Below, piece after piece: positions 1 through 64,000 of a stretch of DNA of 64,000 nucleotides. The DNA comes from Bifidobacterium aquikefiri. GTDB lineage: Bacteria > Actinomycetota > Actinomycetes > Actinomycetales > Bifidobacteriaceae. The position numbers and the translations under genes are program-made. The stretch lies in contig NZ_MWXA01000001.1 in assembly GCF_002259795.1 (NCBI RefSeq), positions 62,001-126,000 on the forward strand, in the 5' to 3' direction. How positions within the stretch are numbered: position 1 is the first letter of the stretch; the number at the start of each line of letters is the position of its first letter. Under the pieces are notes generated by a model. The model did not search any database and was not told the origin of the DNA. It worked only from the letters and a program-made list of their open reading frames with translations.

Positions 1-386
1 GAACCGTCGTGGAACAGGGATCCGTGTATTCGATTTTCGTGAATCCACATGACGCCCTCACCAGAACATTCATCGAAACCACTTCGAATCTCGGAAGAAT
101 TAATGATCTGATACACGCAGACAATCCGGCGATCACCATCGGAAAGAGGCAGAGACTTATACGTCTGCAATATTCAAAGGAAGATGTTTCCGAACCCTTG
201 GTTTCTCTGATGACTGCCCGCTTTGGCGTGCTTGTCAACATTCTTCTCAGCGATATTGAAAGCATCGGTGGAAGGCCTATCGGCGGTCTTGTGGCAACTA
301 TTGAAGGATCTGCGGAAAATATAGAATCCGCACTTGATTTCTTGAGGAAGAAAGACGTTCGAGTGGAGGTTATCGAACATGTTTGA
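1..386 (+). CDS. metN: Methionine ABC transporter ATP-binding protein, C-terminal part (5' end outside window)
   Basis: This is the tail of the ATPase that powers D/L-methionine uptake through MetNIQ. The reading frame is open from the window edge, and the first complete codons (from base 3) give T-V-V-E-Q-G-S-V-Y-S-I-F. That matches the end of an ABC ATPase domain, where the regulatory 'vVEqGsV' strand is followed by 'F..P'. The rest is the ACT-like NIL domain, which in MetN binds methionine and inhibits transport. Walker motifs lie upstream of the window. The gene overlaps metI by 8 bases, so the two are translationally coupled. The NIL assignment is from family knowledge; the order metN-metI-metQ makes it secure. 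Confidence 0.9.
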   Translation, partial: TVVEQGSVYSIFVNPHDALTRTFIETTSNLGRINDLIHADNPAITIGKRQRLIRLQYSKEDVSEPLVSLMTARFGVLVNILLSDIESIGGRPIGGLVATIEGSAENIESALDFLRKKDVRVEVIEHV

Positions 387-1062
387 TATCGTTGCTCGAT
401 GGTTTCCCCATGTAGTTGAATATCGCGGAGAATTCATATCGTCAATCTGGGAAACGGCCGTCATGGTGGGTGTCTCTGGTGCGATTTCGCTGGTATCAAG
501 TCTCATTCTCGGTGTGCTTCTGGTGACTACGCCCAAAGGGGGTCTGCTTGCCGCGCCGCTATGCAATCGGGTGCTTTCCTATGCCATCAATGTCCTGCGC
601 TCGGTTCCCTTCATCATTCTCGCTGCAGCTCTAGTACCGTTGACACGGGCCTTGACCGGAGCAGCGCTCGGTCTCAGAGGTGCCATCTTTCCGCTGGTTG
701 TCGGCATAACGCCATTCTTTGCGCGTCAAGTCGAAGCTGCGTTGATGACCATACCGTCAAATCTGATTGAAACCGCATACTCCATGGGATTCACGCCCTG
801 GAAGATAATCCGTCGGGTGTATCTCAGAGAAGGCATACCTGCCCTTGCCAAGGGAACAACTATCACCATGGTCAGTCTCATAGGGTTGTCAGCTATATCC
901 GGCTCGCTTGGTAGCGGCGGACTTGGCGACTTTGCCATCCGATACGGCTATCAGCGATTCATGTTTGATGCCACGCTCGCGTCGGTTATCGTGCTGCTCT
1001 GCATGGTAGGTTTTGTCGAATTCGTCGGCAAGATCGTAGTCGATGCAACAACACGCCAGTAG
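379..1062 (+). CDS. metI: Methionine ABC transporter permease MetI
   Basis: Integral membrane permease of the methionine importer, 227 residues, the normal family size. Several hydrophobic spans are visible. The cytoplasmic EAA coupling loop, which docks on MetN, is at about residues 131-150 (ETAYSMGFTPWKIIRRVYL), and 'GSGGLGDFAIRYGY' near the C-terminus is typical of MetI. The ATG lies inside the end of metN and the stop is followed closely by metQ, so the three genes form one operon. No terminator lies between them. Confidence 0.94.
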   Translation: MFDIVARWFPHVVEYRGEFISSIWETAVMVGVSGAISLVSSLILGVLLVTTPKGGLLAAPLCNRVLSYAINVLRSVPFIILAAALVPLTRALTGAALGLRGAIFPLVVGITPFFARQVEAALMTIPSNLIETAYSMGFTPWKIIRRVYLREGIPALAKGTTITMVSLIGLSAISGSLGSGGLGDFAIRYGYQRFMFDATLASVIVLLCMVGFVEFVGKIVVDATTRQ

Positions 1063-1167
1063 CGCGGCCACCTTCACTTCATGATGTCGAGTGAGCAGTG
1101 TGCCTACTTTCGGCTGCATGTTCACAGAAATATCTATTTGTTTATCAACGACCAAAGGAGCAATCAA

Positions 1168-2058
1168 TTGAAATCAATAAAAACTCGTCTGATCATACTT
1201 GCGGCCATTCTTGCCACGGTGGCTGTGGTTGCAGTGGCAGTCTTCGCCTATAATCGCTTCCGCAGCGACGAATCCAGTCAGATAACCACGGTCAAGGTAG
1301 GGGTTGACAGCGACTCATACAACGATATCTGGGATGCTGTGAATGCAGAGCTCACGAAGAATAAGTCCGGCATACAGGTTGAATTGGTGCATATGGATGG
1401 AAGCCAGATCAATGCTGCCACGGCCAATGGCGAACTGGACCTGAACGCTTTCCAACATCACGCATTCCTCGACGACCAGAATGAGAGCGAGGGATACGAC
1501 CTTACTACGTACGCCAACACCTTCATACAGCCGATGAATGTCTATTCCGATAGCATCGAGAGTCTTGACGATCTGAAGGATGGAGACAGTGTCGTGCTTC
1601 CCAACAACCCCACGAACATGGGTCGGGCGTTGAAGGTTCTGGAGCGGGCGGGAGTGCTGAAAACGAATCCAGACAAGGGATATCTGCCGACTGAGGAAGA
1701 TGTCACCGACAATCCCAAGCATCTGGTTTTCAACCCGGTTGAATATCCGCAGGTTCCACGTCTGCTGCCTGATAACGCGGTTGGAATCATCAACACGAAC
1801 GTTGCGATAGATGCCGGTCTGGATCCCATTGAGGATTCCATATATAGCGTGCCTGTCAATCCCGACGATGAATACAACCTGCCATGGATCAACATCATCG
1901 CCGGACGGGCGACAGATGCCAAGAATCCTGCCTATGTGAAAGTCGTTGAGGCATATGGTACTGAATCGGTCAAGAAGGTCATCGAAGAGAAACATGCCGG
2001 TCAGTGCATCTATGTGTTCAGCGACGAAGTGAATCCGAATCAGCCGGCTCAGGACTGA
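1168..2058 (+). CDS. metQ: Methionine-binding protein MetQ (NlpA family)
   Basis: Extracytoplasmic substrate-binding component of the methionine importer, about 296 residues. A TTG start at 1168 is chosen because AAAGGAG sits 8 bases upstream; earlier in-frame codons give an unrelated leader. The N-terminus has basic residues and a hydrophobic stretch (about residues 8-26) but no lipobox cysteine, so the protein appears to be held by an uncleaved membrane segment rather than by lipidation, unusual for NlpA/MetQ proteins. Family signatures include 'LDLNAFQHHAFL' (the usual 'lDan.FQH..yL') and 'PNNPTNMGRAL'. Methionine or a methionine derivative is the inferred ligand from the metNI context. 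Confidence 0.9.
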   Translation: MKSIKTRLIILAAILATVAVVAVAVFAYNRFRSDESSQITTVKVGVDSDSYNDIWDAVNAELTKNKSGIQVELVHMDGSQINAATANGELDLNAFQHHAFLDDQNESEGYDLTTYANTFIQPMNVYSDSIESLDDLKDGDSVVLPNNPTNMGRALKVLERAGVLKTNPDKGYLPTEEDVTDNPKHLVFNPVEYPQVPRLLPDNAVGIINTNVAIDAGLDPIEDSIYSVPVNPDDEYNLPWINIIAGRATDAKNPAYVKVVEAYGTESVKKVIEEKHAGQCIYVFSDEVNPNQPAQD

Positions 2059-2132
2059 CCCAGAGCCGTGAATGTGAGCGAGGACCGCCTCCTTGAGTCA
2101 CTCTGCCCAGTGCAGAAGCCCAAGAGGGCGGT

Positions 2133-2801
2133 TCATCGTGGTTGCTGCGAGAGATTTGTAGCTGAAGCATTGTTCCAGAACCTTGCATGGAGCAGAGGAA
2201 TGGCTACGGTCGTGTTGAAATATTCGACCAGTGGCCCCATGCATAATGCGGTTATTACCGTGGCAATGCCAACGGTGGCACCGCATGAGAACCCTACCGC
2301 GACGCAAAACAGATCCGTCCCAATGCGGCAGAACCTGAATTTCCAATGGGTGGAGGCATGAAGAGTCAACGCGCAGGCATCATAAGCGGAAACACCTAGA
2401 TTCCCGGTGAAATACAGGGCAGTCGCCAAACAGAGCAAGACGATTCCGCAGACGAGCAGCATGCAGCGTACCGCGAGTGATGGCGACGGAATCCAGGCCT
2501 GCAGGGCGCTGAGCCACCATTGGGTAACAAAACCACTGAGAAAGATGGTAATCGGGGTTGCAAAGCCGAGATGTGTTCGACCAACACATGCAATCACCGC
2601 GAGCAAGCCAAGATTCACCAAGGTATAGCAGATTCCATACCCCATGTTTGTGATGGTGGCCATGCCAAAGACGAATGTGGTGAAAGGGTCAATGCCGAAC
2701 GAGGATTTACTGATGACCGCCACGCTTGAAGCAGTGAGTATCACACCAGCGCACGATAGGACAAGACGTTGTGGAAACTGCTGAATGGGCTGAAATTTCA
2801 A
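2133..2801 (-). CDS. YczE/YyaS-like integral membrane protein
   Basis: A 222-residue, strongly hydrophobic protein with about five or six membrane spans. The motif 'SSFGIDPFTTFVFG' after the first span and 'NLGVSAYDA' later are the repeated 'G..p.d' signatures of the YczE/YitT-like family, whose biochemical role is unsettled (small-molecule transport has been proposed). It begins 4 bases after the stop of the upstream alpha-galactosidase gene on the same strand, so the two are almost certainly co-transcribed, and a link to sugar uptake or efflux is possible. That link is inference from position only. Confidence 0.7.
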   Translation of the reverse strand: MKFQPIQQFPQRLVLSCAGVILTASSVAVISKSSFGIDPFTTFVFGMATITNMGYGICYTLVNLGLLAVIACVGRTHLGFATPITIFLSGFVTQWWLSALQAWIPSPSLAVRCMLLVCGIVLLCLATALYFTGNLGVSAYDACALTLHASTHWKFRFCRIGTDLFCVAVGFSCGATVGIATVITALCMGPLVEYFNTTVAIPLLHARFWNNASATNLSQQPR

Positions 2802-2804
2802 AGT

Positions 2805-4463
2805 TTACTCACTTATGTTCGAAAGGATGGCAATGGAACGGGTTGGGTTCGGGTTGAACTGCAGGCCGCGTTGGTCGAACCACATGTATTTCTTGATGCC
2901 GGTCTCGTCTCCCCATGATTCAGGGCAATCGGTTTGTTGCCAATCGAGAGGAATTGCGTGGACTTCGCCAATGGAAGCCGTGCGCAAGGCCTTGCGCAGG
3001 TCTTCCTCCATGGCGGGTGTGAGGCTTTCCGGTTTTGCTGAGAAGAAGAACGGGGTGCCGCTGTTTGCAACGACCTCAGCCCATTGACGATTGAACTTCC
3101 AGTCTATGGTCGGGCCAATGCCGATGCAGTCCGCATCGATATCGAAGAAACGTCTGTGCTGTGGCAGGCGAAAAGCAAGCGTATTGATACCCATCTGACG
3201 TGTACGTTCCCAATCGATGCCGCTGGTATCGTCACCGGCACGCTGAATGTGCATCAGACCTGCGCCCAGATGACCGATGGTATTGCACCCAAGAACCAAG
3301 GCTCCAAAGCGTGCGGTTTCTTCATGGATACGGGCGTAGAATCTTTTGACCATCTGAGCATTGGTAATCGTGCGATCATAGAGGTGCCAGCCATCGTGGG
3401 TGACGTATGGGTTCATTTGGAATCCCCATAGACCGAACAGATCGAAGGTCGAGAAATCATGTTTCAGCAGCCGGTATCCCCAACCGCACATGGTTCGAAT
3501 ATCTTCCGCTATATATTCCAAGGCATCGGGGCATGATGGATCGAGACATCCATTCGTTTTCAGTCTCCAGCTGCATGGGATCTCCGGGTCATCGTTAAGC
3601 AGTAGACGAGTCCAGATTCCTGGCTTGATGCTCTTGTCTCTCATATAGTCCGCAAGACGTTGCATGTCTGGAAACCTGGAATTGCCTTCACGCCAGGGGC
3701 CGCCATTGTAGTTGTTGATACGGTGATGAATCTGCCATCCGTCATCGATGATCATGTATGGGCGATTGTCGTTGCCTTCGCTGAGCTTCGCCAAGTAATC
3801 GGTATCCTGCATGATGTCACGTTCGGTGCTGTCGCCGTATGCGTAATACCAGTTATTACTTCCGTAGACGGGCTTATTTGGGAGCAGGGGGTCGTCGCAG
3901 AGCGCAGAGCAGAACTGCTGGGCGGTTTGCATTGCGGTGGCGTTCTCATATTTTCTGGCGATGATGGTGGCCAGTTCGAGGTGTTCGCCGTGCAGTTGAA
4001 CTCCCATGCCCCCATTTCTCACATCAAGGACCAGGGTGATGCCCTCAGCATCAATCTGCCAGAAGCACATGGCGTTTGGTCTGACGCGGACGCCGTAGCC
4101 AAAGCCGCCATCGGCTTGCGAAGCAATGAAATACCATGGCATGAATCGATTTGACAACAGATTATGAAAACCCATTGTTCCATACCCACGCTCCCACTCA
4201 TCACCCAGGTAGAGTGCATCCTTGGGCATGCTCAGATTCCATCGCAAGCTAACGATCTTGATTCCGGTTTGCCGTGAGCTCAAGGTAACTGAGGTGGAAC
4301 TTTCATCGGGCGACACCACGATTTGCGTATCTGAAAACCACAGATGCCGTGCATCGTACGTGCCCGACTCATTGCCTCGATCGGAGGTCACGGTTATCTG
4401 ATGTGGTTCGCCAATGCAGATTGGCAGCATTTCGATATGTGAACTATCGGTCAACGTAACCAC
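2805..4463 (-). CDS. GH36-family alpha-galactosidase-like glycoside hydrolase
   Basis: A 552-residue clan GH-D enzyme. Visible motifs are 'IDDGW' at about 239-243, 'GIWTRLL' at about 282-288, the nucleophile region 'LLKHDF' (Asp about 336) and the acid/base region 'RAGDDTSG' (Asp about 411/412). All are placed as in GH36 alpha-galactosidases, so hydrolysis of alpha-galactosides is the likely reaction. At 552 residues it is shorter than the classical enzymes of about 720 and has no signal peptide, so it probably acts on imported sugars. It heads a two-gene minus-strand unit with the YczE-like gene. A related GH-D specificity such as alpha-N-acetylgalactosaminidase cannot be excluded. Confidence 0.85.
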   Translation of the reverse strand: MVTLTDSSHIEMLPICIGEPHQITVTSDRGNESGTYDARHLWFSDTQIVVSPDESSTSVTLSSRQTGIKIVSLRWNLSMPKDALYLGDEWERGYGTMGFHNLLSNRFMPWYFIASQADGGFGYGVRVRPNAMCFWQIDAEGITLVLDVRNGGMGVQLHGEHLELATIIARKYENATAMQTAQQFCSALCDDPLLPNKPVYGSNNWYYAYGDSTERDIMQDTDYLAKLSEGNDNRPYMIIDDGWQIHHRINNYNGGPWREGNSRFPDMQRLADYMRDKSIKPGIWTRLLLNDDPEIPCSWRLKTNGCLDPSCPDALEYIAEDIRTMCGWGYRLLKHDFSTFDLFGLWGFQMNPYVTHDGWHLYDRTITNAQMVKRFYARIHEETARFGALVLGCNTIGHLGAGLMHIQRAGDDTSGIDWERTRQMGINTLAFRLPQHRRFFDIDADCIGIGPTIDWKFNRQWAEVVANSGTPFFFSAKPESLTPAMEEDLRKALRTASIGEVHAIPLDWQQTDCPESWGDETGIKKYMWFDQRGLQFNPNPTRSIAILSNISE

Positions 4464-4625
4464 CCTTTCGTTGTGGACGACTGTGTCCCTGACTTCTGTG
4501 CCCTTGACTTCTGTGTCGCGAATCTCTCAGTGTCGAATGCGATGCATTCGGCATATTGCATAGTGATGCCCGTCGTGGCGATGTGCCTGGAAATTTTGGC
4601 CAGGAACATAACCACATGAATAGTT

Positions 4626-5200
4626 TTAGAGCGTGACTCGCCGTATTTCAAATAGACGAATTGTTTCTGGCTTGCAGCGTGGCATGCGGATTCCGACTGA
4701 CTCAAGGAACGAACCGCTGACTTCCGCTTTTCCGAAAGGCCCATAGGAATCCAACGATTCCAAAGCAGCCTTGGCTGCCTCTGGACCTGTCCACTGCACG
4801 CAGTACTTGCCTTGCGGATCAAGCCCGGCAATGCGCATATATGAACCACGATTGCTTGGGGATTCCTCTTCCTGAACATGCGCAATGATTGCCCGCGACC
4901 CATCATTGGACACAACGCCATAGCCGGTTACTGAAGGATCGGCAATGTCGAAACGATGGTAGTTGCCGCCATGGAGGAATTCACGATGTTCCTTGTACCA
5001 CGTAATCCATGCTGCCAATTCATCAAGGTCATCCTGAGAGGCGGTGGTGATATCCCACTCGATACCAAAACTGTAGAACACGGCGGTTGCAGCCCTGAAT
5101 CCAAGCGAAAAAGTACGTCCTGTCTGCTTCGACGATGGCTGTGATATATGTGCGCCGATATATTCTGGTGCGACATGCTGCACGGTCCATCGCTGAATGC
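4626..5200 (-). pseudogene. C-terminal remnant of a second GH36 alpha-galactosidase
   Basis: About 190 residues matching only the end of a classical GH36 alpha-galactosidase: '..IQRW' then 'GAHIS', 'QTGRTFSLGFRAATAVF', 'FGIEWDIT', and 'ELAAWITWYKEHREFLHGG', followed by the beta-sandwich C-terminal domain. The nucleophile and acid/base parts, roughly 500 residues, are missing. Homology stops near 5200, immediately before the divergent acetyltransferase gene, so the 5' part was removed by a deletion or by insertion of the neighbour. Product activity is not expected. The 160 bases between it and the intact GH36 gene contain two near-identical 15-base units (about 4486-4515) and no gene. Confidence 0.8.
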
Positions 5201-5256
5201 TTTGCCTGCTGAACTTCGCCGTAATTCGGTAGCGTAGAAGACCTATCATGGGTGGC

Positions 5257-5919
5257 ATGTCAAAGCGTTCACAACCGTCAACTGTCACCTATAGGCTTGC
5301 TGAGCGTGATGAGCTGGGTAGCATTGCCGATCTTGCTGCCGCATCCTTTGCGGATTATCCTTTCTTTACCTTTGTCTTCCGTGACGCGTTCAGCGATGAG
5401 TCGGATTATCTGAAGTTCATCAGGTCGTTGCTCCTGATGTACTTTCGAGCGATCGCTCGTCGCAATGACTGCCTGGTAGGCGTGCTTGATGGGAGCATCG
5501 TGTCGGTTGCCTTGATGCAAAATCCGACGAACAAGCGTCCCGGACTCTTGAATTACATCGTTTCTGGCGGATGGCGGATTCCGTGGCGTGTGGGTTTGAA
5601 GAGAGTGCTGGATTTTCGCAGAATCAGTGACGATACCGATAGGGATTGCTTCACCAGGTATCCACAGGCATGGTATGTGGAATTACTTGCAGTGCAAAAC
5701 AACCACAGAGGTCAGCGGCTTGGAAGCCGAATGATTCAGGACTGCATGATTCCCTATGTCAGGCGTAAGGGTGGGAACGCGATTACATTGATCACCAACA
5801 CCGAGCCCAATCGACGGTTCTATACCAGCAACGGGTTCACGGAATTTCTCTCTCAGCCAGTAGAGCGCAACGGTATCACCGTTGGCAACTGGAGCTATTA
5901 CATGGATCTGGACGACTGA
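5257..5919 (+). CDS. GNAT-family N-acetyltransferase
   Basis: About 220 residues with the GNAT fold: an N-terminal 'YRLAERDELGSIADLAAASF' strand-helix and the acetyl-CoA binding region 'VELLAVQNNHRGQRLGSRMI' (the Q/RxxGxG/A-type pyrophosphate loop). Near the end, 'LITNTEPNRRFYTSNGF' is the classical C-terminal strand-helix. The substrate cannot be told. The ATG at 5257 (MSKRS) is preferred; an in-frame ATG at 5248 is possible. It is divergent from the truncated alpha-galactosidase and its promoter lies in the remnant, consistent with this gene having replaced the lost 5' part. Confidence 0.85.
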   Translation: MSKRSQPSTVTYRLAERDELGSIADLAAASFADYPFFTFVFRDAFSDESDYLKFIRSLLLMYFRAIARRNDCLVGVLDGSIVSVALMQNPTNKRPGLLNYIVSGGWRIPWRVGLKRVLDFRRISDDTDRDCFTRYPQAWYVELLAVQNNHRGQRLGSRMIQDCMIPYVRRKGGNAITLITNTEPNRRFYTSNGFTEFLSQPVERNGITVGNWSYYMDLDD

Positions 5920-6139
5920 CACGCGTGATGGCTCATGGTCATGACGGTCTGTGACCAACCCTCGTTGAAGCCGCGGAACGCTCGTTCTTGATTATCTGAC
6001 GTATATGTAATAGATTACCTAGCGTTCATATGGCTGCAGGGAGTGACTGCTCAGCCTTCGATAGGGATGTGGCATCCCAGACATGGCGCGTCGATGCGTT
6101 CGATGGTGTTCGATGGGGATGGTTAGAAGGGTTGCACAC

Positions 6140-7327
6140 ATGGCTGGCTTGTTGCTCGCGATTATTTATCTGGCATTCGTCAGTTTGGGACTTCCCGATT
6201 CGCTGCTTGGATCGGCATGGCCCTCGATGTATCAAGGGTTCGGGGTTCCAATCTCATACGCGGGTGGTATTGCGGTTGTTATTTCCTTGGGGACCATTGT
6301 CTCATCCTTGCTCAGCGACCGCTTCACGCAACGTTTCGGAGCAGGGAAGGTGACCGCTTCGTCCGTGCTCGTGACTGCGCTCGCACTTTTAGGATTCTCT
6401 GCGGCAACAAGCTACTGGCAGCTTTGTATTCTTGCAATCCCATATGGGCTGGGTGCCGGAGGTGTCGATGCCGCGCTCAACAACTACGTTGCCTTGCATT
6501 ATGCGAGCAGACATATGAGTTGGCTGCATTGCATGTGGGGTATGGGCGCTTCGATAGGGCCATATATCATGGGCTTTGCGCTCGCAAGGAATCAGGGATG
6601 GCAGGGTGGCTATCGTTATATTGCCATCCTGCAGATGGTGCTCACTGCCGTGCTGATTTTCAGCGTTCCTCTGTGGAAACGGCGGGTGCATACTTCGTCA
6701 CAGGACCGCGCAAAGGCTTCAGCTGATGCCGGGGCGGTGAGCAGCTCACATCTTGGAATCCGCGAGATTCTCAGCATTCCCGGGGCACCTCAGGTGTTCC
6801 TGCTGTTCTTCTGCTATTGTGCCATCGAGACCACTGCGGGACTGTGGGCGAGCAGCTACATGGTGAAGCATCTTGGCATTGCTTCGGATGCAGCAGCATC
6901 ATGGGCCAGCATGTTCTATATAGGTATCACGGTTGGCCGGGCATTCAGCGGCTTCATGACGATCCGGCTGAACGATGCCGTGATGATACGCGTGGGATAT
7001 GCGATTATGGCATTTGGACTGCTCGTCATCATGGTGTCAGGCAGTTCGAGCTTCATTGTTCTGGCAGGGCTGGTGATTCTGGGGCTTGGCTGTGCGCCAG
7101 TGTATCCGTGCGTCATCCATTCCACGCCTGCCACGTTTGGGGTAGATCGATCTCAGGCGATCATCGGTGTACAGATGGCAAGTGCGTATACCGGGTCCCT
7201 TGCGATGCCGCCGTTGTTCGGAGTCATTGCTAACGGTGTCGGCATCGCCGTGTTCCCTTGGTATCTTGGAGTGCTTCTTCTCGTGATGATTGCGATGCAT
7301 GAGAGCATGCAGCGTGTGAAGAGCTAA
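6140..7327 (+). CDS. Major facilitator superfamily permease, fucose-permease-like
   Basis: A 12-span MFS transporter of about 395 residues. The start at 6140 (MAGLLLAIIY) follows AGAAGGG by 9 bases and opens directly into the first span; a longer start at 6083 would add a basic, cysteine-containing leader that looks non-coding. Loop 2-3 has 'LLSDRFTQRFGAGKV', an MFS motif A variant, and 'GLGAGGVDAALNNYVALHY' resembles fucose-permease-like (FHS/YbjJ) members. The substrate is unknown. No obvious co-transcribed partner. Confidence 0.85.
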   Translation: MAGLLLAIIYLAFVSLGLPDSLLGSAWPSMYQGFGVPISYAGGIAVVISLGTIVSSLLSDRFTQRFGAGKVTASSVLVTALALLGFSAATSYWQLCILAIPYGLGAGGVDAALNNYVALHYASRHMSWLHCMWGMGASIGPYIMGFALARNQGWQGGYRYIAILQMVLTAVLIFSVPLWKRRVHTSSQDRAKASADAGAVSSSHLGIREILSIPGAPQVFLLFFCYCAIETTAGLWASSYMVKHLGIASDAAASWASMFYIGITVGRAFSGFMTIRLNDAVMIRVGYAIMAFGLLVIMVSGSSSFIVLAGLVILGLGCAPVYPCVIHSTPATFGVDRSQAIIGVQMASAYTGSLAMPPLFGVIANGVGIAVFPWYLGVLLLVMIAMHESMQRVKS

Positions 7328-7550
7328 TACGCACCACTATCGCGCAGACTCTCGAAGTCCGGATCGATGCGCATGGTGCGTTATGATTTCGCAGGTTCCA
7401 CGGTGATGTGATGATGGTGCCTTTGCGTATGACTTCGATGCAGCACACGCACGTTCAAGCGAAATTTTCATTCGGTAACCACACCAATTTCCAAGCATTC
7501 GTTGATAGCATGGACATGTTATTCCAGGTTATAAACAAGGGGGTTTTCTC

Positions 7551-8384
7551 ATGGGTGACGTATTGGTTGTTATTGGTGTTGGTGGCATGGGAGGCACGAT
7601 TGCGCGCCGTCTTGCACCAGGTCGAACTACAGTGCTCGCAGATTACAACGAGTCACTACTCAGTGCAACGGCTGATTCCATGCGAGCAGATGGATTCGAT
7701 GTCGTGGCGCAGCACGTTGATGTATCTTCACGAGAATCGGTTCATCGGTTGGTTGAGTTTGTTGCGAAGACTGGCAAGCTCTCGACGCTTGTACATACTG
7801 CTGGAGTGTCACCTACGATGATGCCCCTCGATAGGATTCTTGCCATTGATCTTGCTGGTGTCGCGTACACCCTGGAGGAGTTTGGAGCCATTGTTAACCC
7901 CGATACTGCCGGCGTTGTGGTTTCAAGCATGTCGAGTTATCTTTCTCGTCCATTCACACCGGAACAGGAGCATGCGATCCGAGTTTCCACAGGTGAGCAG
8001 CTGTTGAAGCTTGATTTCTTCTCTGAGGCTGCACTCGGCAATTCGGGTGTAGGCTATGGCGTTGCCAAGTTAGCGAACAGAATTCAGGTGCAGGCTGCAA
8101 GTATTGCATGGGGCGCGCGCGGAGCAAGAATCAATGCTGTGAGCCCTGGAGTCATTTCGACGGGTATGGGTCAGCAGGAGCTTGACAGTCCATCGGGTGC
8201 ATTCATGCAAGCCATGGTAGACAACTCGGGCACCGGTCGCATTGGGACTGCGAGTGATATTGCCGATGCAGTGACTTTTTTGGTTGGGCCACAGGCAAGC
8301 TTCATCACTGGCATAGATCTCCTTGTAGATGGAGGCGCGATAGCGGCAGTCTATTCCGGCAAGGTCCCACTGCCGACTGCGTGA
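7551..8384 (+). CDS. Short-chain dehydrogenase/reductase (SDR)
   Basis: A 277-residue NAD(P)-dependent oxidoreductase. The Rossmann motif is 'GVGGMGGTIARRL' near the N-terminus. The active-site Ser region is 'VVSSMSSY', the YxxxK pair is in 'GYGVAKLANR', and 'ARINAVSPGVISTGMGQ' followed by 'FITGIDLLVDGG' are standard classical-SDR elements. The dinucleotide loop is GxGGxG rather than the usual TGxxxGxG. Start at 7551 follows AAGGGGG. The substrate, a secondary alcohol or ketone, cannot be predicted. Confidence 0.9.
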   Translation: MGDVLVVIGVGGMGGTIARRLAPGRTTVLADYNESLLSATADSMRADGFDVVAQHVDVSSRESVHRLVEFVAKTGKLSTLVHTAGVSPTMMPLDRILAIDLAGVAYTLEEFGAIVNPDTAGVVVSSMSSYLSRPFTPEQEHAIRVSTGEQLLKLDFFSEAALGNSGVGYGVAKLANRIQVQAASIAWGARGARINAVSPGVISTGMGQQELDSPSGAFMQAMVDNSGTGRIGTASDIADAVTFLVGPQASFITGIDLLVDGGAIAAVYSGKVPLPTA

Positions 8385-8580
8385 GTGTCGATACCTTCAT
8401 ATGAATCAACGGCAATGTTTTCCAAACAGGTCGTCATAGCAAGTATTCTTTCAAACAGATTCCATTCATGGTGCTGGAAGCGCAGATATTCAGCAGATAT
8501 TGGGATTGGCTCTAGCGTTACTCCTCAATTCCAAGATTTGTGGTAAGAATCTGACCCGTGCAATCATGTATCTCCCTGCC

Positions 8581-8616
8581 TTGGTTGGATGGTTGGATGG
8601 TTGGCGGGTGGATCCA
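8581..8616. repeat. TTGGATGG tandem repeat with hairpin, between convergent genes
   Basis: Three near-exact copies of the octamer GGTTGGAT run into a GTTGGAT/ATCCAAC inverted repeat ending at 8616. It lies in the 370-base gap between the SDR gene and the MFS gene, which face each other, so it may act as a bidirectional transcription stop. There is no clear T-run. Nothing else is recognisable in 8385-8754. Confidence 0.4.
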
Positions 8617-8754
8617 ACAGTGTGACCGAATGGTCTGCATCCACTTCCATGTTATTGGGAGTGTGTTTTTGTTGTTGGGAAGGCTTGTAGGGGTCGTATG
8701 TGGGTTTTCTGGTTGGGTGTTGCAAGGTGGGTGCAGTTTTCATGGTGTTGAAGC

Positions 8755-10032
8755 TTAGTGTGCGTTTTTGATGGCTGTGATGATGGCTCCGCTGGCGATT
8801 GTGAGGATTCCTGAAGTTATGAATACTGCTGGGTAGCCGGATAGGGAGATGCTTGTTGCTGCGGCGATTGGTCCGAGTGCGATTGCGCTGAGGTCGGCGA
8901 CGTTGATCAGGCTCAGGTCTCGGGCTCGGCGTTCGCTGTCGGGGAGTAGGTGAATGGCCATGGTCATGCTTGTGGAGGCGTATGCGCCATATCCTAGGCC
9001 GGTGAGTATGGCGAGGATGGTCACTCCGGTCCAGCTGCCGGTCACCGCTCCGAGCACGGCTCCTATGGCGAATGCGAGTGTGGCAGTCACCAGACACCAC
9101 TTGAAACGACCAGTTCGGTCGGTCAGAGATCCCGCGAATATCGCGGCCACGATGACACATGGTGCATATATTGCCGTCAGCAGCAGCACCCCGTCGTCGG
9201 TGGTCCGACCGGGGTGCTGCGCGGCATAGTGAATCACGTCCTGAAGATAATAGAACAGGTAGGCCAACGCCATGTTCTGGCCGAGTCCGAACAGAATCCT
9301 GTGTGCACAGACCAGCCAGAAATCCTTGCTCCGCGGAATCATATGCTCCCAATACATACGTTTCTTCGTTCTGGAGTGGGCTTGTGGAACCGTGTGGTCG
9401 TTGCGAAGTGTGGTGATGAAGCACAACTGTGCGATGCAGATCAGTCCCCCAAGGATCATGTATACCTGGCTGGGTGATGAGACAAGGGTCTGAACGCCAG
9501 TTCCGAGTACCGGAGCGGCGGCAGCGGCAATCCCGAGGCAAGCGGATGCCATGCCGCGATGTCGTTCTGGTACCACGTCGGGTATCGTGGCCGACGTTGG
9601 GGCCATGAGCATGTTTGCACCCACTTGAAGCAGCGTCCACCAAAGAGTCAGTTCTAAGATCGATCTGGAATGTCCGATGATGATTGAAATCGGAAGGATC
9701 AGTGCCATCCCTCCCAGTAGCCAAGGGATTCTCCTGCCGAATCGGGTTCTGGTTCTATCGCTCAGATGTCCTATGAGCGGGTTCGTGACTATGCCGACGA
9801 TTCCTGCGATGCCCGTTACAAGCGCGAGACCAAACACCTTGTTCCCGGGGGCGATGCTGTCGACCTGATTGGGGATGGTGCTCAGAACAGGGCCAAGGAT
9901 GATTGCCCACATGCTCGTACTGGCGGCGACGAGTGCAGGATAGTATGCGCGACCGATGATCGGTGGTGACGTGATGGCGTTGCTCATTGTTCCTGCCATC
10001 GGCACCAGCTTTGAGACAGGGGGAAGATGCAC
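8755..10032 (-). CDS. MFS transporter under TetR control
   Basis: A 425-residue MFS protein with 12 predicted spans. The motif A loop reads 'NPLIGHLSDRTRTRFGRRIPWLL', and a second half-repeat has 'GSLTDRTGRF'. The 'GHLSDRT..R.GRRRPwll' form is common in sugar/cation or drug transporters of the GPH-like and MFS groups. Its start lies 9 bases from a 30-base palindrome that is repeated in front of the TetR and hydrolase genes, so it is probably repressed by that regulator and may move the substrate or inducer of the hydrolase. Direction of transport is unknown. Confidence 0.85.
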   Translation of the reverse strand: MHLPPVSKLVPMAGTMSNAITSPPIIGRAYYPALVAASTSMWAIILGPVLSTIPNQVDSIAPGNKVFGLALVTGIAGIVGIVTNPLIGHLSDRTRTRFGRRIPWLLGGMALILPISIIIGHSRSILELTLWWTLLQVGANMLMAPTSATIPDVVPERHRGMASACLGIAAAAAPVLGTGVQTLVSSPSQVYMILGGLICIAQLCFITTLRNDHTVPQAHSRTKKRMYWEHMIPRSKDFWLVCAHRILFGLGQNMALAYLFYYLQDVIHYAAQHPGRTTDDGVLLLTAIYAPCVIVAAIFAGSLTDRTGRFKWCLVTATLAFAIGAVLGAVTGSWTGVTILAILTGLGYGAYASTSMTMAIHLLPDSERRARDLSLINVADLSAIALGPIAAATSISLSGYPAVFITSGILTIASGAIITAIKNAH

Positions 10033-10040
10033 GAGCGAAG

Positions 10041-10070
10041 ATTTATATTGACCATATGGCCAATATAAAT
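10041..10070. promoter_or_regulatory. Palindromic operator, likely TetR site 1
   Basis: A 30-base palindrome with a single symmetric mismatch, containing the arm CATATGGCCAATAT. It sits just upstream of the MFS gene start. The same arm recurs at 10789-10815 beside the TetR gene, which marks both as sites for that regulator. Confidence 0.75.
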
Positions 10071-10112
10071 CATCATTCTTTCCAGTTCCCTGAAAAGTTT
10101 CTTGAATTTACA

Positions 10113-10718
10113 TCACGCGTTCGTGATCGTAACGAAACCGAAACCGGCAAGCATGGCGTTCATGATCTCGACCATGCGCTTGGCGGGAATGCGATCAGGA
10201 TACATCGCGACTTGCGCGCCGAGTCCATCGAGGGTCGAGATAATTGTTTCCGCAACAAGAGTCGGATCGGGGCCATCAAGATGTTCCTGCGCCTGCGCGC
10301 CCTTGATCAGGAGTTCGAGCGCCCGTCTCCACTCGGTGTAAGAGCGCCAGCGCTCCTCGGCCAACTCTGGATTTCCAATCGCATATGCCCAGAATGCAAG
10401 CTCTATCTGCTCTCCAACCCTGCCTTCGTCGTCTACGGGGAGAGCGTCATAGACGGCTTGTTGCAGGGCCTCGGCACCTGAAAGTCCATTGAGATTCGCA
10501 TCTATGCGATCGGCAAGCTGCTGATATGAACGTTGCAGTGCGGCTCGCAGTATTTCGTTCTTCCCATTGAAATAGTGAGAGATGATCCCATGGGAGACCC
10601 CCGCCTCTTTTGCGATTTCGCGCGTCGTCGCTCCTGAAAGGCCGGCTCGCGATACCACTCGGAGACATGCGTCGACGATTTCAAGGCGACGTGCCGAGTG
10701 ATTGACGATCTTGCTCAT
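10113..10718 (-). CDS. TetR-family transcriptional regulator (BetI-like)
   Basis: A DNA-binding repressor of about 200 residues. The HTH is textbook TetR: 'RLEIVDACLRVVSRAGLSGATTREIAKEAGVSHG', then 'IISHYFNGKNEILRAAL'. The remainder is an all-helical ligand and dimer domain resembling the BetI-type C-terminal domain. The ATG at 10718 (MSKIVN) is preferred over an in-frame ATG at 10745 because the family begins close to 'RR.EI..A'. It lies between the MFS gene and the divergent amidinohydrolase gene, and both flanking promoters carry the same palindrome, so it is the local regulator and probably autoregulated. Confidence 0.9.
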   Translation of the reverse strand: MSKIVNHSARRLEIVDACLRVVSRAGLSGATTREIAKEAGVSHGIISHYFNGKNEILRAALQRSYQQLADRIDANLNGLSGAEALQQAVYDALPVDDEGRVGEQIELAFWAYAIGNPELAEERWRSYTEWRRALELLIKGAQAQEHLDGPDPTLVAETIISTLDGLGAQVAMYPDRIPAKRMVEIMNAMLAGFGFVTITNA

Positions 10719-10788
10719 GCTTGCAAGCATAGCGAGCAGATGCACTCGGGCAAGTTCATCGAAGCTTGACGCATTTTGGGATTTCGTT

Positions 10789-10815
10789 TATGTTGTACAT
10801 ATGGCCAATATTGCC
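10789..10815. promoter_or_regulatory. Palindromic operator, likely TetR site 2
   Basis: An imperfect palindrome, TATGTTG..CATATGG..CAATATT, with the right arm CATATGGCCAATAT identical to that of the 10041-10070 site. It lies between the divergent starts of the TetR gene (10718) and the hydrolase gene (10896) and could control both. Confidence 0.7.
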
Positions 10816-10895
10816 GTTAGGATTGGTCCTGTCGAAAAGCGCTGTAGAAGGGTTAGCGGCTTGCATCGGCGGTGACGAAAGATGATAGGAGCATC

Positions 10896-11783
10896 ATGAT
10901 TCACATTGCAAACCCCAGTGACATCGGTGAACTGCGAGAGGCGATTGTCGGACCGTACAAGACATACAACTGGTGGAATCTGATCTGGGGGTCGGTGCGT
11001 TATCCGGACCTAGCCAGCCTTCGATATGTGGAAAACAACACCGTTCGCGTGCCGAATCATGACATTGCCCGCCGTCAGCACGACAAGCTCGTGCAGACTC
11101 TGATCGATTCGGGAGTAAAGGTTCATGCGCTTGCATCCTTGCCGGATGTGGACATTCAGCTGTACCCGAGGGACATTGCGTTCGCGGTCGACGACACGAT
11201 ATTCCTCTCGCGTTCGCGCGATCCAATCAGGAAGAAGGAGCAGAGGGCTCTCGAACCATATCTGACCGAATTTTCGAAAGTCAAGAGAATCGAATCGGGT
11301 CACATCGAAGGCGGCGATGTGATGGTGACCGACGACGTCGTTTTCGTCGGGCTGAGCGAGGCGACCAATCTTCAAGGAATCAGCGCGTTGAGGGAATGTT
11401 TCTCTTGTGCCGGCATCGACAGGGAAATAGTTCCGATTGAGTTCTCTGGCAGGGGCGTCGTCCATCTCGATACGAAGTTCACGATGGTCGGACCGAAGCT
11501 GGGATATATCCACTCTTCGTCACTGACTCCATATTCACGTAGTCAGATCGCTTCCCGTTTCGAACTTATCGAGGCGAACGATATGGAGGCGCGATCGCTG
11601 ATGGTCAATACCGTTGCCCTTGCCCCTGATCGCATCATCATCGACTCGCATGCGCGCCGACTCGCCGATGCCCTGCGCGCCCATGATGTGGAGCCAGTCC
11701 CGTTGGACTTCTCGGAAGTCACCAAGTTCCCGGGTGGATTTCGCTGTGCAACGCTGCCCCTCCGTAGGGATAAGGTCAAATAG
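10896..11783 (+). CDS. Arginine deiminase / dimethylarginine dimethylaminohydrolase family protein
   Basis: About 295 residues of the guanidino-group-modifying superfamily (five-bladed beta/alpha propeller). Signatures are 'YPRDIAFAVDD' (the substrate-binding Asp strand), 'SGHIEGGDVMV', 'GRGVVHLDTKFTMV' carrying the catalytic His, and the C-terminal nucleophile in 'FRCATLPLRR' (Cys about 284). It should hydrolyse a guanidino compound such as arginine, methylated arginine or a related amidine to a ureido product. The ATG at 10896 follows AGGAG by 5 bases. The shared operator with the MFS gene suggests a small uptake/export-and-degradation unit; the exact substrate is not visible. Confidence 0.85.
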   Translation: MIHIANPSDIGELREAIVGPYKTYNWWNLIWGSVRYPDLASLRYVENNTVRVPNHDIARRQHDKLVQTLIDSGVKVHALASLPDVDIQLYPRDIAFAVDDTIFLSRSRDPIRKKEQRALEPYLTEFSKVKRIESGHIEGGDVMVTDDVVFVGLSEATNLQGISALRECFSCAGIDREIVPIEFSGRGVVHLDTKFTMVGPKLGYIHSSSLTPYSRSQIASRFELIEANDMEARSLMVNTVALAPDRIIIDSHARRLADALRAHDVEPVPLDFSEVTKFPGGFRCATLPLRRDKVK

Positions 11784-11800
11784 TCATCGGGCCTTATGTG

Positions 11801-11831
11801 TGATGGGTTGGTTTGGCAGACCAACCCATCA
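11801..11831 (+). terminator. Strong hairpin after the amidinohydrolase gene
   Basis: A perfect 12-bp stem (TGATGGGTTGGT with ACCAACCCATCA) and a 7-base loop, 17 bases past the stop codon. It lacks a clean T-run, so termination efficiency is uncertain. Confidence 0.65.
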
Positions 11832-12016
11832 CCGTGTTGGTCATATTGCTTATGGATCAAGACTCATATCTACGGTTCATATAATCTGAAATCAAGAATA
11901 CGAATTCGGGAATAATGTGCCAATGGTGGCAAATAAGAGAGCGGAAACTTCAGACCCTTATCACGATTTAAAAAGTGGTGCGCAATTCGAATCTGTAAAC
12001 TCGGAACGAATAATGC

Positions 12017-12027
12017 CTGTGGAGCTA
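12017..12027. repeat. tRNA/tmRNA-end-like repeat, copy 1 (partial)
   Basis: CTGTGGAGCTA, shared with 14077-14093 and 18083-18099. Read in reverse it is TAGCTCCACAG, which resembles the 3' end of a tRNA or tmRNA, a usual integration target. It lies upstream of the HipBA module. The gap 11832-12269 otherwise holds the hip promoter and no gene. Confidence 0.4.
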
Positions 12028-12182
12028 CTATGTTTCCAACGTAAAGGTGTCCATGAGATGCCTGCAATCCCATCCTAGAGCCAACCGAGCCGAAGGTTCA
12101 GGTTCAGGTTAAGGTGTCTACTTCCTACGGCTCCTTAGGTAGTAATATGATTGCGAAATGCGTATCCTGATGTTAGCCAAAT

Positions 12183-12250
12183 ATTACATTTTATGAATAT
12201 AATGAATCTATTACATTCATATAATGTTATGACTCCATTACATTATTGAT
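12183..12250. promoter_or_regulatory. AT-rich operator array upstream of hipBA
   Basis: A very AT-rich block with repeated TTACATT and mirror-related ATGAATATAATG / CATTCATATAATG elements, forming several overlapping inverted repeats just before the hipB start. HipB proteins repress their own operon through such palindromes, so this is the expected autoregulatory region. Exact operator borders are not determined. Confidence 0.55.
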
Positions 12251-12269
12251 TGTGCGGGAGGAAATCCTG

Positions 12270-12725
12270 ATGGAGCAATTCGTCGCCAGCATATCTGGCA
12301 TTCATCATATGGCAACAGTCGTGCGCGATGCGCGTTTGGCGCGAGGATGGACGCAGGAAGAACTGGCGGCGCAGTCAGGGTTTTCGAGAGTCTGGATCAA
12401 CCGTTTTGAGCTGACTGCAATTGCCGAGCCGAGTTTCAGCCGCATTCTTACATTGTGCAACATACTTGGCATCAAGCTTACCGTTTCCTATGCAATAGAC
12501 CCAGATGCGGTGGGCAGTAGGGAAACTTCCCAGGGGAGGGCAAAGGAAGGCGCCGCCCGTAGCGGAGAAGGAAACATGGGTGAAAGCATCGGCGACAAGA
12601 TGACGGACGACATGCCGCCGACACGGCAGCGGCGGTCAAGGAATGCCGCGACAATCCTTGAGACACTTGCCCTGCGATCCAAAGAGCAGAGGTCAGGTGG
12701 CATTGGTGAAGAGGAAAGCGCATGA
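12270..12725 (+). CDS. hipB: HipB-like antitoxin, XRE-family regulator
   Basis: About 151 residues. The N-terminal XRE helix-turn-helix is clear: 'VVRDARLARGWTQEELAAQSGFSRVWINRFE', then a hydrophobic helix 'FSRILTLCNILGIKLTV'. The C-terminal half is charged and low-complexity, longer than in E. coli HipB (88 aa). The ATG at 12270 (MEQF) is preferred because GGGAGG lies just upstream; an in-frame start at 12246 exists. The stop overlaps the hipA ATG by 4 bases. It should neutralise HipA and repress the operon through the array upstream. Confidence 0.88.
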   Translation: MEQFVASISGIHHMATVVRDARLARGWTQEELAAQSGFSRVWINRFELTAIAEPSFSRILTLCNILGIKLTVSYAIDPDAVGSRETSQGRAKEGAARSGEGNMGESIGDKMTDDMPPTRQRRSRNAATILETLALRSKEQRSGGIGEEESA

Positions 12726-14032
12726 AATCCAAAGAGCTCGTTGTGTTCCTCGAAGGCAGGCGGATTGGTCTTCTCAGGGAAGAGAACGATGGCAGGCATG
12801 TTTTCGCATACGATATGGGCGAGGATACCGGTGCCTCATTGTCTCTATCCATGCCTCGCCGTGCCAGACCTTGGTCAGGGAAACCAGTGGAGGCCTTCAT
12901 CGACGGTGTGCTTCCAGACGAAAGAGCCATGCGGCAACGCATCGCACGCATATATGATGTCAATGCCAACAACCCGTTCTCTCTGCTGAGCGCCATCGGT
13001 CTGGATTGTGCTGGTGGCGTGCAGTTCGTTCCCATTGACAACATTGATACCTTTGAGCGCGATGCGGGTTTGCAAGAGATTTCAGAGCCTGACATCAGAC
13101 AGCGGCTGATGTCGATTTCAGACAATCGACAAGCCACTTGGCAAGGCGAGGACGAGCATTGGTCGTTGAACGGGGCGCAGGACAAGATTGCACTATGCAG
13201 GCTCAATGACACTTGGTATGAAGCGCAAGGGTCTGCGCCGACCACCCATATCGTCAAGCCAGGCATCATGACCCTGCACGAGCAGGCATTCAACGAATAT
13301 GTTTGCCTGAAAACGATTGAACAGTTGGATTTGCCAGTGTCCAATTCGCAATTCCGCATCTTTGATGGGCTGCCGGCTCTGGTGAGCAAACGCTGGGATC
13401 GAAAATATGTCAAGGACAAGGATGGACGCACGCAAATCCTTAGAATCCATCAGGAAGATCTATGTCAGGCAACCGCTCATCCGTCGGCTGAGAAATATCA
13501 GGCAGAAGGTGGACCCGGGCCTATTGAAATAGTCAGGTGTCTTCGAGACAACGGTTTGGATGAAAGCAGCATCGCTTTGTTCTATATCGCGTTGATATTG
13601 AATTTCCTGATGGCAGGAAGCGATGCCCATGCCAGGAACTATGCGATTACAGAACCGATTGGCGATACTCCGCAGCTTGCACCACTGTATGATGTAGCTT
13701 CCATGTTTGCTTATGACACAAGCCGAAATCAGCGAAAGCTTGCCATGAGCATCGGGGGTGAATACAACTGGGAACGAATAGAACTGAGGCACTGGCGAAA
13801 GCTTGTCAATGATGCCGGTTCCATTGATATCGCTGATCTGGAAGACTTCCTTACGCTGTATTCCAAGCGTTTGCCCGGTGCCTTCGCCGAAGCATCTCAA
13901 ACGGCGCTCGACCTGTCTAAAGATGTCTTGTATGCGGACGATCAAACGCATAACGATCGTGTAGAACTTGTCAATCGGATTCAGAATGGAATCGACAAAC
14001 AATGCGAGCGCGCATTGCAATGGTTTCGATAG
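12722..14032 (+). CDS. hipA: HipA-like serine/threonine kinase toxin
   Basis: A 436-residue kinase toxin, normal length for HipA. Motifs in order: the HipA N-terminal domain, 'SLNGAQDKIALC' (ATP-binding Gly-rich/Lys loop), 'THIVKPG', 'EYVCLKTIEQL', 'HQEDLCQA', the catalytic loop 'GSDAHARNYAI' (about residue 299) and the metal-binding 'APLYDVASMF'. In E. coli HipA phosphorylates GltX, halting translation and giving persistence; the target here is unproven. All core kinase residues appear present, so the toxin is probably active. Tight overlap with hipB supports a functional pair. Confidence 0.9.
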   Translation: MKSKELVVFLEGRRIGLLREENDGRHVFAYDMGEDTGASLSLSMPRRARPWSGKPVEAFIDGVLPDERAMRQRIARIYDVNANNPFSLLSAIGLDCAGGVQFVPIDNIDTFERDAGLQEISEPDIRQRLMSISDNRQATWQGEDEHWSLNGAQDKIALCRLNDTWYEAQGSAPTTHIVKPGIMTLHEQAFNEYVCLKTIEQLDLPVSNSQFRIFDGLPALVSKRWDRKYVKDKDGRTQILRIHQEDLCQATAHPSAEKYQAEGGPGPIEIVRCLRDNGLDESSIALFYIALILNFLMAGSDAHARNYAITEPIGDTPQLAPLYDVASMFAYDTSRNQRKLAMSIGGEYNWERIELRHWRKLVNDAGSIDIADLEDFLTLYSKRLPGAFAEASQTALDLSKDVLYADDQTHNDRVELVNRIQNGIDKQCERALQWFR

Positions 14033-14076
14033 GAATTCAGTTGGTGGAATCTGAAAAGTGGCGAATCAGAACGAAT

Positions 14077-14093
14077 CTGTGGAGCTAGGGAGA
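14077..14093. repeat. tRNA/tmRNA-end-like repeat, copy 2
   Basis: CTGTGGAGCTAGGGAGA, identical over 17 bases to 18083-18099 and over 11 bases to 12017-12027. It lies just downstream of hipA, so copies 1 and 2 bracket hipBA, and copies 2 and 3 bracket the surface-protein and Fic modules. A TGCACCTAAATATGC element at about 14153 also has a near copy at about 17926. No gene is seen in 14033-14307. Confidence 0.5.
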
Positions 14094-14307
14094 GTTGCTG
14101 TAAGGGCTGAATTCGGCATTATTCTGCGGAAACAATGGTTATTGTGTTGACAATGCACCTAAATATGCGCGCCTATTCAAATTGATGCCAGGGTTGATAG
14201 GAGTGAGTCTACTCTCGAAATATCAAAAATATACATGTAGTATATTCTCTCTGTTATGCTGAGTGTCGATTATCTCGATTTTGTTTGAAATGTTGTAAGG
14301 AGACTGC

Positions 14308-16400
14308 ATGAAGAGAAAAAATATGCGGGGGGGGGGGCTTCGTTTTAGCCGTCTCCTGGTGAGTGTGGCCGCTGTGGCGAGTCTGGGGCTTGGGGCGGCG
14401 TTCGTTCCTTCGGCCTTGGCTGTCGAAGAATCTGTCGGGGAACCTCAGGTTGCGGTGACCCCTGCAAGCGAGGTTGATGCGCAATCCGATGGTGCGTTCC
14501 TTCCGGCGGAGACTGCCCCAGTGGTGTTGGGTCCTGATGGGTATTTCAGCGAGATGATCACTGAGACTGAGAGGCTTCCGATGTGGTGGATGCTCGTAAA
14601 GTGGAATTTGGTAGGTCGGGTAGATTGCCGAATGTGGCCGCCAGCGGTACTGTTTCGGTTAATGGCAAGTATCTGGTGTTGGGCAAGGGTGCGCATAGTT
14701 CGAAGATTCGTGATCCGCGTAACGCTCCTTTGGCTGATACAAGTTCGTCTGCTTCGTCTTCGACTGCGCTGGGTGCGGGTGAGGCGTTGCTGTGGGCATC
14801 TGATGTGATGACCACGGGTTTCGCGTTTGATGGGAATGGCACACCGTATACAAACACTTTCGATAGTGCCGACTATGAGTCGAATGTGGCCAGGATATCG
14901 AAGGCGCTTGATGTGGATGCTTATTATTCGTCATTTGAACGCTCGTTGTTTGGTACTGCTACAACGTTGCCGGGTGTGTGCACAGGATCACAAAGTTCGC
15001 CTCCGTTTGATCAGGGTTGTGTTGCCGGGTATGCATTTGGTCAGGCATCTTCACACGGATTGTATCGTGTGTTCCCGTTGTCGGTGGGTGATATGGCTGA
15101 GTATTTCAACGCGAACGATGGTTATGTTCCAGATGATGATTTTAAGCGAGGATGTTCCGACGGTGCTTGTAGTAGTGCTGCTGGCTCTTGGCTGCGTTCT
15201 GCTTCTTGGGACGTGGTGAGCAAAGCTTTCAGCGTGGCGAGTACCGGACTCCCGCTCGCAACCAATGCGTCGTATGCCGGTCCCGGATTGCGACCTGCTC
15301 TTCGCCTGAATCTTGATAATCTGCTGCTGTCGGCATCCAGCAGGGATCAGAGTCAGCGCGTTTCGGATGATTTGCGTCTAACATTTGTCGAGTTGGGTAG
15401 GATGTTACATCCTGGATGGTCGGCTTCGGTTTCCGGTGGTGCCGGTTCGCGCATGTTGAATCTGACGGGTAGTTCCGATATGGGTTCCGATATGGGTTGG
15501 AAGGTCGTTGATCCCGATACGGATACGGTACTGGGTTCAGGTAGGACGAGTAGCGGAGGCAATGTTGCATTGCCCGAAGACGCAATGACCGACGATACTA
15601 AGGACTATGACCTGTATGTGTGGGGTCAGCAGGACGGCAGCGCTGCTGACGGCCTGACAAACAAGGCCACGGAGCCGGTGAAAACCACGATCAGGGGTTG
15701 GCAGATCACAATCCCTGGTACTGATCCTGTTGACCCTTCGGATCCGACCGACCCGGATCCTGGCACCCCAGAGGATCCTGAAGTGCCTGATGACCCTGAT
15801 GACCCTGAGGTTCAAGAAAATCCTGAGGTTCCTGAGGCTCCAGAGGTGCCTTTGGATGTCGTGCCGTTGCCTGAGAGTGGTTTGTCAGGGTCTTCGGGTG
15901 GTGTGCTTTCTGCTGCTTCTGTGGCCACTGCGGGTAGCGCATTCAGATTGTATATCGGTGATGCTGCTGGTGTAGATGAGGGTGACAGGCTTGCGGCGTT
16001 CATCTATTCGACTCCGGTGCGTCTGAAGTCCACGACTGGCTTGAGTGACCTGATCGTGCAGAAGGCTGCCGATGGTCGCCTCTTCGTTGATGTGGTGCTG
16101 CCGGTCGGCTATTCGGGAGATCACAAGGTTGCTTTGTATGACGAGGATGGCGAGTTGCTTGGCTGGGTGCCGGTGAACATCGTTGCGCCGGTTGATGATT
16201 CGGATACCGACAAGTCGGTTCAGAACGCTGCGGACAAGAACGCTTCGAATGCTGCCGGTGATGCTGGCGGTGGTTCGACAGACCTGTATGGCGGTCTGGC
16301 TTCCACCGGTGTCGAAACGAGCACGCTTGTCGCCTTGATTGCCGTGTTCGCTCTTACCGGCGTGGGTCTGGCGATGCTTCGCAGGAAGAGCGCGAAGTAG
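14308..16400 (+). pseudogene. LAxTG-type surface protein gene with G11 tract and frameshift
   Basis: The start (ATG 14308 after AAGGAG) reads through an 11-G run into a good signal peptide ('LLVSVAAVASLGLGAAFVPSALA'-like; cleavage about residue 38). The frame continues to about 14568, then the homologous reading moves to another frame: TETE is followed in the new frame by A-S-D-V-V-D-A-R, consistent with a 2-base AG gain or 1-base loss. The second frame (to 16400) has a DUF6273-like domain ('GSWLRSASWD', 'GPGLRPALRLNL'), a Pro/Asp/Glu-rich wall-spanning linker (about 15715-15860), and the sorting signal 'GLASTG' with a hydrophobic helix and basic tail. If intact it would be sortase-anchored. 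Sequencing error is possible. Confidence 0.75.
14327..14337 (+). repeat. Poly-G tract (11 G) in the signal-peptide coding region
   Basis: Eleven consecutive G residues begin 19 bases after the A of the ATG of the surface-protein gene. At 11 G the signal peptide is in frame; slippage to 10 or 12 would abolish it. Such tracts are known phase-variation sites, including in bifidobacterial pilus genes (recalled knowledge). Confidence 0.85.
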
Positions 16401-16420
16401 TTCTCGATAGCTGTGAGTTC

Positions 16421-16455
16421 AAGGCGCATCCCGTTCTGTTTGGCGGGTGCGCCTT
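16421..16455 (+). terminator. Rho-independent terminator of the surface-protein gene
   Basis: AAGGCGCATCCCG pairs with CGGGTGCGCCTT (one bulged base) around a short loop, followed by TTAT, 20 bases after the stop codon. Confidence 0.8.
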
Positions 16456-16516
16456 TATACGTCCTAGCGTTTGGCGTTGCAACGATGCTTCGCTAATGAT
16501 GAGAAAGAGATGGAAA

Positions 16517-16633
16517 ATGACTGATGTAAGTGCTGACGGTGTGGGCGCTCAGGAGGATCTTCCCTTTGAAGCAAGGGTGTTGCGTGGTCTGATGAAAGAG
16601 CATGATATTTCTCATAAGGAGCTTGCTTCATGA
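16517..16633 (+). pseudogene. Short XRE/DUF6471-like fragment
   Basis: A 38-codon frame (MTDVSADGV...) whose end, 'RVLRGLMKEHDISHKELAS', looks like helices 1-2 of a small HTH regulator and then stops. The recognition helix is missing. It may be the decayed end of an earlier toxin-antitoxin regulator in front of the VbhA/Fic pair. It is too short for a firm call and could be a chance frame. Confidence 0.35.
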
Positions 16634-16705
16634 AATTAGGCAACGGGAACGGGGTGAAGAATGCCGATTGTGGGATAATGGATAATACGAGTTAAGGAGG
16701 GTGTG

Positions 16706-16885
16706 ATGGATGAGCGAACACGTCGGAGCTTGGTTATTCGTGACGGCATGCATTCCGCCGAGCTTGAAGGCGGCCATGTCACTGCTGCTTATCGTCGTGA
16801 TGCGCAGGACTACATCGATGGCCACATCAATGAGGATGATCTGATCCGGCGCACACGAGTCCGATATGGTCTGGAAGCCGCATGA
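16706..16885 (+). CDS. VbhA-like antitoxin of the Fic toxin
   Basis: A 59-residue protein. The helix 'GMHSAELEGGHVT' carries the class I Fic-inhibitory motif (S/T)xxxE(G/N) as S-A-E-L-E-G, whose Glu blocks ATP gamma-phosphate placement in the Fic active site. The rest is the usual VbhA domain with 'YIDGHINEDDLIRRTRVRYG'. The ATG at 16706 is 5 bases after AAGGAGG. Its stop overlaps the Fic start as ATGA, the classic class I arrangement. Confidence 0.88.
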   Translation: MDERTRRSLVIRDGMHSAELEGGHVTAAYRRDAQDYIDGHINEDDLIRRTRVRYGLEAA

Positions 16886-17751
16886 ATGATGATGCGGGTA
16901 TCGACCCGTATCTGATCTCCGGAACGAACGTACTTCGAAACAAGGTAGACGCCCACACTGAGCAGGAGTTGGCTGACGCCGAGAATGATTTGGTCAATGC
17001 CCGGTACAGCAAGCTCAGCAGTACACCTCTGACCGCCGAGGGGACGGTCAGCCAGTTGCAGTGGATTCACCATTATCTCTTCCAGGACGTGTACGAGTGG
17101 GCGGGTCGGATCCGCACCATCGATATGAGCAAGGGCGGTGGCAGCGTCTTTCAACCCTTGCAACTGTTCGCCACGGGCGTGCAATATGCCGAGACGACGC
17201 TGCGCGATGATCTTATGCTTCAAGGCTTGGATCGAGACCAGTTCATCGAGCGACTGGCCGTCAACTTCGATAATTTCAACACCCTGCACCCCTTCCGCGA
17301 GGGCAATGGCCGCACGCAGCGCGTCTTCTGGACGCTGATCGCTAGGGACGCCGGTTGGGGCCTGGATTGGGCGCAGATATCCAAGCGTGAGAACGACATT
17401 GCCTCATTCGTCGCTCACGAGAACGTGGACTATCACCCGTTGGAATCCATGTTCGACAGAATCGTACACCCGTTGCCTCCCGAGCAGGATCGCCGACTTC
17501 TGCCGTCCATCGGTCTCACGTCAGGCAGCCATGATGATACCGAAACACCGAACGTGTACCAGGCGTTGAGTGACAGTGAGTACGAGCGGCAGCGGCAACG
17601 CTACAGCTACCAGAAGAAAGACGGCTCCGAAGCCCAGACCAAGGAAGGGTGTCAGCGACTTACGCCAGGAACTCAGAGTGAAAACCAAGTGTCTCGTAAT
17701 AGGACAATCCTCGCCCGGCGCTTTGCAGCAGAAGCACAGCGGGGGAGATGA
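16882..17751 (+). CDS. Fic-domain AMP-transferase toxin
   Basis: A 289-residue Fic protein. The catalytic motif 'HPFREGNGRTQR' is complete at about residues 136-147, with the catalytic His and the phosphate-binding GNGR. Upstream 'LFQDVYEWAGRIRTIDMSKGG' is the usual flap region. The C-terminal 60-70 residues are charged and low-complexity. By family it should AMPylate a protein target (DNA gyrase and topo IV for VbhT/FicT-type toxins). Because the antitoxin is encoded immediately upstream and the motif is intact, the toxin is likely functional. Confidence 0.92.
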   Translation: MNDDAGIDPYLISGTNVLRNKVDAHTEQELADAENDLVNARYSKLSSTPLTAEGTVSQLQWIHHYLFQDVYEWAGRIRTIDMSKGGGSVFQPLQLFATGVQYAETTLRDDLMLQGLDRDQFIERLAVNFDNFNTLHPFREGNGRTQRVFWTLIARDAGWGLDWAQISKRENDIASFVAHENVDYHPLESMFDRIVHPLPPEQDRRLLPSIGLTSGSHDDTETPNVYQALSDSEYERQRQRYSYQKKDGSEAQTKEGCQRLTPGTQSENQVSRNRTILARRFAAEAQRGR

Positions 17752-18756
17752 ATCGTGGACTGCTGACCTCACCCGCCGAGCTGGATCAGATCGACCAAGC
17801 CCCGGACGCACCAATCAACAAAAGCGTTGATCCGTGAGAATCGTGCCCCAGTCACTGCGCTGTTCCTTGCGCCTGGACATGCTGCGCCTCCATATTCACC
17901 ACATCGAATACGGGGAAAACCGTGCACCTAAACATGCACCTATCTAGACCATAATCATACGGGAACGAATGCAAGCGTACGCGAAAGTACGAAGGAAAGA
18001 CCGACGAAAGACCCAAGAAACGGCGGAATTCCAACAAAGACTGCATGAAATAAAGACTTTTAGAAAATGCCCAAAGAACCAACTGTGGAGCTAGGGAGAA
18101 TCCGATTCTACTCCTGTGAGATGCTGAAAAGACTATAAAACATCGGGACTGGGCAAATTTTGCCACGCTATTTACCACCTCAATAGGGAAATGAATTTCA
18201 GCGAATCACCACGGAGTTTATGGATGGGAAAATGGTGAAGATGGATCGGGTCATTACAAGAAATTAACTGGATTGTTTGTGGAAAGGATGATCCCATTGA
18301 CTTTCTGGTGTCGCTATCCGGACACCTTCTCATTTACATCCAGAATGAGTGTTCGAAATCACATCTGTCTCGACACATTTTCTATGCAGGTGCGGGCTTT
18401 CGGCGTGGCAATAGAGTCAATATATTGGAATATCAGTATCACGGGCCGGCTAGACCTATAATATGGAGAATACAATAACCATGTATGGATCCCGTCGCAT
18501 GCGACAAAAAACGTATACCAGAATTAACCTCTCTTATTATCCGCTGGGGGATATCGTCGAATACCGAGTGAGGAAGCTTAATAATATATTGACTATGCTG
18601 AATCAAAAGGATTTTAGGACGCCATTACCCGAATGACCCGTATGGTATGTTTCAACATCGGTTCAATCACCAACCCACCCTGTATATACCTATGTATAGC
18701 TGGTTACTAACCTTCCGGGGGTCGGTGGGCTCCCGGCACCACAGGAAGTACTGTTG
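17752..18756. other. One-kilobase gene-free region between the Fic module and the FLP cassette
   Basis: No credible gene. It contains the third tRNA/tmRNA-end-like repeat (18083-18099), a TGCACCTAAACATGC element at about 17926 like that at about 14153, and then from about 18180 a marked drop in GC. This is a likely junction between separately acquired segments. Confidence 0.6.
18083..18099. repeat. tRNA/tmRNA-end-like repeat, copy 3
   Basis: CTGTGGAGCTAGGGAGA, identical over 17 bases to 14077-14093. It continues AATCCGATTCT, reminiscent of the reverse complement of a T-arm (…GATTCTCCCTAGCTCCA). A likely attachment-site scar. Confidence 0.5.
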
Positions 18757-19443
18757 TTATAGGGTCGCTAGCCCGGTGCTATCGAGGATATGGATTAAAT
18801 TACGCCGACGTGCAATAAAGCCCCTGATCTCAAGGCTCCGGAGATCACGTGAAAGCGTTTCGGGTGTTGTCCCTATAAGGCGTGCTAGTACATTCATTTT
18901 CACAGGTAATACAAACTGCTGTGATCCTGTTGTCTCAGACTGATCCAGTAGATATCTTGCCAGTCGCCCTTCGGTACGTTCTATGGATAGAATCCCATTC
19001 ATCCATTCCATCTCCACGAATTTCGCGGTGTTCATTTCCAGCATTCGTATACTCAGCAGTGGTTGCTCTACGAGGAGTTTATGGAACAATTGGTGCGAGA
19101 GTAGACACACCTCTGCCGGTTCCAGGGTCTGCCCATAGAGGGAATCGTTCGGGTATCCGAGCATCCACGCTTCCCCCTCGTAACCTCCGGCTTTTTGCAC
19201 GCGAAGTAGCTGCTCACGCCCATTGCTGCTCATCTGGTATATCTTTAGCGACCCGCGAGCCACTATGATGAGCTTCAGTTCGTCGCCAGGCATGAATACC
19301 ATTTCATTTCGGGAGAATTGTTGGTGTTGCAGGTGCTCGTCAATGAAGTTCTGGTCAGACTGGGGGAGATTTGCGAACAGAGGGACTAGCCCCGCGCATC
19401 TATGCTCATGAGGTTTAGACCGAGCTGCTGCGATGCTATTCAT
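18757..19443 (-). CDS. FLP-like Crp/Fnr-family redox regulator
   Basis: About 228 residues with a cyclic-nucleotide-type beta-barrel and a C-terminal winged HTH ('LIGTTPETLSRDLRSLEIRGFI'). With the start at 19443 (MNSIA), cysteines fall at 16 and 113, a spacing of 97. This is exactly the spacing of Cys5 and Cys102, which form the reversible disulfide that switches DNA binding in Lactobacillus casei FLP. There is no iron-sulphur cysteine cluster. It overlaps the end of the Dps-like gene by 8 bases and so is last in a likely P-type ATPase-HMA-Dps-FLP operon. Inferred role: redox sensor for the cassette. Confidence 0.8.
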   Translation of the reverse strand: MNSIAAARSKPHEHRCAGLVPLFANLPQSDQNFIDEHLQHQQFSRNEMVFMPGDELKLIIVARGSLKIYQMSSNGREQLLRVQKAGGYEGEAWMLGYPNDSLYGQTLEPAEVCLLSHQLFHKLLVEQPLLSIRMLEMNTAKFVEMEWMNGILSIERTEGRLARYLLDQSETTGSQQFVLPVKMNVLARLIGTTPETLSRDLRSLEIRGFIARRRNLIHILDSTGLATL

Positions 19444-19999
19444 CATCGTCATCGGTCTCTTGGTACAGACCATCCATCGGATCCTTTCCCAGGAAAAGTT
19501 GGATTTCAGTGATTTGATGTTTCACCCATATCGCAAGACGATTGAGTGCGTCATACAGTGGTATCTTACCCTCTTTCTCCGCTAATTCGATTGCTCTATT
19601 GATGAAAAGCAGCTGCCAGCCGAAATTGTTGACTAGTGCACCGAGCTGCTCCTCACCTGGAGCATACTTCATTGATGGATCTTCGGTCAGCTTACCGTAT
19701 TCAACGATTTGCGAGCTCGTTGTTGGAATGATCTCGTTCTCTGATACCAGGACGCCGTCAATTTCACCGAGGATGTCACGCTGAAACAACAACCATTCCT
19801 TGACATGGTATTCCATAAAGATTCGGGCAGTGCCGGATGCGTACCACCTCGTTTGTCGTATGGTGAGTATGTTGAGGAAGAGATTCGAGATTACGTGTCC
19901 TGACATAGCGGCGGACGTCGGAATATGATGTTCCTTTTCTGATTGGGTGATCTCATCCTGATACCGTCTTCTCCAGATATTCTCCTGACTATCAGCCAT
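19436..19999 (-). CDS. Dps/ferritin-like helical protein
   Basis: A 187-residue protein with a four-helix pattern like Dps: 'RQTRWYASGTARIFMEYHVKEW' at the position of Dps 'HQTHWyvrG..F..lH', then a helix '..LLFQRDILGEIDGVLVSENEIIP', the cross-over region, and two C-terminal helices. Key ferroxidase ligands are not conserved: the first His is Arg in 'TRWY' and the Asp/Glu set is unclear. Iron oxidation is therefore doubtful, and a structural or metal-binding role is possible. It starts directly at the stop of the metallochaperone gene (1-base overlap) and is co-transcribed with the regulator. Confidence 0.6.
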   Translation of the reverse strand: MADSQENIWRRRYQDEITQSEKEHHIPTSAAMSGHVISNLFLNILTIRQTRWYASGTARIFMEYHVKEWLLFQRDILGEIDGVLVSENEIIPTTSSQIVEYGKLTEDPSMKYAPGEEQLGALVNNFGWQLLFINRAIELAEKEGKIPLYDALNRLAIWVKHQITEIQLFLGKDPMDGLYQETDDDDE

Positions 20000-20226
20000 T
20001 AGTTCTCCTTAGTCGTCGTCCTCTCGACGACATATCCCATCTTTTCTACTGTATTGGCGAGCGATCGCGCGTTTGTCGCGCGCTCATCAAAATTGGCCTT
20101 GACCTTCCCCGCATTGAAAAGCACCTCTACATCTTGTACCCCATGCTGCCGGGCAACTGCCGTCCGAATGGTATCTAGACATGATGGGCATGTCATTCCA
20201 CTCACTTGTAGGATCGCTCTTTTCAT
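19999..20226 (-). CDS. CopZ-like heavy-metal-associated (HMA) metallochaperone
   Basis: A 75-residue protein that is one HMA domain. 'VSGMTCPSC' gives the metal-binding Cys13 and Cys16; the ferredoxin-like fold continues with 'VEVLFNAGKVKANFD' and 'KMGYVVE'. Such proteins bind Cu(I) or related soft metals and hand them to P-type ATPases. The neighbouring ATPase lacks its own N-terminal HMA domain, so this protein probably supplies that function in trans. The operon order supports this. Confidence 0.9.
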   Translation of the reverse strand: MKRAILQVSGMTCPSCLDTIRTAVARQHGVQDVEVLFNAGKVKANFDERATNARSLANTVEKMGYVVERTTTKEN

Positions 20227-20358
20227 CTATATTCCTTACTCTGTGTGTGTTTCACCTTTTACTGTATGGGGATTTGGGTCGGTCCCGTCTGGGCCTCTGA
20301 ATGACACATACAGTTAAATGCCCTCGCCCCCAACACTTGGTCATAATACGGATTACAT

Positions 20359-22302
20359 CTAGCGTCGGTGTTGACGTGTATCAAGTTTTCTGTGTGATAG
20401 TCGTAAAGCATTGATCACTACGACGAGGATGCTTGCCTCGTGTACCAGCATGCCCGATGCCATGTATATGAATCCGGTGAATAGGCCGATGATTAGTATT
20501 AATATTGTGATGAGGGCGATGCCAATATTCTCATATGTATTGATAACCGTTGCCTTCGCTAGAGCATGGGCAATAGGGAGTTTAGTGATATCCGAGTTCA
20601 ATAGCACGATATCGGATATCTCGATCGTTGTTGCGGTCCCATCGCCCATAGCGATTCCCAGATCTGCGACCGCTAGTGCGGGTCCGTCATTGATCCCGTC
20701 CCCGACAAACGCGATCTTCTGATTGGATCCTTGTATGGTCCTAATGAAGTTCGCTTTATCCTGAGGGAGCAGATCACCATGGGCCTCATCAAGGTCAAGC
20801 TTGCTGGAGATCTCATTCACAACAGTCTGAGAGTCGCCGGAAAGCATTATCAGGCGGCCAATGCCCTGTCTGCGTAGTTGTCTCAATGCTGCGTTGGCGT
20901 GGCGTCGGATCGTATCGCCGATACCGATCATGATACATGGCCTACCATCAATCGCGATGAATACAACGGAAAGTCCGGCGTGCATCCATTTATCCGCCAT
21001 GATCTTGTCCGAGGGGGTGACAGTGATTGCATGTGCTTGCAACAGACGTCGGTTACCGATGACTACCGTATGCTGGTCACAAATTGCACTTACGCCTTGT
21101 CCGGCGGTCACTCGGAAGTGCTTCGGTTGAGTGAACGATATTGCAGGCATACGCCGCTGTACATACGTCACCACAGCCGTCGCCAAAGGGTGGGTTGACT
21201 CTTGTTCTAAACTGGCCGCCAATCTCCATACGTAATTAATGTCCAGCTCAGGATACGGTGACGAGGTTGCGGGGATGGTGCACTCTCTCACTCGAGCCAC
21301 TGCCGGGATACCATTGGTCAGGGTTCCCGTCTTGTCAAGGACCATAACATCGACCTTACTTAGTTCATGGAACATCCGTGCCCCTTTTACAAGGATGCCG
21401 CATTTCGCTCCGAGTCCAATCCCTGCAACGTTCGATACCGGTACACCGATGACCAATGCACCAGGACAACCCAAGACAAGGATCGTGATCGCTAAGCGAA
21501 CGTCACTGGTTAGCACACCAGTCGCAAATGACACCAGAATCACAACCGGGGTATAGTACCTTGCAAAGCGGTCGATGAAACGCTGTACCGCGGTTTTGGA
21601 GTCCTCCGCCTGCTCAATCACCTCAATGATTCTTCCGAAGACTGTGTCATCACCAACCTGTGTCGTCCTCACCACAATCATGCCGTCCGTAAGGAATGAA
21701 CCAGCGAAGACCGCATCACAATCCTGTGCGGACTTACGGCGCGCGGTCGACTCTCCAGTGATGCTCGCCTCGTTAAGATTGCCATCCCCAGATACGATGA
21801 CGCCATCAACTGGAACTTGTGAACCTGTCTTTACCAGGAGATAATCACCGCTCTTGATGGCGTCAATGGTGACCTCTTCGGCATCGTGGGCTGTTGGCGA
21901 TGTGACACGTAGTGCGGTCTGGGGTGAGAGATCGATGAGGTCTTTGACTGCTGAACGCGTTTTCGTGAGTGTAGACTCTTCGATGATCTGACCGATGAGG
22001 AATAACCATGCGACGATACCGGCCTCACTAAATTCACCGATGATCAATGCTCCGACAATGGCGACACTAACTAACAGCTCTATGGAGATTACTCGGAGTT
22101 GTAAAGAAACCAACGCCTTGATGAATATGGGGATCAGCCCAAGGATGCCAGAGAGTAGATAGAATATCGATGCTATCAGTGTTCGATCTCTCATGAATGG
22201 TATTGGCAGGTACTGGATGAGAATCGCCGAAATAATGAGACCGCTCATTACATATACCATGTTCCGCATATGTCGTACGAAGTATCGTTGGATTACATGC
22301 AT
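20359..22302 (-). CDS. Heavy-metal-translocating P1B-type ATPase with CPG motif
   Basis: A 647-residue cation pump. The start at 22302 (MHVIQRYF) follows AGGAGAG; an upstream in-frame extension to 22428 lacks support. The actuator motif TGES is at about 182-185, the membrane metal motif is Cys279-Pro-Gly (where copper pumps have CPC), the phosphorylation site is D323KTGT, and 'STHPLA' (HP motif) and 'GDGINDGPAL' complete the machine. There is no N-terminal HMA domain. Related pumps sit beside FLP genes in lactobacilli and lactococci. Metal specificity (zinc, cadmium, copper or other) cannot be set from CPG alone. Confidence 0.88.
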   Translation of the reverse strand: MHVIQRYFVRHMRNMVYVMSGLIISAILIQYLPIPFMRDRTLIASIFYLLSGILGLIPIFIKALVSLQLRVISIELLVSVAIVGALIIGEFSEAGIVAWLFLIGQIIEESTLTKTRSAVKDLIDLSPQTALRVTSPTAHDAEEVTIDAIKSGDYLLVKTGSQVPVDGVIVSGDGNLNEASITGESTARRKSAQDCDAVFAGSFLTDGMIVVRTTQVGDDTVFGRIIEVIEQAEDSKTAVQRFIDRFARYYTPVVILVSFATGVLTSDVRLAITILVLGCPGALVIGVPVSNVAGIGLGAKCGILVKGARMFHELSKVDVMVLDKTGTLTNGIPAVARVRECTIPATSSPYPELDINYVWRLAASLEQESTHPLATAVVTYVQRRMPAISFTQPKHFRVTAGQGVSAICDQHTVVIGNRRLLQAHAITVTPSDKIMADKWMHAGLSVVFIAIDGRPCIMIGIGDTIRRHANAALRQLRRQGIGRLIMLSGDSQTVVNEISSKLDLDEAHGDLLPQDKANFIRTIQGSNQKIAFVGDGINDGPALAVADLGIAMGDGTATTIEISDIVLLNSDITKLPIAHALAKATVINTYENIGIALITILILIIGLFTGFIYMASGMLVHEASILVVVINALRLSHRKLDTRQHRR

Positions 22303-22997
22303 TAGAATCTCTCCTCTTGTCCAGTACTTGTAAGATAGCGGGGACGTGGATAAAAGGAATTGATAGCCGTCAAGGGAAGTTTGGACGGGATCCTCACCGT
22401 GAGATCCGAGCGTTGCGACATGAATCATTCGGGAGAAGTATGGTAATCCATTCGTTCTCGGTATCGTTCAATTTTCACGGGTACCCTGCAGGATCGCTGC
22501 TCGTCGCTCTAACATTGCGGGTTGCTGACCTGGTATTAAATATGGTTCCATCTTGAGGGGTACCTCCAACGTATCCTATGGATACCATGATGCTCTTGCC
22601 TCAGGTGGCAGAAGCATAACTATGATGAGACATACTCGTCATGGTGGGCAGAACTACGTCTTGTACGGTTATTGGGCGTGCTCATGGAAAGGGTGCGCCC
22701 TCTATCATGGGTTGGTGGTGGTACTCGGTTATCGCCGAACCGGGATAGTATGCTATGGGCATCGGGTCGATCCTTTCGCAACGGCACCGTCAAAGATTTC
22801 TATGTGTGTAGGATGACCCCGTAGGAATCGCGAAGGAGGTGCATAACTTGAGCCTACTGGCAGTGGGGCGGGTCGCAGGGAAGGGATCCCGGGTCGGACT
22901 CGATCATGAACAAGTCCCAGCCGTTAGCTGTATTCAGAGATGTGATGCGTGAGGGGTGAGGGGGCTATTCCTGGATTCTGCATACATCTTCGGGATA
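22303..22997. other. Gene-free AT-rich spacer upstream of the P-type ATPase
   Basis: About 700 bases with no credible frame. It must hold the promoter of the minus-strand metal operon; the SD sequence of the ATPase is at its left end. No clear palindromic FLP/FNR site was found by eye. Confidence 0.5.
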
Positions 22998-23687
22998 CTA
23001 GGCGGATACGCGGGCTGAGATTCTCCTGGCCACCAAACCTCTATCGATGATGACCATCAGGAAAGCAATCATCTCAACCGCTAATGTCAATACAGCCAAG
23101 TTGATGAACACGGTACGTCTACCGAACTGGTCTATGTCGAGGAACGGGTAGGGATAATGACCGCCACCAGGCCACTCGGCCTCGGTAAAGAAGGGGCGGA
23201 TGTAAGCGAATGCCACGTAGGTATACGGTATTAATGCCCACCATAATGGATCCCACCAGCGTAGGGCACCTTTCTTCGCGAAGAGCACCCAGTCTCCGGT
23301 CACCAACAGAGGGACAATGATATGTACCAGATTATCCGTCAATGTGAAAGGTTGATAACTAGAACTTTGCGTAAAGTCTGAGGGAGCGAGGATCACGAGG
23401 TAAATGAGCAGTGTCACGAGAAGTGCAAGCCCTATGCCTGCGCCGATTCTGGGATGAACTGATGCAGTCCCATTCCTAGCATGTTTCGCAATGGTGATTA
23501 ATGTCGTTATGAGTGCGCAAAGAGACCAAGCCATACCCAGTAGATTACTCATCGACGTATAATACAATATTCCACCGGGTGCAAAACTGGGTGTACCTAA
23601 ATTAATGACTCTAGAGATCGCGACACCGGCAATGACTGCTGTCGCCGCACGGTAGGCTGCGGCGGGAAGACGAATATCAGCAAGCAT
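22998..23687 (-). CDS. Pr6Pr-family integral membrane protein
   Basis: A 229-residue protein with six predicted spans. 'YTSMSNLLG', 'DNLVHIIVPLLVTGDWVLFAKKG' and 'YPYPFLDI' are the characteristic Pr6Pr signatures (a family related to the eukaryotic androgen-induced FAR-17a/AIG1 proteins). The biochemical role in bacteria is not established. It stands alone between long non-coding spacers and may belong to the metal/redox cassette only by position. Confidence 0.8.
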   Translation of the reverse strand: MLADIRLPAAAYRAATAVIAGVAISRVINLGTPSFAPGGILYYTSMSNLLGMAWSLCALITTLITIAKHARNGTASVHPRIGAGIGLALLVTLLIYLVILAPSDFTQSSSYQPFTLTDNLVHIIVPLLVTGDWVLFAKKGALRWWDPLWWALIPYTYVAFAYIRPFFTEAEWPGGGHYPYPFLDIDQFGRRTVFINLAVLTLAVEMIAFLMVIIDRGLVARRISARVSA

Positions 23688-24560
23688 ACGTATCCCTCCT
23701 ATGAGTCAGACGTCCTAATAGGCTAGGCACCCCGTTGGATATGCCTCGTACCGTACGTTATAGATGGAAGATTGTGAAAGGAACAATTAATCGCAGGATG
23801 CCATGATGGTGAGTGGCGTGCAGGCACGGATTCGATCAGGACTTCTATGGTAGGTCCGATATGGGATAATCTGTGATTGCTCACCGATAGCTTGTGGAAT
23901 GATGCGAATATCAGACTGGTATCAAGATAAAGGCCTCAACTCAGATAATGCCGTAATGATTACATGTGGATATTGAACATGAGGGGATTAATCGTCAACG
24001 GCTAATGATCCATCGCATCAGGGAATGGCCTGGTTCCACCGGATTCAGAACGGGAGGTATTGGCGAACGACATTCTGAGCCGTCCAGGCCATACAGACGA
24101 GCTGATACCACCATAGAATCACCGCTTTGAGAAACCGAGTGAAGGAATAACTTTGTGATCCTTACATTCTATGAGCGAAGTTCCCTATTCATCGCCCTCC
24201 AGATCCGGGCATCTTCTTCATATTGAACGTTAATGTCGTATATCCTCCGTTATCCAGGGTTGATGAATGAATGATAATGGTATTCCATCCCTTCCATGCT
24301 TTGTGGATAGATGGTTCACAAGCCGGAAACCCAATCGTATCAATGCGCCACTGGACGCCGATGCACCTATGCCCCGTGGCGGAGATGCGTTCCCGCATCA
24401 CGTCCAACCCCTTCCACCCACCCGCGGCCTCCATACGAACAGTCATCATCTAGGGATACGGGGAGCAACGGATTACCTAATCCAACTCTTAGAGAATTTC
24501 TCGCACTCTTCCCGATCAACTTATAATGTGTTTATACCGTTGCATCGGAGGCATGGAGTT
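23688..24560. other. Gene-free spacer of about 870 bases
   Basis: No supported gene on either strand; frames here are short and lack ribosome sites and family signals. Composition is like that of the 17.8-18.7 and 22.3-23.0 kb spacers, AT-richer than flanking chromosome. It may contain decayed genes of the imported cassette. Confidence 0.45.
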
Positions 24561-24932
24561 ATGGAACATGGTATAAGGATTGAACGGGTATATTCGTTGG
24601 CGCCGGGGGAAACTGGATATCGTATCCTTGTTGATCGATTGTGGCCACGGGGCATCAGTAAGGCGAAGTTGGCGCTGGATTTCTGGGCGAAGGATTTAGC
24701 TCCTACCCCTGAATTACGAAAATGGTTTTCACATCGAGCAGATCGGTTTGAAGAATTTCAAACGCGCTATCTTGCACAACTGGACGCGTATGACGGGGCC
24801 AACAATTTTTGCACGATGTGCTCCGATGTGCTCCGCAATCACGATGTTCTGCTTTTATATGCTGCCAAAGATGAACATAACAATCAGGCGGTTGTGTTGC
24901 AGGCATGGTTGAGACAGCGCTTGCACAGATAA
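24561..24932 (+). CDS. DUF488-family protein
   Basis: A 123-residue protein matching DUF488: 'IERVYSLAPGETGYRILVDRLWPRGISKAKL', then 'WAKDLAPTPELRKWFSH', 'RFEEFQTRYLAQL' and 'LLYAAKDEHNNQAVVL'. The ATG at 24561 (MEHGIR) lies shortly after GGAGGC and is the family start; the open frame extends to 24267 without support. The function is uncharacterised; DUF488 genes often accompany FLP/redox cassettes in lactobacilli (recalled, unverified). Confidence 0.85.
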   Translation: MEHGIRIERVYSLAPGETGYRILVDRLWPRGISKAKLALDFWAKDLAPTPELRKWFSHRADRFEEFQTRYLAQLDAYDGANNFCTMCSDVLRNHDVLLLYAAKDEHNNQAVVLQAWLRQRLHR

Positions 24933-25017
24933 CTCAAGGTAGCTGATTCATTTCGCGCTGCACTCCCCTCGTTCGGACGACTTAGGATAGTTCCGACAAT
25001 CACAAAGATCAAGAGTA

Positions 25018-25062
25018 ACTACATATTGTGTCGAAAAAAATTTTGATTACTATATCTAGTGG
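25018..25062 (+). promoter_or_regulatory. Two NrdR boxes upstream of the class II ribonucleotide reductase
   Basis: Box 1 at 25018-25031 reads A-CTACATATTGTGT and box 2 at 25049-25062 reads A-CTATATCTAGTGG, both close to the NrdR consensus acaCwAtATaTwGtgt. Their starts are 31 bases apart, three helical turns, as is typical for tandem NrdR sites. Box 2 ends 38 bases before the ATG. NrdR represses reductase genes when (d)ATP is high. No nrdR gene is in the window. Confidence 0.8.
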
Positions 25063-25100
25063 TTTTAAAAATTAGTGATTGTATGTGAAGGGGAAGAACC

Positions 25101-27326
25101 ATGGACGAGGGATCTGTCATCACGCTTGATCAAGCATTCGTTGACCAAGTGAATCAAAGCGTTGAACCTCACTGGGGGCCACTTGGCTGGGTTACCTATA
25201 AACGCACATACGCGCGTTTCATTGACGCTGAGAACCGGTCCGAGGAATGGTCTGAAACAGTACAACGCGTGGTTGAGGGCAATATCAATCTTGATCCCAG
25301 ACTGCATGATGACAGTGTTACGGATAAGGATGCGCTGGTTCGCACACTCACCAACGAGGCTCAGAGCTTGTACAAGCTGATCTATGGTCTTGCGGCAACC
25401 CCATCTGGACGCAATTTGTGGGTGAGCGGAACGCAGTATCAGCGTGAGCATGGCGATTCACTCAATAACTGCTGGTTTATTTCCATAAAACCACAACGCT
25501 ACGGTGATTCCGCAATTGTTCCATCGTATGTGAATGCGCAGCAAGAAACCGTGTCGATGCCCTTCGCATTCATGTTTGACCAACTCATGAAAGGCGGCGG
25601 TGTCGGATTCTCTGTTACTCGTAACAATATTGAACACATACCGAAGGTTGCGTGCACCCGCAATCTGACCATTGTGGTAAGCAGCAAGAATGGGTCGGCT
25701 GAAGAAGCTTGCAAATCCGGTGCGGTTGACCGAGATGAATGGTTGGCTCACCATCCAGTTACGGAAGATGCGCCGTTCTATTACGAGGTTCCTGATACAC
25801 GTGAGGGATGGGTGGAAGCGCTTGCGACAGTCATTGACGCACACTTCGACTATTTCCCGAAAGCCCACGATTCAATCGTCATAGACATCTCACGCATTCG
25901 TGCACGAGGAGAACGCATTCACGGCTTTGGTGGAACAGCCTCAGGAGCAGCACCCCTTGTCGAGATGCTTCTCGATGTCAATTCGATTGTGAATGCGGCG
26001 GTACACGGACATCTCTCATCGGTGGACGCTACGGATATCGGCAATCTGATAGGCAAAGCTGTGGTTGCAGGAAACGTTCGGCGTTCTGCTGAACTGGCTT
26101 TGGGAAATTGGGATGATGAAGCCTTTGTGACGATGAAACAAGATCAGCAGAAGCTGTACCATCACCGTTGGGCTTCCAACAATTCTGTAGCAGTCTCTGG
26201 TGATAGGCAGGAATACGAAAGAATTGCTGATTCCATCAGGGTTAATGGTGAACCTGGAGTTGTTGATCTCGATCTCTCTCGACATTACGGGCGTCTTGTC
26301 GATGGTCGTTCAGATTCTTCGGATATTCTCGCGGAAGGAACAAATCCTTGCGGTGAAATCACGTTGGAGAATGGTGAACCGTGCAATTTATTCGAAGTAT
26401 TTCCTGATATTGCACAGCAGCAGGGTTGGGATCTTGGGACTGTGTTCTCTCTTGCAGCTCGATTTGCGAAGCGAGTGACTTTCGGTCATTATGACTGGGA
26501 GGTCTCACGTAAGGTCATTGAACGTAACCGGCGTATTGGTATCTCTATGTCAGGTATACAAGACTGGTTCCTGAACCGTTTTGGTCACCGGGTGGTTATA
26601 GGATTCACACAGCAGCGAGAGCCGATTTTCGATAAGCGTGCAATTGCCGAGGTTGACGCATTATATCGTGATGTAGTTCAGGCAGACAACGCGTATTCCG
26701 CGCAACTGCATTGTCCGACATCACTTAAGCACACCACGGTGAAACCCTCTGGAACAGTTGCCAAGTTAGCAGGAGCTTCAGAAGGTATGCATTTCCATTA
26801 CGCACCATACCTCATACAGCGCATCCGTTTCCAGGAAGACGACCCATTGCTTCCAGCGCTTCAAGCTTGCGGATACACGATTGAGCCCGATGTGTATACG
26901 GAACATACGATGTGTGTCGAATTCCCAGTCGAAGCCGAGAATGCCGATTCCCAGCGTTTTGCATCAGCAGGAACAGTGTCGGCTCAGGAGCAGTTGGCGA
27001 CGCAGACGTTCTTGCAAACCTATTGGGCAGATAATGCAGTGAGCTGCACGATAACATTCCAAGAGAGTGAAAAGCCATCATTACCCAGCATCCTCAGTGA
27101 CTATGCAGGCCTGATTAAATCCACTTCCATGCTGCCTTATTCGGGTGCAGGATTCAAACAAGCCCCCAAAGAACCCATAAGCAAGACCACATATGAGCAC
27201 ATAGTTGGCCAGATTAGCGATGATCCTCATCAAGTGTTCTTGCGGTTGAACCCTCAGCATGATCGTGACGACCTTGTTCTCGTCGATCAGAGCGATTGCG
27301 TGAGTGGCGCGTGCCCGGTTCGTTAG
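25101..27326 (+). CDS. nrdJ: Adenosylcobalamin-dependent class II ribonucleoside-triphosphate reductase
   Basis: A 741-residue monomeric RTPR, almost the size of the Lactobacillus leichmannii enzyme (739). It reduces NTPs to dNTPs using adenosylcobalamin to make the active-site thiyl radical. All essential cysteines are visible with the correct spacing: Cys124 in 'LNNCWF', Cys417 (thiyl site) in 'NPCGEI' and Cys428 eleven residues on, plus the C-terminal shuttle pair C733/C738 in 'CVSGACPV'. Start: ATG after AGGGGAAG. It is preceded by two NrdR boxes and followed by genes for cobalamin import and adenylation. No oxygen or extra subunit is needed, so it can work aerobically or anaerobically. 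Confidence 0.95.
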   Translation: MDEGSVITLDQAFVDQVNQSVEPHWGPLGWVTYKRTYARFIDAENRSEEWSETVQRVVEGNINLDPRLHDDSVTDKDALVRTLTNEAQSLYKLIYGLAATPSGRNLWVSGTQYQREHGDSLNNCWFISIKPQRYGDSAIVPSYVNAQQETVSMPFAFMFDQLMKGGGVGFSVTRNNIEHIPKVACTRNLTIVVSSKNGSAEEACKSGAVDRDEWLAHHPVTEDAPFYYEVPDTREGWVEALATVIDAHFDYFPKAHDSIVIDISRIRARGERIHGFGGTASGAAPLVEMLLDVNSIVNAAVHGHLSSVDATDIGNLIGKAVVAGNVRRSAELALGNWDDEAFVTMKQDQQKLYHHRWASNNSVAVSGDRQEYERIADSIRVNGEPGVVDLDLSRHYGRLVDGRSDSSDILAEGTNPCGEITLENGEPCNLFEVFPDIAQQQGWDLGTVFSLAARFAKRVTFGHYDWEVSRKVIERNRRIGISMSGIQDWFLNRFGHRVVIGFTQQREPIFDKRAIAEVDALYRDVVQADNAYSAQLHCPTSLKHTTVKPSGTVAKLAGASEGMHFHYAPYLIQRIRFQEDDPLLPALQACGYTIEPDVYTEHTMCVEFPVEAENADSQRFASAGTVSAQEQLATQTFLQTYWADNAVSCTITFQESEKPSLPSILSDYAGLIKSTSMLPYSGAGFKQAPKEPISKTTYEHIVGQISDDPHQVFLRLNPQHDRDDLVLVDQSDCVSGACPVR

Positions 27327-27331
27327 GTGTT

Positions 27332-28381
27332 GTGGAAACATCCTCCGAATTGTCTGCATACGAAGCATTGAAAACATCATCTAAGTTCACCCAGCCGTTG
27401 GAAAAGCTGCATGGTGCGATGCTTCGCAGACATCGTCAGCTTGAGCAGTTCGCACTCATGGCCTTCCATAGACTTTCGTTGGCAGCAGTGTTGTGGCATC
27501 ATCTCGCCATAGTTTTCATATGTGGCATGAATCTGTCAATACCTTTGCAAATGTGGATTATCGTGCTGCTCGTATCCTTCGAAATGATATCCTCTCGAGT
27601 CAGACCAGTGCTGACAACACTTATGTATGGCACGATCATGGGACTGATGATAACGCTCGCGGCACTGGTGTTCGATACAGAAGGCAGTGCAATTCTGATA
27701 CATCTCTGGGGATGGATGCCGACAACACAGGCACTGCAATCCGGAATATCTCACGCATTATCGTTTCTCATCATTATGATTGTGGCACTTTCGCAAACGC
27801 GTAATGCTCACAGCTTGGGATCGCCAAAAGCGATGCAACATTGGATGCCCCAATTTTCAATAGTGCTAAGCCTATGCATGACCATGATTCCTGATCTCGC
27901 ACGGCAAGTGATGTCACTACGCTTCCTTGTCAAGCGATATCAGGCATGTAGAGTGGACACTGCGACACAATATTCCGGCGGATGGCATCGTGACAATTCG
28001 CGATGTATCTTGGTACGAGCACTCATGTATACAGTTTTGGTTGAATCAATACAGTGCGCTTCAACACGTGCCGGTGCGCTCACTCGGGTAGTATCCACCT
28101 CTTCGAGCGATATGCGCCTTCGCCATCGCCCACCACAATCTTTAGACATGCTACAGCCACCTGGCCGTCAGAGTGCGGCTATGAGATGGACCAATGCCAA
28201 CCGTGTGCGCTCTGAGAGGTCACGTCGCTTCGTCGCTGTTTCGGGAATGCTGTTCCTGCTCTTAATGGTGCAGCTGTGGAATGAATCTTTTAGGGAGAGT
28301 GTTTTCAGTGTTACCTTGCTTGTTGCCTTACCATACCTGTTTGCAATGGAGGAGCTGATATGGGCGAAATTGCACGCATAA
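27332..28381 (+). CDS. ECF transporter T component (EcfT-like)
   Basis: A transmembrane coupling subunit of about 350 residues. Hydrophobic spans lie in the first half ('LSLAAVLWHHLAIVFICGM', 'LMITLAALVF', 'SFLIIMIVAL') and at the C-terminus. Between them are 'DLARQVMSLRFLVKRYQACR', 'RALMYTVLVESIQCASTRAGAL', matching the EcfT coupling-helix region where two Ala-Arg-Gly-like motifs touch the ATPases (here 'STRAGA'). The start is uncertain: GTG at 27332 is used because the frame opens upstream inside nrdJ. The stop overlaps the ATPase start by 22 bases. Inferred partner of the following A and S genes. Confidence 0.75.
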   Translation: METSSELSAYEALKTSSKFTQPLEKLHGAMLRRHRQLEQFALMAFHRLSLAAVLWHHLAIVFICGMNLSIPLQMWIIVLLVSFEMISSRVRPVLTTLMYGTIMGLMITLAALVFDTEGSAILIHLWGWMPTTQALQSGISHALSFLIIMIVALSQTRNAHSLGSPKAMQHWMPQFSIVLSLCMTMIPDLARQVMSLRFLVKRYQACRVDTATQYSGGWHRDNSRCILVRALMYTVLVESIQCASTRAGALTRVVSTSSSDMRLRHRPPQSLDMLQPPGRQSAAMRWTNANRVRSERSRRFVAVSGMLFLLLMVQLWNESFRESVFSVTLLVALPYLFAMEELIWAKLHA

Positions 28382-30171
28382 GCCATTACAGCTACATGTA
28401 TCCGCACTCGCAAGCATCGTCTTGTGGCGAGTCTCCTCAGGCATTGAATGACGTATCTTTCACCGTTTCACAGGGAGAATTCATTGTGCTCACCGGCTTC
28501 ACAGGAAGTGGAAAGACAACCTTGTTGCGTCATCTCAATCCTGATTTTTCCTTGCAGGGAAAACATCAAGGGTGTGTGCACGTTGCAAAGCGTACCAGAA
28601 GTAACGAGTCGGGCGAGAGCAGCAATGTGCGGATTGGATACGTTCCCCAGCATCCGAAAGACGTTATGGTAGCGGAAACACTGCGCGATGATCTCGCAAT
28701 CAGGCTTTCAAGTCCCCAAGCGAGTAAACACAGAAGCGCCACTAATGTCGAGACATTAGCGTTGATGGCAAACGACATTATTGGATTCCTTGGTATTGCA
28801 TCCATCGTTGACATCCCAGTTTCGCAGTTATCTGAGGGGCAGAGCCAGCTGGTGGCATTAGCGGCTGTCCTCTCAACGAGGCCAGACATGTTGCTACTTG
28901 ATGAGCCGACCGCCTATTTGGATTCAGTGACTCGCAGGAATACCCTCGATGTATTGCAACGTCTCAATATTGATGATGGCCTCACCATAGTCATTGCAGA
29001 GCATCGCCTCAGTGGATTACTGCCCATGTCTGATCGGATCATTGCTTTGCACCATGGGCGAATTATCGTTGATGATCAACCTCGTGTGGCGTTGCGAACA
29101 TTATATGCTGATCCTGAACTACGACCTCTGATTCCTGATGTCCCTAGAGTTTTTCTCGAATATTATTGCCGGACGTCACAGCTGAATCATCACATGCACA
29201 GCAGCGAAGCATGTGTGCCGCTGGGAGTTGGAGAGGGAAGACGAGAACTGGAATCCATCACAGCATACGGCGACAATGCATCATGTACAAACAAAGATCC
29301 TCTGACAAGCCGGATTATGAACACCACTGACGCGCAGACCGCAACTGAGGATCCGCACGTTTCACCAATCCTACAAGTGAACGGACTGAGTTACACGTAT
29401 CCGCAGGCAAGCAGGAGCGCATTGGAAGATATCACTTTCACTGCCAACGCAGCTCAGGTAGTCGCGGTGACGGGACAAAGCGGAAGCGGGAAGAGCACAC
29501 TATTTCAGCTGCTCAGCGGTGTGATTAATCCACAGTACGGCACTATCACATGGGACATGCACAATGACAACGAGACTGAGCATCAAGTCTCGAACAAGCA
29601 TCAGGGTGACCGGAGTCGCCCGTGGAGCATATTCCACAATCGCCATGCTCATACCCGTCGCATGCATCCTTCTCAGGCGGGTCCATACATTGGATACGTG
29701 CCGCAGGACTGTCGCATCTTACTGAATTTCGAGGCTGGATATAACCCCGAACAATCAATAAGTCATGGGATTTACGACGCAAGCAATGGGGAACAGCAGT
29801 TGAAAACAGTGATGAGTGTCATCCGTGAAACACACCAGATCCTTATATTGGATGAACCAACACAGGGTTTAGACACCAATGCAACGAAAATTGTCGGGCA
29901 AGCCCTAGTCAGAAAAGCCTCACAGGGCTGCCTAGTGATGATATCTTCTCATGATCCCGATTTCTGCATCACATATGCCACCCAAGCCATCGTCATCATG
30001 GGCGGACACATAGTCGCATACGATACCCCTCAAAGCATCATCGGCAGCCAACACTATTCAACGACTGACATCCACCGATTATTCGCTCATATTGACAACC
30101 GTATCCTTACCTTGCCGCAATCCGAAGCGTTTATTGCCGGACAGGTAGGGCAAGAGGTGCAAATGCCCTAA
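28360..30171 (+). CDS. Fused double ATPase (A-A') of an ECF transporter
   Basis: A 603-residue protein with two ABC ATPase domains in one chain. Domain 1: Walker A 'GFTGSGKTT', signature 'LSEGQSQL', Walker B 'LLLDEPTAYLD'. Domain 2: Walker A 'GQSGSGKST', signature 'SNGEQQL', Walker B 'LILDEPTQGLD'. The second signature departs from LSGGQ, so the two ATP sites are probably unequal. A His-rich insert (about 29575-29680) interrupts domain 2. It drives uptake together with the T and S subunits on either side. Start ATG follows GGAGGAG. Confidence 0.9.
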   Translation: MGEIARISHYSYMYPHSQASSCGESPQALNDVSFTVSQGEFIVLTGFTGSGKTTLLRHLNPDFSLQGKHQGCVHVAKRTRSNESGESSNVRIGYVPQHPKDVMVAETLRDDLAIRLSSPQASKHRSATNVETLALMANDIIGFLGIASIVDIPVSQLSEGQSQLVALAAVLSTRPDMLLLDEPTAYLDSVTRRNTLDVLQRLNIDDGLTIVIAEHRLSGLLPMSDRIIALHHGRIIVDDQPRVALRTLYADPELRPLIPDVPRVFLEYYCRTSQLNHHMHSSEACVPLGVGEGRRELESITAYGDNASCTNKDPLTSRIMNTTDAQTATEDPHVSPILQVNGLSYTYPQASRSALEDITFTANAAQVVAVTGQSGSGKSTLFQLLSGVINPQYGTITWDMHNDNETEHQVSNKHQGDRSRPWSIFHNRHAHTRRMHPSQAGPYIGYVPQDCRILLNFEAGYNPEQSISHGIYDASNGEQQLKTVMSVIRETHQILILDEPTQGLDTNATKIVGQALVRKASQGCLVMISSHDPDFCITYATQAIVIMGGHIVAYDTPQSIIGSQHYSTTDIHRLFAHIDNRILTLPQSEAFIAGQVGQEVQMP

Positions 30172-30252
30172 TACCTATTGTCGTAATCTCCATATCACAT
30201 TAATCATCTTCCCAAGTAATGAACAGTATGCAAGAAAAGAGCAACTGATTTG

Positions 30253-31080
30253 ATGAGCAGTCATATAGCACAAGAATCAACGGCACATACTGATATCGAT
30301 AGTGCCAACGATCTAGAGGAACAGACCAATAATCCACATCCAACACCGGCGCAGCATATTCGGACGATATCGCTCGTTTTTCTTGGGCTCCTCGGTATAT
30401 GCCTCATACTCCTCCTCGTCCAATCCGTGTTCCGCATGGATACCGCCTACGCATTCGCAATAATTATCGTTCCCGTGATTGCGGCAGTAGCCCTGTGGAT
30501 AATAGAGAAACAGAAGCTGGATACCGTTACCCTCGCGATAACTGCTGCGCTTGCGGCACTTGCTGTTGTCTCCAGAATCGTGAAAATACCAATACCAGAT
30601 GTAGAACTTACTAGTTTTCTGGTGATTCTTGCAGGGTTGTCACTTGGACCCGAATCAGGTTTCCTTACAGGGGCTCTCAACGCACTCATCTCAAATGCTT
30701 GGCTTGGTCAGGGCGCCTGGACACCGTGGCAAATGCTTGCGTGGGGGATCATGGGAGCTGCTGCTGGTTGGATACGAGGATACAGATGGAGTCAGAATCG
30801 TATCGTGATGTTTGTTTGGGGAATAGTATGGGCTTTCATATTTGGCTGGATTCTTGATATTTGGTCATGGCTCACCTATATCCGTGTGTACACCGTACCG
30901 GCGTTCTTTGCCTCTCTTGCATCTTCGGCACCGTTTGACATGATGAACGCGATCTCTACAGGTGTATTGCTGCTCATCACCACCCCATGGGCTGTCAACC
31001 TGATTCGTCGCGCTCAAGATGACAACACCGTGTCGCCAGAAACTTCCGATGCTCATGTGGTACAAGAGCCTTACGAATAA
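30253..31080 (+). CDS. ECF transporter S component, predicted cobalamin-specific
   Basis: A 275-residue membrane protein with about six spans after a hydrophilic N-terminal stretch of about 30 residues. 'FLVILAGLSLGPESGFLTGALNALISNAWLGQGAWTPWQM' fits the ECF S-component pattern ('GP..G...G....i.d......p...'). The substrate is inferred as cobalamin or a precursor because the gene sits between a B12-dependent reductase with its ECF machinery and a corrinoid adenosyltransferase; the sequence itself does not fix the ligand. The ATG at 30253 is used. The gap from the ATPase gene is about 80 bases with no terminator seen. Confidence 0.8.
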   Translation: MSSHIAQESTAHTDIDSANDLEEQTNNPHPTPAQHIRTISLVFLGLLGICLILLLVQSVFRMDTAYAFAIIIVPVIAAVALWIIEKQKLDTVTLAITAALAALAVVSRIVKIPIPDVELTSFLVILAGLSLGPESGFLTGALNALISNAWLGQGAWTPWQMLAWGIMGAAAGWIRGYRWSQNRIVMFVWGIVWAFIFGWILDIWSWLTYIRVYTVPAFFASLASSAPFDMMNAISTGVLLLITTPWAVNLIRRAQDDNTVSPETSDAHVVQEPYE

Positions 31081-31113
31081 GAGCCGCGAGGTTGGGAAGG
31101 GTATGAGCATACG

Positions 31114-31653
31114 ATGAAGATTTATACAAGACGAGGTGATGCGGGTTCAAGCAGGCAAATGAATGGTCATAGCATACCTAAATCAGATCCTCAGATTCTC
31201 GCTGTCGGGGTTCTCGATGAAACGCAATCCTGGATTGGTCTCGTCATATCGGATCTATCTCCGGCTTGCACTCAGCTTGAGTCTAAGCTACTGCATGTTC
31301 AATCCTTGCTGTATCTACTTCAGGCAGACATCAGTATTGATAATCGTTGCAGCATTCATGATAATGACGTGACGATAATGGAGCATGAGATTGATTCTAT
31401 GATGAGTGCTGTGCCTGCTATTCATGCTTTCATTCTTCCCGGAGGAGGACATACAGGAGCACAGCTGCAATATGCCCGAACCCTAGCCCGTGGGGCAGAA
31501 CGAGCGTGTGTGGCATTCCACAGCACACGACCCGATCGGGTTCAGCCTGAGAGTATGCGTTTCATTAACCGTCTCTCAGATTATCTATTTGCAATGGCTC
31601 TGTACGCGAATCATCTCGACGGCATTCCCGAAAAAATGTCCCGAGAATCATGA
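31114..31653 (+). CDS. PduO-type ATP:cob(I)alamin adenosyltransferase
   Basis: A 179-residue protein with all PduO/MMAB landmarks: 'IYTRRGDAGSS' (ATP-binding N-terminus), 'GVLDETQSWIGLV', 'FILPGGG', 'QYARTLARGAERACV' and 'RFINRLSDYLFAMAL'. It converts cob(I)alamin to adenosylcobalamin, the cofactor of the class II reductase encoded 4 kb upstream. Start ATG at 31114 shortly after the S-component stop. Together these genes form a complete import-activate-use pathway for B12. Confidence 0.93.
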   Translation: MKIYTRRGDAGSSRQMNGHSIPKSDPQILAVGVLDETQSWIGLVISDLSPACTQLESKLLHVQSLLYLLQADISIDNRCSIHDNDVTIMEHEIDSMMSAVPAIHAFILPGGGHTGAQLQYARTLARGAERACVAFHSTRPDRVQPESMRFINRLSDYLFAMALYANHLDGIPEKMSRES

Positions 31654-31784
31654 ACCAGGATATGCATATCGATTTCGACGGATATCGGGATACGCGAATT
31701 TGCATATCGCAACCAGCTCCCCTATCGGAGGGGCAATATCACGATATAAAGTTGCACCTGTGTGCGGGAAAATTATGGTAATTG

Positions 31785-31805
31785 TTTTTTTTGAGGGGGG
31801 GGGGG
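31785..31805 (+). repeat. Adjacent T8 and G11 homopolymer tracts before the DNA glycosylase gene
   Basis: Eight T residues (31785-31792), then GA, then eleven G residues (31795-31805). At 10 G an ATG at 31776 would be in frame with the glycosylase; at 11 G (this sequence) it runs to an early stop, leaving TTG starts at 31782 or 31812. The G-run ends 6 bases before the TTG at 31812 and could also act as its ribosome site. Confidence 0.85.
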
Positions 31806-31811
31806 CAGTCG

Positions 31812-32426
31812 TTGCAATTAGCTCGTTCTGACCTGGCTTTCCTTGAAGGTTCTGCAGATGAAGCTGCACAAGGCCTACTTGGATGCGTGTTGTCAAGTGA
31901 TATTGGAGGTTTTCATACCAGTGTGCGCATTGTTGAAACTGAGGCATATGACCAAGATGATCCAGCTAGCCATGCATTTCATGGTTTGAGTCGCAGGAAT
32001 CGTGCATTATTTGGGCCTGCAGGACACGCATACATATATGTTTCTCATGGCATATATCATTGCTGCAATATCACGGCAGGTGTTGAAGGTTATGGAGCTG
32101 GAGCACTTATACGAGCTGTTGAACCAATTGATGGCATCGATGTGTTGCAGTCTAGAAGAGCCAAAAATGCGGTTGAGCTCACAAACGGTCCAGCTAAACT
32201 CTGTCAGGCGCTCGGCATAGACATGAGCTTATATGGGCATGATTTCACAAGTTCACCATTGGTGCTTCGCTACGCCGCATTGCGGCGAGGGGAGCGCATT
32301 GTGCGAACCCCTCGCGTTGGCATAACCAAGGCGACAGAGCGTTTGCGACGTTTCGTGATTGCAAATAATCCCTATGTTTCCAAGGCTCCACGATCGATTC
32401 GCAATCGTAGCGAATTCCTATTGTGA
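31812..32426 (+). CDS. DNA-3-methyladenine glycosylase (AAG/MPG family), possibly phase-variable
   Basis: About 204 residues of the alkyladenine DNA glycosylase fold, which removes 3-methyladenine, hypoxanthine and related damaged bases. 'RIVETEAY' carries the catalytic Glu and following Tyr, 'GHAYIYVSHGIYHCCNI' holds the intercalating Tyr, and 'ALIRAVEPIDGID' and 'NGPAKLCQALGI' are further signatures. The TTG at 31812 gives the usual short N-terminus; TTG 31782 adds 'LFFLRGGG', encoded by the homopolymers. The frame downstream is intact. Its start region overlaps a T8/G11 tract, so expression may switch by slippage. It follows the B12 genes but has no evident functional link. Confidence 0.88.
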   Translation: MQLARSDLAFLEGSADEAAQGLLGCVLSSDIGGFHTSVRIVETEAYDQDDPASHAFHGLSRRNRALFGPAGHAYIYVSHGIYHCCNITAGVEGYGAGALIRAVEPIDGIDVLQSRRAKNAVELTNGPAKLCQALGIDMSLYGHDFTSSPLVLRYAALRRGERIVRTPRVGITKATERLRRFVIANNPYVSKAPRSIRNRSEFLL

Positions 32427-32788
32427 AATAGACGACCGTTTGGCCGTGCATTACAGGCGTAGCGACTGCATGTATCCCGGTGCAATTCCCCTCTTGGGGG
32501 TTCTTTCTTTCTGGCTGCTATGACAGTCGGAGTCTGATGTTGGCATGATCACTGTTCTTTCGCGTCAGTCAGCTAGATTGGTGGTCAAAGCCAGTTGCAC
32601 GGATTTCAGAGCAGTCACGCTTCTCGAGCTAACGAGGTAGGGAGTAGAGTCGTTTGCACCGGTTGGCGATTACGAGACGGGTGCCATTGCAGAGGTGGTC
32701 GTAATGAGGCAGGGGTCGATTCGTTTTCTGCGTCTTGGGTCTTGTCGGGAGTGTGGTTGCATGGGCGTTGTGGAGTGGGCGGTCGGCG
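32427..32788. other. Gap after the glycosylase gene
   Basis: No supported gene. A small CCCC/GGGG hairpin at 32488-32499 followed by TTCTTTCTTT may terminate the upstream unit. The rest becomes GC-rich and G-skewed and must hold the promoter of the next membrane-protein gene. Confidence 0.4.
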
Positions 32789-33457
32789 ATGGCAGGAACT
32801 GATCATGGCAGTCGCAGACTGTTGACCCGACGGGGCTGGCGACGTGTGCTGTGGTGGGCCGGTCTCGCCGCTTTGTTCACCGCGGCGGCGGTGGATTATG
32901 GCATCTGGTGGACGATTTTCCCCACGTTGATGATCGGCACCATCATTTTTTCGCCCTCAGTGTGGGTTTACACGGCTCTTGGCGTGAGCCTATGCTGCTG
33001 GATCGCCGTTTTGCTGTTGCATGAGAGCGTCACACCTACGTCCGTGAAATTCGGACGGCTGCGACGTGTCGTGGTTGCCGTCATCGTCGTTGTGGGATTG
33101 GCTGGCGTGCTTCCGATGACTGTATTCACGGGGTTTACTGCTGAATCTCAGTACCGGGTGCTCTCACCGGGCACTCCGGCGGGATGCCGTGTGGTGACGT
33201 CCATGGCACCGATGCTGGAGGGCACGGCCGGGTATGTGTATCTCTCGACTCCGGGATCGATCGTTCTGCACCGCGTGCCCACATCTTGGTTCTCGTACTG
33301 GTGGTGGTCGAATGACGGTTCCAACAATGGATACAACCCCATCGATGCAGGGGAATGGTCGCTGTGCTGGGATGGCGACCAAGGGTACTTGTCCATCAGG
33401 CTTAGGGGGTTGGCGGATGATGGGCACTCAGCAACATTGACCTGTCCGCGCCGGTAG
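32789..33457 (+). CDS. Membrane protein with conserved extracellular domain, paralogue A
   Basis: About 222 residues: three or four spans in the first 110 residues, then a soluble domain of about 100 residues outside the cell. That domain, 'YRVLSPGTPAGCRVV', '..GYVYLSTPGSI', 'PIDAGEWSLCWDG', is clearly related to the corresponding part of the protein at 35547-36212 ('YHVLAPRSAAGCAVV', '..GDVYLKQPDSP', 'PIREGAWSLIWQG'). I recognise no named family. The start at 32789 (MAGTDH) is chosen as the last ATG before the first span; a start further upstream is possible. Confidence 0.6.
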   Translation: MAGTDHGSRRLLTRRGWRRVLWWAGLAALFTAAAVDYGIWWTIFPTLMIGTIIFSPSVWVYTALGVSLCCWIAVLLLHESVTPTSVKFGRLRRVVVAVIVVVGLAGVLPMTVFTGFTAESQYRVLSPGTPAGCRVVTSMAPMLEGTAGYVYLSTPGSIVLHRVPTSWFSYWWWSNDGSNNGYNPIDAGEWSLCWDGDQGYLSIRLRGLADDGHSATLTCPRR

Positions 33458-33550
33458 GTTCACTTGCTGGTATTCCGTTCAGTGGTGGGGATTGGAGCAA
33501 GCCCTTAACGACGTGAGAGATACCCAAACCAACAAGCGAGGAAAACGGCA

Positions 33551-33715
33551 ATGGTGGCAGTGAGGGTCAAAGCCGACGCCCTTCAAGAGAACCAAAGGAA
33601 AAAGCAGTTTGCCGATCAGGAAGATAGCGATCGGGGGAGGTGGATTCCGGTCGTTACTTTTGTGGCTATCGTATTGGTGATGCTGTGGTTCGGAAAGTAT
33701 ATGGGAAGTGTATGA
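33551..33715 (+). CDS. Small membrane protein (54 aa)
   Basis: A 54-codon frame with a charged N-terminal half ('KADALQENQRKKQFADQEDSDRGR') written here only in part as a basic/acidic helix, then one span 'WIPVVTFVAIVLVMLWFG'. Its stop overlaps the ATG of the next small gene (ATGA). Not recognised; the coupling to a second small membrane protein suggests a real two-gene unit. Confidence 0.5.
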   Translation: MVAVRVKADALQENQRKKQFADQEDSDRGRWIPVVTFVAIVLVMLWFGKYMGSV

Positions 33716-33951
33716 ACTCTCTAACCCCTAGTTCGTGGTCTAGGAATGCGAGCTCCCTGCTTAAGGCTTCGGTATTGGGCACGGGGATCTGTACCGCCCT
33801 TCTTCCGCCCCTAGTAATAGTCCTGAACGGGTGGAAGCTAGTTCATCCTTCTGAGACCATGAAGAGATTCATCGATTACCCGTTGTATTCGGTTAGTTGG
33901 GCAGCGCTTCTCTTCTCCGTCATAGTCATTATCGTTAACTCCAGAATGTGA
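33712..33951 (+). CDS. Small two-span membrane protein (79 aa)
   Basis: A 79-residue protein with two hydrophobic segments ('ASVLGTGICTALLPPLVIVL' and 'SWAALLFSVIVIIV'). It starts at the ATG overlapping the preceding 54-codon gene and ends just before a strong terminator, so the pair forms a compact transcription unit. The family is not recognised. Confidence 0.55.
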   Translation: MNSLTPSSWSRNASSLLKASVLGTGICTALLPPLVIVLNGWKLVHPSETMKRFIDYPLYSVSWAALLFSVIVIIVNSRM

Positions 33952-33984
33952 TGTGTAATTAATGACCGTTTTCTAGACAATCCC

Positions 33985-34011
33985 ACGGCCTGCCGACCCA
34001 GGCCGTTTTTT
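33985..34011 (+). terminator. Rho-independent terminator
   Basis: ACGGCCTG pairs with CAGGCCGT around a 6-base loop and is followed by six T. It closes the small membrane-protein unit. Confidence 0.88.
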
Positions 34012-34101
34012 CATGCTGAAACGTGTATGGAAACCCGTGCAAGAATCAGAGTGCAGTAATCGCTTGATTGGGTTGAGTTTCTTCACATAAGAACCTGCAC
34101 G

Positions 34102-34123
34102 TAGCACGAAAGTGTGCTATACT
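34102..34123 (+). promoter_or_regulatory. Promoter with palindromic operator for the toxin-antitoxin operon
   Basis: The inverted repeat AGCAC..GTGCT (about 34103-34118) abuts TATACT at 34118-34123, a good -10 box. The position only about 7 bases before the GTG at 34130 suggests a leaderless or near-leaderless transcript, repressed by the RHH protein encoded downstream. Confidence 0.5.
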
Positions 34124-34129
34124 TATGTC

Positions 34130-34387
34130 GTGTCTTCAAGGATGGTGTTTGCCCGCTCGGCCGAGCGTCATGGTTACACGGTCGCCGATGTGCTGTTTGC
34201 GTATCAGCATCTGATTCGTCGTAAGGTGCTGGTGCGTAGCGGTGAACGCTATCTTAAGTTCACTGGACTGCACCACGGTGACCCGCTGGTGCCGAGCATC
34301 GAGGTCATGATGAAGATCATACCGGGGCAGGGCATCGTGGTGTTCCATGTGAACGCCGAACAGGGTGGCTTCTGGGACAAGGATTGA
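34130..34387 (+). CDS. BrnT-like toxin candidate
   Basis: About 85 residues: 'FARSAERHGYTVADVLFAYQHLIRR' followed by a beta-rich half ending 'GQGIVVFHVNAEQ'. The 'SAxxHGvs..D...A....' helix followed by strands is the pattern of small putative toxins with a BrnT-like fold paired to RHH antitoxins. The start is GTG 34130 (leaderless) or ATG 34142; there is no clear ribosome site for either. The stop lies 16 bases before the antitoxin ATG. Function is inferred from pairing. Confidence 0.6.
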   Translation: MSSRMVFARSAERHGYTVADVLFAYQHLIRRKVLVRSGERYLKFTGLHHGDPLVPSIEVMMKIIPGQGIVVFHVNAEQGGFWDKD

Positions 34388-34403
34388 AAGGTAGGTGAAC
34401 CTC

Positions 34404-34736
34404 ATGGCATTGCAGGACGAGACGTGGCAGTGGGATGATTCTCAGGCGGTGGAGAGTACCGCCGCCCAGGCTCAGGTTGAGGCCGATCACGATTTGATGG
34501 AGGCGGCCGGCACCGATAATGTTGCGGATGCCGTGGCTGTATTGATGGGCAGGCCTCGCCTGGGGGACAAGCCCAGGGAGAAGAGCGTGCAGATTCATTT
34601 CAAGGCTTCCGAGTCGATGGCTGCCTTCGTGGACGAGCAGCGCAAACAGTCTGGAATGCGCAACAAGTCCGAGTATCTGCGCATGCTCATAGAGCAGGAG
34701 ATGAAGCACCAGCACCACCGGTTGCAGGCCGCGTGA
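34404..34736 (+). CDS. Ribbon-helix-helix antitoxin/partner protein
   Basis: A 110-residue protein with a charged N-terminal part and a C-terminal RHH domain: the strand 'KSVQIHFKAS', the helix 'SMAAFVDEQRKQSG' and a second helix 'NKSEYLRMLIEQEM'. RHH proteins dimerise to bind operator DNA and the rest wraps the toxin. AGG lies 8 bases before the ATG at 34404. The next gene, the resolvase, starts immediately after its stop, so toxin, antitoxin and resolvase may be one transcript. Confidence 0.75.
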   Translation: MALQDETWQWDDSQAVESTAAQAQVEADHDLMEAAGTDNVADAVAVLMGRPRLGDKPREKSVQIHFKASESMAAFVDEQRKQSGMRNKSEYLRMLIEQEMKHQHHRLQAA

Positions 34737-34738
34737 CC

Positions 34739-35287
34739 ATGATCGTCGGTTATGCCAGGGTGAGCACTCTGGAGCAGAACGAGCGGTTGCAGACCGACGC
34801 GCTCACCAGGGCAGGATGCGAACGGCTGTTCACCGACCATGCGTCCGGCGCGAAGGCGCACCGGCCCGAACTGGACCATATGCTCGACACCATCCGCGAG
34901 GGGGACACGCTCGTCGTGTGGAAGCTCGACCGGCTCGGCCGTAGCGTGCAGAACCTCGTCGATCTCATGAACCTGCTGCAAGTAAAGGGAGTGGGGTTCA
35001 AAAGCCTGACGGAGAACATGGACACCACCACACCCGGAGGCGTGCTGATCTTCAACGTGTTCGCCGCGATGGCGCAGTTCGAACGCGACCTGATACGGGA
35101 ACGCACCAACGCGGGATTGCAGGCCGCCAGGGCCAGGGGACACCTGGGTGGCAGGCCATCCAAGCTTGACGGGAGGCAGCGCAAACGCATCCGCGAACTC
35201 TACCAGGGCAGGACGCTCACCGTGCAGGAGATCGCCGACCAGTACCACGTCAGCCGGCAGACCATATACAGCGTCATCAAGGCATAG
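34739..35287 (+). CDS. Serine resolvase/invertase
   Basis: A 182-residue small serine recombinase. 'GYARVSTLEQ' contains the nucleophile Ser9, 'VWKLDRLGRSVQNL' and 'FNVFAAMAQFERDLIRERT' are the standard catalytic and E-helix segments, and the C-terminal HTH is 'TVQEIADQYHVSRQTIYSVI'. It would resolve cointegrates or invert DNA at res-type sites. Start ATG at 34739, one base past the antitoxin stop region. A perfect 28-base palindrome overlaps its stop codon. The last 20 or so codons recur as a fragment at 39113-39178. Confidence 0.93.
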   Translation: MIVGYARVSTLEQNERLQTDALTRAGCERLFTDHASGAKAHRPELDHMLDTIREGDTLVVWKLDRLGRSVQNLVDLMNLLQVKGVGFKSLTENMDTTTPGGVLIFNVFAAMAQFERDLIRERTNAGLQAARARGHLGGRPSKLDGRQRKRIRELYQGRTLTVQEIADQYHVSRQTIYSVIKA

Positions 35288-35313
35288 CTAGCTAGTTATA
35301 TAACTAGCTAGCT
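35286..35313. repeat. Perfect 28-base palindrome at the resolvase stop
   Basis: GCTAGCTAGTTAT and its mirror meet at a TATA centre. It could be a recombination (res/att-like) site or a transcription signal. A degraded palindrome (AGTCGGTCATATGACTGCGGCT) occurs at the same place after the resolvase remnant, at about 39192-39213. Confidence 0.7.
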
Positions 35314-35321
35314 GCATCCGC

Positions 35322-35402
35322 TCATCGCGCCTCCGCCACGGTCAGCTCATCCCACCGTGTGGGAATCCGGTTGCTGAGGTGCTGTCGTTTCATGTTCCAT
35401 CC
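35322..35402 (-). pseudogene. 3' remnant of a Y-family polymerase gene
   Basis: The minus strand encodes 'WNMKRQHLSNR..TRWDELTVAEAR' and a stop, matching the C-terminal 25 residues of the polymerase at 40506-41813 ('WNMKRHHLSNR..TRWDELAVAKAR'). DNA identity ends abruptly near 35402. This is what is left of a second umuC after a deletion. Confidence 0.8.
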
Positions 35403-35546
35403 CGTTGAGGGTCTGATCGGTGGCGGTGCTGCATGGATGCGCAGTGGACGGGAGTATCGTGTTGGAACTTGTGATAGCTCTGGATATGAAAAAGGGTTGG
35501 TTGCTGGATAAGGTTCGGTCGGTTCGTAGGATGGCTGGAGGTGCCG

Positions 35547-36212
35547 ATGGGTCGTTGGCGCAGGTTGCTTGGTTGGATTGGCTCTGTCTGCTTCCTTATC
35601 CCGCTCGTTCCGCTCAGTGATCCGCAGGTGCGCACTAGCGTGGGAATCAGTGTGTGGGAACATCCTATGATGCCGCTGCCAGGGATGGTGCTCACACCGG
35701 AGACGTTGCTGACTACTGCCGGTCTGGTGCTCGGCGCTTTGTGCTGGCTTGCCTACGGAGTCCTGTGCATGGTGGCCGCTGGCAGACCCGGCGCGGCGGC
35801 CGGCCAACGTGTCGTTACAGGCCATGCGCGCAGGGTTCTGTGGCTTCTGACGCGCGTCATCCTCGCATTGGCGGTGTTCTGGGGATTGCTGACCGCCGGG
35901 TTCACGCTGCTGTTCGCCGATAGTTATCATGTGCTCGCGCCGCGCAGCGCTGCCGGCTGCGCCGTCGTCGTCTCGTTCGGCGAGGGCATGGCCAACTCCT
36001 CCGGCGACGTGTATCTCAAGCAGCCCGACTCCCCATGGCTCGTAGACACCGGCGGCAACTGGTCGCAGGTGCATGACGTTGTTGCCGATCCCATCCGCGA
36101 GGGTGCATGGTCGCTCATATGGCAGGGCCGTGCCGCCCATCTGAACATCTGGGGACACGACGGCACCGTGGAGTTCCAGACGTCACCGCACGGGATCACC
36201 TGCGATCAATGA
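35547..36212 (+). CDS. Membrane protein with conserved extracellular domain, paralogue B
   Basis: About 221 residues, three spans ('LLGWIGSVCFLIPLVPL', 'TTAGLVLGALCWLAYGVL', 'LTRVILALAVFWGLLTAGF') then a domain of about 100 residues outside. The domain shares its order of motifs with paralogue A at 32789-33457: 'VLAPRSAAGC', 'GDVYLKQP', 'GAWSLIWQG'. ATG at 35547 follows GGAGGT by 5 bases. It is convergent with the DUF1906 gene, whose stop is 10 bases away. Function unknown; a surface partner or immunity role for the DUF1906 protein is speculation. Confidence 0.7.
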   Translation: MGRWRRLLGWIGSVCFLIPLVPLSDPQVRTSVGISVWEHPMMPLPGMVLTPETLLTTAGLVLGALCWLAYGVLCMVAAGRPGAAAGQRVVTGHARRVLWLLTRVILALAVFWGLLTAGFTLLFADSYHVLAPRSAAGCAVVVSFGEGMANSSGDVYLKQPDSPWLVDTGGNWSQVHDVVADPIREGAWSLIWQGRAAHLNIWGHDGTVEFQTSPHGITCDQ

Positions 36213-36222
36213 TGCGTGGCTT

Positions 36223-38637
36223 TCATCTGCTCGGTGAGGCAAGGAACCTGGCGTACACGCGGGCTAGCGCATCCGCTTGGCTGGCGGAGGGCATACCCGA
36301 TGCCTTTGCTGCTGCCAACAGCAGTTTAGTGGTGAAGCCGAGGTTGACGCCCCACACGTCGATGCCATTGAGAACCATGGTGAACGCTGCAGACACGTTG
36401 TCCGGGTTTGCGTTGAACCGGCTGCTGTAGAAGTTTCTGATCCGCTGGTTGCCGTCTGCCTGATAGATCGAGCGCATCGCGTTGCCCAGCGCCAGCCCCG
36501 AGGTATCGCCGCTCATGGCTTTCTGCAGGAGCCACCCGTCGGCGTCCGCCAGCACATCGGCGTATGCGAAACCTCCGTCTGCGTCGACCACGCCAAGGCG
36601 CTGAGCCGCCCATGTCGACAGGTCTGCGTTTTCTCCGCTTCCTTCGTAGGAGCCCCAGAGCTGGAGCAGATCGAGCAGCCATCCGCCCAAATCACCGGCA
36701 TCCGACTTGTTTGCGGCAATGTCAACGCCCCAATCGCGGTAGCCAAGGCAGGTGGCCGCCATGTGGGGGACATCCCGGTAGGATGTATTGACCGATGGCA
36801 GACTTCCAGTGGTTCCCGCAGTGCCGAGCGCTTCTTCGACAGCGGCTCTCGCAAGGACCTCCTGCTCATTTGTTGCCGGCTCCGGCGTATAAGTGTGCCA
36901 CATTATGGATTTCTCTTCTCCGTCGGACCAGTATGTCGGTTTTCTTAGCCATCCGAGGATGTAGTCGGGCATGAACCCGGCGTAGGCGTTCATGGGGTTG
37001 AGCAGGCTGTTGGCCGCGTATATCGCCTTCTCTCCCTTGATCTCGGCGCTGACGATCCAGTCGTAGAGGACGTCGAGGCCGAACTGTGCGGGGGTGTCCC
37101 CGTCCTTTTCGGTGGGTGGCAGGGTGAGGGATGCTAGGTCGATGGCTGCCGCGCGCGATGAGATGGCATCCTTGTCGATGCCTATGCTGCTGCCGCCCAG
37201 GCTGGCGGTGGTTTCCTGTATCTGGTTGTACTGCCATGCTGGCGGCATGGGGAATCCCATGTTGCCCGACCAGCCTGTGGACATGCCGGCCACGAAGACG
37301 GCCGATGCCAGACCCTTGCCGGTGAGACTCTGACATACGTTGCGGGTGCCGTACACGCCGATGGCGTATGCGCCGTTGAGGTAGGGCTTCATCCCGTCGG
37401 CGATGCCGTTGAAGAAGTCGGATACCGGTCCGGCGATGGAATCCTCGTTCGGATCATAGTCCACTGCGAAGAAGACGGTGGATCCCATGGGCAGTCCCAG
37501 CAGCCGGCATCGCGCCGTGGCCTCGGCGCCCTGAGTTTCTCCTTCCGCAGCGGTCATGACGCTGTCGCTGTTGTTGTAGCGTTCGTGGATGGGGAACAGT
37601 CTGAGTCCCGCGGCCTTGATCGCGCCAAGCTCGGCGATGGTGATGTTCTTGCCGGACCCGACCGTGTATCGGCCAACATGCGTGTATCCGGCATCGGCGG
37701 CGCCTTGCGCCTGGCTGCCGGTGAGCTGCGTCGAGGTGTCGAACCCCTTCGTTGTCCTGTCGGGGTCCCCTGTCGATACAAGCAGCGCGCACCAGGTCCC
37801 GTAGTCACCCTCGCCAGTCACTGTCAGTTCCATGAAGGACTGGAAGCTTGACGCCTGTGCGCCGGTCTGCGCGCCGAACGATCCGTCGAATGGTGTGTCC
37901 GCATACCCGTTGAGCCGGAGCGCTCCTTGGAAGAGACGGACGTAATGGTGGGAGCTGTCCGCGTCTCCCTGGGAGACCGGAGCACTGTCGCGCAGACCCT
38001 GCCTGGTGCCGGGGCCGAAGTTGCCGTTGGCTGTCGCATCGTCCATGCCGAACTCGTACTGCAATCCGTAGAGCATGGCCGTCTGTATCTGCCGCGAGTA
38101 CAGTCCGTCGCAGGGAACCAGAGCGAAGCTGCCACGAGTGGAGTACATGCCGTTGAGCCACTGTTGCACCGTGCGAATGCTGCCGGTCCCGCTGCCCGTC
38201 TCGGGAATGACGTACGCATCCATCGACATCAGCGATGCCATGAGCTTCACATCGATGGACTGAATCGTTGCATCCAGGCCGAGATCGGACCTGACCCGGG
38301 AAACGGATGGCACCAGGTTCGTGAATGCCATGGGATCGGTGAAGTTCCATCCCGAATACCCTTTGCACCACAGGCTTCCCGATACCAGGCGCAGCACGTT
38401 CTGCGACGTCGTCGATGCATCTATCTTCCCTATCTTCGCCGTGAACGCGGCGGTGGTGGCCGTGCCGAAACCCGAGGACACCGGAGAAATGCCAAGCTCA
38501 TGCTGAAGACCTCGGCGCAGCCCATAGATCGTGTTCCACCCGGTATTTCCATCCTCCGCAAGACTCACCCATCCGTCAACCGACCCGTATGTTGCGTTGA
38601 GCCACTGCTGTGTGGCTAGAACCATTGCATCTGCCAT
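36223..38637 (-). CDS. Large DUF1906 protein with N-terminal peptidoglycan-binding-like repeats, copy 1
   Basis: An 804-residue protein. Residues 1-295 hold repeated PGB-like units ('TQQWLNATYG', 'VQQWLNGMYS', each followed by 'GWNTIYGLRRGLQHELG'-type helices and 'GNFGPGT'). Residues about 298-500 are a DUF1906 (Rv2525c-like glycoside-hydrolase-like) domain: 'GFDTSTQL', 'HVGRYTVGSGK', 'LRLFPIHERYN', 'VFFAVDYDP', 'GVYGTRNVC'. Residues 505-804 form an unrecognised tail. There is no signal peptide. The ATG at 38637 follows AAGGAGATG; the frame extends further but only through the promoter. Likely a cell-wall-acting protein; activity unproven. The tail differs entirely from that of copy 2. Confidence 0.8.
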   Translation of the reverse strand: MADAMVLATQQWLNATYGSVDGWVSLAEDGNTGWNTIYGLRRGLQHELGISPVSSGFGTATTAAFTAKIGKIDASTTSQNVLRLVSGSLWCKGYSGWNFTDPMAFTNLVPSVSRVRSDLGLDATIQSIDVKLMASLMSMDAYVIPETGSGTGSIRTVQQWLNGMYSTRGSFALVPCDGLYSRQIQTAMLYGLQYEFGMDDATANGNFGPGTRQGLRDSAPVSQGDADSSHHYVRLFQGALRLNGYADTPFDGSFGAQTGAQASSFQSFMELTVTGEGDYGTWCALLVSTGDPDRTTKGFDTSTQLTGSQAQGAADAGYTHVGRYTVGSGKNITIAELGAIKAAGLRLFPIHERYNNSDSVMTAAEGETQGAEATARCRLLGLPMGSTVFFAVDYDPNEDSIAGPVSDFFNGIADGMKPYLNGAYAIGVYGTRNVCQSLTGKGLASAVFVAGMSTGWSGNMGFPMPPAWQYNQIQETTASLGGSSIGIDKDAISSRAAAIDLASLTLPPTEKDGDTPAQFGLDVLYDWIVSAEIKGEKAIYAANSLLNPMNAYAGFMPDYILGWLRKPTYWSDGEEKSIMWHTYTPEPATNEQEVLARAAVEEALGTAGTTGSLPSVNTSYRDVPHMAATCLGYRDWGVDIAANKSDAGDLGGWLLDLLQLWGSYEGSGENADLSTWAAQRLGVVDADGGFAYADVLADADGWLLQKAMSGDTSGLALGNAMRSIYQADGNQRIRNFYSSRFNANPDNVSAAFTMVLNGIDVWGVNLGFTTKLLLAAAKASGMPSASQADALARVYARFLASPSR

Positions 38638-39003
38638 GATAGGCATCTCCTTCAGAGATTCATCAGAATCGATAAACCTGTAAGTAACTGAATCTTGAAC
38701 CGTTCGACCGGCCACGTACCCTTCGCGTGTGACCGCTCTACAAAGAGCGGGAAGAGGCGTCGGCGTATTACCCAAGCCCGTTCCTACCGCTGGAACCGTC
38801 GTCCTTGACATTTCCACGATCATTATATGCAGGCGACACACGCTGCAAGGGTCACGGAACATGAACGTGCGATGAGCAGTAAGTGACGTCTGTGAGCCTG
38901 CTTCCTCCCAGCAGTATGATTATGGCAGGCTCCGGTCTCATCGGCGAGAATGGGGGCTTATTCTATGAAGGGGAAAGAAATGATTCATCATCAGAACTCT
39001 ATG
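38589..39003. repeat. 415-bp direct repeat, copy 1 (divergent promoter region)
   Basis: Identical, as read by eye, to 52005-52419. It spans the first 16 codons of the DUF1906 gene, its SD and promoter, the divergent promoter, and the start of the secreted-protein gene. Both borders are sharp. Confidence 0.9.
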
Positions 39004-39081
39004 CTCAGGTTCAACGGCACTGCCGTTAGTAACTACTCGCAGTTGAACATGACCAAGCGCATCAACATCACCACCCAATAG
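38965..39081 (+). pseudogene. Collapsed remnant of the secreted-protein and LRR-lipoprotein genes
   Basis: The frame starts as MKGKEMIHHQNSM, identical to the leader of the gene at 52396. It then jumps to 'LRFNGTAVSNYSQLNMTKR', which matches the end of the lipoprotein at 53071-53763 ('LRLNGTAVTDYSQLNMPKR'). A further deletion joins KR to a stretch resembling its last codons (ATCAACATC..CAATAG), out of frame. About 1.2 kb has been lost relative to the intact locus. Confidence 0.85.
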
Positions 39082-39112
39082 CAGGCCAAAGACTCCGACC
39101 CTGACAACGGGC

Positions 39113-39178
39113 CGGAAGGAGACGGCTGACCAGTACCACGTCAGCCGACATACCATCCATAGCGTTATAGGCGCGTGA
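39113..39178 (+). pseudogene. C-terminal remnant of a serine resolvase
   Basis: Codes for 'DQYHVSRHTIHSVIGA' and a stop, matching the end of the resolvase at 34739-35287 ('DQYHVSRQTIYSVIKA'). It is followed by a degraded palindrome as in the intact copy. It marks the start of the second element copy. Confidence 0.85.
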
Positions 39179-39249
39179 CGTGCTATACGGCTAGTCGGTC
39201 ATATGACTGCGGCTATTAAGGGGTCTATCGGCAGACTATTCTGAGTCGT

Positions 39250-40449
39250 ATGAAGAATTCAGCGGACGTGGACGGGGCATCATTGATCGATACCAATGTC
39301 TGGTTCAGTCATCTTCGTTCATGCCATCTTGATGATCGGGATGCCATTCTTCAGGCGACCTTGGATATTGAGATGTCGCTCACGGGACGCATTGACATGT
39401 TTCAGCTCAATATCTTCTTTGCGGAGGCGTCGAAGGAGCTGCGTAATGCCGTGAAGCTTTTAGAAAGCGGCATGTATGATTCCGCGTTCTATTCCGTGAG
39501 ATCCGCAGTGGAACTGGCCCACATCGTGGCATATTTCTCGGGCGACGATGATCCAGCATCTAGTGAGCTGTATGAAAGATGGAAAAAAGGCGGATGGTTT
39601 CCGCCCGATGGGGAGATAAGGAAAAACCTGGCGGAGGTCTGCGCCCCGTTTCAGGAGGTCAAGGCCGCTCTGCCTGAATTCTTCGCTGAACGCAACAAGG
39701 CCTTGCGTCGTGCGAACAAGTACATTCACCGGCAGGGGTTCCGCACGTTCTACTCATTGACTCAGAGACCGGAACCCTGGTATGCAGGATATTTGCCTGC
39801 GATGCGCGATGAGTTCCATGCGTTCATCATGGGTGCAGTGACCGAGATCATCCTGCTGCGACTGAGCGTGGATCCCTTCCCGATTCTGCTCCGCGATCCT
39901 GACGTGATGTATAAGATCCATTATGTTTCTCAGACCAAGCCGCTGTCGGACACGGTCGTGGACCTGTTTCTGACCCCTAAGATAATTGACTCGTACCGTT
40001 CCACAAGCTTCTATTCCCAGCTTGCCGAAGAATTCTCGGGTAATGAGCCGTTCTCCAAGGCAACCTACAACCTGTTCAACTTCGGGATATACCATCATGC
40101 CGATCACGATAAGATCATGCAACAATTCAAGCTTCTCGGAAAATCGGACCGTATGGCTGTTCGCATCTTCGAATGCATGCCAGACGTGTCGTGCATATTC
40201 ACAGAATCCGGACTGAAAATGTACATGGCGGAATCATTTGTTCTCAAGAGCGGCCCTCTCATCAGCTCTGACGACTTCAGAACAGATCAAGGACAGCCAG
40301 GCATCGTTAACCGGCCTTGCCCCCAGGGATACGAAACTCTCATACACATTGATGGTGACGCCTATATGTTGAATCATGCCCACCCTTTATCCACCGATTC
40401 CATGCGGAGTCTTGAAAGACTGAAGTCAGACATTGAAGCCGACTCCTAG
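39250..40449 (+). CDS. HEPN-like protein, possible defence cargo
   Basis: A 399-residue soluble protein of no family I can name. Residues about 58-165 look HEPN-like: 'KELRNAVKLLESGMYDSAFYSVRSAVELAHIVAYF' is the usual two-helix start, and 'RRANKYIHRQGF' gives an R-x5-H motif like the RNase site of HEPN proteins. The remainder is mixed alpha/beta. It sits alone between a resolvase remnant and the Y-family polymerase in the element, a position that suits cargo such as abortive-infection genes. Function is inference; it may be a metabolic or regulatory protein. Confidence 0.5.
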   Translation: MKNSADVDGASLIDTNVWFSHLRSCHLDDRDAILQATLDIEMSLTGRIDMFQLNIFFAEASKELRNAVKLLESGMYDSAFYSVRSAVELAHIVAYFSGDDDPASSELYERWKKGGWFPPDGEIRKNLAEVCAPFQEVKAALPEFFAERNKALRRANKYIHRQGFRTFYSLTQRPEPWYAGYLPAMRDEFHAFIMGAVTEIILLRLSVDPFPILLRDPDVMYKIHYVSQTKPLSDTVVDLFLTPKIIDSYRSTSFYSQLAEEFSGNEPFSKATYNLFNFGIYHHADHDKIMQQFKLLGKSDRMAVRIFECMPDVSCIFTESGLKMYMAESFVLKSGPLISSDDFRTDQGQPGIVNRPCPQGYETLIHIDGDAYMLNHAHPLSTDSMRSLERLKSDIEADS

Positions 40450-40505
40450 AGGATGCCCGTAAAAAGGTGCTCCTACCATGCTCACAGAGAGACAGCGTTA
40501 AAGGA

Positions 40506-41813
40506 TCATCGTGCCTTCGCCACGGCCAGCTCATCCCACCGTGTGGTGCCTCGGTTGCTGAGGTGGTGTCGTTTCATGTTCCATGCGGCGCCGGTTTCCT
40601 GGCGTGCCCTGCCCTTGCCTTTCATGCCGGCCCAGCCGATGCCGACGCTTTGCAGCCCGAATTTCCGGTTGGCCTGGTCGAGGATCGTGCCCAGGCCATT
40701 GTCACGCTTGGCGTCCATCCCGTCGAAGGTCGTGTATGACGCGGCGTCGGTGAGTGCGCCGAGCATGACGCCGGCCCGCACGTATCTGGCGTGTGGGTCG
40801 ATCATGCGGGGGAGTGTGCCCACGGCTGCCCTGGCGATGGTGAGCGGGTCGTCTGCCGGGTCGGTGAGGATGATGCTGCCGCTTCTGGACTGGTAGTCCT
40901 GGTTGAAGGGGCTGGTGGCGATGAACACGGTGACCATGCCGGCCAGGGATCCTTGCTTGCGTAGCCGGATGGATGCCTGCTGCGCGTAGGTGCTGACTGC
41001 TGCGGAGAGGTCGGGCAGGCCGGTTATGGGCTGGCCGAACATTCTGCTGCACATGAGCTGCTGTTTCCTGGTGCCGTCGATGGCGTCGAAATCGTCCAGT
41101 TCGATGGAGGGTATGCCTTGCAGTTCCAATACCGTGCGTTGCAGGAGCACGGAGAACAGGTGACGGATCCTGGATGGATCCGCGCGTGCGAGGTCGCCGG
41201 CCGTGGTGATGCTCATGCCTTGAAGCTTTCTGGTGAGGCGTCGGCCGACGCCCCACACTTCCGACACGTCGATCCGGTCGAGCACGTCCGGCTCCTGGGA
41301 TCTAAGCAGATCCCAGTCGCCTATGCCGCCGCCCTGGTGCTTGATGTAGTGGCTGACGATCTTCGCCAACGTCCTGGTGGGGGCGGTGGCGATGGTGAGC
41401 GGGATGCCGATGCCTTGCAGCACCGTTTCCCGCATTCTTGTGCAGACGATCCTGGTGCGCTGCGGATCCTGGAAGCCTCGCAGGAAGCATTCGTCTATCG
41501 AGTAGATCTCCTGGCCGGGAAGGGCCGCGGCCATGAGCCGCATCATGCGCCTGGACAGGCTCGCATACAGTTCGTAGTTGCTGCTCCTGGCTATCACGCC
41601 ATCATGCTGTGCCTGGCCTCTGATCTTGAACCAGGGCGTGCCGTTGCTGATGCCGAGCAGCTTCGCCTCGCGGCTGCGCGAGACCACGCACCCGTCATTG
41701 TTGGAGAGCACCACGAGCGGCCGGCGTGCGAGTTCGGGGTGGAACACTCTCTCGCATGACGCATAGAAGCTATCCGCGTCGGCCAGCACGAACATGCGTC
41801 CACTCATCGGCAT
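40506..41813 (-). CDS. Y-family DNA polymerase (UmuC-like)
   Basis: A 435-residue translesion polymerase of the ImpB/MucB/SamB type. 'LADADSFYASCERVF' carries the first catalytic Asp and steric-gate region, 'YSIDECFL' the catalytic Asp-Glu (about residue 105), then the thumb with helix-hairpin-helix 'VWGVGRRLTRKLQGMSITTAGDL' and the little-finger domain. It copies damaged DNA; such genes are common on conjugative elements, where they help after single-strand entry. Start: ATG at 41813 or 41807 (a GTG at 41816 is also in frame). No umuD partner is visible. Its last 25 codons are duplicated at 35322-35402. Confidence 0.93.
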   Translation of the reverse strand: MPMSGRMFVLADADSFYASCERVFHPELARRPLVVLSNNDGCVVSRSREAKLLGISNGTPWFKIRGQAQHDGVIARSSNYELYASLSRRMMRLMAAALPGQEIYSIDECFLRGFQDPQRTRIVCTRMRETVLQGIGIPLTIATAPTRTLAKIVSHYIKHQGGGIGDWDLLRSQEPDVLDRIDVSEVWGVGRRLTRKLQGMSITTAGDLARADPSRIRHLFSVLLQRTVLELQGIPSIELDDFDAIDGTRKQQLMCSRMFGQPITGLPDLSAAVSTYAQQASIRLRKQGSLAGMVTVFIATSPFNQDYQSRSGSIILTDPADDPLTIARAAVGTLPRMIDPHARYVRAGVMLGALTDAASYTTFDGMDAKRDNGLGTILDQANRKFGLQSVGIGWAGMKGKGRARQETGAAWNMKRHHLSNRGTTRWDELAVAKAR

Positions 41814-41816
41814 CAC

Positions 41817-42194
41817 CCTTCTTCGAGGACGTTCATTCTATCTGCCGGCCGCGATGTGATCCGCGTCTCCCGGATCACATCATTCGATGAGCTAGGGGAG
41901 ACGGACTGCCCGCAGAGGGACAGACCGGTTTTCGTCGCCTTACGGCCTATGGCGGTAAGGCTGAACAGGTTGGATGGTGGGGTTTTCCTGCCACCTTCCA
42001 CTCTGGCACAACCCGCTGCGAGTCAAGCCGGATGTGTCCCGGCCCACGCCTCGCTTTCGTCTTCGGGGATATAAAAGCGTATCCCCTTGGGCTTCGCTCC
42101 CCATGTTCCGATCCACACACGGCTTGACTCTCCGCTTCCTGTTGTGCCGGCATTCCAGGCGTCAGGAAAACAGTTGGATACACAAAGGAGAGTC
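41817..42194. other. Divergent promoter region between polymerase and accessory genes
   Basis: No gene. It contains a perfect hairpin, GTGATCCG/CGGATCAC at 41855-41877, and an AT-containing stretch GGATATAAAAG at about 42067. A clear SD (AAAGGAG) precedes the 42195 gene. No convincing actinobacterial LexA box was found. Confidence 0.45.
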
Positions 42195-42644
42195 ATGATG
42201 ACGAACACGTTCTGCGACGACTTCAGGGCAATGACCGCCGAGAGGATGGCCGGGTCGATGGAGGACATGACCTACGCCTACGAGCAGACCAGAGTCCCCA
42301 AGGCACACTACAGGAAGATGCTCGCCACCGGCATCGAGCAGGTGATGGAAGCCAGCGTCGAAATCAACTTGATACAGCCCTACATCAGCATCATCAAGCA
42401 GATGATAAACGAAAACCCCAAGAGCTTCTACAAGGCACTGCTGTGCATCGACGCGAAGGTGACCATGACCACTATCCGCACCAGCGAATGGGAAGCACTG
42501 GAAGACATGTGGCAGTCACACCAATCGAAGGACGACCCCAACCATGGCGGCCACCTGCCCAAGGCCACCATCGACACGTTCAAGGACATAGCCAAGCACG
42601 GCCTCGACCAACTCAGCAACGAGCTTGACGACAAGCAGAAATAG
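42195..42644 (+). CDS. Hypothetical helical accessory protein of the element
   Basis: A 149-residue, soluble, largely helical protein, start ATG with AAAGGAG 6 bases upstream. Features: 'EDMTYAYEQTRVPKAHYRKML' and 'YISIIKQMINENPKSFYKALL'. Family not recognised. It is the first of a run of small plus-strand genes ahead of mobC. Confidence 0.6.
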   Translation: MMTNTFCDDFRAMTAERMAGSMEDMTYAYEQTRVPKAHYRKMLATGIEQVMEASVEINLIQPYISIIKQMINENPKSFYKALLCIDAKVTMTTIRTSEWEALEDMWQSHQSKDDPNHGGHLPKATIDTFKDIAKHGLDQLSNELDDKQK

Positions 42645-42689
42645 CCAATCAACAGCAATCAAATGAAACAGAACCAAGGAGAGAACATC

Positions 42690-43037
42690 ATGGCAAACAC
42701 CTACTACCACTGCTCAAGGTGCGGCAGACAAGTCGAAGAAAACGAAGCATGTGACGAACACTTTACCTGCGAATGCCGATTGGAACCACAACCAGACGTC
42801 AAGACCACGACTGCGGTCATCAGTCTTGAAAAGCTCGGCATAGCCGCCTATGAACCAGACGAGCAGGAAATAGAGGACGCGCTCATCAACGACTATTACG
42901 ACACACTCAGGTACGAGCAGGGACGTGCCGTGGCCGACCAGTGGGAAAAGGAAAAGCGCGAGGCATTCCACCAATGGATGCGACACCACGATGAACAAGT
43001 CATCAGAAATCAACAGAAGAAGGAAGGTGAAGACTGA
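42690..43037 (+). CDS. Small zinc-ribbon-like hypothetical protein
   Basis: A 115-residue protein. The N-terminus 'YYHCSRCGRQVEENEACDEHFTCEC' region has CxxC and CxC pairs likely to bind zinc; the rest is acidic and helical. The ATG at 42690 follows AAGGAGAG. Its stop overlaps the next start (TGATGG), so translation is coupled. Function unknown. Confidence 0.6.
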   Translation: MANTYYHCSRCGRQVEENEACDEHFTCECRLEPQPDVKTTTAVISLEKLGIAAYEPDEQEIEDALINDYYDTLRYEQGRAVADQWEKEKREAFHQWMRHHDEQVIRNQQKKEGED

Positions 43038-43387
43038 TGGCCCGCCCGAACGGAACGGAGGAACTGTATTCGATACGCCTTGGAATCGAGGCGCGGGAAG
43101 CGCCAGTCGCCGCACTCTACAGTGACCTGAGACTGAACCCCGAACAGGTTCCACACGGCTGGCACCGGTATTCGATTCGTGAGACGGACGGGGGCAGCGG
43201 GGAGCCGGCCACCATCGAACGGCATGTGCTGGTGAACCATCTGATGGACATTCTCACCACGGAAAACCTGGACAGCCTCATCGAAAAAAACGACGGCTGT
43301 CTGAACATCAGCGACTACGACTACGACGATTCACATTGCGTATCATTCCCCAAATCGATTCTTTCGCCACGATACTTCCACGACTGA
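43037..43387 (+). CDS. Hypothetical protein (116 aa)
   Basis: A soluble 116-residue protein coupled to the zinc-ribbon gene by overlap. Visible segments are 'GTEELYSIRLGIEAREAPVA' and an acidic C-terminus 'NISDYDYDDSH'. No family recognised. A CCCGCCG/CGGCGGG hairpin (43396-43417) follows and may end the transcript. Confidence 0.5.
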   Translation: MARPNGTEELYSIRLGIEAREAPVAALYSDLRLNPEQVPHGWHRYSIRETDGGSGEPATIERHVLVNHLMDILTTENLDSLIEKNDGCLNISDYDYDDSHCVSFPKSILSPRYFHD

Positions 43388-43787
43388 GCGTCACACCCGC
43401 CGCACAGCAACGGCGGGCACACCCCACCGTCGCCATCGCGCGATGCAGGGGGAATGGAGCGGCCCACGGCTGCACTGACCATCGAAAGGAGCATCCGCCA
43501 AACGCGGACGCAGACACATGAAGGCGGCCGAACAACGTGGCCGCGTCCTCGATGCCTGAAGAGAAGAGGCGAGGCATCGAGCAGGAGATGGAGCAGCCTT
43601 CGGCTGCGCTTTTCTGTTTTCTTTTTGACCGGTCGGCTATCGCCTTGGATCATATCGAAGTCGCGGAACCCGTCAACGCGACGCACGCGAGCAAGCTCGG
43701 AGCGTCGCTTATGACGGAACCCGCTTTGTTCGATAACGCTTCGCTTGACCAACCGGCCAAAAAGAAAAAACAGGGGGGGTAGAACTC
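43388..43787. other. 400-base inter-gene region with inverted repeats
   Basis: No supported gene. It contains a stem at 43396-43402/43411-43417 and a long-range inverted pair (TTTCTTTTTGACCGG near 43617 and CCGGCCAAAAAGAAAA near 43751). A G7 run before the 43788 gene may serve as its ribosome site. Confidence 0.5.
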
Positions 43788-44096
43788 ATGAGCCGCACAC
43801 TAAGAATCAGCATCGAGCAGCCATCAGAGAGCAACCATACATGGAACAAATGCGACACCTATGTGCATAGCGAGGGCATCGGCAACGATGACGCAGACCA
43901 AATTATCTCATCGATGGACACGATTGCGCCCGACGTGTGGCATCTGGAAAACGATTGCGGCGACGAGTGGGAAATCAGCACGGAACAATACGAACAACTG
44001 CAATCAGAGCATGAGAAATGCAGTCCATCACGGTTCACCCTTCCCGACTTGCCACAGACTTTCACCACCGATTACGTCACCGTTAGCATCAACTAA
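43788..44096 (+). CDS. Hypothetical protein (102 aa)
   Basis: A 102-residue acidic soluble protein ('SEGIGNDDADQIISSMDTIAP', 'CGDEWEISTEQYEQLQSEH'). Start ATG after GGGGGGG. It precedes the DUF3560-like gene by 13 bases and is probably co-transcribed. No family known to me. Confidence 0.5.
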   Translation: MSRTLRISIEQPSESNHTWNKCDTYVHSEGIGNDDADQIISSMDTIAPDVWHLENDCGDEWEISTEQYEQLQSEHEKCSPSRFTLPDLPQTFTTDYVTVSIN

Positions 44097-44109
44097 GGAG
44101 CAGCACATC

Positions 44110-44823
44110 ATGACTACCATCATCAAAGCAAACAGCTTGGAACAGGCGAAGAGCAGACTCGAACGGGTCAGAAGCGAACGGGAAGCGACCGAACAGGCGG
44201 CACGCGACGAGGCGCATGCGATACCGTTCGGACAGCCGAACATCGAGGGACGCGGCAACATCTACAAGCATGTGCAGCAGCAGTGGGACAGGACGCGCCG
44301 CCTCGCTGACGAGGAAGAGCGTGCAGCCGACCGCGTGGACATGCTCGAAATGGTCGAGAAGTTCAAGGAAGATAACGAACGGTTGCAGGATGTTCGCGTG
44401 GTGGGACGCACAGGCTGGGCAAGCGTGGGAGCCGCCACGAGCGTCAACAACCTTGACTATTTCAAAGGCAGGCTAGCTCAGATGATAGCCGACAACGAGG
44501 CAGTGAAAGCATGGAACAAGAACCACAGGGATGCGAAGCGTTGCACGTTCGGCAGCAAGATAACCGCCCTGAGAAAAAAGGTCGCCTATCTCGAAGCAGT
44601 GAAAAGCAAGGCCGACAGCACGCCCGTCAGCGAGCACAGCCAGCAGCTCATCGACAGTGGCAAGGTAAGCCAGTGGAAGAAGAAACCAATCTACTATTTC
44701 GTGGACGGGCTGCGCAAAGTCGCGTTGACCCTTGATGATAACGGTGACTTCCAGGAATCGAAACGCTACCCAGCATACGAGGACAGCGACCGCGAGACCG
44801 TGCAAAGACTCCTGGCACACTGA
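44110..44823 (+). CDS. DUF3560-like coiled-coil protein
   Basis: A 237-residue protein with a long charged coiled coil (residues about 8-85, 'SLEQAKSRLERVRSEREA'). 'AIPFGQPNIEGRGNIYKHVQQQWDRTRRLADEEERAADR' is reminiscent of DUF3560 proteins of plasmids and ICEs ('iP.GQPil.Gh...r......'). The function of that family is unknown, with antirestriction-type or replication roles suggested only by context. The ATG at 44110 follows AAGGAGCAG. Assignment is by pattern and moderately sure. Confidence 0.55.
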   Translation: MTTIIKANSLEQAKSRLERVRSEREATEQAARDEAHAIPFGQPNIEGRGNIYKHVQQQWDRTRRLADEEERAADRVDMLEMVEKFKEDNERLQDVRVVGRTGWASVGAATSVNNLDYFKGRLAQMIADNEAVKAWNKNHRDAKRCTFGSKITALRKKVAYLEAVKSKADSTPVSEHSQQLIDSGKVSQWKKKPIYYFVDGLRKVALTLDDNGDFQESKRYPAYEDSDRETVQRLLAH

Positions 44824-45279
44824 ACCAGCCGGGCACTCCACAGTCAGCGTGGAGTGCCCAAGGCTCGCGTCCCGTGCGTTTCTCGCGCGCCACAGACAAC
44901 GTGGCGCACTCCAAGCCGCTCTCGCCTACCGGCGACATAGGGAGCGGGTTTCACCCGCGCATTGATGAGCGGAACGACCGTCAAAGGGGCGGTCGCATTA
45001 GTGTCTTCATGATCGTGGCTGCGCTTCGCTGCGCGTCTTTTTCGTCCCTTCTTGACTCATTCCACTGTAGCGCCGGTGCTGCCTCATGCAACCCGGATGC
45101 GTCGGCAAAGCCGGCCGCCGCGCACGGGCCTTCGGGCCTTCTCGCCACTCCGGTCACACGCCGCAGGCGTGTTCTCTCGTGCCGCTGCGGCTTGCATTCG
45201 TGCGCTCCACCGCATCCGTGGAAATCGTTCAAGAAGTTCCAAAAAAATGATTGGAACCACACAAAGAAAGAAGAAAACA
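44824..45279. other. Hairpin-dense intergenic region
   Basis: No supported gene in 456 bases. A perfect 11-bp stem at 44831-44841/44849-44859, then GCGCCAC/GTGGCGC, GCGGGT/ACCCGC, GACCG/CGGTC and several GC-rich hairpins follow in quick succession to about 45230. A structured RNA or a set of recombination/processing sites is possible. Confidence 0.6.
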
Positions 45280-45654
45280 ATGCAATATCTCAACGACAGC
45301 CAAGGACACGCACTGACCGGCACCAACGGGTTCGACGAACCGATAACCTACACAGTCTGCCGGTTCCAAGCAGACAGATCACTGGCACTGATGACGGTGT
45401 ACAGAGATGAGATGGGCAACATGGGAGCCGACCCGGTAAGCGTCAACCTTATGGCATATGGCTACATTCCCATGCGCGGGCACACGTACATCAACGAAGA
45501 ATACCTTCAACTCGTCAAACCCCTCATCGACGCTGAACAAGCAAGAATATGCAGCCACATTCATTACGGCTCCTACAATGCCTCAGCGGTAGATATGGAA
45601 ATACTCATCGACAACATCGAGGAAATCGCAGACCAAAACAGTAAGGAAGAATAG
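45280..45654 (+). CDS. Hypothetical protein (124 aa)
   Basis: A soluble 124-residue protein, start ATG at 45280 after AAAGAAGAAAA (weak SD). 'QGHALTGTNGFDEPITYTVCRFQAD' and 'MRGHTYINEEYLQLVKPLI' are visible segments. Not recognised. It is the last plus-strand accessory gene before a bidirectional terminator. Confidence 0.5.
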   Translation: MQYLNDSQGHALTGTNGFDEPITYTVCRFQADRSLALMTVYRDEMGNMGADPVSVNLMAYGYIPMRGHTYINEEYLQLVKPLIDAEQARICSHIHYGSYNASAVDMEILIDNIEEIADQNSKEE

Positions 45655-45712
45655 AGACACAAGCCGATACCATCACGAAATTTGCGCGGATAATCGCCCG
45701 AAACGAATAAAG

Positions 45713-45736
45713 AATGCCCCGCTTTTGCGGGGCATT
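45713..45736. terminator. Bidirectional terminator between convergent genes
   Basis: AATGCCCCGC pairs perfectly with GCGGGGCATT around TTTT. It separates the plus-strand 45280-45654 gene from the minus-strand 45760-46125 gene. Confidence 0.85.
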
Positions 45737-45759
45737 ACTGTTTGTCAGTGAAGAACAAA

Positions 45760-46125
45760 TCACGCATCATGATGTACAAAAGCAGGAACATCACTGATCG
45801 CATTCTGCGAAGAATCCTGAGATTCCGTTTCCTCATTTGATGATTTTTCTTGCGCATCTTCCGAAGATGAATCACTCGCAGCCGCTTGTCGAATCAAGGA
45901 TATTTGTTGCGAAGAAAGCTCAAAAAGCTCATCGATTGCCTGCTTGTTCATCCCATACTTATTCGTGAACTTTGCCAATTCCGAGTTCAAAACCGACGCA
46001 GCACCCATCATTTTCTTAAGCTCATTGAATACAGTCTTCATATCCTTCAGCTTCTCCGATGCAAGTGCACGCTCTCGTTTCAGCACATCAACACCCAGAG
46101 TATTCTCGCTCATTCTCGACGCCAT
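45760..46125 (-). CDS. Coiled-coil hypothetical protein divergent from mobC
   Basis: About 121 residues, start ATG at 46125 (MASRMSENT) after GGAG; the frame runs further upstream but over the AT-rich promoter. The centre is a heptad-rich helix ('KRERALASEKLKDMKTVFNELKKMM') and the tail is Ser/Glu-rich and disordered. It may regulate or assist the relaxosome next door. Family unknown. Confidence 0.5.
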   Translation of the reverse strand: MASRMSENTLGVDVLKRERALASEKLKDMKTVFNELKKMMGAASVLNSELAKFTNKYGMNKQAIDELFELSSQQISLIRQAAASDSSSEDAQEKSSNEETESQDSSQNAISDVPAFVHHDA

Positions 46126-46224
46126 TACTGTGCTCCAATCTCTATAAAAATATGCATTTCCATGCTCAATTATCAATTCTAGTTCATGCACTAGAAGCTC
46201 AAAAAAATGACAAAACAAGTAAAA

Positions 46225-46335
46225 CTACCTACTGTGCCCCCTTGGGGCTAAAATGGGTAGCAAGCATAGCATTGGGGACCCCCCAATGCTCATTCCGGCT
46301 TCGCCGGACTGCGGGACACCCGAACCCGATAGGAG
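46225..46335 (+). other. Candidate origin of transfer (oriT)
   Basis: Just upstream of mobC is a cluster of inverted repeats: GCCCCCTTGGGGC at about 46238-46250, a 10-bp perfect stem AGCATTGGGG/CCCCAATGCT at 46268-46290, and TCCGGC/GCCGGA at 46294-46308. GTGCCCCCTT resembles nic-region sequences of several mobilizable elements. Placement beside mobC-relaxase is where oriT is usually found. Confidence 0.5.
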
Positions 46336-46340
46336 CAGCA

Positions 46341-46706
46341 GTGAGCAACGATCATCACAGAAACAGATCAGTAGAGAAGAAAATTCGTTTCACACCTGAG
46401 GAGTGGCAACAGGCGTCGGCCATCCTTGACCAGGTTCGTGAGTATCGGCCGATGTCGCTGAATGAGTTTGTGTGTCAGTCGGTGTTGGGCAAACAGATCA
46501 CGTTGATTGCTGTGCCTTTGGACTATACGAAGATGGAGGTTCAGGTCAACAAGATCGGTGTGAACGTCAACCAGATCGCACATCGAGTCAATGCACAGGA
46601 TTATGCAACCTTGGAAGAGGTCAGTAAGGTGAAGGCCGAGTTGGCTGAAGTGCATCGTCTCGTCGGTGAGGCGTGGAAAAAATTCAACGAACAGCAGGGC
46701 CGATAG
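46341..46706 (+). CDS. mobC: MobC-like relaxosome accessory protein
   Basis: A 121-residue protein. It has an RHH-like N-terminal strand ('KKIRFTPEEWQQASAIL'), a core 'PMSLNEFVCQSVLG' and the C-terminal MobC signature 'INKIGVNVNQIAHRVN'-like segment (here 'VNKIGVNVNQIAHRVNAQ'). MobC binds oriT and helps the relaxase open it. The GTG at 46341 follows AGGAGCAGCA. The stop is one base before the relaxase ATG, so the two are coupled. Confidence 0.88.
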   Translation: MSNDHHRNRSVEKKIRFTPEEWQQASAILDQVREYRPMSLNEFVCQSVLGKQITLIAVPLDYTKMEVQVNKIGVNVNQIAHRVNAQDYATLEEVSKVKAELAEVHRLVGEAWKKFNEQQGR

Positions 46707-46707
46707 G

Positions 46708-48138
46708 ATGGCCGTAGTCAAGATCGGCCAGGTGAAGCAGACGCTTTCCAAGGCCATGCAGTACATCTGCAACCCCGACAAGACCCGGGACATGGAGCTG
46801 GTGAGCACCAACCTTCCATCCGTGGGCAAAGACCCTACCGCTTTTGCACAGTATTTTCTTGAAGAGCAGCACCGAATCGAAACAGGCCGCGCCCCGACGA
46901 AGACCACACTGGTGCGCGCTCACCACATCATTCAGTCGTTCGACCCGGGTGACAACATTACCCCGGAGAGGGCGCACGAGCTGGGCGTGGAGCTGATGGA
47001 ACGCATCACCGGGGGCATGCAGCATTACGTGATCGCCACGCATACCGACCGCGACCATATCCACAACCACATCATGCTCAGTCCGGTGAACTTTGAAACA
47101 TTGAAACGAGTGAAGGTGCCGCGCACCTATCTCAAAAGGCTCAGAACAATCAGCGATGAGCTATGTCTGGAAAACGGGTTGAAGGTGATCCGTGAGAAGA
47201 AGGTCAAGTCGTACGGCAAGACACGTCCCGACCTGTACACGCAGTTGAAGGGGGAGAGCGTCAAGGAGTCGATCCGTCTGCGCATCGACCAGACGGCCGG
47301 CCGTGTGGAGTCTTTCGACCAGTTCAAGCGCGTGCTGCGCTCCACGGGAGTGTTCACGCACGTGCGTGGCAAGTATCTCACGTTCGAGGATGCGCAGACG
47401 GGCATGAGGTTCCGGGATGCGAAGCTTGGCGAGGCGTATGACGAGATGAGCCTGATGGTCAAGATCGGCCAGGAGAGTCTGGAATGCATCAGCTTCAACA
47501 GGGGCATGATCGCCAGGCAAGATTCCAGGACGGTGAGCGTATGGGTGCCGGGCACCAGGCGCGGCAAGCGGCTGGTGATTCCACGGCAGCGTCTGGTCGT
47601 GGACGGGCAGACGATCCGCGCATGGCTGCCCAGGGATTCGGAACAGGTCTTGAGTGACAGCCGCGGACGGTTCATGCAGCAGGTTCCCACGGAAGGACTC
47701 TACGAATACTTCACGCCACCGAGCCTGAACATCGACAAGCTCATACGCAACAGCTTCCCCCAGATCTACACGGCCAACCCCGCGCAGCGGAAACGACTCA
47801 TGGCACAGGCCATCAAGGTCGAGGAAGTCAACAACGTGGTCAGAGAAATCAATACGGTACGCGAATACCTCCTGGAAGGCGGAATGAGCAGCAGGCAGGC
47901 CGTGGCCACCCTGGGAGCAAAGATCCGCGAAAGACAGGACGACCTCCAAGCGCTCATCGTGGCAAGCTGCGAGGAAGGCCTGAACCCTGAACAGGTCGAA
48001 AGCCTGGACAAACAGATCAGAGGCAGCGAGAAGGAAATATCAGACCTCGCCCGACAAGTGAAGGCGCTGACCGGACGCGAGCAAAGACTCACACAACAGG
48101 AGGGGCAGCGGCGGCAGGGGAAGCACCACGGCAGATAG
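46708..48138 (+). CDS. Relaxase/mobilization nuclease (VirD2/MOBP type)
   Basis: A 476-residue relaxase. The N-terminal domain shows 'QYICNPDKT' and 'VRAHHIIQSFDPGD' (motif with early His), and the metal-binding three-His motif 'HTDRDHIHNHIML' at about residues 112-124. The catalytic Tyr is expected in the first 30 residues ('AMQYICN'). It nicks oriT and pilots the strand to the VirD4-type coupling protein. The C-terminal 200 residues are charged and helical ('IRERQDDLQALIV'). Complete and probably functional. Confidence 0.92.
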   Translation: MAVVKIGQVKQTLSKAMQYICNPDKTRDMELVSTNLPSVGKDPTAFAQYFLEEQHRIETGRAPTKTTLVRAHHIIQSFDPGDNITPERAHELGVELMERITGGMQHYVIATHTDRDHIHNHIMLSPVNFETLKRVKVPRTYLKRLRTISDELCLENGLKVIREKKVKSYGKTRPDLYTQLKGESVKESIRLRIDQTAGRVESFDQFKRVLRSTGVFTHVRGKYLTFEDAQTGMRFRDAKLGEAYDEMSLMVKIGQESLECISFNRGMIARQDSRTVSVWVPGTRRGKRLVIPRQRLVVDGQTIRAWLPRDSEQVLSDSRGRFMQQVPTEGLYEYFTPPSLNIDKLIRNSFPQIYTANPAQRKRLMAQAIKVEEVNNVVREINTVREYLLEGGMSSRQAVATLGAKIRERQDDLQALIVASCEEGLNPEQVESLDKQIRGSEKEISDLARQVKALTGREQRLTQQEGQRRQGKHHGR

Positions 48139-48299
48139 CAGCTCACAGGTCTGAATCGTGATGTGATTCGTGATCCCAATTGCAGTTATGGTTCCAGAGA
48201 CCAGCGGGTGGTGTCGCTACACCTGACCTTTCCGCTCGTCACCTTGGGTGTTGTGATGGATTCCACCTGTTTCTGCACAGGAGTTTGTGGCCTGGAAGA

Positions 48300-49724
48300 T
48301 CAGTGGCGGTGGTGTGGCGTTGCTGCCCGGCGGCGAGTGTGAAGGATGAGCAGGGTCGGGAGTGCGAGTATGGCGATGAGTGCCAGGATGATGCCGATGC
48401 CGGCGGCTGCGTGTTCCTGGATCCAGGCGAGGGGCTGCACGGCGGTGTGTGTGGGAGTGGCTGTGGGTTTGGCCGAGGCGCTGCTCTTGCTGTTCTTGCT
48501 GCTGGTGTCGATGGTGCGGCCGGTGTTGACGATGTCGATGCTTTCGCCTCCGTTCAGGGCGATTCGGCTGCCGTCGGGGGAAATGATGATTGATTCGCTT
48601 CCGGCCGCGTCGGTTTTTACTGTGCTGACGGTGCCTGTGGCGGTGTCCGTCGCCGTGAGTTGGAAGTTGTCGGCGATGGATCCGTATATCACGGTGCCGT
48701 CGGGGGACAGTCCGCACATGTATCCGTTGGCGCACACGTTGCTCTTGACCTGCGTGGTCTTGTCGTTGGCCGTGTCGGTCAGTGTTGCCTTTCCCTGGCC
48801 GTCGGCGGTGAGGATGACCGTTCCGTCCGGGGTGGATGCAAGGTATGTGGCGGCCAGGGGTATGGTCAGCCGGTGCCGTACCGTGCCGGTGGCGGCGTTG
48901 ACGAGGAGCAGGCTGGTCGTGGACTCCTTGCTGACTGGTAGGTAGAGGGTGCCGCCGTCGGGGGATGCGAGGGTGTTGGCCCCGTGGATGAGGTCCATGT
49001 CAGTGGGGGCGGTGCCGTAGTCCTGCTCCACGCTGCCGGTCGCCGTGTCTATGCGTACCCATCGTGGCTGGCTGGTGGTCGTGGCCATGAGTGCCCCGTA
49101 CAGGCTTGTCCCGTCTGCCGACAGGGCGACGGGCGTGAGGAAGGCGCCGTCGAGCTGCTTGAACTGCAGTGCGCTTCCAGTGGCGTTCGTGTCGATCGCG
49201 GCGATCCTGTTGACCTTGTGGCCGGTCTCGTCGGCAAACACGCCGACGACGTGCCTGGCATCGGGAGATGCTGCGTAGTACACCAGCTTCGTGGTCTGCA
49301 CGCTTGCGGTCACGGTATCGGTGGCGGTGTCGATCCTGACGAGCTGGTTCGTGTTGAGACCGGACTGCACGAGCAGTGTCCTGCCGTCTAGGGAAATCCT
49401 TGGGTTCGTGGGGTTCGTCACGTGCGTGTCGATCGTGGCGGTCGCCCGTGCGGCTGCCATGTCGATCACCGTGACCGTCGTGTCAGCATTGCCACTGTCC
49501 GTGTTGCCATTGGTGACGTACAGGGTCTTCCCGTCCGGTGCGAGCAGCATCGCGTTGGCATGCTTGCCGACGGGCACGGACGCGGCAACGCTCAGTTTCG
49601 CAGCAGACGAAGGCGAAGCCGATGCACTGGCGCCTGCACCCCACGCAGCCGGAGCCATGCATACCACCAGTAGCATCAACAGCACGATGGTCACAGGCAT
49701 CTGCACGCGCCGCAAGCTTCTCAT
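48300..49724 (-). CDS. Secreted/membrane-anchored YncE-like beta-propeller protein
   Basis: About 474 residues: signal peptide ('MPVTIVLLMLLVVCMAPAAWGA'-like hydrophobic core, start chosen at 49724), at least six beta-propeller blades with 'DGKTLYVTNG', 'DGTSLYGAL', 'PDGGTLYLPV', 'PDGTVILTAD', 'PDGTVIYGSI', then a Ser/Thr-rich stalk and a C-terminal span 'IGIILALIAILALPTLLIL' with a basic tail. It resembles YncE-type PQQ-less propellers. An upstream ATG (49754) falls just after a hairpin and is less likely. It follows DUF1906 copy 2 on the same strand; role unknown, perhaps adhesion or mating contact. Confidence 0.75.
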   Translation of the reverse strand: MRSLRRVQMPVTIVLLMLLVVCMAPAAWGAGASASASPSSAAKLSVAASVPVGKHANAMLLAPDGKTLYVTNGNTDSGNADTTVTVIDMAAARATATIDTHVTNPTNPRISLDGRTLLVQSGLNTNQLVRIDTATDTVTASVQTTKLVYYAASPDARHVVGVFADETGHKVNRIAAIDTNATGSALQFKQLDGAFLTPVALSADGTSLYGALMATTTSQPRWVRIDTATGSVEQDYGTAPTDMDLIHGANTLASPDGGTLYLPVSKESTTSLLLVNAATGTVRHRLTIPLAATYLASTPDGTVILTADGQGKATLTDTANDKTTQVKSNVCANGYMCGLSPDGTVIYGSIADNFQLTATDTATGTVSTVKTDAAGSESIIISPDGSRIALNGGESIDIVNTGRTIDTSSKNSKSSASAKPTATPTHTAVQPLAWIQEHAAAGIGIILALIAILALPTLLILHTRRRAATPHHRH

Positions 49725-49764
49725 GAGATTCACCGTTCTTCTCCATTTTCGCATCAACCTGAAG

Positions 49765-49800
49765 GCAGGCCGTCCGACCCCCATCGCTCGGACGGCCTGC
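49765..49800 (-). terminator. Hairpin between DUF1906 copy 2 and the propeller gene
   Basis: A perfect 13-bp stem (GCAGGCCGTCCGA with its complement) and a 10-base loop. It has no T-run on the minus side, so it may attenuate rather than stop. Confidence 0.7.
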
Positions 49801-49845
49801 AATGATTCACATCACATCCAATGATCGCATCATATCGGACTGCGC

Positions 49846-52053
49846 CTACCAGATGGCCCTGTCCGATGGCATGCTTCCGTACTGCAGACCAAGATCCACG
49901 TATCCGTTCACCTGCTGGCCTGCAGCATGGAATGAGAACCACGAGGATCCATCCCCCCAATAATCGGCGAGCATGAACAAGATGTGGGTCGCTCCCATCG
50001 GCGCATCGGTGTTCCCGTCTCCCTGTTTGAGCGCGATCTTGGTTCCGGCCTTCAACGGTGACATCATTATAGTTTCACCATCTGTTGCGGTATAGCACCA
50101 GGCGAGGTCCTGGCTAAGCGTGAATACGGCGTAGACGCTCCCATTGATGGAGGTCGTCGTTGCTGCGGCAAGCGATGATCCTGTGGAGTTATAGTCGGTG
50201 AATTCTTTTTGTTGACTTGCCCAGTGGTATAGAATGTCTGATCCCCATGAATCGGATTCGTGAATGAATCCGATGACGATGTTTCCGGCTGAGTTTCTGA
50301 AATAGATCTCATAGGTATATGAGCTCGCCGGGATAGGTGAGCCTCCGGCCTCCGCACCGTCCTGTCTGATGTAGATTTCGTTGGGATTGATCTGTCCGAT
50401 CTGATTTGCCGCGTCCGCGTTCTGTCTGGCGTTGTATACGGGTATCGAGGTTGTGGAAAGATTCACGAGTGTGTGGCGGGCCGCGTTGACGGCATTGTGG
50501 ATGTCGGGTGATGGGTTGTCTGTACTGGAGGGGATGGCGCTAGAGATGGTTTCCGCCCGGGGTGAGGTGATGTCGTTGTCGATTTCCAGGCTCTGGGATC
50601 CGCTGGTGATAGTGAGGTTCGATATCTGGTCGAAACCCCAGTTGGAGGGAAGTCGATAACCCATGTTGCCGCTGAAGCCGGAGGACATGTCGGATACGAA
50701 ACTGTTGACCGCATACCCCGCTTCGCTAACCCTGCTGCACACGTTTCTCGCCCCATAAATACCGATGCGATACATGTCGCCCATCGCCTGGTGGAGGGCC
50801 TGGAAATACGGCAGGATGTTGGTCGTCACATCGGCGTCCAAAGCATCAAAATCAACCGCAACAAAGATCAGGGCGTTCGCCGGTATCCCGAACTCCGCAC
50901 CCGCAGACTTCACGGCTGCGGCATCCACGGCCCCTTGCGCTGCAGTGAAATAGGACAGGGAATTTCCCAATGTTTGGAAGATGGGGAACACGGAAAGGCC
51001 TCCGGCGAGAATCCGTCCGAGCTCGCCGTCCTGCAAAGCCTTGTCCTCCCCGTCGATGATGCCATGCGTGATGTATCGTCCCACCATCGAATAGGAGTTT
51101 GCTCTCAGAACTGCCAGACGTGCCGTTGTGATCTCGAATCTCGTGTCGCAGGCCGTGCCCTTCCGGGTGTTGTCGCCATAGCTGATGAGCAGACTCATCC
51201 ATGTGGCCAGGTTCGCCACCCCGGTCTGCGGCAGTGCGCACAGCTGTTGGAACGCGCTGACATTGCTCGCGGAGAAGCCGCCATCGAAATTTCCACTGCC
51301 AAACCCATTGACATACAGGCAGAAGTTGAGCAGACGGGTGAAATCGCTGATCTGGCTGGCCGTGTAGGAGGATCCTGTGTAGCTGGTCTGACCGCCTGTA
51401 TATGGGATCGTCGGGCAGTAGGTCTTGGTGCCAGTGCCGAAATTGCCGTTGGCGACGCTCGTGGGCATGCCTTCCAACGCCTGTAGCACGAGAATGGTGG
51501 CCGTGTTCGTGTCCCTGTTATACAGGCCATCGCAGGGAATGATGCCGACGTATGCCTCGTAATCGCGATTCATTTCCTGCTGGAAGGAGCGCACATTGCT
51601 GTCCCCGCCGGATCCGGTGACGATCTGGAACTGATTCATGGAAAGCAGGGCCTTCATGAAGTTCACGCTCACGACGGCATCGGGACTGACCTTGCCAGCA
51701 TCCTCTTTCATAGTGATCACGGCATCGGCTACGGGTTGGTCAAAATGGTTGTCCAATGTCCCGTAATGTTCGGGATTGTATCCCTTGCACCACAATGCGC
51801 CTTGGAGAATCGCATATTTGTTGCTTGTCCCCGATGCCGGCTGCAACGGGTTTTGGGCATACAGGGCCTGCGAGGTGGGACCGAAGTTGTCCGCCGTGTT
51901 CTGTATCCCCAATTCAATCTGCAACGCGCGCGTCAACGCATAGATCGTTTGCCAACCCGTGAACCCATCCTCGGTGATCGTGTTGTAGCGGGGATCACCG
52001 CCATATGTTGCGTTGAGCCACTGCTGTGTGGCTAGAACCATTGCATCTGCCAT
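49846..52053 (-). CDS. Large DUF1906 protein with N-terminal peptidoglycan-binding-like repeats, copy 2
   Basis: A 735-residue protein sharing its first 16-18 residues and promoter exactly with copy 1, then diverging. It has PGB-like repeats in about residues 1-290, a DUF1906 domain at about 300-500 ('SMVGRYITHG', 'LSVFPIFQTLGN', 'ALIFVAVDFDALD', 'IGIYGARNVCSRV'), and a different tail of about 230 residues ('YIRQDGAEAGG', 'YTYEIYFRNSAGN', 'WFSFHAAGQQVNGYVDLG'). No signal peptide. Start ATG 52053 after AAGGAGATG. Divergent from the secreted-protein gene; followed by the propeller gene. Confidence 0.8.
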   Translation of the reverse strand: MADAMVLATQQWLNATYGGDPRYNTITEDGFTGWQTIYALTRALQIELGIQNTADNFGPTSQALYAQNPLQPASGTSNKYAILQGALWCKGYNPEHYGTLDNHFDQPVADAVITMKEDAGKVSPDAVVSVNFMKALLSMNQFQIVTGSGGDSNVRSFQQEMNRDYEAYVGIIPCDGLYNRDTNTATILVLQALEGMPTSVANGNFGTGTKTYCPTIPYTGGQTSYTGSSYTASQISDFTRLLNFCLYVNGFGSGNFDGGFSASNVSAFQQLCALPQTGVANLATWMSLLISYGDNTRKGTACDTRFEITTARLAVLRANSYSMVGRYITHGIIDGEDKALQDGELGRILAGGLSVFPIFQTLGNSLSYFTAAQGAVDAAAVKSAGAEFGIPANALIFVAVDFDALDADVTTNILPYFQALHQAMGDMYRIGIYGARNVCSRVSEAGYAVNSFVSDMSSGFSGNMGYRLPSNWGFDQISNLTITSGSQSLEIDNDITSPRAETISSAIPSSTDNPSPDIHNAVNAARHTLVNLSTTSIPVYNARQNADAANQIGQINPNEIYIRQDGAEAGGSPIPASSYTYEIYFRNSAGNIVIGFIHESDSWGSDILYHWASQQKEFTDYNSTGSSLAAATTTSINGSVYAVFTLSQDLAWCYTATDGETIMMSPLKAGTKIALKQGDGNTDAPMGATHILFMLADYWGDGSSWFSFHAAGQQVNGYVDLGLQYGSMPSDRAIW

Positions 52054-52419
52054 GATAGGCATCTCCTTCAGAGATTCATCAGAATCGATAAACCTGTAAG
52101 TAACTGAATCTTGAACCGTTCGACCGGCCACGTACCCTTCGCGTGTGACCGCTCTACAAAGAGCGGGAAGAGGCGTCGGCGTATTACCCAAGCCCGTTCC
52201 TACCGCTGGAACCGTCGTCCTTGACATTTCCACGATCATTATATGCAGGCGACACACGCTGCAAGGGTCACGGAACATGAACGTGCGATGAGCAGTAAGT
52301 GACGTCTGTGAGCCTGCTTCCTCCCAGCAGTATGATTATGGCAGGCTCCGGTCTCATCGGCGAGAATGGGGGCTTATTCTATGAAGGGGAAAGAAATGAT
52401 TCATCATCAGAACTCTATG
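52005..52419. repeat. 415-bp direct repeat, copy 2 (divergent promoter region)
   Basis: Identical, as read by eye, to 38589-39003, offset 13416 bases. It contains the complete promoters of the DUF1906 gene and of the secreted-protein gene. Confidence 0.9.
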
Positions 52420-53040
52420 AAAAAATGGGCTGCGCCCATCGGTTTTTGCCTCACAGCATTCCTACTGTCATCATTCTTCGTTCCCGCCGTCTCGGCCGAC
52501 GAGCTATCGGATGATACGCCGGCATCCACTGGCAATGTCGAGCTGATAGAAACCGGGAATGTACTCAACCCCGACGCCCTCATCAACGCAGGATCGGCCA
52601 CCGACGACGAAACAACCATCAGCCCCATGCGAGTAACAGCTACGACTGACGAACTGGAATTGCAGCCCACCTGGCAAAACCCTGCATATGTGTCTCGAAC
52701 GTCATCCTCGGGAATGATGTCCCGCGCATCCGTTGTATCAAGCGTGTGCACCACGAAGAATTATAAAGTCATCACCAAAGTCGGCGGGGAAGCAGGATCT
52801 GGATACGTATACCAGTGCTGGAGCGGCAAGGGAACCTACACGTCATCAACAGCATTCCCCACATATGGTGGAGGAGTCACAGCAGTCTGCCCCGGCAACA
52901 ACAAGGGACAGATCTACTATCGTGCCACCTGGGGAGGAAGCTGGTTTTGGAGTCTGGTACGTGGACCCGTCTCCACTAACAGCACCTGCTATTCGTTTGC
53001 TGCTCAAATGATGTACAGGAGCATTAGACTCAACTCCTGA
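52396..53040 (+). CDS. Small secreted cysteine-containing protein
   Basis: About 214 residues with a clear signal peptide ('KKWAAPIGFCLTAFLLSSFF', cleavage after 'AVSA'), an acidic propeptide-like segment of about 90 residues, and a compact C-terminal domain with four Cys ('VCTTKNYKV', 'YQCWSGKGTY', 'VCPGNN', 'STCYSF') rich in Gly, Ser and aromatic residues. The start at 52396 follows AAGGGGAAAG. The layout (leader, acidic spacer, Cys-rich small domain) fits a secreted effector or bacteriocin-like protein, but no family is recognised. Copy 1 of this gene at 38965 is a remnant. Confidence 0.65.
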   Translation: MIHHQNSMKKWAAPIGFCLTAFLLSSFFVPAVSADELSDDTPASTGNVELIETGNVLNPDALINAGSATDDETTISPMRVTATTDELELQPTWQNPAYVSRTSSSGMMSRASVVSSVCTTKNYKVITKVGGEAGSGYVYQCWSGKGTYTSSTAFPTYGGGVTAVCPGNNKGQIYYRATWGGSWFWSLVRGPVSTNSTCYSFAAQMMYRSIRLNS

Positions 53041-53070
53041 CAGCCGTTATCAACGGGAAGGCGGAGGCAC

Positions 53071-53763
53071 ATGCGTGCAACACTCCTAAGACTCGCACGA
53101 GTCGCCTGCATGGCGGGCATAACGATGATGCTCGTCATGCCCGCGGCGGCATGCTCGTCCGTCCGGCAGGCGACGCCCATCGAACCCACCGGATCGTCAT
53201 CCTCAACAAGCAGGGACACGACGCATGGGGAAGCCCCCTCTCCGGCGGCCAACATGTCATCGACGACCACCGCGTCGCCCAGTCCGACAGGGGCGCAGGA
53301 GAATCTGGGCACCTACCGGCAGCTGTTCGCCGACCCCACGCTAGCCCAGTGCATGGCAGAGATCATGGGCCAGCACGTCGACGACCAACTCACCCGCCAG
53401 GCAGCCGAAGGAATGACCGGCATCGGCGGCCTCGGCGTCGCGAACGATTCCGGACTTCCCGATACCGAGCATCCCCACTGTGGCATCGCATTGAAGAACG
53501 TGACCAGCCTTTCGGGACTCGAACACTTCACGAACATCCAGACCCTCTACCTCGATGGTCTTACACACGTTAGCGACCTGACCCCCATACGAGGGCTCGA
53601 CCGGCTCATGATGCTCAGGCTCAACGGCACGGCCGTCACCGACTACTCGCAGCTGAACATGCCCAAACGCATCTTCAACCTCGACGTGTACGTCAACCCA
53701 GGCCAGCCCACACCCACCATCGCCCAGCAGAGAGCCTGGCGCATCAACATCATCACGCAATGA
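53071..53763 (+). CDS. LRR-like surface lipoprotein
   Basis: A 230-residue lipoprotein: lipobox 'MPAAAC', then a Ser/Thr/Pro linker and a C-terminal leucine-rich repeat of a few units ('LSGLEHFTNIQTLYLDGLTHV', 'LTPIRGLDRLMMLRLNGTAV' style repeats) ending 'AWRINIITQ'. It lies 30 bases after the secreted-protein gene and is probably co-transcribed. The end of this gene survives in the collapsed copy at 38965-39081. Role unknown; surface binding is possible. Confidence 0.75.
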   Translation: MRATLLRLARVACMAGITMMLVMPAAACSSVRQATPIEPTGSSSSTSRDTTHGEAPSPAANMSSTTTASPSPTGAQENLGTYRQLFADPTLAQCMAEIMGQHVDDQLTRQAAEGMTGIGGLGVANDSGLPDTEHPHCGIALKNVTSLSGLEHFTNIQTLYLDGLTHVSDLTPIRGLDRLMMLRLNGTAVTDYSQLNMPKRIFNLDVYVNPGQPTPTIAQQRAWRINIITQ

Positions 53764-53850
53764 CTTGTCCGGCGATGTGAGAGACCACATAAGCTACGCA
53801 AGCCAAAATATCACGACAACGGCGATAAGAGCAGCATGCCAGACGATGAG

Positions 53851-55233
53851 TTAGAGTCCTGGATCACTGCCACCAATGTTTCCTTCGTCGCTGCCACTAC
53901 TGGGCACACTCCACGAAGGGGCTGCACTGCTGCCATTCTTGGAAGTTCCTGACGTGCTGGATCCTGATGTGCTGCCGGTTGAATGCCGGCGTGTAGTGGA
54001 TCCCGACGAATCAGAAGAACGATGATACGAGTTCGAGGACGAAGACGGGGAACCCGAAGATCCCGACGCAGCCTGAGCCGCAGCCTGAGCGGCGGCAGCA
54101 GCCTTGTCGGCGGCCGCCTTGTCAGCCGCAGCCTTCGCAGCCACGCTATCGTTCACGCCCTTCACCGGAGCGGCCAGCGTCGCCTGAGCATCCCGATACT
54201 TCTTGGGATCCTTCACGCCCTTGTCCGCAAGCACCTTGTTCGCCGCGTCTAGCGACTTCTTCAACGTCTCGCGAGTCTTGTTGTCGGCAACCTTGCCGTG
54301 CGACGAGTCCAACGTGCCCTGAGCGGCCTTCACCGCCTTCGCCAGCGAAGACTTCGCATCCGCAAGCGACTTCGCATCACGCGACGCCACCACCACACGA
54401 GCAGCCCTAACAATGGCACTTGTGTCGGATTGTATGGCTGAGGCATTTGTGGCGAGACGTTCGGCTTGGCCGGTGAGCTGGGTGGTGGTGAGACTGGACG
54501 TGCAGGAGACGGTGAGCTGGTCGGCCATGCTGGTCTGAACTTTTTGAAGCGTGGTGAGGGTCGATGGGGTGGTGAGTTGGGTGGGTTGGATGCCTTTGAG
54601 TTCGTGCGCCGTGGCGAGACTCTTTGCACGGGCGGTGATGGCTTGTTCCTGACTGGTGAGTGCCGACTGGCACGATTGGAGTGCCTTGCCGTGCTGTGCG
54701 CTGTGCCATGCCTGCATGCAGCCTGCGGCGGCAGCTACAAGAATGAGCGCGCCTGCGAGGATGCAGGCGGCTTTGATGAACATGATGCGGCTGATGGCCG
54801 GCAGTCGTCTGACTGATGTTGGCGCCGGCCCGTCATCGTTCATGCTCACGGGATCAAGCTGCTGGGTGGGTGCTTCGTTGATGGGCTGCGTCACCTCGTC
54901 GGAGACGGGTAGTGGCTCGACCGCCGTTTCAGGTTCAGGTTCAGGCTTTGGCTCCCGTTCGGTGGCCGGCTGTAGGGCCGTCGTGGCGATGCCGTCCGGC
55001 TCCTGGGTGTCAACGAGGGAACCGTCAGGACGGACGACGAAGTGATGCTGCCCGTCCGATTCCAGGACGTTGAGTGCATGATCCTCTTTGAGTGTGGCGG
55101 CGTCGCGGACGAGGATCGTAAGTATTGCCGAACGCGCTGCCTGCGCGTCCTGTTCGCGGATCTTGCGTCGTTGCCCGTTGACGGTGAGCGTGGCCGAACC
55201 GTCATCGTAGATGGCCGCCGTGCACTGGATCAT
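53851..55233 (-). CDS. Membrane protein with cytoplasmic N-domain and long extracellular Ala-rich coiled coil
   Basis: A 460-residue protein: a compact N-domain ('ATLTVNGQRRKIREQDAQAARSAI'), an acidic linker, a single span near residue 160 ('ACILAGALILVAAAAG'), then about 300 residues outside with heptad helices ('KSLADAKSSLAKAVKAAQGTL'), an Ala/Lys/Asp repeat and a Ser/Gly tail. It is the last gene of the minus-strand transfer cluster and may be a mating-channel surface protein. Family not recognised. Confidence 0.65.
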   Translation of the reverse strand: MIQCTAAIYDDGSATLTVNGQRRKIREQDAQAARSAILTILVRDAATLKEDHALNVLESDGQHHFVVRPDGSLVDTQEPDGIATTALQPATEREPKPEPEPETAVEPLPVSDEVTQPINEAPTQQLDPVSMNDDGPAPTSVRRLPAISRIMFIKAACILAGALILVAAAAGCMQAWHSAQHGKALQSCQSALTSQEQAITARAKSLATAHELKGIQPTQLTTPSTLTTLQKVQTSMADQLTVSCTSSLTTTQLTGQAERLATNASAIQSDTSAIVRAARVVVASRDAKSLADAKSSLAKAVKAAQGTLDSSHGKVADNKTRETLKKSLDAANKVLADKGVKDPKKYRDAQATLAAPVKGVNDSVAAKAAADKAAADKAAAAAQAAAQAASGSSGSPSSSSNSYHRSSDSSGSTTRRHSTGSTSGSSTSGTSKNGSSAAPSWSVPSSGSDEGNIGGSDPGL

Positions 55234-55245
55234 GATATTGAGTCC

Positions 55246-55926
55246 TTACTGCTGTTGGGTTTCGTTGACCAGATCGTCAGGGATGCGGAAGCTGAGCTGG
55301 TCTGCCGTGGGGTTGACTACCTTGGTCACCAGATCGCTTTTCTCATCGACGGTGACTGTCCAGGTGTCCTTTTCCTCATCGAACTGCACATCTTTCCCGT
55401 TCTTATCCGTATACCAGGGTTGGATGGAGGCAGTCACCGTGATGGTATAGGTACGATCCGGTTTCTTGCCGGTGACGTTCTGCACCGCCCAGGTGGTGTA
55501 GGCGGTTTCGCCGCTGGGTTGGATGCCTGCCGTATGCGCCTTGGCGAACACGGTGTCCCACAGCGAGATATACGACGATGCGGCCTGCTTGCTCATACCG
55601 GCGCTTTCCAAGGTGGTTGCATCGGGCTTGGTGACGGCATCGTTCAGCTTGCTGTATGTGGTTGCAATGGTGGCCACGACGCTGGTCGCTTTGTAGACCA
55701 CGGCGTCGGGCACGTTCGTATAGCTGTCATCCTCGCCACCCTTGCCACCGTCGCCGGCCCCCGTCGATGATGATGCACTGTAGCCGAAGGCTTTGTTGGC
55801 GATGGCTGCCTGCTGTTCACGATTGCGGTTCACGGCGCCGACAATGGCGAACGTGCAGCCCACGATGATGGCCAATACGACTGCCGCCGCGACCCCGATT
55901 ATTGTCCACTTCTTCTTGTTGCTCAT
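55246..55926 (-). CDS. VirB8-like conjugal transfer membrane protein
   Basis: A 226-residue protein with one N-terminal span ('IGVAAAVVLAIIVGCTFAIVG'), a short linker and an NTF2-like outer domain ('TTYSKLNDAVTKPDATTLESAG', 'DRTYTITVTASIQPWY', 'DTWTVTVDEKSDLVTKV'). This topology matches VirB8/TcpC-type channel proteins of Gram-positive conjugation systems. Start ATG 55926, SD AGGAGAA region just upstream. Located between the CHAP hydrolase and the coiled-coil gene. Confidence 0.6.
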   Translation of the reverse strand: MSNKKKWTIIGVAAAVVLAIIVGCTFAIVGAVNRNREQQAAIANKAFGYSASSSTGAGDGGKGGEDDSYTNVPDAVVYKATSVVATIATTYSKLNDAVTKPDATTLESAGMSKQAASSYISLWDTVFAKAHTAGIQPSGETAYTTWAVQNVTGKKPDRTYTITVTASIQPWYTDKNGKDVQFDEEKDTWTVTVDEKSDLVTKVVNPTADQLSFRIPDDLVNETQQQ

Positions 55927-55954
55927 AATGTTTTCTCCTTCTCCTTCTTCTTCT

Positions 55955-57457
55955 TTAATACCAGTGGGGGCTACGGGACTGCCACTTCTCCCATGCTGCG
56001 CATGGTGTCCCGTAGTCAGGTCGTGACTTAATGTAGCCCAGACCCCACTTGACCTGGGTCACCCCGTTGGTCTTCCAGTCAGAGCCGGACGAGGCCATCT
56101 TGCTGCCCGGCAGCGCCTGGGGAATGCCATAGGCGCCGCTGGAAGCGTTCTCCGCATCGACGCGCCAGCCTGATTCGTGATCCCACAGCTGCACCAGGCA
56201 GTTGTATTGGGTGTCATCGTTCAACGCGCTCTTTGCGTAGCTTTTCGCGTCCGTTCCCGTGCCGCCGGCGGAGCCGGAAGCACTGCGGCCGAGTGGATTG
56301 TGCTTGATCACGGCCTGCCCGGAGGCCACATATGAGGCGAGCTGGCTGGTGGTGGGGTTGGTCTGGAAGTATTTGCCGCCTCCATAGTTCTCGATGAGCA
56401 CGGATCCATCAGAGACCTGCGCGATGTAGCCGACGTGCCCGTAGGGGCCGCCGCTGGCGCCGAGAATGGCGACGCCGGCCGGTATGGAGATGATGTCGCC
56501 AGCGGAGGGCGTCGTGGTGACGTTCCATCCGGATAGATTGCCGGCGAGGCCCCATTGGCCGCCGTTGCCGCCCAGGGGAGTGAGCTGCGCCCACTTGTAT
56601 TTCCAGGGTGCGGCGGTGACGCCGGCATCACGGTTGATTCGCCAGGCCACGAAGTCGGTGCAGTTGCCGTACTCGTAGCCCAGGGGAGACGTTCCGTCGT
56701 TGTAATGGCCCTTGTATGGGTAGTCGTCTGTGATCGGATAGTTCGCGCTGCTGGTCTGCGTATTCTGGTCGTTCGCGGCTCCTGGAAGCCAGGAGAACAG
56801 TGAGGTGATCAATGTGATCACGGCCATGAGAATCACGATGCCCATGATGAGCGGCAGCGACATGGAGCTGACGGCCGCAGCGACCGCCGTGGCCGCACGG
56901 GTAGCCAGGGCAACGGCCTGCCTGGTGATGTTGGCTGTCGTTCGTGCGGCCGCCTGGGCCGTCTTCCTGGCCGCTTTTGCTGTGGCTTTGCGGGCCGTGG
57001 ATTGCGTTGCCTTGCGCGCTGTGCGCTGGGCAACCTTCCTGGCCGCCACGCTGGCCGCCTTTCGTGTGGCCAGCGTGGCGGTCTTGCGCACCGTGGTCGC
57101 CGTCGATCGAGCCGCCCAGACGGTGGTCTTGCGGGCTACCATCGCCCCTGCTTTCACGCCGGTGCGTGCGAAGCGTTTCGCCCCCGTTTGCAGGAGCTGT
57201 TTCGACTTGTCGCCTAGGCGCTCGTTCATGTCGCGCTGATCGCGTCCGGTCAGGGTCGGCGTCGTGGAACGAATGCCGCTGCTCAGCTTGGACAACAGCC
57301 TGCTCTTCTTGCGCCGTTCGTTCCTCACGATGGATTGTGCGCCGCGACGGCGGCCCAGGGCAGCGCCTTCCCTATGGAAGTTCATGCTGCCCTTGCGTGA
57401 TTTCACGTTGGGTTGGCCGAACCTTACCATGCCGGCCTGGTGTGTCCTGGCTTTCAT
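55955..57457 (-). CDS. Bifunctional CHAP / lytic-transglycosylase-like cell-wall hydrolase of the transfer system
   Basis: A 500-residue protein. Residues about 90-205 are a very basic Ala/Arg/Thr/Lys-rich stretch of repeated 'ARKA' units, followed by a span ('LPLIMGIVILMAVITLITSLF'). Then comes a CHAP peptidase domain with Cys about 265 in 'YGNCTDFVAW' and His in 'YGHVGYIA', and a C-terminal transglycosylase-like domain with Glu about 427 in 'DHESGW' and 'SGAYGIPQALPGSKM'. It would open peptidoglycan for the channel (VirB1 role). Its ATG overlaps the VirB4 stop by one base. Confidence 0.9.
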   Translation of the reverse strand: MKARTHQAGMVRFGQPNVKSRKGSMNFHREGAALGRRRGAQSIVRNERRKKSRLLSKLSSGIRSTTPTLTGRDQRDMNERLGDKSKQLLQTGAKRFARTGVKAGAMVARKTTVWAARSTATTVRKTATLATRKAASVAARKVAQRTARKATQSTARKATAKAARKTAQAAARTTANITRQAVALATRAATAVAAAVSSMSLPLIMGIVILMAVITLITSLFSWLPGAANDQNTQTSSANYPITDDYPYKGHYNDGTSPLGYEYGNCTDFVAWRINRDAGVTAAPWKYKWAQLTPLGGNGGQWGLAGNLSGWNVTTTPSAGDIISIPAGVAILGASGGPYGHVGYIAQVSDGSVLIENYGGGKYFQTNPTTSQLASYVASGQAVIKHNPLGRSASGSAGGTGTDAKSYAKSALNDDTQYNCLVQLWDHESGWRVDAENASSGAYGIPQALPGSKMASSGSDWKTNGVTQVKWGLGYIKSRPDYGTPCAAWEKWQSRSPHWY

Positions 57458-59973
57458 CAGGACTCGCTTTCACCGAACTTGGTGGAGAACAGCCGGTACA
57501 GGCCGCTCGTGGTGGGAATGCGCCCATCGACGGGCACGGTGGCGCTGCCACAGCGGATCAGGCCGCATCCTGCCGGAATGTTGGTGAAGCTGCGCCGCTG
57601 CTCGTCACTGAAATGCAGCAGGTCGCACAGGGTGTCGGCATCGGTCGCGTTCTGCTTCAACAGGTACAGGAAGTTCGAGTTGGCGAGCATGAGCCGAGCG
57701 TCATCGTTGGAAAGCAGCTCATCGATGTTCTGCGTGATGCCGGTGGGGATCAGCCCCCATTTGCGGGCACGCTTGTACAGGCTACGGAAGTATTCGCTGC
57801 TGAACCTGTTGGAGAACAGCAGGTGGAACTCATCGATGTAGAGCCAGGTGCGACGGCCACGCTTTCGGTTGTAGGCCGTGCGACGCCAGATCTGGTCGAG
57901 CACCACCATCATGCCGAACGTCTTCAACTCGTTGCCCAGAGACGAAATGTCCCAGGATACGAGCCGGTTGTCCACCTGCACGTTGGTCTCATGGGCGAAC
58001 AGGTTCAGCGAGCCGTTCGTGTACAGGTCCAACGCTCCTGCCAGCTCGTGGCCTTCCGCTGACTCTGAGTCCTCCAAAGACTTCTGCAAGTCCAGCAAGG
58101 TCGGCTGCACCATCGGCACGCCATCATGGGCTGCGGCCGCATGGGTGCGGTACAGCTTGACGGCACACCGGTCGATGAGCGACTTCTGGGCTGCGGTCAG
58201 CCCCTCCTTGCCGCCCACCAGGGCTGAGATCATCTGGAGGATGAAGTCGGCCTTCTCGTGGATGGCGTCACCGTCTGCCATGCCGGACTCCAAGCTAATG
58301 TCCATCGGATTGACGGTATCCGTGGATCCGGCGTGAATCTGTATGGTGGTGCCGCCATACGCCTTGATGAGCGGCGCATACTCACGTTCCGGGTCGATGA
58401 TGATAATGTCATCGTCCGGCCGGGAGAGAAACACGTTCGTGATCTCCATCTTGCCGGACTGGCTCTTGCCTGATCCGGTGGTGCCCAGGATGAACCCGTT
58501 GCCGTTCATCTCCTGGGTACGATCCGCGAGAATCACGTTGCCGGACTGCGAGTTGATCCCATACCAGTTGCCGTGCGGGGCCAGCAGCTCCTGCGTAGTG
58601 AAGGGGATGATCACGGCCGTGCTCGCGGTGGTCATGGTGCGTCTCATCGGCAGTGCGCGCACGCCAAGCGGCAGTTCGGTGCTGATCCCGTCAAGCGTCA
58701 TGAACGTGGCGCGTTCCGCCTGGCAGGAATGCTTGCGGATCGCGGTCATCACCTCTTCGGTCACCTGGTCGCAGTCCTCCTTGGTGGTGCCGGTGATGCC
58801 GATGATGAGCACGGTGCTGAGGATCTTCTGATTCGACTGCTCCAATTCCTCACGCAACTGGGTGGCCTCGTCCAGACCCTCGGTGAGCCGGTGAGGGATC
58901 ATGGTCTCGTCATAGTGCGCCCTGCGAGCCTTCTTCTGCTCGGTCATGACCTGCATCTCGAACTCGGCTATCTGACGGTTGAGCATGCCCATGCCGTCAG
59001 CCTGATCGAACGGCTCGATATGCAGGCTGATGTTCAGATCGCTCTTGATCGCCGTGAGATCCCCGATGAGACTGTCAGAAAGCCAACGCGGGTAGTCACG
59101 CACCCACAGCACCGTGTGATGGGATGAACCCGAACCGTTCATCAGCTCACAGCCCTTGCCGTCAGCATCGAGCTTGATGGCCCAGGGGGCGATGTAATCC
59201 TTCGTGTGCATGGACTTGCGGGCTGCGGCGAAATCATCCTCCGTGAACGACGGCACCTCGCCGGGACGCATCAGATGCGATAGCAGCGCGAGCCGCTGCG
59301 TACGGTCAAGCCGTTCGACACGGCAGCCATCCATGGCGCTCAGCATGCCCTGGATCTCCCCATAGGCGCGGCTCAGCGCTGCGGAAGCCTTCTCCGCATC
59401 GCTTTCACGAACCGTCACCGTCAGATACTTTTCGGTGACCACGCTTTTCCCACTGCCGGAACGCAGCTTGTTCGTGGCGATCCTGTTGAAGTCCTCGCGC
59501 CATGCATCGAACCGGTCGCCGGTCAATGGCTTCTGCACCAGGTCGGTCACGTCAGCCTCATCGAGCACGCGGTTGATGACATTCTCCTGGATCCTGGTGC
59601 CGGAGCCGAAACTGTTAATAAACTTGGCCCACTGATCTACCAGAGCCTCCTTCGTGTCCTGCGCCGACGCCACATAGTTGATGTCGGACATGCTCATCGT
59701 GATCGACCATTCATCCTCTCCCAGGTAGGCCATCCCGTCAGGCTTCATCGCCCTGTACGCAATGACGTCGCCCGTGCGCTTGGGGGCAGCCGACCACACG
59801 CCACGGCTCACGTCATCGTAGCCGGTGACGTGGCGGATATGACCCTTGGCTGAAAGATGGGTGTCAGCGTTCTTTGAGGTTTTCCTTCTCCTTCTTTTTA
59901 TCCTGCTTCTGCTCTCTTCTGCTTCGCTGATCTGCTGGGCGGCCTGCGTCCATCCCTCGGTATTCGTCTGCAT
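57457..59973 (-). CDS. virB4: VirB4/TraE-family conjugation ATPase
   Basis: A motor ATPase of about 838 residues. Walker A 'GTTGSGKSQS' is at about residue 497, Walker B 'IIIIDPEREY' follows, and 'WLYIDEFHLLFSN' and 'GLIPTGITQNIDELL' are the second conserved VirB4 region. It powers assembly of the channel and substrate transfer. The start is doubtful: 59973 (MQTNTEG, after AAAGG) makes it overlap prgI by about 110 bases; a shorter start after 59864 would avoid this. Confidence 0.92.
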   Translation of the reverse strand: MQTNTEGWTQAAQQISEAEESRSRIKRRRRKTSKNADTHLSAKGHIRHVTGYDDVSRGVWSAAPKRTGDVIAYRAMKPDGMAYLGEDEWSITMSMSDINYVASAQDTKEALVDQWAKFINSFGSGTRIQENVINRVLDEADVTDLVQKPLTGDRFDAWREDFNRIATNKLRSGSGKSVVTEKYLTVTVRESDAEKASAALSRAYGEIQGMLSAMDGCRVERLDRTQRLALLSHLMRPGEVPSFTEDDFAAARKSMHTKDYIAPWAIKLDADGKGCELMNGSGSSHHTVLWVRDYPRWLSDSLIGDLTAIKSDLNISLHIEPFDQADGMGMLNRQIAEFEMQVMTEQKKARRAHYDETMIPHRLTEGLDEATQLREELEQSNQKILSTVLIIGITGTTKEDCDQVTEEVMTAIRKHSCQAERATFMTLDGISTELPLGVRALPMRRTMTTASTAVIIPFTTQELLAPHGNWYGINSQSGNVILADRTQEMNGNGFILGTTGSGKSQSGKMEITNVFLSRPDDDIIIIDPEREYAPLIKAYGGTTIQIHAGSTDTVNPMDISLESGMADGDAIHEKADFILQMISALVGGKEGLTAAQKSLIDRCAVKLYRTHAAAAHDGVPMVQPTLLDLQKSLEDSESAEGHELAGALDLYTNGSLNLFAHETNVQVDNRLVSWDISSLGNELKTFGMMVVLDQIWRRTAYNRKRGRRTWLYIDEFHLLFSNRFSSEYFRSLYKRARKWGLIPTGITQNIDELLSNDDARLMLANSNFLYLLKQNATDADTLCDLLHFSDEQRRSFTNIPAGCGLIRCGSATVPVDGRIPTTSGLYRLFSTKFGESES

Positions 59974-60286
59974 AAGTAATGACCTTTCGTGATGCGTAAT
60001 GATTGATGACATAGCCGATGTACTGTTCGGGCTTCAATCCCTTGGGACGCCACCATCCCCAGGCAGCAATGGGAATGAGTATGGGGAACAGGAGATACAT
60101 CGCCATGTTGGTGGCCGACGACCAGGATGCGCCATTCGCGTGCAGCGTGAAGGCCGCAGCGGCATAGGCGCCGCCACCGACCAGCACGGCGACGGCGGCC
60201 GCGCCAAGCTGACGCCAGCTCATGCCAAACATGACCTTCGCCTCATAGGCGCGAACGTCTTTATAGACTTGTACTTCCAATGCCAT
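59864..60286 (-). CDS. PrgI-family membrane protein
   Basis: A 140-residue protein with two spans ('GAAAVAVLVGGGAYAAAAF' and 'MAMYLLFPILIPIAAWGWW') and a conserved 'RPKGLKPEQYIGYVINHY', the hallmark of PrgI/TcpE-like proteins that precede VirB4 in Gram-positive type IV secretion. The tail is a Lys/Glu/Gln-rich helix. It overlaps the annotated VirB4 start, which suggests coupled translation. Confidence 0.9.
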   Translation of the reverse strand: MALEVQVYKDVRAYEAKVMFGMSWRQLGAAAVAVLVGGGAYAAAAFTLHANGASWSSATNMAMYLLFPILIPIAAWGWWRPKGLKPEQYIGYVINHYASRKVITYADEYRGMDAGRPADQRSRREQKQDKKKEKENLKER

Positions 60287-60289
60287 GCG

Positions 60290-61126
60290 TCATCCTTCCC
60301 CGACAATGGCTTTTGCGAGGCTGTTCGAGCCAATAACGACCAGCGCCAAGATGATGGGAGCCACGAACAGGTTCCCGAAGTTCTTCATGATAAAGTCCAT
60401 CGGATCGCTGCCGGCCTTCACGGCACTGGTCACCCACCCGTTGATCAGTGCCTGGTAGAGCTTGATCCCCGCTATGAGCATGACGCCCTGTAGGGTGATC
60501 GTCGCATAGCGTTTGAGATAGCCAATGCCGATCTGCTTGGTGTCCTCATGGGCCAGGAAAGCAAGAGGAAGACTGCTGAAAGCGGTCATCAGATCAAGCT
60601 GGATGAAACGCCAGAAGATCATCACCGTAGGCAGCACGCCAACGACGTTGGCGATGAGCCAGGGGAACAGCACGATCATCAGCATGGCAGCCTGAGCGCC
60701 CCAGTTGGCAGAGTCGATGGAGTCCTTCATCGCATTGCCCAGATTGGCGGTGGCAGTCGTGCCAGAGCCAATCTGGATGTTGCTGCCACTCTTTGCCAGT
60801 GAGACGCCGATATTGTCAATGCCTTGCAGCAGCGCCCCACTGATCTTGAGCACCGCCAGCACCAGGCACGCCTTGATCATGACCGCTGCGACCAGGCGCA
60901 CGCTCAGCATCTTGTCACCGTCCGCACGGGTGGTGGCCTGTTGCAGCATGAGCATGAGCATGACGCTCAATACCAGGGCGGTAATGGGCTTGACGGCCAC
61001 GTTCTGGAATGTGGTCATCGCGTTGTACATCGTGGCGTTGTAGTCCGATGGCAGCTTGAGCAGATTCTTCGTATCAGCATTGCCACTGCTGATCGCGTTG
61101 AGCATGGCTACAATCCACTGATCCAT
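60290..61126 (-). CDS. VirB6/TrbL-like polytopic channel protein
   Basis: A 278-residue protein with about six spans ('VKPITALVLSVMLMLML', 'AAMLMIVLFPWLIANVVGVLP', 'NLFVAPIILALVVIG'), of the type found between the Maff2-like protein and PrgI in mobile elements (TrbL/VirB6-like, including the CD1107 group). It forms the inner channel. It ends 4 bases before prgI, in one operon. Confidence 0.8.
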   Translation of the reverse strand: MDQWIVAMLNAISSGNADTKNLLKLPSDYNATMYNAMTTFQNVAVKPITALVLSVMLMLMLQQATTRADGDKMLSVRLVAAVMIKACLVLAVLKISGALLQGIDNIGVSLAKSGSNIQIGSGTTATANLGNAMKDSIDSANWGAQAAMLMIVLFPWLIANVVGVLPTVMIFWRFIQLDLMTAFSSLPLAFLAHEDTKQIGIGYLKRYATITLQGVMLIAGIKLYQALINGWVTSAVKAGSDPMDFIMKNFGNLFVAPIILALVVIGSNSLAKAIVGEG

Positions 61127-61133
61127 AGCGGCC

Positions 61134-61334
61134 TCACACCTGGATGTTCAGGAACAGCTGTGCTGCGGCGATGATGAGGCCGCCGCCCACGACCTGCCAG
61201 ATGCCCGACTGAATCTGTGGCCCCTGATGGTCGCGGAGCGCAAGCCCCATGACGATGGCTCCCCAAACGAGCCACAGTCCGCCGCCAACGGTGACGAATG
61301 TTTTTATCAGGGAGAGAATTGTCTGAATGGTCAT
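61134..61334 (-). CDS. Maff2-family small membrane protein
   Basis: A 66-residue protein with two spans ('VTVGGGLWLVWGAIVMGLAL' and 'WQVVGGGLIIAAAQLFL') and 'GPQIQSGIWQVVGGG' as in Maff2 proteins. These are the first, VirB2-like gene of type IV secretion clusters in Firmicutes and actinobacteria. SD AAAGGC just upstream. The AT-rich stretch 61337-61410 holds the promoter. Confidence 0.85.
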   Translation of the reverse strand: MTIQTILSLIKTFVTVGGGLWLVWGAIVMGLALRDHQGPQIQSGIWQVVGGGLIIAAAQLFLNIQV

Positions 61335-61412
61335 TGTTTTGCCTTTCTCCGGTCATTAATAATTATATAACATCATTTTATGTATTTATAGTTTTATACT
61401 AGAATCGTGTCC

Positions 61413-61715
61413 ATGAGATCTAATGACCCGGCCGATGCACTGCACGCAGTCCTGAATATGCGCCGCTACCTGCTGCTGAGACGCATAGCAGGGGATCCGT
61501 CCGGAAGCTGCAAGATCTCACAGCTTCAGGCCAGCCTCCCCGAACAGTCACCGACAGGCATCTACCGAGACTGCCTCGCGCTCGAACGCGCAGGGCTACT
61601 GCGCCCCACGGGAGGAATACCACGCCGCGCGCACGTCGAATCGTCATGGGAGCTTGCAACCGACGTGCAGGAGCTACTGACGGCACTGGCAGAGTCCTTC
61701 CCGAAGCGTTCATGA
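61413..61715 (+). CDS. Winged-helix regulator of the transfer genes
   Basis: A 100-residue protein with an HTH: 'LHAVLNMRRYLLLRRIAGD', 'CKISQLQASLPEQSPTGIYRDCLALERAGLLRPTGG' split over helix 2-3 and the wing. It faces the Maff2 gene across a 75-base AT-rich promoter, so it is likely to control that operon. Its 3' end overlaps the convergent virD4 gene by 6 bases. Start ATG 61413 (GTG 61407 also possible). Confidence 0.7.
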   Translation: MRSNDPADALHAVLNMRRYLLLRRIAGDPSGSCKISQLQASLPEQSPTGIYRDCLALERAGLLRPTGGIPRRAHVESSWELATDVQELLTALAESFPKRS

Positions 61716-63422
61716 CCGCTTCTCCTTGTACACGAAGGCAGACGGATCTATCTTCTTGGAAAGGAACGGCCGCACGCCGCGCAGCGTATACACGCACTCG
61801 TCCGATCTGATCAGCGCCAGCTCGTCCGTGGTCAGCAGCTCTCGCTTCACCTTGTGCCACGACTTCGTGCTGCTGCCGCTCATCCCATAGCTCTGACTAT
61901 CCTCGCGCACGTCGATGGTGCCCGATCCGAGCCGCTTGCTCAGCCACTCGTTCGTGGTGTTGTCATTCGACCCGAGGTAGAGGATGGAATCGCAGTTGCC
62001 CACGATGGTGTCCCACTGCTCCTTATAGAGGGCCTTGCCCTGACTGTATGACTGCAAGACGATGCACGCGCTGATCCACCGACTGCGGAACGTGGAGATG
62101 CGCTGCTCGAAGTCGGGAATCTTGCCGATGTTGGCGAACTCGTCCAACAGGCATTGAATGGGCACCTGCACATGCCCTTCGGGACTGTGGTCGGCAATGT
62201 AGATGTTCTCCTCGAACAGGCACTGGTAGAAGATCGAGGCGAGGAAGCTGAACGTGCGATCCGTGTCCGACAGTTCCAGGAACAGTACCGTTTTCTCCTT
62301 GCCTATGCGTCCCAGGTCAATGTCATCGTCGGAGAGCATGGCGCGCACATGGCCGACCTGCATCGGGGCAAGCCGGTTGCCCAGGGAGATGATGATGCTT
62401 TTCTTCGTCTCGCCGGCACCCTGCGTGAACGGCGTGTACTCCTTGATGGCGAACTCAAGGCCCTGGATGATGCGGGTGGCCTCGTCGTCATAAAGCTCTG
62501 GATCCTTGATGAATGCGGCGACCGTGTGCTTCGCGGACTCAAACATCAGGTCAACGTCGAAACGCTTGTTTTCATCCTGCTCACTCGCGCCCATGCGGCC
62601 AACCAGGTCGATGACCATAGGCAGCGATGGATCGGTCTCGGAGAAGTAGACGAACGCGATCAGGGCATTCAGGAGGGCACGTTCGGAACTGACCCAGAAC
62701 GAGTCGGACGATTCCTTGCTGCTGCTGCCCGACGTGTTGTTGATCAGGTTCTCAGTCAATCGCAGGATGGACACTTCGGGATCGTTTCTGCTGAAATACT
62801 TCATCGGGTTGAAATGATTGGATTGGGCGAAGTCGATAAGGTTCAGCGTGCGCACCTGGTAGCCGCGTGACGCCAGCTCCATGCCGTAGTCGCGCATGAT
62901 CTCGCCCTTGGGATCGGTGACCGCATAGCTTGTCAGGGCACGCCGCAGGTTCGGCATGATGAAGAAGCGCGTTTTTCCCGTGCCGGAACCGCCGATAATG
63001 AAGGCATTGATATTGCGCTGCGTCTTGTGCGTGTCAATGCTCAGCCCCTCGGTCTGGGTGAATTGAATGTTGTTGAACGCCTTGCGATCCATGAAGGGGC
63101 GTATGTCTCTGGCAGTGCCCCATGTAGCTGACCCATGTTCCTCGCCGTTGCGCTCTCTGCGCCACCCCGCGTTATACAGCGCAACCAGGCCGAGCGCGAT
63201 CAGGCTGACGGCACCGGCCATGAGATCAGCACGGTTCGTGGAAAAGTGCGACGGACGGGAGAGAATGTCGGTAAAGAGACGGTTCATCGCCGTGTCGAGA
63301 CTCATGCCCTGGGCGCGGTCTGTGCGCACCTGGTAGCTGATCTTGTCAACCATCCAGAACAGGATGACGGCGAAGACGATGCCGATAACGGCAAGATCGC
63401 GTCTGTTGCGTGTACGATTCAT
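61710..63422 (-). CDS. virD4: VirD4/TraG-type coupling protein
   Basis: A 570-residue coupling ATPase. Two N-terminal spans lie at about residues 10-26 and 68-90, followed by 'GSATWGTARDI', Walker A 'GGSGTGKTRF' at about residue 149, 'AVTDPKGEI', Walker B 'LLDEFANIGKIP' and 'VLQSYSQGKALY'. It brings the relaxase-DNA complex to the channel. The gene is intact, so the element should be able to transfer or be mobilised if the rest is complete. Confidence 0.94.
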   Translation of the reverse strand: MNRTRNRRDLAVIGIVFAVILFWMVDKISYQVRTDRAQGMSLDTAMNRLFTDILSRPSHFSTNRADLMAGAVSLIALGLVALYNAGWRRERNGEEHGSATWGTARDIRPFMDRKAFNNIQFTQTEGLSIDTHKTQRNINAFIIGGSGTGKTRFFIMPNLRRALTSYAVTDPKGEIMRDYGMELASRGYQVRTLNLIDFAQSNHFNPMKYFSRNDPEVSILRLTENLINNTSGSSSKESSDSFWVSSERALLNALIAFVYFSETDPSLPMVIDLVGRMGASEQDENKRFDVDLMFESAKHTVAAFIKDPELYDDEATRIIQGLEFAIKEYTPFTQGAGETKKSIIISLGNRLAPMQVGHVRAMLSDDDIDLGRIGKEKTVLFLELSDTDRTFSFLASIFYQCLFEENIYIADHSPEGHVQVPIQCLLDEFANIGKIPDFEQRISTFRSRWISACIVLQSYSQGKALYKEQWDTIVGNCDSILYLGSNDNTTNEWLSKRLGSGTIDVREDSQSYGMSGSSTKSWHKVKRELLTTDELALIRSDECVYTLRGVRPFLSKKIDPSAFVYKEKRS

Positions 63423-63425
63423 GAT

Positions 63426-63872
63426 TTACCTTTTCACTGTGTCCATGCGAGCATTGCGCTCAACGTCATGGGTGAGCACACTGCTATCCGACGAGCCGCT
63501 TGCAGCCTGCTGCTCATGACTGTGCTGCTCCTGTATGAGGCGCTGTGTGGTCTGATGCAGGAGGTTTCTCACATCCATCGCAGTGCGGCGCCGCGAGGAA
63601 TCCTCACGCTGCCCGTCACCGCCCTGTGCCGTCCGGTCGGACTGCATCTTGTGTTCGGGGAGGCTGGCCTGAAGCTGCGGCAAGGCCGGCGCCGGCCGGC
63701 GCACCTTCACGGGCGGCTGAGGATCGTTGACCGGCATGGTGATGGCCGTGATCCCCTCACCGAACCATGTGATGACCCGTTCTGCCGTGGTGCCGGTCAT
63801 GGCCTGAAAGAGCTGCAACGACGGCGATCCGGCGTGAGCGGCACCGACCAGAACGCGAGCAGTGGGTTTCAT
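63426..63872 (-). CDS. Hypothetical protein upstream of virD4
   Basis: A 148-residue protein with a Pro/Gln-rich, mostly disordered sequence: an N-terminal 'ARVLVGAAHAGSPSLQLFQAM', a central 'PPVKVRRPAPALPQ', and a C-terminal helix 'MDVRNLLHQTTQRLIQEQHSH'. It starts at an ATG that overlaps the stop of the SSB-like gene (ATGA) and ends 4 bases before virD4, hence coupled to both. Function unknown. Confidence 0.6.
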   Translation of the reverse strand: MKPTARVLVGAAHAGSPSLQLFQAMTGTTAERVITWFGEGITAITMPVNDPQPPVKVRRPAPALPQLQASLPEHKMQSDRTAQGGDGQREDSSRRRTAMDVRNLLHQTTQRLIQEQHSHEQQAASGSSDSSVLTHDVERNARMDTVKR

Positions 63873-64000
63873 GCTTCACTCTCCTGCCAGGTTTCACTAG
63901 TTTCACCAGTCATGGCCTCAATGTTGACCACGGCCGTGATTTGGCCCGAGTTTTCTTTCTTCTCGCGCACAAGTCCACGGATCCAGAGCAGATCACCACG
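63869..64000 (-). CDS. SSB-like OB-fold protein, C-terminal part (5' end outside window)
   Basis: The open frame to the window edge reads 'RGDLLWIRGLVREKKENSG', 'QITAVVNIEAMTGETSE' and ends 'WQESEA'. The 'G..vwIrG.vr.kk...G....v.v..i' pattern is the end of a single-stranded DNA-binding (OB-fold) domain. Conjugative elements often carry such a gene to protect incoming strands. The stop overlaps the next ATG. Confidence 0.65.
   Translation of the reverse strand, partial: RGDLLWIRGLVREKKENSGQITAVVNIEAMTGETSETWQESEA

Follow-up and report, generated by a model that had tools for sequence, protein, structure and literature searches.

An NrdR-boxed operon in Bifidobacterium aquikefiri predicted to import vitamin B12, adenosylate it and use it for DNA precursors

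Gene content and order of the operon

Within the window, by which we mean the whole 64-kb stretch of DNA analysed, a pair of NrdR boxes and five genes follow each other in one direction (25016-31653), and from their sequences and genomic distribution it is highly likely that they form an operon for import of B12, its adenosylation and its spending on the production of dNTPs. The features are as follows.

25016..25031, no strand assigned, NrdR box 1 (TAACTACATATTGTGT), a 16-mer
25047..25062, no strand assigned, NrdR box 2 (TTACTATATCTAGTGG), a 16-mer, 31 bp from box 1
25101..27326, + strand, nrdJ, monomeric adenosylcobalamin-dependent ribonucleoside-triphosphate reductase (RTPR type; by TIGR02505, alignment with 1l1l and cysteines)
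27419..28381, + strand, ECF T component, divergent (open reading frame 27296-28381, with the TTG at 27296 a possible start and 27419 the probable one)
28360..30171, + strand, fused ECF A-A' ATPase (ABC_tran found twice)
30253..31080, + strand, CbrT-like S component with two extra N-terminal helices (alternative start TTG at 30250)
31114..31653, + strand, pduO, ATP:cob(I)alamin adenosyltransferase (by TIGR00636 and 3ci1)

A first-pass annotation, made from the letters of the window, had described this module as NrdR boxes, NrdJ with five cysteines, T, fused A-A', S and PduO in one direction, and all of these parts were confirmed. The gene order was not unique to this genome, since it was found in five genera.

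The reductase and the NrdR boxes

The nrdJ product matched TIGR02505 over its full length (741.9 bits, cut-off 340.05) and aligned end to end with 1l1l (residues 5-739 of the latter). Its C124, C417, C428, C733 and C738 each paired with a cysteine of 1l1l, so that all five mechanistic cysteines were present. The protein is an intact monomeric class II RTPR, predicted to depend on adenosylcobalamin. It constitutes the third reductase of the window genome, classes Ib and III also being present there, and class II was the only reductase class found in all ten of the ten genomes from two small-genome genera. A phage origin of nrdJ was rejected, because the 1193 phage records matching NrdJ all had less than 60% identity, with the 15 listed being at about 33%.

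The two 16-mers, at 25016 and 25047, were recognized with the NrdR box consensus. When the 250 bp upstream were shuffled 300 times with dinucleotides preserved, no shuffle reached the score of this pair. Pairs spaced by 30-31 bp, again with 0/300 shuffles as good, were seen at 14 of the 17 nrdJ starts examined, among which one truncated nrdJ is counted, and a pair beating all shuffles was absent at three. NrdR scored over cut-off in each of the 15 genomes tried. Both marks of an NrdR regulon were found, namely paired boxes before the gene and nrdR in the genome, and NrdR is predicted to repress the operon. A B12 riboswitch as the means of control was rejected, as none was found in the 64-kb window, which had no Rfam match at gathering score.

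Co-occurrence with PduO and the substrate of the S component

The pduO product matched TIGR00636 with 142.6 bits (cut-off 108.45) and 3ci1 at E 1e-29. NrdJ and PduO exceeded their cut-offs in the identical 16 of 189 Bifidobacteriaceae genomes and in none of the 173 others, a coincidence of 1 in 10^22.8 if the genomes were independent, which they are not. The count of 16/189 bears out the remark of the first-pass annotation that bifidobacteria usually rely on other reductase classes. A 2017 paper stated that no known bifidobacteria harbor class II, contrary to which B. mongoliense DSM 21395 does so. Presence of the two proteins varied inside three genera, being found in 1/27 genomes of g1, 2/4 of g2 and 1/112 of g5. 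In two bifidobacterial metagenome-assembled genomes (MAGs), G163 and G164, the operon consisted of nrdJ and pduO only, with the S-T-AA' set located elsewhere in the genome.

Strong matches to the S component (E<1e-46) were found not only in the 16 genomes having NrdJ and PduO but also in G162, an incomplete genome with an nrdJ fragment at a contig end. As 11 of these 17 genomes were in the query alignment, the informative part is the absence from the remaining genomes, of which only G001 and G002 matched, and then weakly. The B12-binding domain PF02310 scored over cut-off in 0/189 genomes. Since NrdJ and PduO shared the same 16 genomes and this domain exceeded its cut-off in none, the substrate of the S component is very probably a corrinoid.

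Searches of solved structures pointed the same way. The single S sequence matched CbrT at E 7.8e-6, with the next S protein at 0.29, and the S profile found CbrT at 7.5e-14 and nothing else at E<=1. CbrT is the S component for B12, and the S protein was closer to it by sequence than to S proteins for other vitamins. Points against the importer reading are that identity with eight lactobacillar CbrT-like proteins was only 24-28% and that the S gene of B. mongoliense DSM 21395 was split over two frames. The protein could instead adjoin nrdJ by chance and carry another vitamin or a precursor, with riboflavin, folate and thiamin as candidates, and its Pfam label reads 'riboflavin'. However, the same label also fell on two lactobacillar CbrT-like proteins located beside nrdJ (one of them below cut-off), the profile search gave CbrT only, and genomes without nrdJ yielded only two weak S matches, making such a substrate very unlikely. 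The S profile search did not point to another vitamin family, the outcome that the first-pass annotation had set against its reading of import, adenylation and use, and that reading is supported as the best one. The window S protein has the S-component fold, which does not separate substrates, and 6fnp (CbrT) was absent among the structural matches listed for it.

An unusual ECF motor

The T component alone had no Pfam or NCBIfam match, and it is its family profile, matching EcfT at E 6.1e-5 and two lactobacillar T proteins at 98.5% in hhalign, that identifies it as homologous to EcfT/CbiQ. In the fused ATPase, the A half carries K52, Q97 and LSEGQ (157-161), and the A' half K378, Q449 and the degenerate signature ASNGEQ (474-479), Q449 being separated from S475 by 25 residues. 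The AA' model, used solely for this region, placed short helices in that interval (pLDDT 67.5, five sequences, below 50 at 460-468). Within the operon-linked family the A' half mostly has such a halved helical region together with a degenerate signature; the second signature SNGEQ pointed out in the first-pass annotation is real, and belongs to a peculiarity of the motor that runs through the whole family.

According to PMC6828968, an arginine (X-R-X) ends the coupling helices of T. At the CH2 column, arginine was found in 0/14 operon-linked proteins, and at the CH3 column arginine or lysine in 4/14, all of them from g12. All 14 had arginine or lysine 7-11 residues before the CH3 column, where another alignment could place it, and the proposal that both coupling arginines (CH2 and CH3) were lost is weakened, as these nearby residues may fill CH3. 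The Q-helix pattern X-P-D/E-X-Q was not followed in the window (A, QHPKDVM; A', QDCRILL), and its glutamine was gone from both halves of all 11 operon-linked AA' proteins aligned. Features described as essential for ECF transporters elsewhere are missing from this motor, which counts against the importer reading.

Lactobacillus sp. HBUAS51381 (L075), Secundilactobacillus odoratitofui (L083) and G163/G164 have dedicated T-AA'-S sets that resemble the window in having fused A-A', an extended S and a homologous T. Unlike in the window, the helical region of their A' is of full length, the signatures read SGG[QE] and the Q-helix glutamine in A is retained. All of them have the CH3 arginine; the A' glutamine is kept only in L075, being absent from L083, G163 and G164, and the CH2 arginine is kept in L075 and L083 but not in G163/G164. 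A DUF4430 or DUF4430-like protein adjoins T in L083, G163 and G164.

From these motifs we tentatively propose that the importer works with a rewired, one-sided motor, in which A' has a degenerate signature and has lost most of the helical region gripping the T subunit, T is without its CH2 arginine contact, and B12 uptake would be driven by just one near-canonical ATP site. The two small-genome genera, where no reductase other than class II was found, would be unable to make DNA without such an importer. The proposal is weakened in that comparison motors also lack the A' Q-helix glutamine, two of them lack the CH2 arginine and a CH3 arginine may be kept. Alternatively, the T-AA' motor could be decaying and provide no drive for transport, with S acting alone or with a borrowed motor and only nrdJ, S and pduO being of importance. 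That T and A', where conserved motifs are lost or changed, are the most divergent parts would agree with decay (window versus B. mongoliense: NrdJ 73%, S 72% over residues 109-268, PduO 66%, AA' 43%, T 31%), as would the separate set with more canonical motifs owned by G163/G164. However, Walker A lysines and H-loop histidines were kept in both halves of 15/15 aligned AA' proteins, and Walker B in both halves of 13; the T frame was open in 14/14 operon-linked loci aligned, and dN/dS in three unsaturated pairs, at 0.11-0.18 for AA' and 0.17-0.39 for T, shows constraint on the motor despite the lost motifs. We thus consider decay unlikely.

No description of the odd motor of this operon was found in the literature searched. 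Heterodimeric ABC transporters, for example TM287/288 and CFTR, have one composite ATP site with a degenerate signature. Those proteins are exporters or a channel, and the shortened helical region of the window is a further difference.

Relation to known systems and proposed function

Operons of the nrdJ-cbrT-pduO kind are already published for L. delbrueckii and also occur on lactobacillar plasmids. According to Santos et al. 2018 (PMC5997447), the L. delbrueckii cluster is nrdJ-cbrS-cbrT-pduO, and ECF-CbrT transports cobalamin and cobinamide. As described there, that cluster brings together RTPR, a CbrT-type S and PduO like the window, with B12 transport measured in that case; unlike it, the window operon contains T and fused A-A', its S has two extra N-terminal helices and its motor motifs differ. 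An L. intestinalis plasmid has nrdJ-DUF4430-S-pduO, whereas the window operon is without a DUF4430 gene.

For the window operon we infer the substrate of S, the direction of transport, the activity and the control by dATP as follows. Under NrdR, the operon would both supply and consume one cofactor. The S component would bind cobalamin, or another cobamide or cobinamide, for uptake, and the operon's own T and A-A' motor would drive it to release the corrinoid inside the cell, where PduO would adenosylate it with ATP; NrdJ with adenosylcobalamin would then make dNTPs from NTPs whether or not oxygen is present. At high dATP, NrdR on the two boxes would shut the operon, so that uptake of B12 would follow the demand for DNA precursors rather than be set by a B12 riboswitch.

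The operon contradicts the printed statement on bifidobacterial ribonucleotide reductases, and the exact gene-cofactor association points to the substrate of a family of S components. It also picks out lineages whose DNA synthesis should rely on scavenged B12, and, should the one-sided motor prove active, nature would have provided a test of which contacts are really required in an ECF transporter.

Origin and genomic setting

A mobile element could have brought the operon in from a lactobacillus in recent times, given that lactobacillar plasmids bear nrdJ with pduO and mostly S too, and that among 396 genomes of the order only two from outside Bifidobacteriaceae exceeded the NrdJ cut-off (at most 368 bits). 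The operon also lies within about 16 kb to which nothing closely corresponds at the syntenic site in G130, which by NrdD was the nearest of eight congeners compared (a tree of only nine rows, from 9/27 genomes of the genus), and a serine resolvase gene is found at 34733-35287. Against this, 29 lactobacillar NrdJs formed one side of a branch (100*) and 24 lactobacillar PduOs one side of another (89), the window NrdJ was nearest to those of B. mongoliense and G163/G164, and the GC content of the operon (49%) is near the 51-52% measured in three other stretches sampled from the genome. As the lactobacillar NrdJs lie on one branch side, no recent lactobacillar donor was seen, and we regard such a transfer as very unlikely. 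The NrdJ tree, from a quick search, was given 30 of 76 lactobacillar loci with L095 left out, and its root was not used, as the branch joining the three outgroup rows was very long and arose among the bifidobacterial ones; the PduO tree, likewise from a quick search, had 24 lactobacillar and 13 bifidobacterial rows and a long L083 branch. The 'acquired bypass' of the first-pass annotation was shown only in part, classes Ib and III being present here too and no recent lactobacillar donor being seen.

Truncated relatives of nrdJ were found in G130 and G140, each retaining both boxes and, from the start of nrdJ, approximately 129 codons, in a 10-kb stretch that is 99.6% identical between the two. 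Among the NrdJs fetched, this fragment was nearest to B. mongoliense (67%), with 60% identity to the window. By contrast, the NrdDs of G000 and G130 are 97% identical. The fragment therefore does not stem from a recent breakage of the window gene, and decay within the genus from one recent ancestor was rejected. A low-GC island was rejected from the same GC values as given above, and the window after 34 kb is a GC-rich part (58%).

Composition and layout of the operon

Every part listed in the first-pass annotation was found at window positions 25016–31653, in the same direction and tightly packed; the parts, their order, the NrdR boxes and the association of the genes were directly observed. 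The NrdJ protein was of the monomeric RTPR type, matching the 1l1l enzyme over its full length and retaining all five cysteines, and PduO scored above its curated cut-off and had solved relatives (e.g. 3ci1, E 1e-29). The T and A-A' open reading frames share 22 bases, with T having two possible starts, one inside nrdJ and the other 92 bases downstream of it. As a single sequence the window T gave no library match; its family profile matched EcfT and two lactobacillar T proteins. The S protein, having CbrT as its best match, carries two additional predicted helices N-terminal of the core fold, and a similar extension is seen in the other S proteins encoded alongside a T-AA' of their own, whereas lactobacillar CbrT-like S proteins beside nrdJ lack it. 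Upstream, on the opposite strand, lies a heavy-metal P-type ATPase gene (window 20359–22428).

The NrdR boxes of the window start at 25016 and 25047, with a spacing of 31 bp. When 17 starts (16 bifidobacterial nrdJ genes and a truncated one) were each compared with 300 shuffles, the best box pair beat all shuffles at 14 starts, the exceptions being L020, L025 and L027; nrdR was present in all 15 genomes searched. On general background, and by analogy with characterised homologues, the S component would bind cobalamin for uptake, the corrinoid would be adenosylated and used by NrdJ for dNTP synthesis, and NrdR would repress the operon.

Co-occurrence of the genes and choice of reductase class

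Co-occurrence was surveyed in 189 Bifidobacteriaceae genomes, as raw counts uncorrected for kinship. NrdJ was above cut-off in 16 genomes and PduO in exactly the same 16, with 31 further genomes giving only weak PduO matches. The same 16 genomes gave strong S matches (E<1e-46), as did G162, whose incomplete assembly has an nrdJ fragment at a contig end, although matches in 11 of these 17 are by construction, as the query alignment drew rows from them; G001 and G002 gave only weak S matches (about 1e-14). The B12-binding domain PF02310 was above cut-off in none of the 189 genomes (sub-cut-off matches in 58). Within these limits, and as judged by PF02310, NrdJ is therefore the only B12 consumer found in these genomes, and the adenosyltransferase accompanies it without exception.

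NrdJ presence varied within three genera (1/27 genomes in g1, the genus of the window; 2/4 in g2; 1/112 in g5). NrdD matched in 175 genomes, 174 above cut-off, and the 14 without it were all seven of g12, all three of g13 and four genomes of 57–81% completeness. NrdE/NrdA was above cut-off in 141 genomes and present in six genera; at E<=1e-40 it was not found in g8, g12 or g13. Among the 16 NrdJ genomes only that of the window and B. mongoliense had NrdE/NrdA, compared with 139 of the 173 others, and in g2 the two NrdJ genomes lacked NrdE while the two without NrdJ had it. Class II thus appears to take the place of class Ib. In g12 and g13 (0.6–1.4 Mb) it was the only class found; the genome of the window has all three.

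Gene order, neighbours and mobility

The gene order was not confined to the genome of the window.

Gene order at bifidobacterial nrdJ loci
nrdJ-T-AA'-S-pduO: window (g1)
nrdJ-T-AA'-S-pduO: B. mongoliense (g5)
nrdJ-T-AA'-S-pduO: the two g2 genomes with nrdJ
nrdJ-T-AA'-S-pduO: three g13 genomes (the G181 contig begins inside nrdJ)
nrdJ-T-AA'-S-pduO: seven g12 genomes
nrdJ-pduO: G163 and G164 (g8), with T-AA'-S elsewhere, adjoining a secreted-looking DUF4430 or DUF4430-like protein

Of the best 80 of 127 relatives, 76 were lactobacillar; T-AA'-S lay beside nrdJ in two of these 76 loci (L075 and L083), and a solo CbrT-like S lay between nrdJ and pduO in 15 (tblastn with the window S). The lactobacillar NrdJs tested formed one side of a branch (100*), as did the lactobacillar PduOs (89). 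Units related to the operon do travel: nrdJ was found on four lactobacillar plasmids, each of which also has pduO close by; an ECF S gene is annotated on three of them, and two are typed mobilizable.

Eight congeners were compared by NrdD, and G130 came out nearest; there the anchors matching window 16668–17609 and 33966–35272 are separated by about 5 kb, compared with 16.4 kb in the window. The variable stretch holding the operon is bounded by a Fic-domain gene (window 16668–17797) and a serine resolvase (34733–35287), each with several similar copies in G130. A truncated nrdJ of about 129 codons was seen in G130 (G130:C1:138902-139294) and on contig C3 of G140 (loci L029 and L030), with both NrdR boxes kept, those of G130 being the best-scoring pair of the 17. 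The surrounding 10-kb stretch has probably moved recently, because it is 99.6% identical between G130 and G140 while their NrdD proteins are less alike.

By tblastn, a Sir2-family deacylase gene directly follows pduO at 11 loci of g2, g12 and two g13 genomes, one of the 11 being cut short by the end of its contig; neither the window nor the B. mongoliense stretch gave such a gene.

Sir2-family deacylase genes
L016 14493–15287
L019 15483–16325
L028 15752–16501
L026 8043–8753
L018, L021–L025 and L027

Secreted-looking proteins adjoin B12-type T-AA'-S sets at L179 (10474–11796), L180 (10944–12281) and L083 (5619–6398), with DUF4430 assigned by Pfam in L179 and L083 and the L180 protein being a look-alike. 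They may be extracellular corrinoid binders, presumably resembling transcobalamin.

Relation to published work

Bifidobacterium mongoliense DSM 21395 (NZ_JGZE01000012.1) carries the operon, so the first statement of Alnajar et al. 2017 (PMC5535262), that no known bifidobacteria harbor class II, does not hold; judging by these assemblies, g12 and g13 contradict their second statement. The S gene of this strain lies in two overlapping frames (L014 4946–5862), from either sequencing error or decay. Among the open-licence papers listed by the literature searches, none dealt with a bifidobacterial class II reductase. The operon kind is already known, as Santos et al. 2018 (PMC5997447) describe nrdJ-cbrS-cbrT-pduO, with transport measured.

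An altered ECF motor

According to PMC6828968 and PMC4820897, the arginine ending each T coupling helix of an ECF transporter is held by the Q-helix (X-P-D/E-X-Q) of an A subunit together with an acidic residue from its helical region, a grip reported to be indispensable for both assembly and ATPase activity. We compared 11 operon-linked AA' proteins with those of L075, L083, G163 and G164. Walker A lysines, Walker B motifs and H-loop histidines were kept in both halves. The A signature was LSEGQ (7) or LSAGQ (4), and that of A' was in no case LSGGQ. From Q-loop to signature serine, A' spanned 22–30 residues in nine proteins and 55 in two (G181 and G182, with an arginine-rich insertion there), against 51–71 in the comparison proteins; A spanned 45–70.

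The Q-helix glutamine was absent from both halves of all 11 proteins. All four comparison proteins kept it in A but only L075 in A'; since A' of L083, G163 and G164 also lacks it, this loss does not set the operon type apart. The CH2 arginine was found in none of 14 operon-linked T proteins, was present in L075 and L083, and was absent from G163 and G164. The CH3 column held R or K in 4/14, and R in 4/4 comparison proteins, but this loss depends on alignment, since all 14 have R or K 7–11 residues earlier. Among the motors compared, two features of A' are therefore peculiar to the operon type, namely its shortened helical region and its degenerate signature. Judging from the sequence, the motor may use ATP on one side. 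In three gene pairs of moderate divergence (a fourth was saturated), dN/dS was 0.11–0.18 for AA' and 0.17–0.39 for T, which argues for a motor that is working but altered; NrdJ gave 0.05–0.07 in two of these pairs. No comparable ECF motor was described among the papers listed by the literature searches. The transporter is by its sequence an ECF importer, and by the coupling features tested not a canonical one.
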